This document shows positions 1 through 40,359 of a DNA stretch of 40,359 nucleotides, piece by piece (position 1 is the stretch's first letter; each line of letters begins with the position of its first letter). Source of the stretch: Bacteroidaceae bacterium (GTDB lineage: Bacteria; Bacteroidota; Bacteroidia; Bacteroidales; Bacteroidaceae); the NCBI GenBank assembly GCA_017940605.1, contig JAGAYF010000013.1:1-40359 (forward strand), given 5' to 3'. The notes below the pieces were generated by a model. That model did no database searches. It was not told where the DNA came from and worked only from the letters and a program-made list of their open reading frames with translations. The position numbers were made by a program, and so were the translations under genes.

Positions 1-123
1 ACACTAAAAGGGGTAAACTGGCAATAGGTAAAGAATAAGGTTAGTTAAGCGGAGTTAATTGTAGGACAATGTTTTACGCGATTTTATTTAAGGTTCGTTT
101 CGGTCTGTTTTGACCCAATTTAG

Positions 124-345
124 TTGGTGAAGAATTCATGGGGGAGTGCAAGAGAAGCTTTCTCATATGATGACATGCGTCGTGTCCGTATCCCTCTCCC
201 CCCCTACGAGGTTCAACAAGCTATTGTAAACATCTACAAGTGTGCCAACGAAGCCAAGAAGATTGCAGAGGATGCAGACAAGAAAAGTCGCGAGGTTTGT
301 CCTGCATTGATTCAACATATCATCCACCAAACCAACAAATCTTAA
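124..345 (+). pseudogene. hsdS: 3' fragment of type I restriction specificity subunit gene
   Basis: HsdS gives a type I restriction-modification complex its DNA target. Only about 73 C-terminal codons are present. The segment around SYDDMRRVRIPLPP and the helix ending in CPALIQHI are typical of the last part of the second target-recognition domain and the conserved C-terminal helix of HsdS. A stop codon (121-123) lies directly before the fragment and the only possible start is TTG, so no complete recognition domain is encoded. The preceding 120 bases are AT-rich and show no HsdS-like reading frame, so the break looks real and not a simple point mutation. The stop is 5 bases before hsdR, the normal arrangement of an hsd operon. 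The full-length gene could lie elsewhere if this locus shuffles hsdS by inversion; that is inference. Confidence 0.8.
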
Positions 346-350
346 ACTAC

Positions 351-3300
351 ATGGCAAAAGGTAAATTCTACGAGAGCGACTACGAAGAGGCATTCGTTGA
401 CCTGCTCCAGCAAAACGGATGGGAATACACTTTTGGTGATGACCTGCACCGCCAATATGACCAGACTATCATTGAGGACGATATGCGAGCATATCTCCAA
501 AAGCGTTATGCCGATGCCCACCTAACTTCGGCAGAAGTAGAAACCATTATCGCCAACCTACGTAACATTGGCGAACCATCGCTGTACCACACCTTACGAA
601 GCACATTCACGCTGTATCGCGACGGCTTCCTGTTCCAGCGTCACAATTCCAACGAAACGCTGTGGATAGACTATCTCGACTTCAAAAGTGATGACCCAAA
701 GGAGCATAACATCTTCCGTTGCGTCAATCAGTATATTGTGTCGTATGAAGCAGGACAGAAAACACGCCGCCCAGATGTGATACTCTTTATCAACGGTATT
801 CCTGTTCTCGTAGTGGAGTTGAAAAACCCTGCTGACGAGAACGCCACCATAGCAGATGCCTATGACCAGATACATATCCGCTACAAGAGGGATATTCCGC
901 ACCTGATGAAGTATTGCGCCTTGTCGTGCATCAGCGATGCCAGCAACAGCCGACTTGGAACGACATACACCCCATATATCCACTACTACGCATGGAAGAA
1001 GGTTGAGAACGAGGATGATACTGCCAAGATGGGCATACCAGAGCTAATGACACTTATCAATGGCGCATACCGGCCCGACAGGATTCTCCAGTTGCTGCGT
1101 GATTTTACCTATTTCCCAGACTTAAAGGCAGGGAAAGAAGAAGAAATCGTCTGCCGCTATCCACAGTTCTTTGCCACACATAAGTTGTTCGACAATATTC
1201 TGAAACATCTGCGTTCAAATGGCGGTGATGGTAAAGGCGGCACATACTTTGGTGCAACGGGCTGTGGAAAGACTTATACGATGGTGTTTCTCGCCCGCCA
1301 ATTAGCTCTAAGGAGCAAAGAACTTGGTTCTCCCACAATAGTTATTCTCGTAGACCGTGAAGATTTACAGAAACAATCTGTAAAGTTGTTTGAAAACTCT
1401 ACAGACTTCCTGAGCAATGGAATGGTTCGGAAAATAGAGGATCGGGATGACCTTAAAACGGAACTTTCACAGAGAGAATCTGGTGGAGTATTTATTTGTA
1501 CCATACAGAAATTCTGTGGCGAGACGGGACTGTTGAGCGAACGCACAAACATCATCTGTTTCAGCGACGAGGCACACCGTACACAGACAAGTGTCGGTTC
1601 GAAACTGAAAATCGTGGACAAGCTACCAGAGAAAAAGGATGGTAGAACCAGTACGGCTTTAGCAGAAGATAATCCAGAAGAACAACTGGGTGCATTCGTG
1701 ACCTACGGCTTTGCAAAGTATCTGCGCGATGCTTTCCCAAACGCCACTTACGTTGGCTTTACAGGTACGCCCATCGACGAGACAGTACATGTGTTCGGCG
1801 AGGTAGTTGACAAATACACCATGAACGAGGCTGTGCGCGATGGCATCACGGTGGGTATCAAGTACATTCCTCGTTTAGCAAGGGTTGTTCTTGATGCAGC
1901 CAAGGCCGCTGCCATTGAGAAATACTATGAGCAGTGCTATGACGAGGGCGCAAAGCCAGAGGACATCAAGAAGAGCAAGGAGGCAATGGCCTCGCTTGAA
2001 GTCATCATCGGCGACCCTGAGCGACTGCGAAGGATTGCCGTTGATGTGGTTGACCATTTCGAAAAGACCTGTGCCGAGCAGCCCGAATTATTGCAGAAAG
2101 CAATGATTGTCTGCTCCAACAGACAAATTGCCTATAACCTGTACTGCAAATTCAAGGACATTCGCCCCGAATGGTTCGAGAAGAAGAAGTGTGAGGACGA
2201 AAGCAAGTTGAGCAAAGAGGAACTGGAAAAGCTCAAAGAAGTACCGTACATCAACATTGTTGCCACCCGAGGAGCCAACGACCCAGAAGACATGTATAAC
2301 GCTTTGGGTGAAGACTCCCATAGGGATATGCTGGCAGAGCAGTTCAAGAACGAGAATTCCAACTTCCGCATTGCTGTTGTTGTGGATATGTGGGTAACTG
2401 GCTTCGACGTGCCCTGCCTTTCGGTGCTTTATAACGACAAGCCCCTCCAGCGGCACAATCTGATACAGACCATATCGCGTGTGAACCGAAAGTTCCAAGT
2501 GGTTGTTCCTGACCCTGAAGGCGACCGCATAGTAGAAAAGCCAAACGGTCTAATCGTTGATTACATTGGCATCCACGAGAAGATGGAACAGGCATTGAAA
2601 CAATATGGCGGTGATGGCGCAGCGACGAGCAAGGACGATTTGGAGGCTTCAAAAATAATTTTTGACAATGAGCTTCAAATCTTAAAGGAACTGATGTGCA
2701 GATGCAATTTGAATGATTATTTCAGTGATGTTCCCTTGAAGAGATTGCTCTCATTGCAGGCTGGTGCAGAATTTGTCCTTTCACAAATTAGAGTAGAAGG
2801 GCAAAAGGTTACATTCCAAACGCTTTTTAAACAGCATGTTAAACGTATGCGATCAGCTTACAATATTTGCAACCCTGCTGGTGTCCTTTCTGACGAAGAT
2901 GTGTCTTGGGCGCAATGCTTCATGGCAATATTGTCGTATGTGAACAAGGCAATACCTGGGCAACACGATGTTGCGTCAATGAATAAAGCCGTTGAAGCAA
3001 TGGTGCGTGAGGCCATTATGTGTACTGGTGTTGAATCGTTGCTCCAGACTGACCCAGAAATAGAAATTTTTGAGGAAAACTTTGTGAAACATCTTGCAGA
3101 AATAAAGATGCCTAATACGAAGTTCCAATTACTTGTTAAGATGCTTTCTAAAGCCATCAGAGAGTATTCAAAGACAAACAAGGTCGCAGCAAAGAAGTTT
3201 GAAGATATGCTGAAAGAGCTTGTTCAACAATACAACGATCGCGACAAAGATGTATTTGGTAATAAAGTCGCAGGTGAAGCAATTGAGCAGATTCAACAAA

Positions 3301-3677
3301 AAGTTGAGAAGAAAGTACAATCTCTCACAGAAAAAATACTCGAACTATTCAAGAGCCTGAAAAAAGACAAAGAAAAGTTCAAAGAGTTAGGAATTACATT
3401 TGAAGAGAAAGCATTTTTTGATATACTTGTCGCAGTTCGCGATGAGAACAAGTTCGAGTATGCAGACGAAAAATGCGTTGACCTATCAAAGAAAATAAAA
3501 GAACTGATAGACAACACAGCTATCTATGCGGACTGGAACAACAATGACAATCTAAAGGCAGAACTAGCTGATAACATGATAGACCTGTTGTATGACAACG
3601 GCTATCCTCCTGCATGGAATGATGAAGTCTATGACAGGGTTATGGATCAAGTTAATAACTTCAAGAAGTACAATTAA
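351..3677 (+). CDS. hsdR: Type I restriction enzyme R subunit (HsdR)
   Basis: Motor and nuclease subunit of a type I restriction-modification complex: it translocates DNA using ATP and cuts unmodified DNA. The product is 1108 aa, normal for the family. The N-terminal nuclease domain has the PD-(D/E)xK pattern, with PD at residues 141-142 and ELK at 156-158. The helicase part shows Walker A GATGCGKT (301-308), the DEAH-type box SDEAH (405-409), FTGTP (from 470) and QTISRVNR (from 706). The C-terminal third is helical and charged, as in HsdR regions that bind HsdM/HsdS. The ATG at 351 is preferred over an upstream GTG (240) because the longer frame runs through the hsdS fragment in another frame. 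No hsdM lies in the window. Without an intact HsdS in cis, restriction activity depends on genes outside the window. Confidence 0.95.
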   Translation: MAKGKFYESDYEEAFVDLLQQNGWEYTFGDDLHRQYDQTIIEDDMRAYLQKRYADAHLTSAEVETIIANLRNIGEPSLYHTLRSTFTLYRDGFLFQRHNSNETLWIDYLDFKSDDPKEHNIFRCVNQYIVSYEAGQKTRRPDVILFINGIPVLVVELKNPADENATIADAYDQIHIRYKRDIPHLMKYCALSCISDASNSRLGTTYTPYIHYYAWKKVENEDDTAKMGIPELMTLINGAYRPDRILQLLRDFTYFPDLKAGKEEEIVCRYPQFFATHKLFDNILKHLRSNGGDGKGGTYFGATGCGKTYTMVFLARQLALRSKELGSPTIVILVDREDLQKQSVKLFENSTDFLSNGMVRKIEDRDDLKTELSQRESGGVFICTIQKFCGETGLLSERTNIICFSDEAHRTQTSVGSKLKIVDKLPEKKDGRTSTALAEDNPEEQLGAFVTYGFAKYLRDAFPNATYVGFTGTPIDETVHVFGEVVDKYTMNEAVRDGITVGIKYIPRLARVVLDAAKAAAIEKYYEQCYDEGAKPEDIKKSKEAMASLEVIIGDPERLRRIAVDVVDHFEKTCAEQPELLQKAMIVCSNRQIAYNLYCKFKDIRPEWFEKKKCEDESKLSKEELEKLKEVPYINIVATRGANDPEDMYNALGEDSHRDMLAEQFKNENSNFRIAVVVDMWVTGFDVPCLSVLYNDKPLQRHNLIQTISRVNRKFQVVVPDPEGDRIVEKPNGLIVDYIGIHEKMEQALKQYGGDGAATSKDDLEASKIIFDNELQILKELMCRCNLNDYFSDVPLKRLLSLQAGAEFVLSQIRVEGQKVTFQTLFKQHVKRMRSAYNICNPAGVLSDEDVSWAQCFMAILSYVNKAIPGQHDVASMNKAVEAMVREAIMCTGVESLLQTDPEIEIFEENFVKHLAEIKMPNTKFQLLVKMLSKAIREYSKTNKVAAKKFEDMLKELVQQYNDRDKDVFGNKVAGEAIEQIQQKVEKKVQSLTEKILELFKSLKKDKEKFKELGITFEEKAFFDILVAVRDENKFEYADEKCVDLSKKIKELIDNTAIYADWNNNDNLKAELADNMIDLLYDNGYPPAWNDEVYDRVMDQVNNFKKYN

Positions 3678-3689
3678 GCGTATATCAGA

Positions 3690-3727
3690 ACATCAACAGC
3701 TGCCCACTTGTGGGCAGCTGTTGATGT
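3690..3727 (+). terminator. Perfect 18-bp hairpin after hsdR
   Basis: Two 18-base arms (3690-3707 and 3710-3727) pair perfectly around a 2-base centre, starting 12 bases after the hsdR stop. No T-run follows on either strand, so it may act as a 3'-end stabilising hairpin or a weak bidirectional terminator and not as a classic intrinsic one. Confidence 0.7.
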
Positions 3728-3813
3728 CTCATACCCTTGCCCATGAACCATCTGTCTTCTTCCGCAGACTATCGTTCAGGCATATTTGCCCATCCATCCT
3801 ATTGAAATTTATT

Positions 3814-4190
3814 GCTGTCCGCTAAAACTTTTTAGGTCACATGAAACAGCTCTCAATCGTCGATTTTATGCGGTTATAAGTTTCTCATCTCAAAAGTAAG
3901 CCCCTCTTGTGTTTCACTCTATTCAATTTTTAGCGGACGGCCGTTTATTGTGGCGTAAAAAGGCTATATATTGAACCGTTTTACCCTTAATACATCCATT
4001 CAAAAGCCTTACAACCTACTTTTGAGTCGCCTTACAATCTTTTATCCGCCCATTTTTAGCGGACAGCCTATGCAATCTGATTAGAAGCAAGGAATTAGGG
4101 GGCTTACTTTTCAAAATAAAAATCCGCAACGCCTGTTTATCGGCATTACGGATGAGGATTTGATGCGATTTTAAGTTTTAGCGGACAGCT
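3814..4190. repeat. Cluster of GCTGTCCGCTAAAA-type repeats, probable insertion-element remnants
   Basis: Four copies of a 13-15 base motif occur: GCTGTCCGCTAAAACT at 3814-3829, and its complement (TTTTAGCGGACAGC, one with GG for AG) at about 3927-3941, 4053-4067 and 4174-4190. A second motif, AAAAGTAAGCCCC, lies at 3892-3904 and inverted at 4099-4111, at nearly the same distance (about 78 bases) from its outer motif. The stretches 3814-3904 and 4190-4099 are therefore two inverted copies of one roughly 90-base module. This looks like the two ends of an insertion sequence or MITE whose transposase is gone. No gene is seen between 3678 and 4257. Confidence 0.6.
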
Positions 4191-4207
4191 ATAATTGAAA
4201 TTTTTCG

Positions 4208-4215
4208 TATATTTG
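4208..4215 (+). promoter_or_regulatory. Promoter -7 box of the HXXEE gene
   Basis: TATATTTG matches the Bacteroidetes TAnnTTTG -7 element, placing the start of transcription near 4222. This lies after the TTG at 4195, so translation should start at the ATG at 4258. No convincing -33 box is seen. Confidence 0.6.
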
Positions 4216-4257
4216 CAATTCCTACACAAACATGCTATTACAACCATACAACCTACT

Positions 4258-4875
4258 ATGACAAGATTCATCAAACACTACGCGCTGGAAATATACACCG
4301 TTCTGGCCATGATTTTTATTGTTTGCACCGCCATGATGGGCAAGCTGTCCTTCATACAAAAGTTGGTGGTGATTGACTCATTCCTCTTCATCCTGCACGA
4401 GTGGGAGGAGGGTCACTATCCCGGCGGCTTCATCAGCCTGATAGCAGAACTGACGGGCATACAGGTGAGCGACGAGACCAAACGCGCCAGCCGCATTCCT
4501 GCCGGCATCTTGCTATTGCTGCTTTCTGTCGTACCCTTTGTGTGCCATGACATTCCGCTCATCACAATGGTCGTGGCTACCTTTGGTATCATTGAGGGAG
4601 TTGTACACACGATAGGGATTCGCCTGTTCCGCATGAAGCATTTCTACACGCCCGGAATGGTAACGGCCTGGCTGGAATTGGTGGTGAGCCTCCTGATGAT
4701 AGGCTGGCTCGTAGCCAACCGCTTGGGAACATGGCAGGACTACGTGTTCGGACCACTTGTCATGTTCCTCTGTTTTGGCACACTTCAGAAGACCATGACG
4801 CTTATGGTAGGCATTAACTACAGCGATATGCCGAAGATGATAAGACACCAGTGGAAAAAGAAGGGCCCACACTGA
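4258..4875 (+). CDS. HXXEE domain-containing membrane protein
   Basis: A 205-aa integral membrane protein of the HXXEE family, which is of unknown biochemical function. The name-giving motif is visible as HEWEE (residues 47-51), followed by GHYPGGF. At least four hydrophobic stretches suited to membrane spans are present (about 14-27, 79-96, 101-114 and 142-157), and the C-terminus is basic (HQWKKKGPH). The ATG at 4258 is chosen because a -7 promoter box sits at 4208-4215, downstream of the earlier TTG. The gene stands alone between the repeat cluster and the two tRNA genes on the other strand, and is followed within 15 bases by the palindromic repeat and terminator. The family assignment is firm; the role is unknown. 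Confidence 0.85.
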   Translation: MTRFIKHYALEIYTVLAMIFIVCTAMMGKLSFIQKLVVIDSFLFILHEWEEGHYPGGFISLIAELTGIQVSDETKRASRIPAGILLLLLSVVPFVCHDIPLITMVVATFGIIEGVVHTIGIRLFRMKHFYTPGMVTAWLELVVSLLMIGWLVANRLGTWQDYVFGPLVMFLCFGTLQKTMTLMVGINYSDMPKMIRHQWKKKGPH

Positions 4876-4886
4876 CAAGTAAAAAT

Positions 4887-4967
4887 ATTAGAGGGAGTAA
4901 GTTTAAACTTACTCCCTCTAATTTTAAAATTACTCGGACTAATTTTAAAAAACTCCCCGAGTTTTTT
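4887..4967 (+). terminator. Palindromic repeat with intrinsic terminator (copy 1)
   Basis: The element has three parts: a perfect 36-base palindrome (4887-4922) built on TAGAGGGAGTAAG, an AT-rich middle containing ACTCGGACT, and a hairpin with arms AAAAAACTC and GAGTTTTTT around CCC (4947-4967). The last part is a bidirectional intrinsic terminator. It can end the HXXEE transcript on the plus strand and the tRNA transcript on the minus strand. A related copy lies at 27261-27345 with its inner modules flipped. Confidence 0.8.
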
Positions 4968-5021
4968 TGAGCGGCACAACCGCAGTGTGACTGTTAAGGA
5001 TTTCCTGTCCTCTGTCCAGCG

Positions 5022-5107
5022 TACTCGAAGCGGGACTTGAACCCGCACAGCCATTCCTGGCCAAGGGATTTTAAGTCCCTCGTGTCTACCGATTCCACCA
5101 TTCGAGC
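5022..5107 (-). tRNA. tRNA-Leu (anticodon TAA)
   Basis: On the minus strand the arms fold as a class II tRNA of 86 bases. The acceptor arm GCTCGAA pairs with TTCGAGT, the anticodon arm AGGGA/TCCCT carries loop CTTAAAA (anticodon TAA), there is an extra variable arm, and the T arm contains GGTTCAAGTCC. CCA is not encoded. It lies 18 bases after tRNA-Gly and is probably co-transcribed with it. Confidence 0.95.
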
Positions 5108-5125
5108 AACGAAAAGTTGTCAGTA

Positions 5126-5201
5126 TGGAGCGGAAAACGAGACTCGAACTCGCGACCCCAACCTTGGCAAGGTTGTGCTCTACCAACTGAGCTATTTCCG
5201 C
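5126..5201 (-). tRNA. tRNA-Gly (anticodon GCC)
   Basis: On the minus strand a standard 73-base tRNA begins GCGGAAATAGCTCAGTTGG. The anticodon stem AACCT-like arm encloses TTGCCAA (anticodon GCC), and the T arm has GAGTTCGAGTCTC. The 3' CCA appears encoded (5128-5126). It is the first gene of a tRNA pair with tRNA-Leu. Confidence 0.97.
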
Positions 5202-5213
5202 AAGATTGCGGCG

Positions 5214-5243
5214 CAAAGGTACAACTTTATTTTGACTTGCCAA
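5214..5243 (-). promoter_or_regulatory. Promoter of the tRNA-Gly/tRNA-Leu pair
   Basis: On the minus strand, TTG (5243-5241), 19 bases, then TACCTTTG (5221-5214) match the Bacteroidetes housekeeping promoter with ideal spacing. The box ends 12 bases before the mature tRNA-Gly 5' end. Confidence 0.8.
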
Positions 5244-5281
5244 GTATTTTGCGCCATTAAATGAATGAAAAAAGGGCTGGT

Positions 5282-5842
5282 CTACCTGCCATTGTTATTT
5301 ATGAGCAGGGTGCTGCCGCCGCTGTAGTAGACACGGTAGCGGTACAGCTTGATGCCTTTCTCACCCTCGATGATAATACCCAAGTTATTGAGGTCATAGG
5401 TACGGCCGCAGCGTGAGCAATGGGCGCGGCCGTTCTCCTGAAGCGTGACAGGGCGCGTAATGGAACTGCCCTCATAGCAATTGGGACACGCGCGGTCGAA
5501 ACAGAGGTGGAGCAATGTGCCCGTTTTCATGTCGGGTACATTGGACTGTCCCACAATGAAGCCGTCGACCGACAGATAGCTTTGGTACTGTGCCTTGGCC
5601 GTGATGGGATCGCGGAATGTTCCCGTCAATGAGGCAAAGACAATGTCGTTGCCCTCAAGGTAGATGTTGCAATACCGGCCCGGCCCGTTGAGCGCAGTGC
5701 TCAGGGGGAAGGCCACCTCGACCTTTTCATACCTGAAGTAGGCCCTGCGGCGGGCAAAGGTAGTCTGGACGTCGCCGTCGCCACAGGCAACAAATGTCAG
5801 CAAGGCCAACAAGAAAGAAAGTGTCAGGGACAGTCGGCGCAT
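5282..5842 (-). CDS. Small lipoprotein with two CxxC pairs
   Basis: A 186-aa predicted lipoprotein. The N-terminus has two Arg residues, a hydrophobic stretch and a lipobox ending in Cys20 (LTFVAC). The C-terminal half carries CPNC (119-122) and CSRC (142-145) followed by GRTYDLNN, a layout that suits a small zinc-ribbon or Rieske-like metal site. The middle region is beta-rich. No named family is recognised with certainty. It is the last gene of the minus-strand run, 15 bases after the SRPBCC-like gene, so probably co-transcribed with it. A metal-binding domain at the outside of the inner membrane or at the outer membrane is plausible but not shown. Confidence 0.75.
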   Translation of the reverse strand: MRRLSLTLSFLLALLTFVACGDGDVQTTFARRRAYFRYEKVEVAFPLSTALNGPGRYCNIYLEGNDIVFASLTGTFRDPITAKAQYQSYLSVDGFIVGQSNVPDMKTGTLLHLCFDRACPNCYEGSSITRPVTLQENGRAHCSRCGRTYDLNNLGIIIEGEKGIKLYRYRVYYSGGSTLLINNNGR

Positions 5843-5857
5843 AGCACTATGATGGAG

Positions 5858-6349
5858 TTACACCTGGATCGTGTCAAGGCCGCCATAAGGTATGTGGGCC
5901 AGTATCTCGGCCAGCTGCTCCACGCCCGACTGGAGCTTGCCCTCGACCATCTTGCGTATGAAGAAGTTCAACTCGGCGCGGATGGTCAGCCGCAGGCGCG
6001 ATGCGGCATCGCCATTGGGCAGAAGCTGAATCCACATGTTGAGTGGGATGGGCGAACCCTGGGCTTCAAACTTGATGCACTTGGGTTCGTCGCGCTCAAC
6101 GATGGCCAGGGTGACAGCACCCAGGGGTGTCTCGGCACTCAGGCTGTCGGCCGTGAACTTGAGGTTTTGTATCTGGGCCTTGAACTGCTCGGCCTTGTCC
6201 TTTCCCACCTGCTGGCTGAGACGTTCGGCAATCAGGGGGTCGTTCATGCGGCTTCGCAATGCCTCCAGGTTGCGCAAATCCTGCAACTGACGGTACACGG
6301 TGGCTTGTGCATAGGGTATTTCCTTGACGCTGCTTACAAAATCTGACAT
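5858..6349 (-). CDS. SRPBCC-like (polyketide cyclase/START fold) protein
   Basis: A 163-aa soluble protein with no signal peptide. It starts with a segment resembling the beta-strand/helix opening of SRPBCC proteins (SSVKEIPYAQATVYRQLQDL), has alternating beta segments in the middle (KFEAQGSPIPLNMWIQLLP, RLRLTIRAELN), and ends with a long amphipathic helix (MVEGKLQSGVEQLAEIL). This pattern fits the helix-grip fold, which binds hydrophobic ligands. Similar small proteins are common in Bacteroidales. The ligand and role are unknown. It follows the second OmpH gene by about 110 bases and precedes the small lipoprotein by 15. Confidence 0.65.
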   Translation of the reverse strand: MSDFVSSVKEIPYAQATVYRQLQDLRNLEALRSRMNDPLIAERLSQQVGKDKAEQFKAQIQNLKFTADSLSAETPLGAVTLAIVERDEPKCIKFEAQGSPIPLNMWIQLLPNGDAASRLRLTIRAELNFFIRKMVEGKLQSGVEQLAEILAHIPYGGLDTIQV

Positions 6350-6462
6350 AGCGTATGGTGTTTTGTTGTGTGTTTGCCTATAAGAAAAACGGAAGTCTCC
6401 TAAAAAAGCAGCGTGGCATGGGCCTTGCTGCTTTTCTATTCCTAGGTTGAAGCAAGAACAGC

Positions 6463-6960
6463 CTACTTCAGGCCCAGCTTGGCCTTGATCTCGGCCGTGA
6501 GGTCCTTGCTCTGCGACTCGCTGATGTAGGGAATGCCCGAGGTAGTGTCCATGATGTAGACATAGCCGCCTGCATCGCCAATCTCCTTGACGGCACTGCG
6601 CACCTTGTCGGCAATGGCCTGCATCTTGTCGGAAGACTGCTTCTGCAAATTCTGCTGATCTTCGGCAGCGGTCTGCTGAATGCGCTGCTGAAGTTCCTGC
6701 AATTCCTGCTCGCGACGCTGGCGGATGTTGGCAGGCAGGCTGTCCTGCTGCTTGGTGTAGTCTTCATACTTGCGGTTAAACTCGTCCTGCATGTTCTTGA
6801 TCTCATCCTCATACTGCTTCTGCAGGTTCTCGAGTTCAGTCTGGGCTGTCTTGTAGTCAGGCATGAGCTGAATCAATTCAGCAGAGTTGAAATGGCCGAA
6901 CTTCTGGGCGAAGAGGCTCACGGGTGCAATGAAAAGCACCATTAATAAAATCTTCTTCAT
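6463..6960 (-). CDS. OmpH/Skp family periplasmic chaperone (second copy)
   Basis: Skp-like chaperones hold unfolded outer-membrane proteins in the periplasm on their way to the BamA machinery. The 165-aa product has a cleavable signal peptide (MKKILLMVLFIAPVSLFAQ), then FGHFNSAELIQLMPDYK, the typical short strand and helix opening. A long charged, Gln/Glu-rich coiled coil (about 40-115) forms the tentacle region, and the C-terminal strand region is YVYIMDTTSGIPYIS. The preceding gene is a paralogue, a pairing usual for Bacteroidales. A separate -7 box (7013-7020) suggests it can also be transcribed on its own. Confidence 0.92.
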   Translation of the reverse strand: MKKILLMVLFIAPVSLFAQKFGHFNSAELIQLMPDYKTAQTELENLQKQYEDEIKNMQDEFNRKYEDYTKQQDSLPANIRQRREQELQELQQRIQQTAAEDQQNLQKQSSDKMQAIADKVRSAVKEIGDAGGYVYIMDTTSGIPYISESQSKDLTAEIKAKLGLK

Positions 6961-7012
6961 CTTGTTTATTGTAATAATTATTTTTTGTTCTGGCTTGTTG
7001 GGTTTCGCGCTG

Positions 7013-7020
7013 CAAATATA
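7013..7020 (-). promoter_or_regulatory. Internal promoter -7 box before the second ompH-like gene
   Basis: TATATTTG on the minus strand in the 66-base gap between the two OmpH genes, matching TAnnTTTG. The -33 region is poor. Confidence 0.45.
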
Positions 7021-7026
7021 GGCAGA

Positions 7027-7545
7027 TTATTTGGAATAGCCTAATTTGCCAAGCACTTCGTTGGAAATATCGGCCGTGGGCGAGGCAAAAACAATGCCGT
7101 TGTCGCTGGCACGGTCAAGCACAAGTTGGTAGCCTCGCTGCTCGGCAACGGCCTTGACTGCGTTGTAAATCTCATCCTGGATAGGGCCTATGAGTGCCTC
7201 GCGCTTCTTGTAGAGCTCGCCTTCGGGCGAAAAGTATTTCTTCTTCAAATCACTGGCTTCCTTTTCCTTGTCCAGTATTTCTTTTTCACGGGCTTTCTTT
7301 TGCTCGGCACTGAGATACACGATTTCATTCTGGTAGGTCGTGTACAACTTCTTGGCCTGCGTATTGAGGGCCTCAACCTCACTCTGCCACTTCTTGGATG
7401 TCTGATTGAGCTGCTCATTGGCACGCTCATAGGCAGGAATGTTCTTCAGAATGTACTCCATGTCAACGAGGGCAAACTTCTGCGCAACTGCGGGCGCAAG
7501 GGCAAAAACTGCCACAAGGGTGATTAGAATCTTCTTCATGCTCAT
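7027..7545 (-). CDS. OmpH/Skp family periplasmic chaperone (first copy)
   Basis: A 172-aa Skp-like chaperone. The signal peptide is MKKILITLVAVFALAPAVAQ, followed by KFALVDMEYILKNIPAYE, the canonical OmpH start. Next comes a Lys/Glu-rich coiled coil (about 45-115) and a C-terminal segment GYQLVLDRASDNGIVFASP. Two in-frame ATG codons (7545 and 7539) are possible starts; the second gives the commoner MKK beginning. It lies 72 bases after bamA in the same direction, so chaperone and assembly machine are made together. It differs from the next gene in having a Lys-rich instead of Gln-rich coil. Confidence 0.93.
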   Translation of the reverse strand: MSMKKILITLVAVFALAPAVAQKFALVDMEYILKNIPAYERANEQLNQTSKKWQSEVEALNTQAKKLYTTYQNEIVYLSAEQKKAREKEILDKEKEASDLKKKYFSPEGELYKKREALIGPIQDEIYNAVKAVAEQRGYQLVLDRASDNGIVFASPTADISNEVLGKLGYSK

Positions 7546-7617
7546 GTGATGGTTAAAATGTTGATGTTAAATGGTCATTATCGAAACTGACTTTATCTAC
7601 TCTATTCCTATGTATGA

Positions 7618-10245
7618 TTAAAACTCGCGGCCTATGAGGAAGTGGAACTGGCTGTGCGATTCACGATAGGAGCCGTTCACCTTGTCGAAGCCATAGGCCC
7701 AGTCGACACCCATCAGGCCTATCATAGGCAACCACAGGCGAACGCCGACACCGGCCGAGCGCTTCATGTCAAAGGGATTGAACTTGCTCATGCGTGTCCA
7801 GGCATTGCCGCCCTCCAGAAAGGCAAGGGCGTAGATACTCGTCTGGGAAAGCATGAGAGGATAGCGCAACTCGAGTGTCATGCGGGAATAGGCATAGCCT
7901 TCCGACCCCATGGGCGTGAGCGAGCCATTCTCATAGCCGCGGAGACCTATCATTTCCTGGGCATAGCCCGTGGAATAGCCCGACATGCCGTCGCCGCCCA
8001 CGTAGAATGTCTCGAACGGGGAATTCTTATGCTTGTTGTAGTAGCCCAACAGACCGAACTCGGTACGTGTCATGAGCACGGGACATTTCGTCCAGCCCGC
8101 CAGGGCAGTATAGGTCTTTAGGTTGAACTTCCACTTGTGGTATTCCACCCAACGGTACTTCTCCTTCATCTCGTCCATGTAGGTGGAACTGCGGTAGTTG
8201 GTGGCCAACTTGGAATAATCCTTGCCGTCCCACAGGGAATAGGGGGGCGTGGCGGAAACAGACATGGACAAATCGGACCCCTTGCGAGGGAAGAATATCT
8301 GGTCGGAGGAGTTACGGTTGAGCGAAAGTGTCAGGTTGAAGTTGTTGCAGTCGCCGTCGGTCATGATGAAGTACTGCCAGGAACGCAGCATGTAACGCTG
8401 GTAGCCGATCATGGCCGAAAAAGTGAAATAGTCGTCGGGCCAATGCAGGCGCTTGCCCCAGCCAATGGAACCGCCGAACATCTTGACATACTTGTCGGGG
8501 TCGTAATAGTCGGCCATGTTGTAGTAGTTGCCTGCCGTGCCGTAGCCATAGAGGCGGTTGTAGTAGCTGTAGTAGTAATCGGAATTGAAATAGTTGCTGT
8601 TGACGTCGGTCTGCTTGGAATAGAAGAAGGAGATGGACAGGTTATTGGGACGGCGGCCGCCAAACCACGGGTCGTCAAACGCAATGCTGTACTGCTGATA
8701 GTAAGTACCATTGGTCTGGGCACGAAGCTCAATGCTCTGTCCCATGCCCTGAGGGAGCAACATGCGGTGCTTCTGGTCTTTCTTGAACAGGTTCTGCAGG
8801 GCAAAATTGGTAAACTTGACGCCTATGCTGCCCGTTATACCCACAGGTCCCCAGCCTGCCGAGACTTCCAACTGGTCACTGCCCTTGGGAACGAGCTTAT
8901 AGGTAAGGTCTACCGTGCCGTCGTCGACATGGGGATGAACATCGGGCACTAATTTCTCGGCATCCCACTGGTTCATCTGGCTCAAGTCCTGCAAGCTGCG
9001 CATGATGGCCTCTTTGTTGAACAGGTCGCCGGGCTTGGTGCGCAGCTCGCGGCGAATGACCTCGTCGAATACGCGCTCGTTGCCCGAGATATTGACACGG
9101 GAAATGTGTCCCTGCTGTCCTTCCACGACCCGCATTTCCAAATCAATGGAATCGCCCACGACGTTGGTCTCGACAGGCGTAATCCTGCTGAACACATAGC
9201 CGTTGTTGTAGTATTGGTTCCCTATGGCATCGTTGTCGCCTGTGAGGCGCTTCTCCAATAACGTCTGGTTATAGACATCGCCGCTCTTCATGCCCAACGT
9301 ATGGTTCAGCGCATCGGTCGTATAGATAGTATTGCCCACCCAAGTAATGTTGCGGAGGTAGTATTTTTCCCCTTGATCAATCTTAATATGTACGTCCACA
9401 TGCTTCTCGTCGGCCTGGGTAACGCTGTCCTCCACGATGTAGGCATCGCGATAGCCCCACTCATTGAGTTTCTTGATGATGTTCTCCTTATCCTCGGCAT
9501 ATTTGTCGGCAACAAATTTCTTGGAGCGCAGGAAATTGCGGAACTTGTTCACTTCGCGCGTCTTGGCCATGGCCCGTTTCACCGCATTGACTTGCTTGCC
9601 GTGCAGTCCTTGTATGTCAATGTTGCGGACCTTGGTCTTGTTGTTCTTGTCAATGTTAATCGTCACGTTGACGTAATTCTTCTTATTGGGGTCATCGGTA
9701 CGCAGGATGTCGGCCGTGGCATTCTTGAAGCCCTTTTCCTCAAAATAGTTGAGGATAACGATTTTGGCACGGTCAATGGCATTCGTACTGATTTGGTTGT
9801 CTTTCTTCAGGCCGATTTTGCCTTCCAAATCCTCGCGCTCAGTTTTCTTGACACCCGTAAACTCTATGTTTGAAATGCGGGGCAGGGCTGCCAGGAAGAC
9901 ATGCAGGTAGATGCGGTCGCCCTTGATGCTGTCGGCGCTGATGGAGACATCTGAGAACAGGCCCTGCGCCCAAAAATTGCGGATGGCCGTCGTAATGGCA
10001 TTCTCGGCCTTGGGAATCGTCACCGTCTGCCCTATGCTCAGTCCCGATATGCCCAGCAGGACATTCTGGTCGTACTCCTTCACGCCGTCAATGACGATTC
10101 CGTCAATCACATAGTCGGTAGGCGAAGAAGAGTACTCAATCTTAGGATTGACCTTGAGGATTTCATCCTGTGCCCGCAGGGTCAGAAAGGAACAAAGGGC
10201 CGCCAACAGAGCCAAGGCCCATTTTATCTTGAATAGTTCATTCAT
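7618..10245 (-). CDS. bamA: Outer membrane protein assembly factor BamA
   Basis: Central outer-membrane component of the beta-barrel assembly machinery, which folds and inserts barrel proteins. The product is 875 aa. It begins with a signal peptide ([22 protein letters not shown]), then several POTRA repeats in the N-terminal half: segments such as [37 protein letters not shown] and [17 protein letters not shown] mark successive units. The C-terminal half is a 16-strand-type surface-antigen (D15) barrel ending in the aromatic residue Phe. The start is set at the ATG at 10245; another ATG lies two codons upstream and a longer frame would run into uppS. It overlaps the end of uppS by 8 bases, so the two are translationally coupled. 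The downstream OmpH genes are its chaperone partners. Confidence 0.96.
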
Positions 10246-10999
10246 CAGCATGTGCGTGGGTATCTTTAATTTGTTCGCTGGTTTTGCCGAAACGGCGTTC
10301 CCTCTTTTGATATTCGGCAATGGCCAGGTGCAGTTGCTTCGCATCGAAGTCCGGCCAATAGGTATTGCAGAAATATAGTTCCGAGTAGGCACATTGCCAC
10401 AGCATATAGTTGCTCAACCTTTGCTCGCCGCCGGTGCGTATCAGCAGTTCGGGGTCGGGCATGTACGATGTGGCCAGATGAGCACTGACATCCTCTTCCG
10501 ATATGCCGTCGCCCGCAAGAACGCCTTGCTGCACCTCACGGACAATCTCCTTCACCGCATGGGTCAGTTCCCAGCGGGCGGAATAGCTCAGGGCCAGGGT
10601 CACCGTCATGGCATCGTTGCCCTTGGTGTGTTCCACAATGCGGTTCACGTGGTCCTGCACAGCCTTGGGCAGACGGGATGCGTCGCCAATGCAGCGCATC
10701 CTGACGTTATTTTTCATGAAAATCTCTTCTTCCAACGACGTCAGGAGCAAATCCATCAGCAAGGAGATTTCATGTTCGGGCCGATTCCAGTTTTCGGTGG
10801 AGAATGTATAGAGAGTAAGGAACTTCACACCCAGTTGCACGGCCTCTTCCGTAATGATGCGCACAGCCTCCACCCCTTGCTGGTGTCCGGCGCTCCTTGG
10901 CAGTCCGCGCTGCTGGGCCCAGCGTCCGTTGCCGTCCATAATGATGGCAATGTGCTGGGGTATCATGTTCAGTTCCGTGCCTGTGTATATCGATTTCAT
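10238..10999 (-). CDS. uppS: Isoprenyl transferase (undecaprenyl diphosphate synthase)
   Basis: Cis-prenyltransferase that condenses isopentenyl diphosphate onto farnesyl diphosphate to make undecaprenyl diphosphate, the lipid carrier for peptidoglycan and O-antigen. The 253-aa product has the family motif [16 protein letters not shown] with catalytic Asp22, followed by the GHQQG motif, then [11 protein letters not shown]. The C-terminal pyrophosphate-binding region includes [18 protein letters not shown] and ELYF. The start ATG leaves 2 bases to the upstream DUF6089 gene, and the 3' end overlaps bamA. Location in an envelope operon next to bamA is the usual Bacteroidales arrangement. Confidence 0.97.
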
Positions 11000-11001
11000 C
11001 T

Positions 11002-11721
11002 CTAATATGCTTTGTTACAAGTCTGGCAAATCGGGGCAAAGCTGTAGGTCAGCGTCAGCAGGGTCATGCAGTAGCTGTCCTTGTTCTTCCAGCCCTCCGA
11101 CTTGATTCCCTGCGGATTGGCATAGTTGTCCAGCTTGTCGCTCAGGCTGAAGTGCATTGTCCAGTCCAGTGCCACATTCACGCGCTTGCCCAGGCGGTAC
11201 TTCACCCCCACTCCCAGCGGAATGTTGGCCGACACGTCCTTGCCTGCCGAGCCGTAGGAAAGTCCCAGGCCCAATTGGAGAAAAGGTGTCAGGCGCTTGT
11301 GCCCCTGAAAATCGTTATAGTAGCCGTAGGGCCAGAAGTTCAGTTCATACAGGCAGCTTAAGTCGGTCACCGAACCCGAGAAACGGTAGGCATTGGGGGT
11401 CGGGTCGGCCACGCCGGCCTGTGGATTCTGCGGATAGAAGTCCATGTCGGGAGTCACCGTGCCTTTTATCCCACCTGTGGTAAGGCTCGCCTTCAATACA
11501 TTGTGATGGTCAAACAGGTAGCGCCACAACACGCCGGCCGCAGCGCGCTGACCCTTGTAGAAAGCCGTATTGGCATCGCCCAGATAGAAACAACTGCCCA
11601 GCGCGCCGCCTATCTCCATGCGGAAATCGGCATCATCCTGGGCACAACCCGTCCCGGGAGCCATGACACCCAGTATCATGACAAGCACAAGGGTTGTGTT
11701 TCGGGCAATACGGCAATTCAT
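11002..11721 (-). CDS. DUF6089 family outer-membrane beta-barrel protein
   Basis: A 239-aa exported protein that Bacteroidales usually carry directly before uppS and bamA. After a signal peptide ([18 protein letters not shown]) come alternating hydrophobic/Gly-aromatic strands typical of a small barrel: [49 protein letters not shown] and [19 protein letters not shown]. It ends CQTCNKAY instead of the usual terminal aromatic pattern, a small oddity. Its ATG overlaps the stop of the upstream gene by 4 bases (ATGA), and uppS follows after 2 bases. The function is unknown; an envelope role is inferred from context. Confidence 0.85.
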
Positions 11722-13094
11722 TTTGTAAATTTCGTCTGATTGGTCTTAAATCCCAGCCTGTTCAACCTGCCGCGCCACACTTGGCCGCTGCCGCCGCAGA
11801 AGATCCACATGTAGTTATCCTCATCCACCACGCAGCTCAGGTTATCGGCCTGCACGGCTACGGGATGGAGAAACTGGGTGCGCTGGGGCAGCCACGTCCG
11901 CCCGGCATCGCTGCTCACATAGAAGAGCGACAGCGTGTCGTTCAGGCAACCCAGGGCCACGGCCTTTTCATCGTACTTCAATACCTGCACATGTGCCAGG
12001 TCGGGGAAGGGATAGGTTCTCTCCCCGCCGAACTGGTAGGAACTCCACGGCTCTGTGTTGCGGCCCTCCCTGTCAATCGTCTTCTTCCATTCTGCATAGT
12101 GGCCGCCCCTTGAGCCAGCCATCAGCACATACTCAAAATTGGCATTGAACGACATGGGAAACCATGCCGACGAGAACTCAGCGTCGGCCAACTCGGCCTC
12201 GGCGGCGTTCTCCACGGCATCCAGCTGCCAGTCCTTCCCGTCAGCCGACACATACATGCTGCCGTTGCTGACGGCAAACAGGTGGCGGCTTCCCTGTGCG
12301 GGCAGGGCGTCGGCGCTGATGTTGGCATCGGCGCTGGCCCAGGCCTGTCCGTCGGCCGAAGTCACGATATCGCGGCCGTCCAAGGCAAAGAACGTCCCCT
12401 TGAACAACTGCACGCTGTAGGGTGAAAAGGCATTCAGCGACAACGGCTGGTTATCCCATGTTTCGCCGTCGTCCGATGTCAGCAGCCTGGCTTCGCCGGC
12501 CACCAGGGCAAAGACATAGAGCCTGCCGTCCTTGCAGAAAGAACGCTGCGCCGTGGTTTCGCGCAGGGCATCGAGCGATGCGCCCACCCTGTTCCACTGA
12601 AAAGCCTCGGGTTCCTGCTCATGCACGTTCACATGCACGGTATAGGCCTTCTTGGCCAGGCCCGAGTAGGAGTAGCACGTGATGATGCGGGGCTGCGTAA
12701 AGTCCAATGAGTCGGTCGTGCTGTACAGGGTGTCCGTTCCCCAGTCCGTACGGTACGCCAATATGCCGTCGCTCGATATGCTGGAGAAAACCACCTTGTC
12801 TACGTGCGTGCCCTTGGGCAGCGAGTCGGGATTGTATATTTCCTGCCTGTACTGGTCAATGTACATGGGGTAGATGCTTCCGGCCACCGTCGTTACGTAG
12901 GTCGTGTCGCGGCCGTACACGTTGACCGTCGACACCGTGCGCCTCATGTTGCCCAGGATGGCATTGTTGATGGCGCAATGGTTGCTGAGAGCGTCGGAAG
13001 AGGAAGACGATTCCTCGCTGTTGCATGACACAAAGCCTGCTGCCACCAGGAGAAGGGCGGCCAGTATGCTTGCAAACGGTTTGCTCTTATTCAT
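11718..13094 (-). CDS. DUF6242 domain lipoprotein
   Basis: A 458-aa lipoprotein with signal sequence and lipobox (AAGFVSC, then NSEESSSSSD, a Ser-rich linker). The N-terminal part is an Ig-like or beta-rich domain. The rest consists of repeated blades of the BNR/sortilin type, with Asp-rich turns such as TSDDGETW, TSADGQAW, SADGKDW and SSDAGRTW, suggesting a beta-propeller exposed at the surface. The family is DUF6242, known as a neighbour of DUF6089 in Bacteroidales. The ATG at 13094 is chosen over a GTG two codons earlier. It is the first gene of the envelope operon and has its own -7 box at 13123-13130. Confidence 0.85.
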   Translation of the reverse strand: MNKSKPFASILAALLLVAAGFVSCNSEESSSSSDALSNHCAINNAILGNMRRTVSTVNVYGRDTTYVTTVAGSIYPMYIDQYRQEIYNPDSLPKGTHVDKVVFSSISSDGILAYRTDWGTDTLYSTTDSLDFTQPRIITCYSYSGLAKKAYTVHVNVHEQEPEAFQWNRVGASLDALRETTAQRSFCKDGRLYVFALVAGEARLLTSDDGETWDNQPLSLNAFSPYSVQLFKGTFFALDGRDIVTSADGQAWASADANISADALPAQGSRHLFAVSNGSMYVSADGKDWQLDAVENAAEAELADAEFSSAWFPMSFNANFEYVLMAGSRGGHYAEWKKTIDREGRNTEPWSSYQFGGERTYPFPDLAHVQVLKYDEKAVALGCLNDTLSLFYVSSDAGRTWLPQRTQFLHPVAVQADNLSCVVDEDNYMWIFCGGSGQVWRGRLNRLGFKTNQTKFTK

Positions 13095-13122
13095 ATGCAC
13101 AATAATGGTAAGATACAGTTTG

Positions 13123-13130
13123 CAAAAATA
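13123..13130 (-). promoter_or_regulatory. Promoter -7 box of the envelope operon
   Basis: TATTTTTG on the minus strand, 28 bases before the ATG at 13094, matches TAnnTTTG. It would drive DUF6242-DUF6089-uppS-bamA-ompH. Confidence 0.6.
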
Positions 13131-13251
13131 CGGACTTTTTCTCTAAAATGTCCGTTAATAAGATAAAAAACGACAATTTAATTGCGGCAGACTCTTTTAA
13201 ATATTGTATAAACAACGGGTTATTCCGCAAAAAACAACCCTTCGTCCCCGT

Positions 13252-13983
13252 CTACAGGCCCTCCTCCCCGTCATCGGCCGACGCGTCGGGGTCAGGGTCG
13301 TCGCCGTCGGCATCCATTCCCCAGCCGTCCCCGTCAGCCCCCATGTCGGGGGCTTCCATGACCTGCTCAGCGGGCTCGGCACCCTCGGGCAGGGCCTGTG
13401 GCCGTGCGCTGCGCGTAAACCAGTAGATGGCCAGCGTGGCCAACAGGATGGCCAGCACGATCAGGACCAGCGAAACGTGCATGCTCCGTCGGCCCTCGGC
13501 CTGGACGTGGTCCTGCACGGGCTGAGCATCGGCCCTTGCGCCGTGGTGGCGGCGCGGCCCGTGGGCAGCAGCCAGCTGGCAGCCGCACTCGGGGCAGATG
13601 CGGGCCGTGTCGGGTACGGACTGCCCGCAGGAGGGGCAGCTGACGCGCCCCGACAGGACGGCGGCGCTCCGGCGGCCGAACAGGTGGCCGCAACGCAGAC
13701 AACGGTCGGCCTCTTCCTCCACCAGTTCCTGGCAATGGGGGCATCGCTTGCGGTACACCACGCCCTGGGGCGGCTGCTGGGCCTGAACGGCGGCGGCAGG
13801 CACAGGCGGTGCGGCCTGCGGAAGCGGCACGGCATGGCCACAGTGGATGCAGAAACGGTCCTGCGCCCCCAACGGCCCGCCGCAGTGGGGGCACAGCGTG
13901 GCCGACCCTGCCTTCTGCCCGCATTCGGGACAGAAGCGGGCATCGTCGGGCATGGGTGCGCCGCAGTTGCTACATTGCTTCAT
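13252..13983 (-). CDS. Membrane protein with four zinc ribbons
   Basis: A 243-aa protein with four CxxC...CxxC zinc-ribbon units: Cys 4/7/18/21, 31/34/45/48, 81/84/95/98 and 116/119/130/133. A Pro/Ala/Gln linker separates the second and third. One membrane span (about 169-189) follows, then a Glu/Asp-rich tail of about 50 residues (MGADGDGWGMDADGDDPD region). The ribbons would lie in the cytoplasm. Proteins of this shape occur widely but have no fixed function; scaffolding or stress sensing is possible. It follows the lipoprotein gene by 34 bases, so the two form an operon. Very GC-rich coding sequence. Confidence 0.8.
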   Translation of the reverse strand: MKQCSNCGAPMPDDARFCPECGQKAGSATLCPHCGGPLGAQDRFCIHCGHAVPLPQAAPPVPAAAVQAQQPPQGVVYRKRCPHCQELVEEEADRCLRCGHLFGRRSAAVLSGRVSCPSCGQSVPDTARICPECGCQLAAAHGPRRHHGARADAQPVQDHVQAEGRRSMHVSLVLIVLAILLATLAIYWFTRSARPQALPEGAEPAEQVMEAPDMGADGDGWGMDADGDDPDPDASADDGEEGL

Positions 13984-14017
13984 GTCGGTATCTCTTGGTT
14001 ATGGGCGCAGGATGGTG

Positions 14018-14509
14018 CTACTCCATGTTGCTGTACTCAAGGGTGACCCTGACGGGGTCGGCCACGGAGTTGACCCCCAGGTCGCGCGTGACGCCCAGCT
14101 CATAGGTCAGCACAAAGTTGCACACGCCATAGGCCTTACGGCCGGCGGCAGGGGTGAAGTTCTGGGCCTTCCATTCCTGGAATGCCCTGATCAGGGCAGC
14201 CAGCCGCTGGCGCGCCGCCATGTCGTCGTTGGCCAAGGCCTTGTCGGGGTCGTTGCCGCTGAAGTCGGCCATCCAACTGACAGCGTGGGTGGCCGTCCAT
14301 TCGGCCACGCTCGCCTTGAGGGCCCTGACCTGGGCATAGGGGGCGCTGGCCGTGCCCTCCTCCCTCATGGGCTCGGTAAAGTGCTCATCGACCAACGTGC
14401 AGTAGGTTTCGTACTTGGCCGTGGCCTCCAACTCGTCCTTCTTGTTGCAGCCGACCATGAGGAAAGCCATGCACAACACCGCACACACGACAGGGATTCC
14501 TGCTTTCAT
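14018..14509 (-). CDS. Hypothetical lipoprotein
   Basis: A 163-aa predicted lipoprotein: hydrophobic signal, then FLMVGC with the modified Cys at 21, then a charged linker (NKKDELEATAKYETY). The mature part is largely alpha-helical, with no motif I recognise. It starts a two-gene unit with the zinc-ribbon protein and has a -7 box (TACTTTTG) 34 bases upstream of its ATG. Confidence 0.7.
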   Translation of the reverse strand: MKAGIPVVCAVLCMAFLMVGCNKKDELEATAKYETYCTLVDEHFTEPMREEGTASAPYAQVRALKASVAEWTATHAVSWMADFSGNDPDKALANDDMAARQRLAALIRAFQEWKAQNFTPAAGRKAYGVCNFVLTYELGVTRDLGVNSVADPVRVTLEYSNME

Positions 14510-14542
14510 ATGAATTTATTTGACAGTAAGATTAAACCACCG

Positions 14543-14550
14543 CAAAAGTA
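14543..14550 (-). promoter_or_regulatory. Promoter -7 box of the lipoprotein/zinc-ribbon pair
   Basis: TACTTTTG on the minus strand matches TAnnTTTG and lies at a suitable distance (34 bases) from the ATG at 14509. Confidence 0.6.
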
Positions 14551-14900
14551 CGACAAAAGTTTCTGATGGCAAAACAGACAGAACTTTTTTGCCCTGAGCA
14601 GCCGCATTTTGTACAGGTCCAGGCCGCCCCATGTGCCAAGCACGCGCGCCTGGCCCGCCTACAGCAGGACAAGGGGCTGCCCGTTCCGGACGGCCGCCGC
14701 TTCCCTGGATTTTTACGCCCCGTCGGGCGGCCGCTCCTGCCTTGCCGGGCGGGTTTTCAGGCCGCAGGGAAATTTTCTTGCGCCTTGGCGGCCGGACAAT
14801 GACCCAGGGGCTTGCCGCCGCGCCGCATGACGCCGGCGCAGCAACCGCCATGGGCGGACGGTGGGGCACAGCGGTGCGCTTTGTCATGTATAAATTACAT
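14551..14900. other. GC-rich stretch without a convincing gene
   Basis: About 350 bases between two divergent promoters. It is among the most GC-rich DNA in the window, with short inverted repeats such as GCCCCG/CGGGC-type pairs around 14716-14735. Several frames are open, as expected from GC content, but none has recognisable protein features, a good start, or a promoter that would include it. Confidence 0.5.
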
Positions 14901-14945
14901 TTTATAATGTTTTTGTCGAAAAAATAAACAAAATATAAGTTTTTA

Positions 14946-14986
14946 TTGTCAAAAAATTGACAAATTAAGATTTTTGTGTAATTTTG
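14946..14986 (+). promoter_or_regulatory. gltB promoter with inverted repeat over the -33 box
   Basis: TTG (14957-14959), 19 bases, then TAATTTTG (14979-14986) is a near-ideal Bacteroidetes promoter, 43 bases before the gltB ATG. The inverted repeat TTGTCAA/TTGACAA (14946-14952 and 14957-14963, 4-base spacer) covers the -33 element, as expected for an operator. The regulator is unknown; control by nitrogen status is inference. Confidence 0.65.
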
Positions 14987-15029
14987 CACTCGGTAAAAAA
15001 TCGAATTGTATCACTAAAACAAGAATGTA

Positions 15030-18000
15030 ATGGCAAGAAATGCTTCGCTGCAATACGGCAGCCTGTACAGTTCCGACCATGAACACGATGCCTGCGGCAT
15101 TGGCATGGTGGTCAACATCAAGGGGGGCAAAAGCCATCAGTTGGTGGAATCGGCCCTGACGGTCCTGGAGAACATGCGCCACCGCGGCGCCGAGGGCGCA
15201 GACAAGAAAACGGGCGATGGGGCAGGCATCCTCATCCAGATTCCCCACGAGTTTACGCTGCTGCAAGGCATACCCGTACCCGAAAAGGGGCACTACGGCA
15301 CGGGACTCATCTTTTCGCCCAAGGATGCCCAGCGGCGCGAGCGCGCATACGCCGCCATAACGGAAGAAAGCGACAATGCGGGATTCAGGATACTGCACCT
15401 CAGGGCCGTGCCCGTGGACAGCAGCTGCCTGGGCGAGATGGCCCTCGGCAACGAGCCCGACATTACGCAGATATACCTCGTGCCCGACACCGACATGGAC
15501 ACCGACGAGCTGGAACGCCGCCTGTACCTGCTGCGCAAGAAGATAGAACGCCGCATTGACGACGAGGACTTCTACATTGTCTCGCTCTCGGCCAAGATTA
15601 TGATATACAAGGGCATGCTGTCCAGCCTGCAGCTGCGCCAGTACTTCTGCGACCTGTCCAACCCCTATCTGACGACGGGGCTGGCGCTGGTGCACTCGCG
15701 CTTTTCGACCAACACGTTTCCGCGCTGGTCGCTGGCACAGCCGTTCCGCATGCTGGCACACAACGGCGAGATTAACACCATACGCGGCAACAGGGGCTGG
15801 ATGAAGGCGCGCGAGAATGTGCTCTCGTCGCCGGCGCTGGGAAACATTCAGGAGATTACCCCCATCGTGCAGCCAGGCATGAGCGACTCTGCCTCGCTGG
15901 ACAACGTGCTGGAGTTCCTGGTCATGAGCGGCCTGAGCCTGCCGCAGGCCATGGCTATCCTTGTGCCCGAAAGCTTTAACGACCGCAACCCCATCAGCCA
16001 GGAGCTGAAGGATTTCTATGAATACTACTCCATCCTGATGGAGCCGTGGGACGGCCCTGCCGCCCTCATCTTCAGCGACGGACGCTACGCCGGCGGCATG
16101 CTGGACCGCAACGGCCTGCGCCCGGCACGCTACACCATCACCAACGACGGCATCGTGACGGTGGCCAGCGAGGTGGGCGTCATGGATTTCGACCCGGCCA
16201 AGGTCATTGAAAAGGGCCGCCTGCAACCCGGCAAGATCTTGATGATCGACACCCAGGAGGGCAAAATCTACTACGACGGCGAAATCAAGCAGGGACTGGC
16301 ATCGATGCACCCCTACGGCAAGTGGCTCAACGAAAACCGCATACAGCTGGAGAAGCTCAAGAGCGGGCGCAAGGTAGACAACGCCGTGCCCCACCTGGAC
16401 CGGCAGCTGGTGTGCTTTGGATTTGACAAGGAAGCCATTGACAGCACCATCGCCCCCATGTGCGTGAACGGCGTGGAGCCCACGGCCTCGATGGGCAACG
16501 ATACACCGCTGGCCGTGGTGAGCGACAGGCCGCAGGTGTTCTTTGACTACTTCCGCCAGCAGTTTGCCCAGGTGACCAACCCCGCCATCGACCCCATACG
16601 CGAAGAATTGGTCATGAGCCTGACGGAATACATCGGGGCAGTGGGCAGCAACATCCTCACCCCCGACGAAAACAACTGCAAGATGGTGCGCCTGCCATAT
16701 CCCGTGCTGAATAACACGCAGCTGGACTTGCTTTGCAACATACGGTACAAGGGTTTCAAGACCGTCAAGCTGCCCATCGTGTTTGAAATCAGCCGCGGCG
16801 AGGACGGCCTGCGCAGCGCACTGGACGACCTGTGCCGCCAGGCCGAGGCCAGCGTGGAACAGGGCATCAACTACATCATACTGAGCGACCGCCATGTGGA
16901 CGAAACGCACGCCGCCATTCCCTCACTGCTGGCCGTGAGTGCCGTACACCACTACCTGATAGCCGTGGGCAAGCGCGTGCAAACGGCACTCATCGTGGAA
17001 AGCGGCGAAATAAAGGAAACCATGCACGCAGCCCTCCTGCTGGGCTACGGAGCGTCGGCCATCAATCCCTACATGGCCTTTGCCGTCATCGATGACCTCG
17101 TGAAGCGGCACAAGGTGCAGGAAGACTATGCCACGGCCGAAAGGAATTTCATCAAAGCCATGTGCAAGGGATTTTACAAAATCATGTCCAAGATGGGAAT
17201 CTCCACCATTCGTTCCTATCGCGGGGCGAAGCTGTTTGAAAGCGTCGGCCTGAGCGAAAACCTGCTGCGGAAATATTTCGGAACTGAGATTTCCACCATC
17301 GGCGGCATAGGACTGAAGCAAATTGCCAAGGACTCGATTGCTTTCCATGAGAAGGCGTTCCATCCGACCAAGGAGGAAGACCTGGACCTGGGGCTGAGCG
17401 AGGGCCGCTTCAGCTATCGCAAGAACGGCGTGCTGCACGCATGGACTCCCGAGGTCATCGCAACGCTTCAACTGGCGACCCGCTTGGGCGACTATGGGAA
17501 ATACAAGGATTACACCCGCCTGGTAGACAACAAGGAGAAGCCTATATTCATCCGCGACTTCTTTGATTTCAAGCGGGCCAAGAAGGCATTGCCCATTGAC
17601 GAGGTGGAATCGGTTGAAAGCCTGGTCAAGCGGTTTGTGACGGGCGCAATGAGTTTCGGCGCGCTGAGCAAGGAGGCGCACGAGGCCATCGCATGGGCCA
17701 TGAACAAGCTGGGAACGCGCAGCAACACGGGCGAAGGCGGCGAGGACAGCGAGCGCTTCCACGAGACACTGGACGGAGTGTCCCTGTGCAGCAAGACCAA
17801 GCAGGTTGCATCGGGGCGGTTCGGCGTTACCACCGAATACCTGGTCAATGCCGAGGAGATACAAATCAAGGTGGCGCAGGGGGCGAAACCCGGCGAGGGC
17901 GGCCAGTTGCCTGGCTTCAAGGTCAACGAGGTCATCGCCAAGACGCGCCACTCCATCCCGGGCATCACACTCATCTCGCCCCCACCCCACCACGACATCT

Positions 18001-19532
18001 ACTCCATTGAGGACCTGGCACAGCTCATTTTCGACCTGAAGAGCGTCAATCCGCACGCCGCAGTCAGCGTAAAGCTCGTGGCAGAGAGCGGAGTGGGCAC
18101 CGTGGCCGCAGGCGTGGCCAAGGCCAAGGCCGACCTCATCGTCATATCGGGAGCCGACGGCGGCACGGGGGCTGCACCGCAGTCCTCCATGCGCTGGGCG
18201 GGCGTCTCGCCCGAGATTGGGCTGAGCGAAACGCAGCAAACCCTCTGCCTGAACGGCCTGCGCCAGCAGGTACGCCTGCAGACCGACGGCCAGCTCAAGA
18301 CAGGGCGCGACATCGTGCTCATGGGCATGCTGGGAGCCGACGAATTCTCGTTCGGAACGCTCACGCTCATCGTCCTGGGCTGCGTCATGATGCGCAAATG
18401 CAACACCAACCTCTGTCCCATGGGCGTGGCCACGCAAAGCGAGGAACTGCGCCGCCACTTCATCGGCAAGGGGGAATACCTGGTCAACTACTTCACGTTC
18501 CTGGCCCAGGAAGTGCGCGAATACCTGGCCGAGATAGGCTGCAGGACCTTTGACGAAATCATCGGGCGCACCGACCTGATCGTGCTGAAGCCCACCGACA
18601 GCGAGAAATACGCCACCCTGGACTTCGGCCGCCTGCTCAGCAAGGCCGAGGGCAACGACCACCTGCGCTACGACGGCCGCCCGTACCAGGGCATCGGCGA
18701 ACTGCTGGACGAGCGCATCATCGAGGACTGCCGCGAGACGGTGAAGAACCGCAACGAGAACCACTGGGAATACCTGATACACAACACCGACCGCGCCGTG
18801 GGCACGCGCCTAAGCGGCCTCATTGTCAAGGAGCACGGCACGGACTACCTGCCCGACGGCACGCTCAACCTGAAATTCCGCGGCAGCGCCGGACAATCCT
18901 TCGGCGCGTTCCTCACCGGCGGCATCAACCTGCTGCTGGAAGGCGAGGCCAACGACTACGTGGGCAAGGGCCTGAGCGGCGGCCGCATCATCATCAAGCC
19001 GCCCCACCGCCGCAACTACAAGGCCGAGGACAACGTCATCGTGGGCAACACGGGCATCTACGGCGCTACGTCGGGCGAAATCTACATCAACGGACGCGTG
19101 GGCGAGCGCTTCGGCGTGCGCAACTCGGGGGCCATTGCCGTCATTGAGGGCGCGGGCGACCACTGCTGCGAATACATGACGGGCGGCCGCGTCGTCGTGC
19201 TAGGCAGCACGGGCAGCAACTTCGCAGCCGGCATGAGCGGCGGCATTGCCTACGTGTGGGACAGGGAGCACCGCTTCGACTACTTCTGCAACATGGAGAT
19301 GGTCGAGCTCAGCCTCGTCGAGGAGAGCGCCGCGCGCAACGAGCTGCGCGAGCTCATCCACCAGCACTGGACCTACACCGACTCGGCCCTGGCCCGCAAG
19401 ATGCTGGACGACTGGAACCACTACGTCGAGGAGTTCATCGAGGTCATCCCCATTGAATACAAGAAAGTGCTCCAGGACGAAAAGGACCGCAAGCTGCGCG
19501 AGCGCATCGACAATATATGGAAAGAGGCCTGA
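15030..19532 (+). CDS. gltB: Glutamate synthase large subunit
   Basis: Large subunit of NADPH-type glutamate synthase (GOGAT), which converts glutamine and 2-oxoglutarate into two glutamates. The product is 1500 aa, full length. Cys22 in HDACGIG is the nucleophile of the N-terminal class II amidotransferase domain, normally exposed by removal of the short leader. A central linking domain is followed by the FMN-binding synthase domain (LISPPPHHDIYSIEDLAQL, VISGADGGTGAAP). The 3Fe-4S cluster ligands are C1118, C1124 and C1129. The C-terminal GXGXG beta-helix domain contains repeated GG-turn segments (GGRVVVLGSTGSNFAAGMSG). gltD follows after 40 bases and supplies the electron input. Confidence 0.98.
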   Translation: MARNASLQYGSLYSSDHEHDACGIGMVVNIKGGKSHQLVESALTVLENMRHRGAEGADKKTGDGAGILIQIPHEFTLLQGIPVPEKGHYGTGLIFSPKDAQRRERAYAAITEESDNAGFRILHLRAVPVDSSCLGEMALGNEPDITQIYLVPDTDMDTDELERRLYLLRKKIERRIDDEDFYIVSLSAKIMIYKGMLSSLQLRQYFCDLSNPYLTTGLALVHSRFSTNTFPRWSLAQPFRMLAHNGEINTIRGNRGWMKARENVLSSPALGNIQEITPIVQPGMSDSASLDNVLEFLVMSGLSLPQAMAILVPESFNDRNPISQELKDFYEYYSILMEPWDGPAALIFSDGRYAGGMLDRNGLRPARYTITNDGIVTVASEVGVMDFDPAKVIEKGRLQPGKILMIDTQEGKIYYDGEIKQGLASMHPYGKWLNENRIQLEKLKSGRKVDNAVPHLDRQLVCFGFDKEAIDSTIAPMCVNGVEPTASMGNDTPLAVVSDRPQVFFDYFRQQFAQVTNPAIDPIREELVMSLTEYIGAVGSNILTPDENNCKMVRLPYPVLNNTQLDLLCNIRYKGFKTVKLPIVFEISRGEDGLRSALDDLCRQAEASVEQGINYIILSDRHVDETHAAIPSLLAVSAVHHYLIAVGKRVQTALIVESGEIKETMHAALLLGYGASAINPYMAFAVIDDLVKRHKVQEDYATAERNFIKAMCKGFYKIMSKMGISTIRSYRGAKLFESVGLSENLLRKYFGTEISTIGGIGLKQIAKDSIAFHEKAFHPTKEEDLDLGLSEGRFSYRKNGVLHAWTPEVIATLQLATRLGDYGKYKDYTRLVDNKEKPIFIRDFFDFKRAKKALPIDEVESVESLVKRFVTGAMSFGALSKEAHEAIAWAMNKLGTRSNTGEGGEDSERFHETLDGVSLCSKTKQVASGRFGVTTEYLVNAEEIQIKVAQGAKPGEGGQLPGFKVNEVIAKTRHSIPGITLISPPPHHDIYSIEDLAQLIFDLKSVNPHAAVSVKLVAESGVGTVAAGVAKAKADLIVISGADGGTGAAPQSSMRWAGVSPEIGLSETQQTLCLNGLRQQVRLQTDGQLKTGRDIVLMGMLGADEFSFGTLTLIVLGCVMMRKCNTNLCPMGVATQSEELRRHFIGKGEYLVNYFTFLAQEVREYLAEIGCRTFDEIIGRTDLIVLKPTDSEKYATLDFGRLLSKAEGNDHLRYDGRPYQGIGELLDERIIEDCRETVKNRNENHWEYLIHNTDRAVGTRLSGLIVKEHGTDYLPDGTLNLKFRGSAGQSFGAFLTGGINLLLEGEANDYVGKGLSGGRIIIKPPHRRNYKAEDNVIVGNTGIYGATSGEIYINGRVGERFGVRNSGAIAVIEGAGDHCCEYMTGGRVVVLGSTGSNFAAGMSGGIAYVWDREHRFDYFCNMEMVELSLVEESAARNELRELIHQHWTYTDSALARKMLDDWNHYVEEFIEVIPIEYKKVLQDEKDRKLRERIDNIWKEA

Positions 19533-19572
19533 CGGCCGTTTGTTTAACTCAGCATAAAGATGAAGCAATCAT

Positions 19573-20916
19573 ATGGGAAACCCTAAATCATTCATGACCG
19601 TGCCTCGCAAGGAGGCAGGCTACCGCCCCATCCACGACCGCATACACGACTTCGGCGAGGTGGAGCAAACGCTCAACACCAAGGACCGTCAGGAACAAGC
19701 CGGCCGCTGCATGGAGTGCGGAGTGCCCTTCTGCCACTGGGCCTGCCCGCTGGGCAGCCGCATTCCCGAGTGGAACGACGCACTGTACAGGGGCAACTTC
19801 GAGGAAGCCTACCACATCCTGAACAGGACCAACGACTTTCCTGAATTTACGGGCCGCGTGTGCCCCGCGCTGTGCGAAAAGAGCTGCATCCTGAACCATG
19901 TCCTGCACGAACCCACGACCAACCGCGAGAACGAGTGCGCCGTGGCCGAGCGCGCCTTTATGGAACAGTATGCCGCGCCGCGCCGCATCGGACGCAACGG
20001 CAGGCGCGTGGCCGTCATAGGGTCAGGACCTGCCGGGCTGGCCGCTGCCAACCGTCTCAACTGGGCCGGCTACACGGTCACCGTCATCGAGCGCAACGAG
20101 GCCGCAGGAGGATTGCTGCGCTTCGGCATTCCCAACTTCAAGCTGAACAAAGCCATCATCGACCGGCGCATCCGTCTGATGGAAGCCGAGGGAGTGCAGT
20201 TCCAGTACGACACCGAGGTGGACATCATGAACCTTCCGACGGGATATGATGCCTATGCCGTGTGCACCGGCACGCCGCAGGCACGCGACCTCGCCGTCGA
20301 GGGGCGCGACCTCAAGGGCGTACACCTGGCCCTGGAACTCCTGGGCCAGCAGAACCGCATCCTGGCCGGACAGGACATACCCGACGGCGAGCGCATCAGC
20401 TGCAAGGGCAAGAAGGTACTCGTCATCGGCGGCGGCGACACGGGTTCCGACTGCATAGGCACGGCCCACCGCCAGGGCTCGGCCGATGTGACGCAGATAG
20501 AAATCATGCCCAAGCCCCCCGTGGGCGACAACCCCGCCACGCCGTGGCCCAACTGGCCCGTGGTGCTGAAGACCAGCTTTGCCCACGAGGAGGGGTGCGA
20601 GCGCCGCTGGCTGCTCAACACCAACAAGTTCATTGGACAGGACGGCCGCCTGACCGGTGCCGAGGTCGAGGAGGTGGAATGGCGGCCCAACCCCGAGGGC
20701 GGACGCCCCGTCATGCACCTGACGGGCCGCAAGGAGGTCATCCAGTGCGACCTGGCCTTCCTGGCCATGGGCTTCCTGCGCCCACAGCAACCCGAACTGC
20801 CCGACAATGTCTTCGTTGCAGGCGATGCCGCCAACGGTGCGTCGCTGGTGGTCAAGGCCATGGCCAGCGGCCAGCAGGCCGCACGCAGGATCGATGCCTA
20901 CCTAAACGGAAAATAA
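19573..20916 (+). CDS. gltD: Glutamate synthase small subunit
   Basis: Passes electrons from NADPH through FAD and iron-sulfur clusters to the large subunit. The 447-aa product has N-terminal Cys ligands C46, C49, C54 and C58 (CMECGVPFCHWAC) with a second Cys group near FTGRVCPALCEKSC. The FAD-binding motif is VAVIGSGPAGLAAANRL and the NADPH-binding motif is VLVIGGGDTGSDCIG. The C-terminus ends with VFVAGDAANGASLVVKAMASG, the FAD-binding closing motif. It is slightly shorter than many GltD proteins (about 470 aa). It is co-transcribed with gltB, and a strong terminator follows at 20941. Confidence 0.97.
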   Translation: MGNPKSFMTVPRKEAGYRPIHDRIHDFGEVEQTLNTKDRQEQAGRCMECGVPFCHWACPLGSRIPEWNDALYRGNFEEAYHILNRTNDFPEFTGRVCPALCEKSCILNHVLHEPTTNRENECAVAERAFMEQYAAPRRIGRNGRRVAVIGSGPAGLAAANRLNWAGYTVTVIERNEAAGGLLRFGIPNFKLNKAIIDRRIRLMEAEGVQFQYDTEVDIMNLPTGYDAYAVCTGTPQARDLAVEGRDLKGVHLALELLGQQNRILAGQDIPDGERISCKGKKVLVIGGGDTGSDCIGTAHRQGSADVTQIEIMPKPPVGDNPATPWPNWPVVLKTSFAHEEGCERRWLLNTNKFIGQDGRLTGAEVEEVEWRPNPEGGRPVMHLTGRKEVIQCDLAFLAMGFLRPQQPELPDNVFVAGDAANGASLVVKAMASGQQAARRIDAYLNGK

Positions 20917-20940
20917 CCCTGTCCACTACTGCACAAAGCA

Positions 20941-20979
20941 GGGAGACACGGCCTTGGGGCTGTGTCTCCCTCTTTTTTA
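20941..20979 (+). terminator. Intrinsic terminator after gltD
   Basis: A 13-bp stem (20941-20953 with 20958-20970, one G-T pair, loop TTGG) is followed by a T-run (20972-20977). Confidence 0.9.
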
Positions 20980-21127
20980 TCTGTTCCGCCTGCCCCATCC
21001 CTTCCGTTCCTAGTAAGGGTCGGGGGCGGTCCGTTCTTCCCGCCACGAGGCGCAAGCCGTGCGCACATGCGGCCCAAAAGAATCCGGGCAGGGCGTAAAA
21101 TTCCCTTCAATAAAGCGCAAGCGCGGG

Positions 21128-23425
21128 CTATCGTCCACGGCCGCCGCCAGGCTGGCCGCCACCACCGCCACCACCGCCGCTGCTGGCAGTATAGGACGTG
21201 AGAGTGACTGCAGACCCTCCTGTGACGGTGGCGTCAATGTAGCCGTAGCCGCCCCAGAGCTTCGTTCCGCTGCTGACTGTTATGCCCGACTTCAGTGTAG
21301 TAGTGCCTGCCGTGGACACTACCATCGGAGACCCCATCGTACCGCTTGACGGCACTTGGAAAGCCAGCACCAGCGAGCCATTGCTGTAGAGCCCATACCA
21401 GGTGCCCTTGGAGTAGGAGGAAGCCTGGTAGCATGACTGCGTCAGGCTGGCTCCGCTCTCCAGTCCGCTGATGCCCACGATCGTGCCGCTCTCCACGTAG
21501 AGTTGCTTTCTCCCCTCGGTGTTGGCGTCGAAGGCCACGTCGGGCGAGCCGTGGGCAATGGAGTAGGCCGTTGCCCCTTGGATGTACATGTTGCCGTTGG
21601 CGTCAATGCCGTCAGCACCTGTTGACGTGCCCGTGGAGCGTGCAAAGATGTAGCCGCCCTTGAGGTACATGTCGCTTGTCGAGTTCAGCGCATCGTCGGC
21701 AGCGGTGGAGTAGATGATGCCGCCCGTGACGTAGAAGGTGCTCTTCGACTCAATGCCCTCATGGTAGCTGCTGGAGGCCGTAACCTCGCCGCCGCTGATG
21801 GTCAGGACGCCCGTGCTCTTGATGGCCTTGGGCGATGCCGTCACGCTGCTGCTGTATGAATATTTACTGCCCGTGGTGGTGGCCGACAGCGTGCTGCCGC
21901 TGATGGTCAGCGTGCCGTCGGACTTGATGCCCTTGCCGCCCGTTCCCGTGCTCTTCAGGGTGAGCGTGCCACCGCTGATGACCATGTTGCCGTCAGCCTT
22001 CAGGCAGCCTGCACCCTTGGCATCCTTCTCGGGCTGGTCGTATGAGCCCGCACCGGTGGTGGTGACGGTAATCGTTCCGCCCGTGACGGTCATGTTGCCA
22101 CTGCCGTCGTCAGAATCGGACTTGATGCCCTTGGCCGAAGCACCGCTCATCGTGACGTTCACCGTGCCGCCGCCAATGGCCACGACCCCAGCCTTGACAC
22201 CCTTGGCCGTGCAGTGGTAGCTGCTGGCCGAGCTGGTAGCACCACTGTTGGTGATGGTGAGCGTGCCGGTGCTGGAGGATGTGGTGGTGAACGTTCCGTC
22301 GCAGGCAATGCCGCGCCCGGCACCTCCCGTCACGCCAATGGTGATGTCGCCACCGCTCTGGGTGAAGTTGCCGTCAGCCTTGAAACCTGCGGTATAGGAG
22401 ATATCGCTGGTATTGCTAAGGTCTATCGCACCATTGGCATGGAGGGTCACCGTGCCGCCGCTGACGCTGACGTCGCCCTCGGCCTTGACGGCCTTGGCCG
22501 CGCTGGCCGTGACGGTAACGGTGAGCGTTCCGCCCGACAGGTACACGTTGCCCGAATCCTCGTCCTCGTGCTTGGCCGTCTCGCCCGTCGATGCCGTTCC
22601 GTCCACGTCGCATTGGATGCCATCGTCGCCTACGCCGCTGATGCTGATGGCGCCGCTCTCCATGAGGAAGTACTCATTGCAGCTGATTCCGTCGCCTGCG
22701 GCTGAGAGGACGTTGAGCGTGGCATTCTTGAGCGAGATGTATTCGCCCGCCTTGACGGCGTGCTTGTATTTTCCGTAGACATTGAGCGTGCCCTTCTGCT
22801 TAAACTCGGCATGGCCCTTGACGTAGAGGCAGGCTTTCTGGGCCAGGTCGGAGGCAGGGGCGGCACAGTCGGTCAGCGTATTGGTCGTGCCGGTGACGAC
22901 CTTGACATTGATGCGCTTTCCGTTCTGGATGTGCACCGCCGCGCCGCTGTACACGGGCGTTGCGTTGGTCAGGGTCACGCTGTTCAGTTCGACGGTGGCC
23001 TTGTAGGAGCCCGACAGGTAGAATTCGCCGTCAGTGGAAGTTCCGGTGAGCGTATAGGTTATCTCGTCCACATTGTCGGCACTCACGCTGGCACTCTGCA
23101 CCAGCTTGACGTGCGCTCCGCTGACGGTTGGCTCGACATACTGGGCCACATTGCCCGCCACCGTCACCGTGGCCGAGGTGCTGGCGTACTGAACGCTCAC
23201 CTGGTTGTCGGTCACCTCGGTATTGTCGACCGTCAGGCCGCTGATTTCGCTGATGGAAAAGGTCTTGCCCATGATTGTCAGCTGCTTGCCGTCGGCATAG
23301 GTCATGTCGCCGGCCTGGGCAGCCGGAAACAGGTAGGTTACCTGGCCTACGGTCACTTTGAGCGTCTGGGCCGTTGCCGCTATCGACAGCAACAGCGCCG
23401 CAAGGAGTATCTGCAACTTTTTCAT
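21128..23425 (-). CDS. Secreted carbohydrate-binding protein (Cthe_2159-like beta-helix)
   Basis: A 765-aa exported protein. The signal peptide is MKKLQILLAALLLSIAATAQ. After an N-terminal domain (to about 130) come many short repeats of the type GNMVISGGTLTLKSTGTGGKGIKSDG in which ISGG/VSGG turns recur, characteristic of the Cthe_2159 family: a calcium-dependent parallel beta-helix that binds acidic polysaccharide such as polygalacturonate. The protein ends in a Gly-rich tail (GGGGG...QPGGGRGR) with no clear sorting domain. Its start overlaps the upstream gene's stop by 4 bases (ATGA). A role in pectin binding or adhesion is inferred from the family. A nearby AraC-type gene is divergent and may control the pair. 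Confidence 0.88.
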   Translation of the reverse strand: MKKLQILLAALLLSIAATAQTLKVTVGQVTYLFPAAQAGDMTYADGKQLTIMGKTFSISEISGLTVDNTEVTDNQVSVQYASTSATVTVAGNVAQYVEPTVSGAHVKLVQSASVSADNVDEITYTLTGTSTDGEFYLSGSYKATVELNSVTLTNATPVYSGAAVHIQNGKRINVKVVTGTTNTLTDCAAPASDLAQKACLYVKGHAEFKQKGTLNVYGKYKHAVKAGEYISLKNATLNVLSAAGDGISCNEYFLMESGAISISGVGDDGIQCDVDGTASTGETAKHEDEDSGNVYLSGGTLTVTVTASAAKAVKAEGDVSVSGGTVTLHANGAIDLSNTSDISYTAGFKADGNFTQSGGDITIGVTGGAGRGIACDGTFTTTSSSTGTLTITNSGATSSASSYHCTAKGVKAGVVAIGGGTVNVTMSGASAKGIKSDSDDGSGNMTVTGGTITVTTTGAGSYDQPEKDAKGAGCLKADGNMVISGGTLTLKSTGTGGKGIKSDGTLTISGSTLSATTTGSKYSYSSSVTASPKAIKSTGVLTISGGEVTASSSYHEGIESKSTFYVTGGIIYSTAADDALNSTSDMYLKGGYIFARSTGTSTGADGIDANGNMYIQGATAYSIAHGSPDVAFDANTEGRKQLYVESGTIVGISGLESGASLTQSCYQASSYSKGTWYGLYSNGSLVLAFQVPSSGTMGSPMVVSTAGTTTLKSGITVSSGTKLWGGYGYIDATVTGGSAVTLTSYTASSGGGGGGGGQPGGGRGR

Positions 23426-23802
23426 CGTATCGCTATTTTTTGGATTCTGCCATTCTGTTTCACTATGTAGATGCCCTTGCCCGGGTTGTCCACCCTGCGG
23501 CCCTGCAAGTCAAAGTACTCGCGCCGCGCATCGGGCTGCGCGTCGGTGCTGACGGCTGGGATGGCCGTCACGTCGTTCTTGGAGAAATACATCTTGCTGA
23601 GGTCGCTCAGCGTGAACGTCTGCGTGGACACGCCGTTGGCCACCAGCAGTTTTCCGTCCTGTATCGTAAATGTAATGGACTCGACGGCCAGCGACGTTGC
23701 GCCCTGCGTGCCCTCAAATGTCAGGTAGGGATAGGCGTAGCCGTCGGCCTGGGCCGTTGCGATGCCTATCAAGGCCAATACAAACAAAAATACTTTTTTC
23801 AT
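23422..23802 (-). CDS. Small secreted protein with C-terminal GIYIV-type segment
   Basis: A 126-aa exported protein: signal peptide MKKVFLFVLALIGIATAQA, then a short beta-rich domain (YLTFEGTQGATSLAVESITF, TQTFTLSDLSKMYFSK). The C-terminus is YFDLQGRRV...GKGIYIVKQNGRIQKIAIR, resembling the short C-terminal segment of type IX-secreted or similar Bacteroidales surface proteins. Its N-terminal domain resembles the opening domain of the downstream 765-aa protein. The ATG at 23802 is chosen over a TTG at 23808. It is translationally coupled to the carbohydrate-binding gene, so the two products probably act together. Confidence 0.75.
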   Translation of the reverse strand: MKKVFLFVLALIGIATAQADGYAYPYLTFEGTQGATSLAVESITFTIQDGKLLVANGVSTQTFTLSDLSKMYFSKNDVTAIPAVSTDAQPDARREYFDLQGRRVDNPGKGIYIVKQNGRIQKIAIR

Positions 23803-23840
23803 ACGCAATACAGTTTTGGGTTAAACATCATTTTCTATGG

Positions 23841-23848
23841 CAAAAGTA
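23841..23848 (-). promoter_or_regulatory. Promoter -7 box of the carbohydrate-binding pair
   Basis: TACTTTTG on the minus strand, 38 bases before the ATG at 23802. It lies in the divergent region shared with the AraC-type gene. Confidence 0.6.
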
Positions 23849-23930
23849 CGTCTTTTGCTACTCATCATTTGTAACCAAACGGCAGAAACATTTGGCAAAT
23901 TGTCCGAAAAAGGGTGAAAATGATACATAT

Positions 23931-23964
23931 TTTGTCAAAAAAATGCAGAATTGTATTACATTTG
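23931..23964 (+). promoter_or_regulatory. Promoter of the AraC-type gene
   Basis: TTTG (23931-23934), 22 bases, TACATTTG (23957-23964). Transcription would start near 23971, so the first usable start codon is the ATG at 23983 and not one at 23914. Confidence 0.65.
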
Positions 23965-23982
23965 CGCCCAAAATGTCAAAAA

Positions 23983-24852
23983 ATGAAAGCCAACATACCC
24001 GCACGGACGGATGACCATCCGCTTTTTCAGATTGACGAACAGGTGGAACGGCAGGGCTTGGTCGTGATAGACATTACCAGTCAGCCCCAAAACAACGATC
24101 CTTACATCTCACCATATGTCATTGTCGCCCTATGCCAGCAAGGCACTGCCTGGTCTGATTATGACATGATGCCTGTGGAGTTCCATACCCACGACATGAC
24201 CTTCATGCACCAGGGCCACATCGTCAAGGGCAAGGCTACATCACCCGACTACAGGGCACGGTTCATTGTCATGTCTGCCGGCTTCTTCGAGCGTTTCAAG
24301 CAGACTGACTTTGCCCGCTACCATAATCATGTCCCATACTACGACGACATTCCCGCATGCCATCTCAATGACGAACAGTACCGCCAGATGAACGAGATGT
24401 TCAACGTATTGCAGACAGTATGCATGGTGGGAAACCGATACCGTGAGGAGATGGCAATGAGTGTGCTCCGTACACTGGTTATGCTGCGCTACGAGTTCCG
24501 TCCCATCCCCGCCGTCGAACAATCCGAAACAGGCTATCACCGTCTGTCAGACCAATTCAAGGAAGCCGTCATCAAACATTTCCATGAATCGCACAAAGTC
24601 AGCTTCTATGCCCACCTGTTCAGCCTGTCGCCCAAGTACTTCTCCACGCTCATCAAGGCCGAGACAGGCATCAGCGCCAGCGAATGGATAGAAAACTACG
24701 TCACGCTACAGGCCAAGACACTGCTCACCAAGCACAGGAACATGAGCGTGCAACAGACGGCCGAACTGCTTGGCTTCAGCGAGCAGGCCGCTTTCAGCCG
24801 CTTCTTCAAGCACCGCACCGGCCTGTCGCCCACGGAGTACCGCAGCCAATGA
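23983..24852 (+). CDS. AraC family transcriptional regulator
   Basis: A 289-aa DNA-binding regulator. The N-terminal part (about 20-140) is a cupin-like sensing domain (PYVIVALCQQGTAWSDYD, MTFMHQGHIVKG). The C-terminal HTH_18 domain has two helix-turn-helix units: FYAHLFSLSPKYFSTLIKAETG and the second ending QTAELLGFSEQAAFSRFFKH, then the signature RTGLSPTEYR. The start at 23983 follows from the promoter position. It is divergent from the carbohydrate-binding pair, the usual place for a local regulator, so it may control that pair; no operator pair could be proven. Its ligand is unknown. Confidence 0.93.
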   Translation: MKANIPARTDDHPLFQIDEQVERQGLVVIDITSQPQNNDPYISPYVIVALCQQGTAWSDYDMMPVEFHTHDMTFMHQGHIVKGKATSPDYRARFIVMSAGFFERFKQTDFARYHNHVPYYDDIPACHLNDEQYRQMNEMFNVLQTVCMVGNRYREEMAMSVLRTLVMLRYEFRPIPAVEQSETGYHRLSDQFKEAVIKHFHESHKVSFYAHLFSLSPKYFSTLIKAETGISASEWIENYVTLQAKTLLTKHRNMSVQQTAELLGFSEQAAFSRFFKHRTGLSPTEYRSQ

Positions 24853-24859
24853 CCGCGCC

Positions 24860-24886
24860 GTCCCGAGCACCGATGTATGACGGGAC
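24860..24886. terminator. Weak hairpin between convergent genes
   Basis: GTCCCG (24860-24865) pairs with CGGGAC (24881-24886) across a 15-base loop, in the gap between the AraC-type gene and the converging ADP-ribosylglycohydrolase gene. No T-run follows directly. Confidence 0.35.
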
Positions 24887-24936
24887 AGACACGGCAACAA
24901 TATAAAATAAAAGGAAAAGCAGAAAGAATAAGAAAC

Positions 24937-25800
24937 CTACCGCCGCTTGCGGAAAAGGTCATGCAGGAAACCCCGCACCTTTGCGCCCTGCCTGTCGCGC
25001 TCACGCACAAGGGCCAGGAAGTCATCGCATATTTTCCTCAGGTCGTCCGTCAGGATGGCCCTGCTCCTTTCCGCCATCTCGCGCGGTATGGGGTAGCGGC
25101 ACGCCGCAATGGCGCCCGCCATGCATGCTATGGTGTCGGAGTCGCCGCCCAGCGATACGGCCAGGCGTATGACCTCCTCAAAGGTGTGCCCCTCCAGGAA
25201 GGCCATGATGGCCTCGGGCACGCTGCCTTGGCAGGAGACGTCGAAACCATAGTTCCCCCGTATGTCGGCAATGCGGCGGCCCAGGTCGTAGTGGAACATT
25301 CTTTCCACATATGCTTTTATCTCCTCCTTTGTCTTTCCCGTCTTGCACAGGTACACACTCGCCGCCACGGCCTGCGCACCCTTGACACCCTCGGGATGGT
25401 TGTGGCTTACCGATGCCGTCAGGGCCGCCAGTGCCAATGCTTCATCCAGCGTTTGGGCATACAGTCCCACGGGGCTGACCCGCATGCCCGCTCCGTTGCC
25501 CCAACTGTCGTAGGGTTTGGGATTTTCCTCGTCTAACAGCCAATATACAAACTTGCCGCCATAGCCAGCATAGGGATACCGCCTGCCCACCTCCTGCATT
25601 CGCGCCACCAGGCCCTGCAACGAATGGGCTTCATCCTCCAGCAGCCACTTGGCAACGGCCAGCGTCATGACGGAATCGTCGGTAAAGGTACTTTGGGGAG
25701 TGAACAGCTCAAAATCAGTGCCGTCCGTGTTCTCAAACTCATACACCGAACCGACTATGTCGCCGACCACCGCCCCCAATATCGTGTTGCAAACCATCAT
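24937..25800 (-). CDS. ADP-ribosylglycohydrolase family protein
   Basis: Family enzymes remove ADP-ribose from proteins or related conjugates with two bound Mg ions. The 287-aa product shows the metal-binding motifs in order: GDIVGS near the N-terminus (Asp14), TDDS (40-43), GNGAGMRVSPVG in the middle, SHNHPEGVKGA, and C-terminal GGDSDTIACMAGAIA. The length is normal for the single-domain family. The ATG at 25800 is chosen because the -7 box TACCTTTG (25819-25826) covers the alternative TTG start; the leader would be only about a dozen bases. The substrate is not predictable. No ADP-ribosyltransferase is seen beside it, though a Fic-type gene lies far downstream. Confidence 0.92.
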   Translation of the reverse strand: MMVCNTILGAVVGDIVGSVYEFENTDGTDFELFTPQSTFTDDSVMTLAVAKWLLEDEAHSLQGLVARMQEVGRRYPYAGYGGKFVYWLLDEENPKPYDSWGNGAGMRVSPVGLYAQTLDEALALAALTASVSHNHPEGVKGAQAVAASVYLCKTGKTKEEIKAYVERMFHYDLGRRIADIRGNYGFDVSCQGSVPEAIMAFLEGHTFEEVIRLAVSLGGDSDTIACMAGAIAACRYPIPREMAERSRAILTDDLRKICDDFLALVRERDRQGAKVRGFLHDLFRKRR

Positions 25801-25818
25801 CTGTCTACTATTTTTCCA

Positions 25819-25826
25819 CAAAGGTA
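25819..25826 (-). promoter_or_regulatory. Promoter -7 box of the ADP-ribosylglycohydrolase gene
   Basis: TACCTTTG on the minus strand. The -33 region is not well matched. Confidence 0.55.
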
Positions 25827-25863
25827 CTCCTTTTTAGGCAATGTCCCTGCGTCTTTTTATGGC

Positions 25864-25884
25864 AAAAGGCCGTAACGGCCCTTT
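25864..25884 (-). terminator. Terminator-like hairpin after the GT2 gene
   Basis: On the minus strand, AAAGGGCCG and CGGCCTTTT pair around TTA (one G-T pair), with T residues at the end. It would end the glycosyltransferase transcript. Confidence 0.6.
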
Positions 25885-26110
25885 CTTCCATCCCGCTTCA
25901 TCCGAACAAGACCCTAAACAACCACAGGACAACGAAGATACCCAAGGCCGCCAACGCTATCCTGGCCAGGCAACCCGCCGCCAGGCATCCACCGGCCATT
26001 GCCCCTTCGGCTGTTTCTCCCTTGTCGCCATGTTCTGGGAGCAACTTCTTTCCCCAGCACCACTGCCGGCGAGCATGGAACGGCCAGCCTTGATGCGCAT
26101 GGGCCTAACT

Positions 26111-26983
26111 TCAAGGCCTATGGGCAGCGCTAGGCGAAGAAGCAAATACGACGGGCAGCAGATACCACTTGTACGGTTTGCGCAAAACGTTCAGGGCATT
26201 CTCGGCACGGAACAATTGCCAAAGAAGCCAGCCGTTATGCTTGCGATAGGTGTAGAGTTTCGAGCGCATCAATACCTTCAGCCGCCAATGCGACCGCTCG
26301 GTTGAGCCGCCGTGCAGGTGATGGAAATGGGCAGTGGGATAGACCATCGCCGTGTAGCCTGCCTTGGCCAGACGAGTGCAGATGTCATATTCTTCATAGT
26401 ACAGGAATATTTCCGGGTCAAATCCTCCCACCGCATGAAACACGTCGGCCCGCATCAGGAGCAGCGAACCGTTGACCTGCGCAACGGCAAATGGCTCGGT
26501 GCGGTCGTATTTCTTGCGCCGAAGAAAACGCCGGGGCATAAGCCACTCCAACATGCCGTTGCCAAACAAGTCGTGACACAAGCCAGGCCGGTGCTTGAAC
26601 GACGGGACGGGCCTGCCCTCGGAGTTGAGTTCCTGCGGTGTCATGATTCCCACCTGCGGATGGGACTCCATGAAGCCGATGAGGGGCGATATGCAGTCTT
26701 CGCTGAAGGTAATGTCGCTGTTGACAAAGCACAGGTATTTGCCCTCGGCCTCCGTTGCACCGTTGTCCATGCCTGCGCCGAAACCCTTGTTGACATTGCT
26801 CTGCACCAAACGACACCTGTCCCTGCATATTCTGCGGAGTTCCTTCCTTACTTCGTCACGGCTGCCGTTGTCTACTACAATGATTTCCTTCTCAAGGCCG
26901 CCCATGGCAGCCTCGACCGAACTGAGGCAACGCTCAGTCAGGTCAGCACGGTTATAATTTAGAATGATGAACGAGCACTTCAT
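26111..26983 (-). CDS. Glycosyltransferase family 2 protein, C-terminus possibly frameshifted
   Basis: Transfers a sugar from a nucleotide-sugar in cell-surface polysaccharide synthesis. The 290-aa product begins MKCSFIILNYNRADLTERCL, the first strand of the GT-A fold. It has IIVVDNGSRDE, NKGFGAGMDNGA, the metal-site segment FVNSDITF and the acceptor-side motif GGFDPEIFLYYEEYDICTRLAKAGY. The ATG at 26983 has GAGAAG just upstream; an in-frame ATG at 26998 is possible. The final residues (SSPSAAHRP) look unnatural. Reading in a neighbouring frame from the same point gives LLRLALPIGLEVRPMR, a better continuation of a membrane-type tail down to about 25957. A frameshift, natural or from sequencing, is therefore suspected. 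Confidence 0.88.
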   Translation of the reverse strand: MKCSFIILNYNRADLTERCLSSVEAAMGGLEKEIIVVDNGSRDEVRKELRRICRDRCRLVQSNVNKGFGAGMDNGATEAEGKYLCFVNSDITFSEDCISPLIGFMESHPQVGIMTPQELNSEGRPVPSFKHRPGLCHDLFGNGMLEWLMPRRFLRRKKYDRTEPFAVAQVNGSLLLMRADVFHAVGGFDPEIFLYYEEYDICTRLAKAGYTAMVYPTAHFHHLHGGSTERSHWRLKVLMRSKLYTYRKHNGWLLWQLFRAENALNVLRKPYKWYLLPVVFASSPSAAHRP

Positions 26984-27038
26984 GATCTTCTCAACCATTT
27001 TTCGTATGATTCTTGTCCGTAAAAGTTTTTTTGAGGTG

Positions 27039-27046
27039 CAAAAGTA
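27039..27046 (-). promoter_or_regulatory. Promoter -7 box of the GT2 gene
   Basis: TACTTTTG on the minus strand, 41-56 bases before the possible start codons. No clear -33 box. Confidence 0.5.
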
Positions 27047-27260
27047 CTCCTTTTCGCCTAAATGATGCCGCATCTTGCAGGAAATTCTCCATCCCGTGGC
27101 AGTCATACTTCTTTATTTGCCGCCCACGGGGGAGCAGACTTGGCGCAAACAGCGTTTTTTCAGACGTGCAGCCCCTCCCCGTTACCCCACCCTATCGGCC
27201 GGAAAAGCCAGGAAAGGTCAAGGAAAAAGCCGTCTGATTATCAGCTGTGGACGAGCCGTG

Positions 27261-27345
27261 AAAAAACTCGGGGAGTTTTTTAAAATTACTCGGACTAATT
27301 TTAAAATTACTCCCTCTAATTTTAAACTTAGAGGGAGTAAGTTGA
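27261..27345 (-). terminator. Palindromic repeat with intrinsic terminator (copy 2)
   Basis: The second copy of the element at 4887-4967, in opposite orientation. The terminator hairpin (AAAAAACTC/GAGTTTTTT, 27261-27281) is the same. The middle motif reads AGTCCGAGT where copy 1 has ACTCGGACT, and the outer GAGGGAGTAA palindrome is rearranged, so inner modules are inverted between copies. It lies downstream of the GHL10 gene in its direction of transcription, as copy 1 lies downstream of the HXXEE gene. The rest of the 27047-27433 gap shows no gene. Confidence 0.8.
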
Positions 27346-27433
27346 AACCTTAGTCTGGCATTTTCATCCACCACCCCTGCCCAGGGGGGATGACAGGCCG
27401 CCGAGGGCTGGATTTTCCCAGCCACCACATGGC

Positions 27434-29212
27434 TTAGTACAGGATGACCTTGCGCGTCAGCCTTGCACCGTTTTCCGAAGTGGCCCTTACGACATAGACA
27501 CCCTTGGGGAGGTCCAGTCGTACCTGCTCTACATACTGGAGCGAGGTGAGGACTGCACCGCCCATGTCGCAGACCTCCACCTCGGCGGCCGTCTGGGTGA
27601 AGTGCAGCATGCGGCCGCTGACATGCAGGGCAAAGGCACTGGACGACAATGCACCCATGCCCGTCACGCCGTAGGTCTGCGGAGCATATTCCTTGCCATA
27701 CCCGTCCAGGATGCAGACGGCATAGCCGTAGCCTTTGCGCCGGTCGGTGGGCAGCCAGTAGGAGTTGGCATAGGTTATCCCCAGCAGGTACTCCGCCTTG
27801 ATGCCGTCGCCGTCGCTGGCCAGGGCATCCTCATAGCCTATGCCCTCGGGAATGGCATAGACCGTGTAGCGCAACAGCTCATCGGTGCTGACTGCACTCC
27901 ACGACAGCGTGGAACTGCTCAGCGCCAGGCCGTCCACCATGCCATGGGAACTGTGGTTCTTCCACGTTATCTCGGGCGTAAGGGCCAGCTGTCCGAACTT
28001 GTTCGTCCTCAGGTAGCTGCCCAGCCCCGTCGCATTGGGTCCGGACAAGAATCCCGTGCGGAAGAACACGCAGCCGGGCGCATTGTTCTGCGTATAGTCG
28101 CGCGAATACTGCACCTGCTGGGCATACTCAGCCCAGTCGTCAGTGGTGTTACTGTTGGCAAGGGCCGAAATGGAGTGGCTGGCGTAGTGGTGGCGGTTGA
28201 AGTGCTTGGCTATGCCGCTCCACCACTGGGTGAGCGGCCCGAAGGGGTTGGTCTTGTGGGTTGTCACCCAGTACAGCTGGGGAGAGATGTAGTCAATCGA
28301 GCCCTGCTTGAGCCAAGCCAGCGGATCGCTGTAGATGCCCGCGTATTGCCAGTCGCTCGCCCCCTGATAGGCCGTGACGCCGGCCGCCTTGGCACCGCCC
28401 GAGGCCACGCCGGCAGGACTGATGCCGAAACGTACATAGGGTTTCGTCTCCTGCACCATGTCATAGACCGCCTTGACCATGTTGTTGACGTTCTGTCTGC
28501 GCCAGTTGGCCATGGACAGCTTCGTCCCGCTGCTCTGATAGAGGGCATAGTCGCCCGCCGTGTTGTTCTCCGGCGTGCCGCTGTTGTAGAAATAGTCGTC
28601 AAACACGAGGCCGTCCACATTGTAGTTGCCAATGATTTCCTTGCATACCCTGACAATGTGGTCCTGCACTTCCTTCAGGCCTGGGTTCAGAATCTTGCCC
28701 GCCGAGGAAGTAAGTATCCAGCCCTTGTCCTTGACCTCCTTGTCCCAATCAGTGTTCCAGTCTACCGTGGCCGAACCTGCCCATCGGTAGGGATTGACCC
28801 AGGCATGCAGTTCCATCCCCAGCTGGTGGGCCTTGTTGACGGCAAACTCCAGCGGGTCCCACGCCGCCTTCTGCCCGCGCGTGCCGGTAAGGTAGGACGA
28901 GGTAGGCTCTATGGACGAATTGTACAGGGCATCGCTCATGGGACGCACCTGGAAGAAGATGGCATTGAACCCATTGTTCTTCAAGTTATTGAATATGACC
29001 GTCAGCCGCGCCTTCTGCTGGGTGGCCACCGTCTCGGTGTAGCCCTGCAGGGCCTTGCCGTTGGCATCAGCGGGCCAGTCCAGGCAATACACCGTTGACA
29101 CCCATGCCGCCCTGAACTCACGCTTGGGCGCACCCTCGGCCCACACGGCCAGCGACAGGCAGCATGCCATCGCCACGCAGCACCATTTTCCAAAAGAATA
29201 TCTGTATTTCAT
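27434..29212 (-). CDS. Secreted GHL10-type glycoside hydrolase family protein
   Basis: A 592-aa exported protein. The signal peptide contains CCVAMACCLSLAVWAEG. The large N-terminal domain matches the GHL10 family (glycosyl hydrolase-like 10, PF02638): FRAAWVSTVYCLDWP, a TIM-barrel strand with FNAIFFQVRPMSDALYNS, HAWVNPYRW, and VDGLVFDDYFY, whose Asp residues fit the catalytic site. A fibronectin-like region follows, and the C-terminus (DLPKGVYVVRATSENGARLTRKVIL) resembles a type IX-secretion sorting domain. The start at 29212 is set by the promoter at 29232-29262. Related enzymes act on peptidoglycan or glycans; the substrate is unknown. Confidence 0.88.
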   Translation of the reverse strand: MKYRYSFGKWCCVAMACCLSLAVWAEGAPKREFRAAWVSTVYCLDWPADANGKALQGYTETVATQQKARLTVIFNNLKNNGFNAIFFQVRPMSDALYNSSIEPTSSYLTGTRGQKAAWDPLEFAVNKAHQLGMELHAWVNPYRWAGSATVDWNTDWDKEVKDKGWILTSSAGKILNPGLKEVQDHIVRVCKEIIGNYNVDGLVFDDYFYNSGTPENNTAGDYALYQSSGTKLSMANWRRQNVNNMVKAVYDMVQETKPYVRFGISPAGVASGGAKAAGVTAYQGASDWQYAGIYSDPLAWLKQGSIDYISPQLYWVTTHKTNPFGPLTQWWSGIAKHFNRHHYASHSISALANSNTTDDWAEYAQQVQYSRDYTQNNAPGCVFFRTGFLSGPNATGLGSYLRTNKFGQLALTPEITWKNHSSHGMVDGLALSSSTLSWSAVSTDELLRYTVYAIPEGIGYEDALASDGDGIKAEYLLGITYANSYWLPTDRRKGYGYAVCILDGYGKEYAPQTYGVTGMGALSSSAFALHVSGRMLHFTQTAAEVEVCDMGGAVLTSLQYVEQVRLDLPKGVYVVRATSENGARLTRKVILY

Positions 29213-29230
29213 GATTCCTAAAACTTTTTG

Positions 29231-29320
29231 ACAAAGGTAAGCATATTTTTTCACGCAGCAAAATAATCCCCGCAAAACAGGGCGGGCTTCCTCATCCCTT
29301 GAACACAGACTGATGATGGT
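29231..29320 (-). repeat. Promoter-carrying repeat, copy 1
   Basis: Reading on the minus strand: a coding relic HHQSVFKG and stop, a GC-rich weak hairpin (CCCGC.../GCGGG), then TTTG (29262-29259), 19 bases and TACCTTTG (29239-29232), a canonical promoter that drives the GHL10 gene. It matches 38620-38709 at 84 of 90 positions and shares 36 identical bases with 32952-32987. In copy 3 the coding part is the true end of an HNH nuclease gene, so copy 1 marks the edge of a past recombination. The rest of the 29321-29504 gap shows no gene. Confidence 0.8.
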
Positions 29321-29504
29321 TGCCCAGATGCTCAACGAAAACACAGTGTTCTGCCGCAACTATCTGGATAATCCAGGCTTGATGAACTAGCGCGTTTTTC
29401 ATCTGGAATATGAGCGTATTGTGATGTAAATATATAGTACATGAGACGGGATTCCCTAATAGAGGGATATTTTACTTATTATTTATTTGTTTTCTTCCAG
29501 AATA

Positions 29505-29536
29505 TTTGGTAATATAAATTATTTGTCGTACCTTTG
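29505..29536 (+). promoter_or_regulatory. Promoter of the higBA-like operon
   Basis: TTTG (29505-29508), 20 bases, TACCTTTG (29529-29536), near-ideal. The start codon is 18 bases beyond the box. AAATTAT occurs on each side of the -7 box and could be a binding site for the antitoxin; this is only suggestive. Confidence 0.75.
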
Positions 29537-29553
29537 CCATCAAATTATAGATT

Positions 29554-29844
29554 ATGGTAAGAGTACGCTATAAAAATAAAGAAATAGAGAACCTCGTTTT
29601 GAAGAACGAGAGCACGCTTTACAAGGAGCTTTTGCGAAAGAAAGCATTCTTGAAAGCCTTGCACGCGTTCTATTCTATATTAGAAGTGATAGATGATATA
29701 AGAGATTTGATGAAATACACTTTTCTCCAGTATAAGCGGAAGGAACTTAGTTCGGTATTGATTGCCGGAGGAGACACCAACAAGAATTTGATTTTCTCAG
29801 AGAAAGAGGACGGACAGAGCATAGAAATACTCGAATTAATATAA
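29554..29844 (+). CDS. higB: HigB-like (RelE superfamily) toxin
   Basis: A 96-aa protein with the order of elements of RelE/HigB mRNA interferases: N-terminal YKNKEIENLVLKNEST, two helices, then the strands KRKELSSVLIAGGDTNKNLIFSEKEDG and SIEILEL, corresponding to the core that normally reads GxxRLIF...VEI. The assignment rests on this pattern and on the gene order toxin-then-antitoxin, 7 bases before an HTH protein of the HigA type. Several usual catalytic residues (Arg/His) are not obvious, so toxicity is uncertain. Confidence 0.7.
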   Translation: MVRVRYKNKEIENLVLKNESTLYKELLRKKAFLKALHAFYSILEVIDDIRDLMKYTFLQYKRKELSSVLIAGGDTNKNLIFSEKEDGQSIEILELI

Positions 29845-29851
29845 TAGGATT

Positions 29852-30949
29852 ATGGCAAGAAAAGAAACCTTTGATGTTAGCAACATCACACATCCAGGAT
29901 ATATCCTTGGATTGGAATTAAAGTCACGAGGACTTACTCAGAAAGTCTTTGCGGCTCAGATTGCCATACAGCAGTCGCACCTGTCTGAAATTATTAAGGG
30001 GAAACGAAACATCACTGAACAACTCGCGGAGAAACTTGAAGAAGCACTAAACATCCCTGCTGAACAATGGAGACAGATGCAGGCCAAGTATGACTACAAG
30101 CTGAAGGCGGCAAACATGAAAGACGTTGAGGAAAGAGAAGCCGATGCGTTGCTGGCTGAGTATAATCGCGTCTATGACCTGAAAACCATTTTCAAGAGCA
30201 TCGGCATAGCCATGAAATCTGCTTCGGAAAAATTGAGATTTTGCTTAGACATTCTGCGCTTCGGCACTCCTGCCGTACAATTAAGACAACTGAAAGGCTG
30301 CTATCATCGTTCAGAGAAGACTGGGCTTGACCCCCGAATGATCGCAACATGGTCAGTCCTTGCCAAATACGAGGCAGGGAGGAAGCCAGAGCCTACAGCA
30401 AAGTTTGACAAGGGCAAAATGGATGACTTGGCTATGGAGTTGAGAATTATCTTCAACGATAACCACAATACCATCAACAGGGTAGAACGTACTTTGGATG
30501 AATACGGCATCAGGTTCTGCATTGTGCCAAAGGTGAATCATGCATCTGTTGACGGATTTTCATTCTTTAGTAATGGTGTGCCCTCAATTGTGATAACAAA
30601 ACGTTATAATAGGATAGATAATATGGCTTTTGCTGTAATGCACGAAGTCGGCCATCTGAAACTCCACTCATCTGAGGATGATGAAGGAAAAATCAATCTT
30701 CCCATTACAGACGCAGAGAATATACCATCAGAAGAGAAAGAAGCCAACGAGTATGCTGCAAATGCACTCATTCCAGAGAGCGAATGGAAAACTCTACCAG
30801 CAATGCCACTAAATCCTATATACATACAACGGGAATGCACTAAGTGGGCAAAAGATAACAATATTAACAAATGGATAGTACTCGGGCGTGTTTCACACAT
30901 AACGGGCATGTATATGTTCAAGCCAGATGCTTCCAGAGAAATTTATTAA
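29852..30949 (+). CDS. higA: HigA-type antitoxin fused to ImmA/IrrE metallopeptidase
   Basis: A 365-aa two-domain protein. The N-terminal HTH_3 domain (about 15-80) contains GYILGLELKSRGLTQ and HLSEIIKGKRNITEQLAEKL, as in HigA antitoxins. The C-terminal half is an ImmA/IrrE-family peptidase with HEVGH (264-268), the zinc site, and the downstream segment SEEKEANEYAANALIPES with a third-ligand Glu. Such fusions occur next to HigB-like toxins. It may repress its own promoter and cleave a partner under stress; both are inferences from the family. A 30-base hairpin (30991-31020) follows. Confidence 0.9.
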   Translation: MARKETFDVSNITHPGYILGLELKSRGLTQKVFAAQIAIQQSHLSEIIKGKRNITEQLAEKLEEALNIPAEQWRQMQAKYDYKLKAANMKDVEEREADALLAEYNRVYDLKTIFKSIGIAMKSASEKLRFCLDILRFGTPAVQLRQLKGCYHRSEKTGLDPRMIATWSVLAKYEAGRKPEPTAKFDKGKMDDLAMELRIIFNDNHNTINRVERTLDEYGIRFCIVPKVNHASVDGFSFFSNGVPSIVITKRYNRIDNMAFAVMHEVGHLKLHSSEDDEGKINLPITDAENIPSEEKEANEYAANALIPESEWKTLPAMPLNPIYIQRECTKWAKDNNINKWIVLGRVSHITGMYMFKPDASREIY

Positions 30950-30984
30950 GGAGGAGCAAGATGAAGATATGATATTGAAAGGAA

Positions 30985-31095
30985 CGAAAAATCCCATCCG
31001 CCCGGCAAGACTGATGGGATAGTACAGTTCGCTTGACGATTGGCGCACTTTAGTTCCATACACCAACATTGGGGGAGTTCAGCGACCATAACGCG
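30985..31095 (-). ncRNA. Candidate small RNA on the minus strand
   Basis: In the 244-base gap between two plus-strand operons, a minus-strand -7 box TACCTTTG (31106-31099) lies about 80 bases before a hairpin (GATGGGAT/ATCCCATC, 30991-31020) that, on the minus strand, ends in GATTTTT, an intrinsic terminator. A transcript of roughly 110 bases is implied, with no start codon and frame of note. The promoter context GCAAAGGTACAAC resembles that before tRNA-Gly. No known RNA family is recognised. The hairpin may equally end the antitoxin transcript on the plus strand. Confidence 0.45.
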
Positions 31096-31159
31096 AAGCA
31101 AAGGTACAACTTTTGCATGAATTGGCAGTGGCTCTTCAATAAAATCGTCAGAGAATTAG

Positions 31160-31167
31160 TATTTTTG
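31160..31167 (+). promoter_or_regulatory. Promoter -7 box of the DUF4417 operon
   Basis: TATTTTTG, 27 bases before the ATG at 31194, matches TAnnTTTG. Confidence 0.55.
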
Positions 31168-31193
31168 TGAATAACTCTTAATGAAATTAACAA

Positions 31194-31931
31194 ATGTTAG
31201 TCAATAGAGATTATCCTAAGAGCCTATTCCCTGAACTGGAGGAAGAAGCTCGCCAAAAAGCCAAAAAGGAGTCCAAAGAGAAACGGCTTGCTCTGAAGAG
31301 TGTAAATTTCGGACTCGAATATTGTAGTAACGCCATTTTCAGTGGCAAGTACGGAATACCTCGGCTAAAGCCGTATACAGACACCATTCCAGTGCAATAT
31401 ACGACATTCAGCAAAATCACACGGACGGGCAATCCCGATTGTTGTGTTACTGGGTTCGATTACGATTATGTGATTGACAGACTTTGGAATCATCCGGAAC
31501 ACTACGTTGAAGAACTTTCCCACTACAAGTGTATTGCAGAACCTGACTACTCGTTGAAAATCAATCACCCTCTGAGTATACAGATTGCAAATACATATAG
31601 AAGTCATGCCATTGGCTATTATATGCAAGAACATGGGATTGTTGTTCTTCCAAATATGTCATGGAGTTCTACAGCGTCATATGATTTTTGCTTCGATGGC
31701 CACTCAAAAGGCGGTGCAGTATTGGTATCAACCATCGGCACGATGAGGGATGAAAGGTCGAGAATGTATTTTCGACTGGGATTCATGGAAATGCTAAAAC
31801 GTATTTCTCCTGATGCTGTGATTCTCTACGGAGATGTGAGCGAAGAAATTTCCTCTTGGCTGCCTAAGCAGTTGGATGTGCATCACTTTAACCATAACCG
31901 TTATAAAAGAGCAAGGAATCATGGGAAGTAG
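31194..31931 (+). CDS. DUF4417 domain-containing protein
   Basis: A 245-aa protein whose C-terminal two thirds match DUF4417, a domain found in phages, plasmids and integrative elements of unknown function. Visible features are an N-terminal charged helix (PELEEEARQKAKKESKEKR), aromatic-rich FDYDYVIDRLWNHPEHYVEEL, a PDYSL...SIQIANTYRSHAIGYYMQEHG core, WSSTASYDFCFDG and RISPDAVILYGD. It has no signal or membrane span. It is the first of three genes; its stop codon overlaps the ATG of the next gene by 11 bases, so they are translated together. The context suggests a mobile-element operon. Confidence 0.8.
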   Translation: MLVNRDYPKSLFPELEEEARQKAKKESKEKRLALKSVNFGLEYCSNAIFSGKYGIPRLKPYTDTIPVQYTTFSKITRTGNPDCCVTGFDYDYVIDRLWNHPEHYVEELSHYKCIAEPDYSLKINHPLSIQIANTYRSHAIGYYMQEHGIVVLPNMSWSSTASYDFCFDGHSKGGAVLVSTIGTMRDERSRMYFRLGFMEMLKRISPDAVILYGDVSEEISSWLPKQLDVHHFNHNRYKRARNHGK

Positions 31932-32322
31932 AGGCGCATTTGACAGTTCTATGGGGCGAACAGGTGGAATCCCTAAAGGGAAGAGAGAGTATAGTGAGAT
32001 TGGGAAAATCGGCCGCATTAAGATAATCCAATGTGATACAAAGGATAACAATCCGACCCCGACCTATTCCAATACTGCAAATACTACATATTATTCGTAT
32101 AACAAGAAAACCGGGCGCATTGAGCACATATATTACTACAAAAACCACAAGCTTGTAAAAAGTGTAGATTTCAAGAAAGGCGAGAAGCCGCACACTCACT
32201 ATTGGAATTCTAAGGTAGTTGGACGTAAGAAGCATGACAAGCATAATACCCATTCTCTTAATGATAGGGACAAGAGATTAATGAACAACGCATTAAAATG
32301 GAATAAAGAACATGAAAAGTAA
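31921..32322 (+). CDS. Small basic His-rich protein of a mobile-element operon
   Basis: A 133-aa protein with no assigned family. It begins MGSRGAFDSSMGRTGGIPKG, a Gly/Ser/Arg opening seen in phage-encoded proteins. The middle has YSYNKKTGRIEHIYYYKNHKLVKSVDF, a pair of beta strands, and the C-terminus is rich in His and Lys (KPHTHYW, KKHDKHNTHS). The HxH and the nearby His residues could bind metal or belong to a nuclease-like toxin domain, but this is a guess. It overlaps the DUF4417 gene by 11 bases and the next gene by 11 bases. It may be a phage structural or toxin-like protein. Confidence 0.65.
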   Translation: MGSRGAFDSSMGRTGGIPKGKREYSEIGKIGRIKIIQCDTKDNNPTPTYSNTANTTYYSYNKKTGRIEHIYYYKNHKLVKSVDFKKGEKPHTHYWNSKVVGRKKHDKHNTHSLNDRDKRLMNNALKWNKEHEK

Positions 32323-32752
32323 AGTCTTGATAGAAAATTTTTGGAATGTTGGCGATGCCAATGGTGACAAGACCCTGCGTGAGGACGAATTAGGATGGCC
32401 GCAATCTCTTAAAGAGGATGCGCAGTCTGACTATCCTGAAAGAATCTTCCGATATGTCATTGAGGAAGTAGGCTTCAACCTTGTGTTTTATTGGATAAAA
32501 GACAGAAACTTTTATGTAATAGAAACAGAAAAAGCTCCTATAGAGGTTCGTAGGCTGTATCCTAATCCTCAATGGGATGGGAAATGCGAGTTTCTAAAAG
32601 TCGGTCTTTTAGGAGAAGGAGCAAGTTCTTGTTCTGCGGGCGATATTCTTGCGACCTTTGATGACGAAGCACTCATTTGGGATAATCTGAAAATTAACGA
32701 TGTCCCAATAGGTGACGTGTTGGAGCAATCCAAAATCGTTACGTGGGATTAA
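32312..32752 (+). CDS. Small acidic protein, possible partner of the basic protein
   Basis: A 146-aa protein with excess Asp/Glu (DANGDKTLREDELGWPQ, EEVGFNLVFYW, TFDDEALIWDNLKIND) and no known motif. It has no signal peptide or membrane span. Overlap with the preceding basic, His-rich protein by 11 bases, together with the charge contrast, fits a toxin/immunity or chaperone/partner pair; neither is shown. The acidic segment at residues 14-26 somewhat resembles an EF-hand-like loop, but not reliably. A strong hairpin terminator (32756-32800) follows. Confidence 0.6.
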   Translation: MKSKVLIENFWNVGDANGDKTLREDELGWPQSLKEDAQSDYPERIFRYVIEEVGFNLVFYWIKDRNFYVIETEKAPIEVRRLYPNPQWDGKCEFLKVGLLGEGASSCSAGDILATFDDEALIWDNLKINDVPIGDVLEQSKIVTWD

Positions 32753-32755
32753 AAT

Positions 32756-32800
32756 ATCTGGCGAGGGTGTGTCTTATTGAACGACACACCCTCGTCAGAT
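32756..32800 (+). terminator. Terminator of the DUF4417 operon
   Basis: A stem of 18 positions with one mismatch (32756-32773 and 32783-32800, 9-base loop) directly after the last stop. No T-run follows on the plus strand. Confidence 0.75.
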
Positions 32801-32811
32801 AAAGTGTAAAA

Positions 32812-32964
32812 TTACTTCTTCTGCTTCTCGCCATACACCCTCTCGCAAACCTCGTCGATGCCGTCTTCCAGGATGACGGAATCCATCACATGCATGAAGG
32901 GTCCGATGTACTTTTTCAAGACAACGTTCTTAAAAAAGTGAGAAACGGGGTCGGGCTTCCTCAT
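32812..32964 (-). CDS. Small 50-codon frame, possibly a gene remnant
   Basis: On the minus strand a 50-codon frame starts inside repeat copy 2 (its ATG overlaps the TGA of the VFKG relic). It encodes MRKPDPVSHFFKNVVLKKY then IGPFMHVMDSVILEDGIDEV and ends in EKQKK and a stop at 32812. Codon use and the mixed amphipathic composition look protein-like. No homologue is recognised. It may be the last part of a larger gene whose 5' end was lost at the repeat junction, or a real short gene. Confidence 0.4.
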   Translation of the reverse strand: MRKPDPVSHFFKNVVLKKYIGPFMHVMDSVILEDGIDEVCERVYGEKQKK

Positions 32965-32987
32965 CCCTTGAACACAGACTGATGATG
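32952..32987 (-). repeat. Partial copy 2 of the promoter-carrying repeat
   Basis: 36 bases identical to 29283-29318 and close to 38672-38707. They cover only the relic of the HNH gene end (HHQSVFKG and stop, minus strand) and the next few bases; the promoter part is missing. Orientation is the same as the other copies. The stretch from 32965 to 33126 shows no gene. Confidence 0.75.
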
Positions 32988-33178
32988 ATACAATCAGAAA
33001 GCATCAGGGCAAAACCAGAAAGAAAGGCAAATGGCTATTGCCTATCTTGCTGACAGCAAAATGGAGAAAAGCATCCTTCTTACAACAAAAACAAGGTGTA
33101 AAAATCATCGTTTCAATTATTTTTCGTACTTTCGCACCGTCTGAGGGCCTTGGGCGCAAAGACTCTACATAGCGGAAA

Positions 33179-33202
33179 AAGCGACACTGAGCGCTTGTTT
33201 TT
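33179..33202 (+). terminator. Terminator-like hairpin in the methyltransferase leader region
   Basis: AAGCG (33179-33183) pairs with CGCTT (33192-33196), followed by GTTTTT. A TACTTTCG box (33127-33134, one mismatch to TAnnTTTG) lies upstream, so a short plus-strand RNA of about 70 bases is possible. Confidence 0.4.
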
Positions 33203-33288
33203 GGCAGCTTGAACTACCACAATCAAATCTCGTTCAGAAACAATGCAGAGGTGACGCCAACGGATGTATATGTATGTATGCAGCCGGA

Positions 33289-33325
33289 GTGTGCCGAGGG
33301 TACATGTACCCTCACGCACACTTTT
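33289..33325 (+). terminator. Hairpin with palindromic core and T-run
   Basis: GTGTGC pairs with GCACAC, with an inner palindrome GAGGGTACATGTACCCTC and one bulge, then TTTT (33322-33325). It has the form of an intrinsic terminator. Confidence 0.6.
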
Positions 33326-33346
33326 AGGGTTCTTCATTATACATTA

Positions 33347-33428
33347 CGTGGGTATCTTTCTCTGTTCATTCCTGCGAGAGGGCTGTGGTAGGCCTAAGCT
33401 GCGGAATGAGCAACAGCGGATACCCACG
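33347..33428 (+). ncRNA. Candidate structured RNA or leader before the methyltransferase gene
   Basis: The outer arms CGTGGGTATC and GATACCCACG (33347-33356 and 33419-33428) pair perfectly. After an internal loop, CTGTTCATTCC and GGAATGAGCAACAG (33362-33372 and 33403-33416) form a second stem, closing an inner part with AGGCCT. The long imperfect hairpin with a large internal loop is reminiscent of 6S-like RNA or a structured leader, but no family match is claimed. No gene lies between 33206 and 33517. Confidence 0.4.
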
Positions 33429-33517
33429 CTCTCTTTCTGCCTTGCAATTTTGACATCAATCTTATCATAAAATGGCCTTGCTCAGGGTGTCGGCAGCCAA
33501 CATTAAGAAAGTGCGGC

Positions 33518-35818
33518 ATGATTGACATAGCAAAGCAAGAGGATGAATTGCGCAGAGCATTTTATGAAACTTATCTTCCACGTATTGACAACACATTGAG
33601 CATTGATGACGTATTGACCGACTACAGCGATGGCATTGTGCGTGGGAATATCATAGAGTTCAAGGAGTCTATCTCCGACCTCAACAGTGTATTGTTCCAA
33701 ACCATCAAGTATCTGTCAGCCAGGCGCATCAAAGGGAAACCCATCCCTGCCAATATCCTACTAGTCTCGCAAAAGGATACACATGCATACCTTTACTATT
33801 CCAAAGACTATCTGAAAGACATCGAAAAAGTGTACATGGGCGGCGCATCAAAGAACAATGAGGGCTATGTGTGCAGTAACTACGTTGCTCGCTATGACTA
33901 CTCAGTTTCTACTGAAGAAGAAGAAATGATTCAGGTACTCCGTACCGATAACTACACACGCATACACTTGGACGAAAATTGCATTGTGGGCTGGGCCATG
34001 TCGTTCTATCAGCAATACCCAGGCGCAAGCAAGTCATCATTCATAGGTGACCAGACGGGTAAAATGCGTGTGGAGGGAGAAATACGCAAGCCTGACAAAC
34101 TAAAGCCATTCATTCATCCCTACAAAGAGAAGTCAAACAAGCAGTTCCGGTATCTGATGGACAAGCTCAACGACTTCATCCAAAAGAAAGACCTCGGGGC
34201 GTTCTATACCCATCCAACATACGCCAAGAAAGCCTTGGAACTGGTGCGTAAAGCTATTGCCCGTGTGCCTGAAGGCAACGACTATGTCATCATTGACCGA
34301 TGCGCCGGCACAGGCAACCTGGAAATATACATGACCGACGAAGAACTCCGTCATACCATTGTTTCTACGCTGGAGTACTACGAGTACAAAGTATTGATGG
34401 AAGTATTGGGCGATAAAACCACCATCATTCCACCAACGGAACACGAAGACACCTTCCACATGGGATTGGTTCGCGGAGCTGATGCCTTGTCAGAGGAATA
34501 TGTAACAAATCCCATCATTCAGAAAAAACTTAACGACCCTAAATGCACGGTCATTCTGTTTGAAAATCCACCTTACGCCGATACGACTTCGATTGAACAC
34601 CAAAAGCGGGGAAAGGGCAAGCAAACATGGAAAGACAGTTTCGTGGTGAAGCAAATGAAATACGACATTAAGCAGACAAAGTGTATTAAGGGAACAGCCA
34701 CAAACGACTTGGGCAATGCTTTCATTTGGAGCGCATTCAACTATTATCTGCGTTATCCTACTGACAGCTACATCGTATTCTCACCAGTAAAATACTGGAA
34801 AGCACAGCATCTTGTCAGTAAGAAATTTGAAGAAGGCTTTGCCTTCAATCGCCGACATTTTCACACCAATATTGATGCCTGCATCATGTGTGCCTGGTGG
34901 ACGAATAAAGATGTGCAGGAACAAGAAAGCCTCACCCTACATGCCTACGACCTGAACAATGATACGCTGGTCGATTGCGGCCTGCTTTCGGTGGACAAAA
35001 TACATTATCAATACAGCCAAAAGTATTTCGACAAGCGTACTTTTAATAATGATCTAGAGGAGGGTATCATCTGCAGCAAAGATGGCACAGAACGCTTTGA
35101 AACAAAAACTATAAGGGTGAAGCCATTGACAAACAGTAATATTTTGGGTTATATGGCCGTCTATAGTAGCGGCTTCGACAATCCAGACAATATGGCAAGC
35201 CTACTCATCGCTGCCCGGTATGATGGCAACGGTTTCTACCTTCGTCGAGATAACTATCTTGAAAAACTCCCCATGTTTGCCGCGAGCAGATATGTGACTT
35301 ACGAACGGCGATGGACAGAGCGTGGACGTGTAATGAAGTCTGCTGATGGCTATGAGTCTTTTGAGCGTGATGTTCACACAGGAAAACTCCAACAATATCT
35401 GCTGCGTTGCTTGCTATTTACGGTTCTTGAACCTCAAAATCACATGCGTACACTCATGGGTAGCGATGGGAGGAAGTACGTCAATCCACTTTGCCTTGAC
35501 AATACGCATGGCGAGACACTGGCTTCAAGAGATTTGAAAGGTTTGGTACTTACCGATGAAGAACAGACATTGCTCACCCTCTGGAACAACATTCTGCAAC
35601 AAGCAAGACAAACACGCAACTACAATCCTACATTCACCTATGGGCTGTACCAAATAAAGTCGGAACTAAACACCACTTACCCAGATCCTCAGACGGGTGA
35701 AACACGCTATGACTACCCCGACCTACAGGGCAACATCAAAGCACTGGCCGTGCGGGTGAAAGACTATTATCTACGCGAAATAGTACCCACCTTGTTTCAA
35801 TATCAGTTCTTGAAATAG
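33518..35818 (+). CDS. N6-adenine DNA methyltransferase with nuclease-like N-terminus
   Basis: A 766-aa protein. The methyltransferase core has motif I DRCAGTGN (260-267) for S-adenosylmethionine and motif IV NPPY (350-353), preceded by FYTHPTYAKKALELV. That places it with gamma-type N6-adenine enzymes. The N-terminal segment has Asp38, then Glu47-x-Lys49 in IIEFK, fitting a PD-(D/E)xK nuclease core, so the protein may be a single-chain type IIG-like restriction-modification enzyme. The C-terminal part (from about 480) would hold target recognition. No separate restriction or specificity gene is adjacent. The start is the ATG at 33518; the upstream leader has strong secondary structure. Confidence 0.85.
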   Translation: MIDIAKQEDELRRAFYETYLPRIDNTLSIDDVLTDYSDGIVRGNIIEFKESISDLNSVLFQTIKYLSARRIKGKPIPANILLVSQKDTHAYLYYSKDYLKDIEKVYMGGASKNNEGYVCSNYVARYDYSVSTEEEEMIQVLRTDNYTRIHLDENCIVGWAMSFYQQYPGASKSSFIGDQTGKMRVEGEIRKPDKLKPFIHPYKEKSNKQFRYLMDKLNDFIQKKDLGAFYTHPTYAKKALELVRKAIARVPEGNDYVIIDRCAGTGNLEIYMTDEELRHTIVSTLEYYEYKVLMEVLGDKTTIIPPTEHEDTFHMGLVRGADALSEEYVTNPIIQKKLNDPKCTVILFENPPYADTTSIEHQKRGKGKQTWKDSFVVKQMKYDIKQTKCIKGTATNDLGNAFIWSAFNYYLRYPTDSYIVFSPVKYWKAQHLVSKKFEEGFAFNRRHFHTNIDACIMCAWWTNKDVQEQESLTLHAYDLNNDTLVDCGLLSVDKIHYQYSQKYFDKRTFNNDLEEGIICSKDGTERFETKTIRVKPLTNSNILGYMAVYSSGFDNPDNMASLLIAARYDGNGFYLRRDNYLEKLPMFAASRYVTYERRWTERGRVMKSADGYESFERDVHTGKLQQYLLRCLLFTVLEPQNHMRTLMGSDGRKYVNPLCLDNTHGETLASRDLKGLVLTDEEQTLLTLWNNILQQARQTRNYNPTFTYGLYQIKSELNTTYPDPQTGETRYDYPDLQGNIKALAVRVKDYYLREIVPTLFQYQFLK

Positions 35819-35950
35819 CAGCCACTCAGTCGACATAAGTTTCATTACAGAAATTCTATCCCACTGCTGGGGATTCCACTACTTCTCATTAGAGAGAGAA
35901 TCTTTCCCCTTCTTTGTCACCCAAAGCCATATCACTCATGATTTGGCTAA

Positions 35951-35990
35951 GTCTTCTTCATTTCGCAAAATACCGATTCATTGGTATTGG
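35951..35990 (+). repeat. dif-like direct repeat, left copy, beside fic
   Basis: A 40-base repeat starting GTCTTCTTCATTTC and containing AATACC-N8-GGTATT, near-identical to 37543-37581 (one substitution, one missing A). Seen as 11-base arms around 6 bases, it resembles a XerC/XerD recombination site. Together the copies enclose the fic gene in direct orientation. No gene is seen between 35819 and 36120. Confidence 0.65.
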
Positions 35991-36120
35991 GATTTTTGAT
36001 TCATACGCACGAAGCAAGGTGAAGATGTCTTTTTTGAGGAAAAAGTTGTACCATTGTGCTCATGATAGAAATAGCCGTTATGACGTTAGAGGACACATAC
36101 AAGCATTTGTTTCGATGTTT

Positions 36121-37143
36121 CTAAAAATAGGTCTCTACCGCAAAGCGGAACTGGTCGATGAAAATCCGCTTGAAGGCAGAGAGGTTGTTCTGCTCATAGA
36201 ACAGGAGCATCGCCTTCTTGTAGTCGATGCTGCTGACCGTGCGGAACGAGATGGGGCAATAGCCGTGGGCTATCAGTATGGCATTGCTCGTGATGCGGGC
36301 AATGCGCTTGTTGCCGTCGTTGAATGCCTGAATGTAGGACAGCAGCACGAGGGCAAAGAGCGACTTCTCGAACACGTTGTCACGGCCGTTGATGAGGTCG
36401 CAGGTCTGCTGCAAGGCCTCGCGTATCTGGAACTCGTTGTCTATCGGGCGGTAGTTGGTGCCGGTGATGCCCACACGCCGCGTGCGGATGTTGCGGTCGA
36501 CACCCAGTTCCTTGACCAGCAGACTGTGGATGTCCTCTATGCGCGAGATGGTCAGATGCTCCATATAGTCGGGATTGGCCACGATGAAGTCGAGCGTGTC
36601 CTTGTGGTTAAGCAGCATGATGGCCTCCTCCTTGGTCTTTCCGTCGGCAGTCTGTTTCTCTTTCAGCAACCGCTCCGTCTCCAGCAGGGAATAGGTGTTG
36701 CCCTCAATCTGCGACGATTTCCAACTGAGGTCAATGCCCAGCCGCTCCATTTCCTTGCGCTTCTGCTCGTCGGAAAGTGTAGAGAAGTTCTTGGCAAACT
36801 GCGCCTGCAGTCCGTTCAGGGTCTCCACCTCAGAAGTGGTGAACAGGCTGACGTGGCTCAGCACATTGGGTATCAGGTCGAAGTTGTACCCCGTGCGTCC
36901 TTCGCGCTCGTCCACTTCCTTGCTGTAGTACGCATCCAAATCTACGGGCAAGAACAGTGGCGAGGCCGTGTAGCGGGTGGCGCGTGCCTTTCCCTCCACC
37001 GAGACGTAGAACGAAGCTACCAAATCGCCGAGCATACGCTTGACGGTGGCAAGGCTGACCTCACCGGCAAATGCCTCTGCAATCTGTTTGGAAGAGCACC
37101 CCGGATGCTCGCTGACGTAGGCTAAAATCGTGTCCTTATCCAT
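36121..37143 (-). CDS. Fic family protein with HTH N-terminus and altered catalytic motif
   Basis: Fic enzymes usually transfer AMP from ATP to target proteins. The 340-aa product has an N-terminal winged-helix DNA-binding region (1-60: SEHPGCSSKQIAEAFAGEVS, LATVKRMLGDL), an inhibitory helix motif SSQIEGN (143-149, fitting S/TxxxEG/N), and a Fic core motif QAFNDGNKRIAR (272-283). The canonical motif starts with His (HxFxDGNxR); here the position is Gln272, so classic AMP transfer is doubtful unless another residue serves. Base composition is richer in GC than the neighbours, and dif-like repeats flank it, suggesting a cassette. Two GGCTCACA direct repeats and an inverted TGAGCCA around its promoter are likely self-binding sites. 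Confidence 0.9.
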   Translation of the reverse strand: MDKDTILAYVSEHPGCSSKQIAEAFAGEVSLATVKRMLGDLVASFYVSVEGKARATRYTASPLFLPVDLDAYYSKEVDEREGRTGYNFDLIPNVLSHVSLFTTSEVETLNGLQAQFAKNFSTLSDEQKRKEMERLGIDLSWKSSQIEGNTYSLLETERLLKEKQTADGKTKEEAIMLLNHKDTLDFIVANPDYMEHLTISRIEDIHSLLVKELGVDRNIRTRRVGITGTNYRPIDNEFQIREALQQTCDLINGRDNVFEKSLFALVLLSYIQAFNDGNKRIARITSNAILIAHGYCPISFRTVSSIDYKKAMLLFYEQNNLSAFKRIFIDQFRFAVETYF

Positions 37144-37157
37144 AACTGTTACTTTCT

Positions 37158-37209
37158 ATTGGCTCACAAAGTTACAAAGATTGGCTCACATTAACTATCA
37201 AATGAGCCA
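37158..37209 (-). promoter_or_regulatory. fic promoter with TTGGCTCACA operators
   Basis: The minus-strand -7 box TAACTTTG (37174-37167) sits among three copies of one motif: ATTGGCTCACA at 37158-37168 and 37180-37190 (22 bases apart, two helical turns), and inverted TGAGCCA at 37203-37209. The arrangement suits repression by the HTH domain of the Fic protein itself. Confidence 0.65.
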
Positions 37210-37542
37210 CTTTCTGCTAATCCTTGCACCGATTTAACAAATCTTGTCAAGATTGGGCACAAAAAGCTGTATTTTCATCAACTTTCAGCAGTCACAGCAG
37301 TGCATTATCCCATCATGTCACCTATCTATGACCCCATGTTGCGAGCCGTCCCACATACTTCTTCCTTTCTCCATCATCAAAACACCACCCAAACATTGCA
37401 CACACAACCTCGTTTTGATGTTTAAGAAAGTTAAAAACGCTAAATCTTCATCTTTCACAAACTCATCAGAATTCACGTCATCACTTTTCTACCTTTTAAT
37501 ATGCAAGTCGCTGATATAAAACGCTTTGAAAACACGAGGATT
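37210..37542. other. Intergenic, nothing recognised
   Basis: AT-rich, low-complexity DNA upstream of fic with scattered stops in all frames and no promoter or RNA signal that I can support. Confidence 0.5.
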
Positions 37543-37581
37543 GTCTTCTTCATTTCTCAAATACCGATTCATTGGTATTGG
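37543..37581 (+). repeat. dif-like direct repeat, right copy, beside fic
   Basis: 39 bases matching 35951-35990, with the same dyad AATACC-N8-GGTATT. The sequences diverge at once on the right side and also on the left before GTCTTC. The 37582-37691 stretch holds no gene. Confidence 0.65.
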
Positions 37582-37691
37582 CCATACAATTGAATCCGTA
37601 ACCTGGGCCTTGCAGGGGTCTTCATCCTGCATGTCCTAAATGACACAAAAAGTGGACATCCTTTGATTTGTTCATATACTAATTGTCCTTG

Positions 37692-38564
37692 TCAATTCTT
37701 TTGTTCTTCTTCTGGTGCAGGAAGCGTTTCTGTATCAGCGCCCTCAATGGGCTTAATGTAGTCAGATACCCGTTCTGGTGAGACAACAGAACGGCCAAGA
37801 CGACGCTCCATCGTTTGACGTGCATCGCGGGCGACACTACCTCCCTCTTGTGCAATACGCTGACTCTCCGTCATTGTCTGAGGATTAGAATGACGAGAGT
37901 ATTCCGTAGTAGCTACCTCTGCAAGGGTGTTGAGAGCCAGTTCTATGTTAGTCATGTTGTCGCGCAGATTCTCTTTTGTCAGACCTTTGTAGCGTTTATA
38001 CTGTCCTGTGGTCATACCGCTCCACGCTTTGGTGAGGACGTTGGTGAGTATGGCAAAGTCGCGTGATTCGTGGATGCCGGAGCGATGCCATTCGTCCGTC
38101 AGTTCCTTACGCATCTCAATAGAGCGCATCCGTTCATTTATCCAACGGTCACTATAGCCTTGACGGCGATAGTCCTCTACTGCCATTTGGAATGTCAGTT
38201 CGGGATCTATCATCTGGTCAATACGTTGGCTGCCCAACTCCGCTAACCATTGGCGTATAGGTTCTGCGTTCCTGGAAGGGATAGACTGAATGATGCGGAA
38301 GATACCTTCTAGGTCGGCGGCTTGGGTTTTGTATATTTTCCCATCAACAGCCATCATTCGAGTAGGGGTACAAATTGTACCCCACCTGGAATTAAGTTCT
38401 GCATCACGTGCCCGCATTCGTTTGATGTACTGCCTGACATCAGCACTATCGGTCAAAACTTGTACTATGTCTGCAACAGAGAAATAGTATTTCTCTTTCT
38501 CTGCATCCCAAACGATGCGTACTTTCTTGCCCTCAAATAGCTGTATTGTGTAATTCTCGTCCAC
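37692..38564 (-). CDS. Bro-N domain phage antirepressor-like protein
   Basis: A 290-aa protein. The N-terminal Bro-N domain (about 5-112) is recognisable from VRIVWDAEKEKYYFSVADIV, the VRQYIKRMRARD helix, and IFRIIQSIPSRNAEPIRQWLA. Such domains bind DNA in phage antirepressors. The C-terminal half is helical with a conserved-looking DRWINERMRSIEMRKELTDEW stretch, a form frequent in Bacteroidetes genomic islands. The start is GTG, chosen because GGAAG lies 5 bases upstream and no other ATG gives a whole domain. It is driven by the promoter in repeat copy 3 and may regulate island genes; its target is unknown. Confidence 0.88.
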   Translation of the reverse strand: MDENYTIQLFEGKKVRIVWDAEKEKYYFSVADIVQVLTDSADVRQYIKRMRARDAELNSRWGTICTPTRMMAVDGKIYKTQAADLEGIFRIIQSIPSRNAEPIRQWLAELGSQRIDQMIDPELTFQMAVEDYRRQGYSDRWINERMRSIEMRKELTDEWHRSGIHESRDFAILTNVLTKAWSGMTTGQYKRYKGLTKENLRDNMTNIELALNTLAEVATTEYSRHSNPQTMTESQRIAQEGGSVARDARQTMERRLGRSVVSPERVSDYIKPIEGADTETLPAPEEEQKN

Positions 38565-38619
38565 TTTACTTCCTATTTTTATTTGCTAAATTCCGATTTC
38601 TCTATTCGTAAATTTGTTT

Positions 38620-38709
38620 ACAAAGGTAAGCACATTTTTTCACGCAGCAAAATAATCCCTGTAAAACAGGGCGGGCTTCCTCATCCCTTGAATACAGACT
38701 GCCGATGGT
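38620..38709 (-). repeat. Promoter-carrying repeat, copy 3
   Basis: 84 of 90 positions agree with 29231-29320, same orientation. On the minus strand it covers the last codons of the HNH nuclease gene, a hairpin CCCTGT/ACAGGG (38657-38671), and the promoter TTTG (38651-38648), 19 bases, TACCTTTG (38628-38621), which drives the Bro-N gene. Confidence 0.8.
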
Positions 38710-39664
38710 ACTCCAAGTACTCTACCCTCGAATCATTCAAGGGAAGAAACTGAAAAAATTGATTCTCCTTAATTCCTATACGATCTCTTACCTGACGGGA
38801 AAGCCAATTGGAAATATTGACACGTTTGTCATTGCTAAAAGTAATGTATCCACGGTCAAACAACTTGTCATAGAGCGGCGAAAGAATAAAACCGTTGTTC
38901 GGGTCTATGCGCTCCTTCACTGTTGAAACAGCCCATGGTTTTATATGACTGGCTATCAGCAATGATTCTTCATTTATCATTGTAATAGGACAAAAAGGAC
39001 ACTCATCCAAAAGTTTCCTACGATATTCCTCCTGCCCCTCACGACCATATTTGATGGGTAGATCTTTCTTGTTGCCTTTTTTTGTTGACAACAACACTTT
39101 TTCCTTAGCTGCACCATAATTTTCGATATATGATTTCCTTTTTTCCATCTCCTCAAAATCAGCAAACAATTTTAGGTAAAAGATAGGATTTCCATTATAA
39201 TCAAGACGCATGACCGATATGTACGTGACAAGCGGTAACGATATTTCCCTTATCAGCTTATAGATATCATCCGACGAATTAATATAACCACGTGAACCAG
39301 ATATCTGAGACTGCTCCTTAATTATAAAAAACGCCATTTCATTGGGTAATGCGTTTATCTTTCCCATCCGTTCCGACCACAACGTTATCATTTGTTCCTT
39401 ACCTCGATACTCCTGTGACGGAGAAAAATATTCAGCCTTGATGGCATTCATATATGCTTTCAAATCCTGGCGGAGTACAAAACATTTCACTGTAAATCCC
39501 TTTTCACCGAAAAAACTTTCCATTTTGAAACGAGATCCCACGTATAATTTAGCTTCACCATTGCCGTCACCCAATTTGTTTTTTGACATCACCCAGCTAT
39601 CAGCAACAGTAATAGGTGTCTCAAGCGTGTCACTAAACGTAAATTTTTCTCCTCCTATTATCAT
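38681..39664 (-). CDS. HNH endonuclease, probable type II restriction enzyme
   Basis: A 327-aa protein whose last 110 residues hold an HNH_2-type nuclease domain: CPFC (222-225), SHIKPWA with His240, [19 protein letters not shown] (254-272) with Asn256/257 and Asp270. The final His of the classic motif is replaced, as usual in this subfamily. The N-terminal 200 residues have no recognised domain and may define the target. Its ATG overlaps the stop of the cytosine methyltransferase gene by 4 bases (ATGA), which pairs them as a restriction-modification system. The end VFKG lies inside repeat copy 3. With the partner methyltransferase truncated, the nuclease may be silent, or the host may be protected otherwise. 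Confidence 0.88.
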
Positions 39665-40239
39665 ATTTTTACTCCAAACTTAGTTATGTCCAATTGTTTA
39701 AGGATGGCAATCAATACATCAACAACAATGCTATTGCCTGCCTGCTGATACATGGAAGTATCTGACACCACAATCTGAAACGTATCCTTAAAACCCATCA
39801 GTCGCAGACATTCTCGTGGAGTAAGTTTGCGTATGCGGCCTTTATGCGTCACATAATTATCCACTCCTGCCCTGTGCATTTTATGCATAGACTGCAATAA
39901 TGGCCGAGCTACAAGAAGGTCTGTCTTTGTTGATGTTTTGAAATTCTTAGTTCCACTCGCCAAGACGTATTTGGCGACCTTGTCTGACAAATAATATTTT
40001 TCTTCAACATCTCTCACATCAAAAATAAACTCATCAAATTCTTCATTTGTTGGTGTCAGTTCTGACTCAGGATGATAAATAAAATCTCCATGCCAATTAA
40101 ACTGTTGATTACGTTTCTGACAAAGCTGTATCTCACCATTTATCTGTGTGTAATATTTTTCGCGATTTTTGTGACTGGTTACAAACTTTATACCCTTTTC
40201 TTTTAGGAAATACTTCGTATACCCGTTGGCGGAATTAAA
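39661..40239 (-). pseudogene. 5' truncated C5-cytosine DNA methyltransferase
   Basis: Only the C-terminal part of a 5-methylcytosine methyltransferase remains. The reading frame is open from about 40239, and from roughly 40220 it shows [20 protein letters not shown], the target-recognition region, [10 protein letters not shown], then motif [16 protein letters not shown] and motif [11 protein letters not shown]. The catalytic PCQ and S-adenosylmethionine-binding motifs are missing. At the 5' side the sequence becomes the end of an IS982 transposase (stop at 40235), so the insertion has cut the gene; the exact junction lies within about 40218-40235. A late GTG (40017) could start a meaningless fragment. 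Confidence 0.88.
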
Positions 40240-40359
40240 TCAGTGCATACTTAATCCTACCAATTGGCTTGTTGTTAATGTGGTTGATGTATTGCAATGC
40301 GGTCAGCGCACTGACTTTGCCAATGATTCTGGCAAACAGACCGCAGGTGTCTATCGCAT
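40235..40359 (-). mobile_element. Partial IS982 family insertion sequence (transposase end)
   Basis: On the minus strand the frame from the window edge encodes CGLFARIIGKVSALTALQYI, then [16 protein letters not shown] and a stop at 40235. This is the C-terminal signature of IS982 transposases (LYARI...TALQYIN...PIxxIKYAL). The rest of the element is beyond the window. The inverted terminal repeat probably lies at about 40218-40234 (CCGCCAACGGG region). Confidence 0.88.

Follow-up and report, generated by a model that had tools for sequence, protein, structure and literature searches.

The fic gene toward the right end of the window, the 40,359-bp stretch of Bacteroidaceae DNA analysed here and the whole of contig C46, is on balance probably an accessory one-gene module that was added to a small defence island by additive recombination at an anchor sequence. 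The gene lies between two direct repeats (copies A and B), and a third copy of the repeat (copy C) is present in the same genome near the start of contig C22. The features of the locus are as follows.

35907-35990, no strand: repeat copy A, 84 bp, on the 3' side of fic, left part plus 40-bp core
35969-35988, no strand: dyad AATACC-8-GGTATT in copy A
36121-37143, minus strand: fic gene, 340 aa, Fic/DOC domain (PF02661, E = 3.9e-12)
37543-37586, no strand: repeat copy B, on the 5' side of fic, core plus right part (GGCCATA)
37560-37579, no strand: dyad AATACC-8-GGTATT in copy B
37692-38564, minus strand: Bro-N/DinD-like gene (PF02498, 1e-7; PADLOC PDC-S13, 4.6e-116)
38681-39664, minus strand: HNH restriction endonuclease-like gene (PF13391, 7.1e-11; PADLOC HNH, 5.4e-24)
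39661-40210, minus strand: C-terminal part of dcm, a C5-cytosine methyltransferase gene (TIGR00675, 5.6e-19)
40221-40359, no strand: contig-terminal part of a repeated element that is probably an IS
Contig C22, L001 84-722: N-terminal part of dcm, after which comes copy C

A self-comparison bore out the claim of the first-pass annotation that two direct copies of a 39-40 base sequence enclose one fic gene: the copies at 35951-35990 (40 bp) and 37543-37581 (39 bp) are 95% identical (E = 3e-10), with a spacing of 1592 bp. Within this interval fic is the sole gene with a recognised domain, and no integrase gene is found there. The gene is also GC-richer, as had been noted, with values of 0.52-0.57 in 500-base windows against 0.44-0.47 in the 1 kb to the left and 0.40-0.45 around copy B; the GC of the Bro-N gene further right reaches 0.51. 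The Fic protein matches the PADLOC models PDC-S04 (2.3e-15) and SoFic (1.6e-14), of which the 'PDC-S' series is presumed to represent candidate defence genes, and the module is probably defence-related. The N-terminus of the protein is weakly helix-turn-helix-like (PF03965, 0.0007, below the cut-off of that model). At residue 272 the His of the Fic motif is changed to Gln (YIQAFNDGNKR); Q272 is invariant in 10 aligned homologues and aligns with the motif His of human FICD. The family may not consist of ordinary AMP-transferases, although the protein retains the motif SSQIEGN, which we take to be inhibitory-helix-like. Upstream of the gene a putative promoter, TAACTTTG, was recognised by eye on the minus strand at 37167-37174, and it presumably fits the Bacteroidetes -7 element. 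Inspection by eye also revealed the sequence TTGGCTCACA twice (37159-37168 and 37181-37190) and an inverted TGAGCC at 37203-37208. The interval 37159-37208, just above the fic start codon, is perhaps an operator-like array through which the N-terminal part of the protein would regulate its own gene.

The three repeat copies share a core and differ in what surrounds it. Copy C, ~89 bp long, consists of a left part, the core and a right part; the left part recurs in A, and the right part recurs in B and is missing from A. Since C possesses both the left and the right part, it looks like an uninterrupted site. Copy A is 97.6% identical to C over 84 bp, and copy B is 95.6% identical to C over 45 columns and 95% identical to A over 40. 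A 23-bp stretch containing the palindrome is identical in all three copies, and the differences between A and B all fall on one side. The copies have the same orientation in their contigs. At the level of sequence, this is the pattern expected if one full copy had received an insertion that duplicated 40 bp.

The repeat appears to be specific to this locus. When up to 3 mismatches were allowed, the 21-base core occurred at three sites in the 2.0-Mb assembly (73% complete), all of them exact and corresponding to A, B and C, and these were likewise the only matches below E = 0.05 to a 96-base query in the same genome. The first-pass annotation had proposed a search for the repeat with other cargo, but beyond the three copies in its own genome a search with the 96-base query found nothing at E <= 0.001 in the 398 other genomes of the family. 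No exact match to the core was found in genome_contigs or viral_contigs, collections that may omit records near the window's genome. Among 60 other genomes, the 21-base core with 3 mismatches gave 12 matches in 9 genomes, none with fewer mismatches, and a reversed-core control gave 6 matches in 6 genomes; these matches are little above chance. Occurrence of the repeat at this locus only had been named as an observation that would count against an Xer-mobilised module, and it is probably what we find, the three copies being likely to lie all at one locus. Folding of the repeats as RNA gave z values of -2.4 to +0.8 over five folds, the lowest belonging to plus-strand copy A, which 5 of 200 shuffles equalled; a terminator role is only suggested. 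Self-comparison also disclosed other palindromic intergenic repeats in the genome, and in the window a second family of direct repeats (29214-29320, 32943-32987 and 38604-38709; 45-107 bp, 88-96% identical) that partly overlaps ORF ends.

Contigs C46 and C22 probably adjoin, since their ends hold different parts of one dcm gene. The two parts match a single gene that lies beside an HNH homologue in G062, G253, G195 and G135, and cover residues 1-197 and ~252 to the end in three of these genomes; in the remaining one, alignment of the N-terminal part starts at residue 46. C22 opens with ~120 bases that have no match to dcm or to the IS, so something more would lie between the two contigs. At the end of C46, 137-139 bases of the element at 40221-40359 are identical at the ends of contigs C51, C41 and C21, and a matching 20-bp inverted end of the probable IS is present in C41 and C6. 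The left end of C22 was considered as the other end of this IS, and the comparison gave no support. The join suggests the locus order C-[dcm, HNH, Bro-N]-B-[fic]-A, in which repeats of this kind, B and C, appear to flank a dcm/HNH/Bro-N module as well. It is this second module that carries restriction-modification cargo (the dcm parts and the HNH nuclease); the fic module carries none. An HsdR-like type I restriction gene with HSDR_N, SWI2_SNF2 and T1RH-like_C domains is also found at 240-3677, the left end of the contig.

To the right of copy C lie a 116-aa gene and then a TonB receptor gene. The receptor is present in 8 of the 18 other genus genomes, with a related small gene beside it in 6 of 7 relatives examined, and the left neighbour gene of the window's locus is absent from all 18. 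An empty site for the window was not found among the 7 relatives with the TonB receptor, which are too distant to align at the DNA level. A similar pair of small gene (compared by eye) and TonB receptor is found at 2132-4677 of L211 and 1374-3944 of L063. Such a pair borders a repeat-flanked fic module in L211 and copy C in the present genome, on opposite sides, and the site is perhaps a shared hotspot.

The first-pass annotation had likened the arrangement to the Xer-mobilised pdif modules of plasmids. One part of that comparison holds, namely a one-gene module between direct repeats, seemingly within a chain of modules; the Xer/dif nature of the repeats found no support. The 11+6+11 dyad that had been described reaches at best 8/11 pairs in A and 7/11 in B, scores matched by 6.8% and 30%, respectively, of 2000 single-base shuffles, and the actual symmetry is AATACC-8-GGTATT, with 8/10 pairs when read as 10+10. 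Nor are the repeats dif-like: A and B have 14/28 and 16/28 mismatches to the 28-base E. coli dif, and the shuffled means are 14.2 and 14.5. A pattern search for the chromosomal dif over 19 genus genomes gave real matches no more frequently than the control. With no dif resemblance, no 11+6+11 dyad, a locus-specific repeat and other repeats around fic homologues, the Xer/dif reading was not supported, and nothing in the sequence appears to demand an Xer system.

Homologues of fic (E <= 1e-30) are present in 31 of 399 family genomes, that of the window included, and are absent from the other 18 genomes of its genus; those in other genera are up to 85% identical. This absence from its own genus, together with the high identity in other genera, suggests that fic has spread horizontally. 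When the window locus is compared with homologous loci, the borders of DNA similarity coincide, exactly or nearly, with those of the coding region, the exception being one 75-bp DNA match elsewhere in L028. Relatives of the family were also seen on five viral contigs (L218-L222; 54-66% identity in the best segment), and therefore phages, or misfiled host contigs, may carry it.

Direct repeats are enriched around these genes. From genome_contigs the best 80 of 521 related fic loci were taken, of which 79 were used (the partial L213 was left out) together with the window; 12 of the resulting 80 were dropped for having less than 600 bp of flank on one side, leaving 68 loci, the window included. 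Control ORFs of 200 to about 670 aa came from the same loci with the same flank and are not strictly independent. At the cut-off for tight direct repeats, at least 34 bits, repeats enclosed 12 of the 68 fic genes and 5 of 249 other ORFs (Fisher p = 1e-5), and with the window excluded 11 of 67 against 5 of 249 (p = 3e-5). A first, partly overlapping fic set gave 4/26 against 2/155 other ORFs, likewise at >=34 bits; the G and L series overlap in part and the two fic-locus counts are not independent. Direct comparison of the upstream with the downstream flank gave 13/68 at >=34 bits, and swapped flank pairs from different loci gave 0/398 at 34 bits and 1/398 at 28 bits. Inverted repeats surrounded fic in 1/68 loci at >=34 bits and in 4/68 at 28-30 bits. 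The remaining 56 of the 68 fic loci had no direct repeats at 34 bits.

Among other fic loci scoring at least 28 bits the repeats are 20-90 bp long. At >=34 bits, 8 of the 12 loci have a downstream copy that begins no more than 30 bp from the fic stop; in the window this copy lies ~130 bp from the stop. Relatives of the genome's three integrases were found in just 2 of the 68 fic loci, a weak test, as distant integrases can be missed with these three queries. All of the 12 repeat-bearing loci but L155 are draft or metagenome-assembled, the window too, and some repeats are possibly assembly faults, although the nifJ modules described below recur across genomes. A CRISPR-like array with 37-bp repeats (GTCTTAATCCTTATTATACYGGAACACACTCTACGAG), recognised by eye at 8777-11750 of L071, starts beside the fic homologue of G237.

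By eye, the repeats differ from locus to locus and correspond to local gene ends, gene starts or terminators. In L155 (Parabacteroides bouchesdurhonensis strain Marseille-P3763) the repeat is the 3' end of the preceding gene (51 bp, 96%), and gene 3' ends likewise form the repeats of L189 and L068. L154 repeats a terminator-like hairpin with a T run; in L211 the repeat covers the start of the following gene and the DNA upstream of it, in L157 it is a gene start, and elsewhere it is other local DNA. Four of the five repeat-flanked ORFs other than fic match phage-defence candidates (a YhcG nuclease, PDC-S02; two AAA_14 ATPases, PDC-S01; and a second Fic type, SoFic), and the fifth, a peptidase between 206-bp repeats in L189, matches none. 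L074 has the 3' end of an exonuclease gene in three copies, and placed between these are a RhuM-Fic gene (PDC-S23) and an Mrr-like nuclease.

One such gene end could be followed through several genomes. In G164 fic comes after a gene that we call nifJ, presumably encoding pyruvate:ferredoxin oxidoreductase, and a ~75-bp stretch across the nifJ 3' end occurs again directly after fic. The contig of L144 starts within nifJ and carries a 511-aa gene, fic and an AAA ATPase gene, set apart by three orphan nifJ ends. We assembled 43 loci from the top 40 regions of a search with matches in 225 of 250 genomes, one of these regions being a second nifJ-like gene of G164, together with L068, L144 and L141; L253-L281, L068 and L144 were compared by the last 54 bases of nifJ. 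Orphan copies of the nifJ 3' end, 24-1230 bp long, are present in at least 8 of the 43 loci (L253, L255, L257, L258, L260, L267, L144 and L068). Most of them end at or near the nifJ stop codon, and their starts are variable. Orphan fragments of 690 bp in L260 (G149) and 1230 bp in L253 (G253) separate accessory genes and lie in open frames of 150 and 434 aa, respectively. Orphan copies have terminator-like hairpins of their own, and the same hairpin follows intact nifJ elsewhere and an orphan copy in another genome.

The modules between these copies have been shuffled. G149 and G031 share a 1.16-kb module at 99% identity, which stands first in the G149 array and second in the G031 array, and the AAA module of L144 is 99.2% identical to that of G119. 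The fic module is at position 1 in G164 and at position 2 in L144 (86% identical), and in G031 a 278-bp remnant of it follows the last orphan. An empty state is seen in G188 (L259), where nifJ, terminator and the DNA found in G149 beyond its last orphan copy run on unbroken; with ~75 extra bases, the G188 flank is also that of the first orphan copies in G102 and G149. This empty state could be a secondary loss between repeats. Because duplications exceed 1 kb with one variable boundary, and terminators are exchanged and modules shuffled, the arrays favour homologous recombination at the gene end over a recombinase acting on a short core. They would bear on the mechanism in the window by analogy, the anchor and the genera being others.

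In the reading that we prefer for the window, the ancestral site would have been one full intergenic element of ~89 bp, as in copy C. Entry of the fic module inside this element would have produced the left part with the core (A) and the core with the right part (B), leaving 40 bp doubled. The incoming DNA would have consisted of a gene and an anchor, which would recombine with a resident copy of the anchor, either by homologous recombination or through homology at one end and illegitimate joining at the other, so that each addition would contribute one gene and one anchor copy. We infer the order of these events in the window, and likewise the pathway, which may have involved RecA, homology at a single end with illegitimate joining, or slippage. 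Two features count against this reading: the 40-bp core is near the usual lower length limit for RecA, and the palindrome within it could be used by a site-specific recombinase.

A cassette of the latter kind, in which a host tyrosine recombinase (XerCD or another) would use AATACC-8-GGTATT to insert and excise a fic circle in the manner of pdif, is unlikely to account for the locus. The invariance of the palindrome-bearing 23 bp in A, B and C, with the A/B differences to one side, and three matches to the tyrosine recombinase family in this genome are consistent with it; against it stand the lack of dif resemblance, the near-chance level of the 3-mismatch matches to which the repeat is limited elsewhere, the different repeats at fic homologues and, from the weak three-query test, the rarity of integrase relatives at fic loci. 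Target-site duplication by a cut-and-insert process, with staggered nicks 20-90 bp apart that are filled in around a donor devoid of homology, would explain why the repeats are local sequence of variable length enclosing a gene with its upstream region, why their downstream copy so often adjoins the fic stop and why A and B in the window sum to one C-like copy. We consider this distinctly improbable, in that nifJ copies reach 1230 bp, and terminators are shared between intact nifJ and orphans across genomes, for which fill-in alone is insufficient. It is more improbable still that dispersed REP-like intergenic repeats, of which the other palindromic repeats of this genome might be examples, happen to have fic between two of them: there are just three copies in 2.0 Mb, in one orientation, two of them at fic and one beside the other part of the adjoining dcm, and direct repeats are enriched around fic genes generally.

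Additive recombination at an anchor, if it operates more widely, raises the question of a class. We suggest tentatively, and with more doubt than confidence, that single-gene phage-defence candidates of Bacteroidota are integrase-less mobile cassettes that stack by using gene ends and terminators as adapters, with no dedicated recombinase; each arrival would leave one more adapter copy. The movement of lone defence genes between genomes without a mobility gene has so far been poorly explained, and the repeats provide a simple sequence signature to search for. The nifJ arrays present intact, empty and stacked states of one site, which makes the process directly testable in culturable Bacteroides or Parabacteroides.

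Several known systems resemble the arrangement described here. Insertion with long target duplication is credited to Nobusato 2000 and Furuta 2010 by papers that cite them; according to these papers it concerns restriction-modification genes and was seen first between two Helicobacter pylori strains (PMC3031569, PMC4978471, PMC1643837). The modules described here are similar in that one or more genes are enclosed by direct repeats of the target that are long and vary in length (40 bp in the window), with restriction-modification cargo in the second module; they differ in that the cargo consists mainly of single genes (Fic, RhuM-Fic, YhcG, AAA ATPase), stacked at some sites as multi-module arrays, and in that the anchors are gene 3' ends of up to 1.2 kb with terminators exchanged between copies. 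The pdif modules of Acinetobacter plasmids are Xer-associated and use one kind of 28-bp dif-like site. Like them, the modules here are short, lie between direct repeats, lack a recombinase of their own and form chains, whereas the repeat here is locus-specific and not dif-like.

The microcin H47 island of E. coli is small and mobile, encodes no recombinase and leaves the chromosome by way of its direct repeats; 16 site-specific recombinases, RecET and proteins of the RecA pathway were reportedly tested, with none apparently involved (PMC5426353). Short direct repeats and the lack of an own recombinase are common to both cases; H47 is one island, whereas the modules here occupy several loci, are single genes and are known from sequence. 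In homology-facilitated illegitimate recombination, as outlined in PMC2884548, one-sided homology anchors foreign DNA and the other end joins illegitimately; the same paper gives 10-18% of small variable segments in three species as having flanking repeats of 5 bp or more, mostly <30 bp. Such a process would give one variable boundary, as in the nifJ fragments; it has been described for transformable bacteria such as Acinetobacter and is not known from Bacteroidota. In the literature searched, consisting of open-licence papers, with most subscription journals outside it, the pattern was met for restriction-modification genes and for no Fic- or AAA-type single defence candidate of Bacteroidota. 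The known pattern of restriction-modification genes is extended here to single-gene phage-defence candidates of Bacteroidota.
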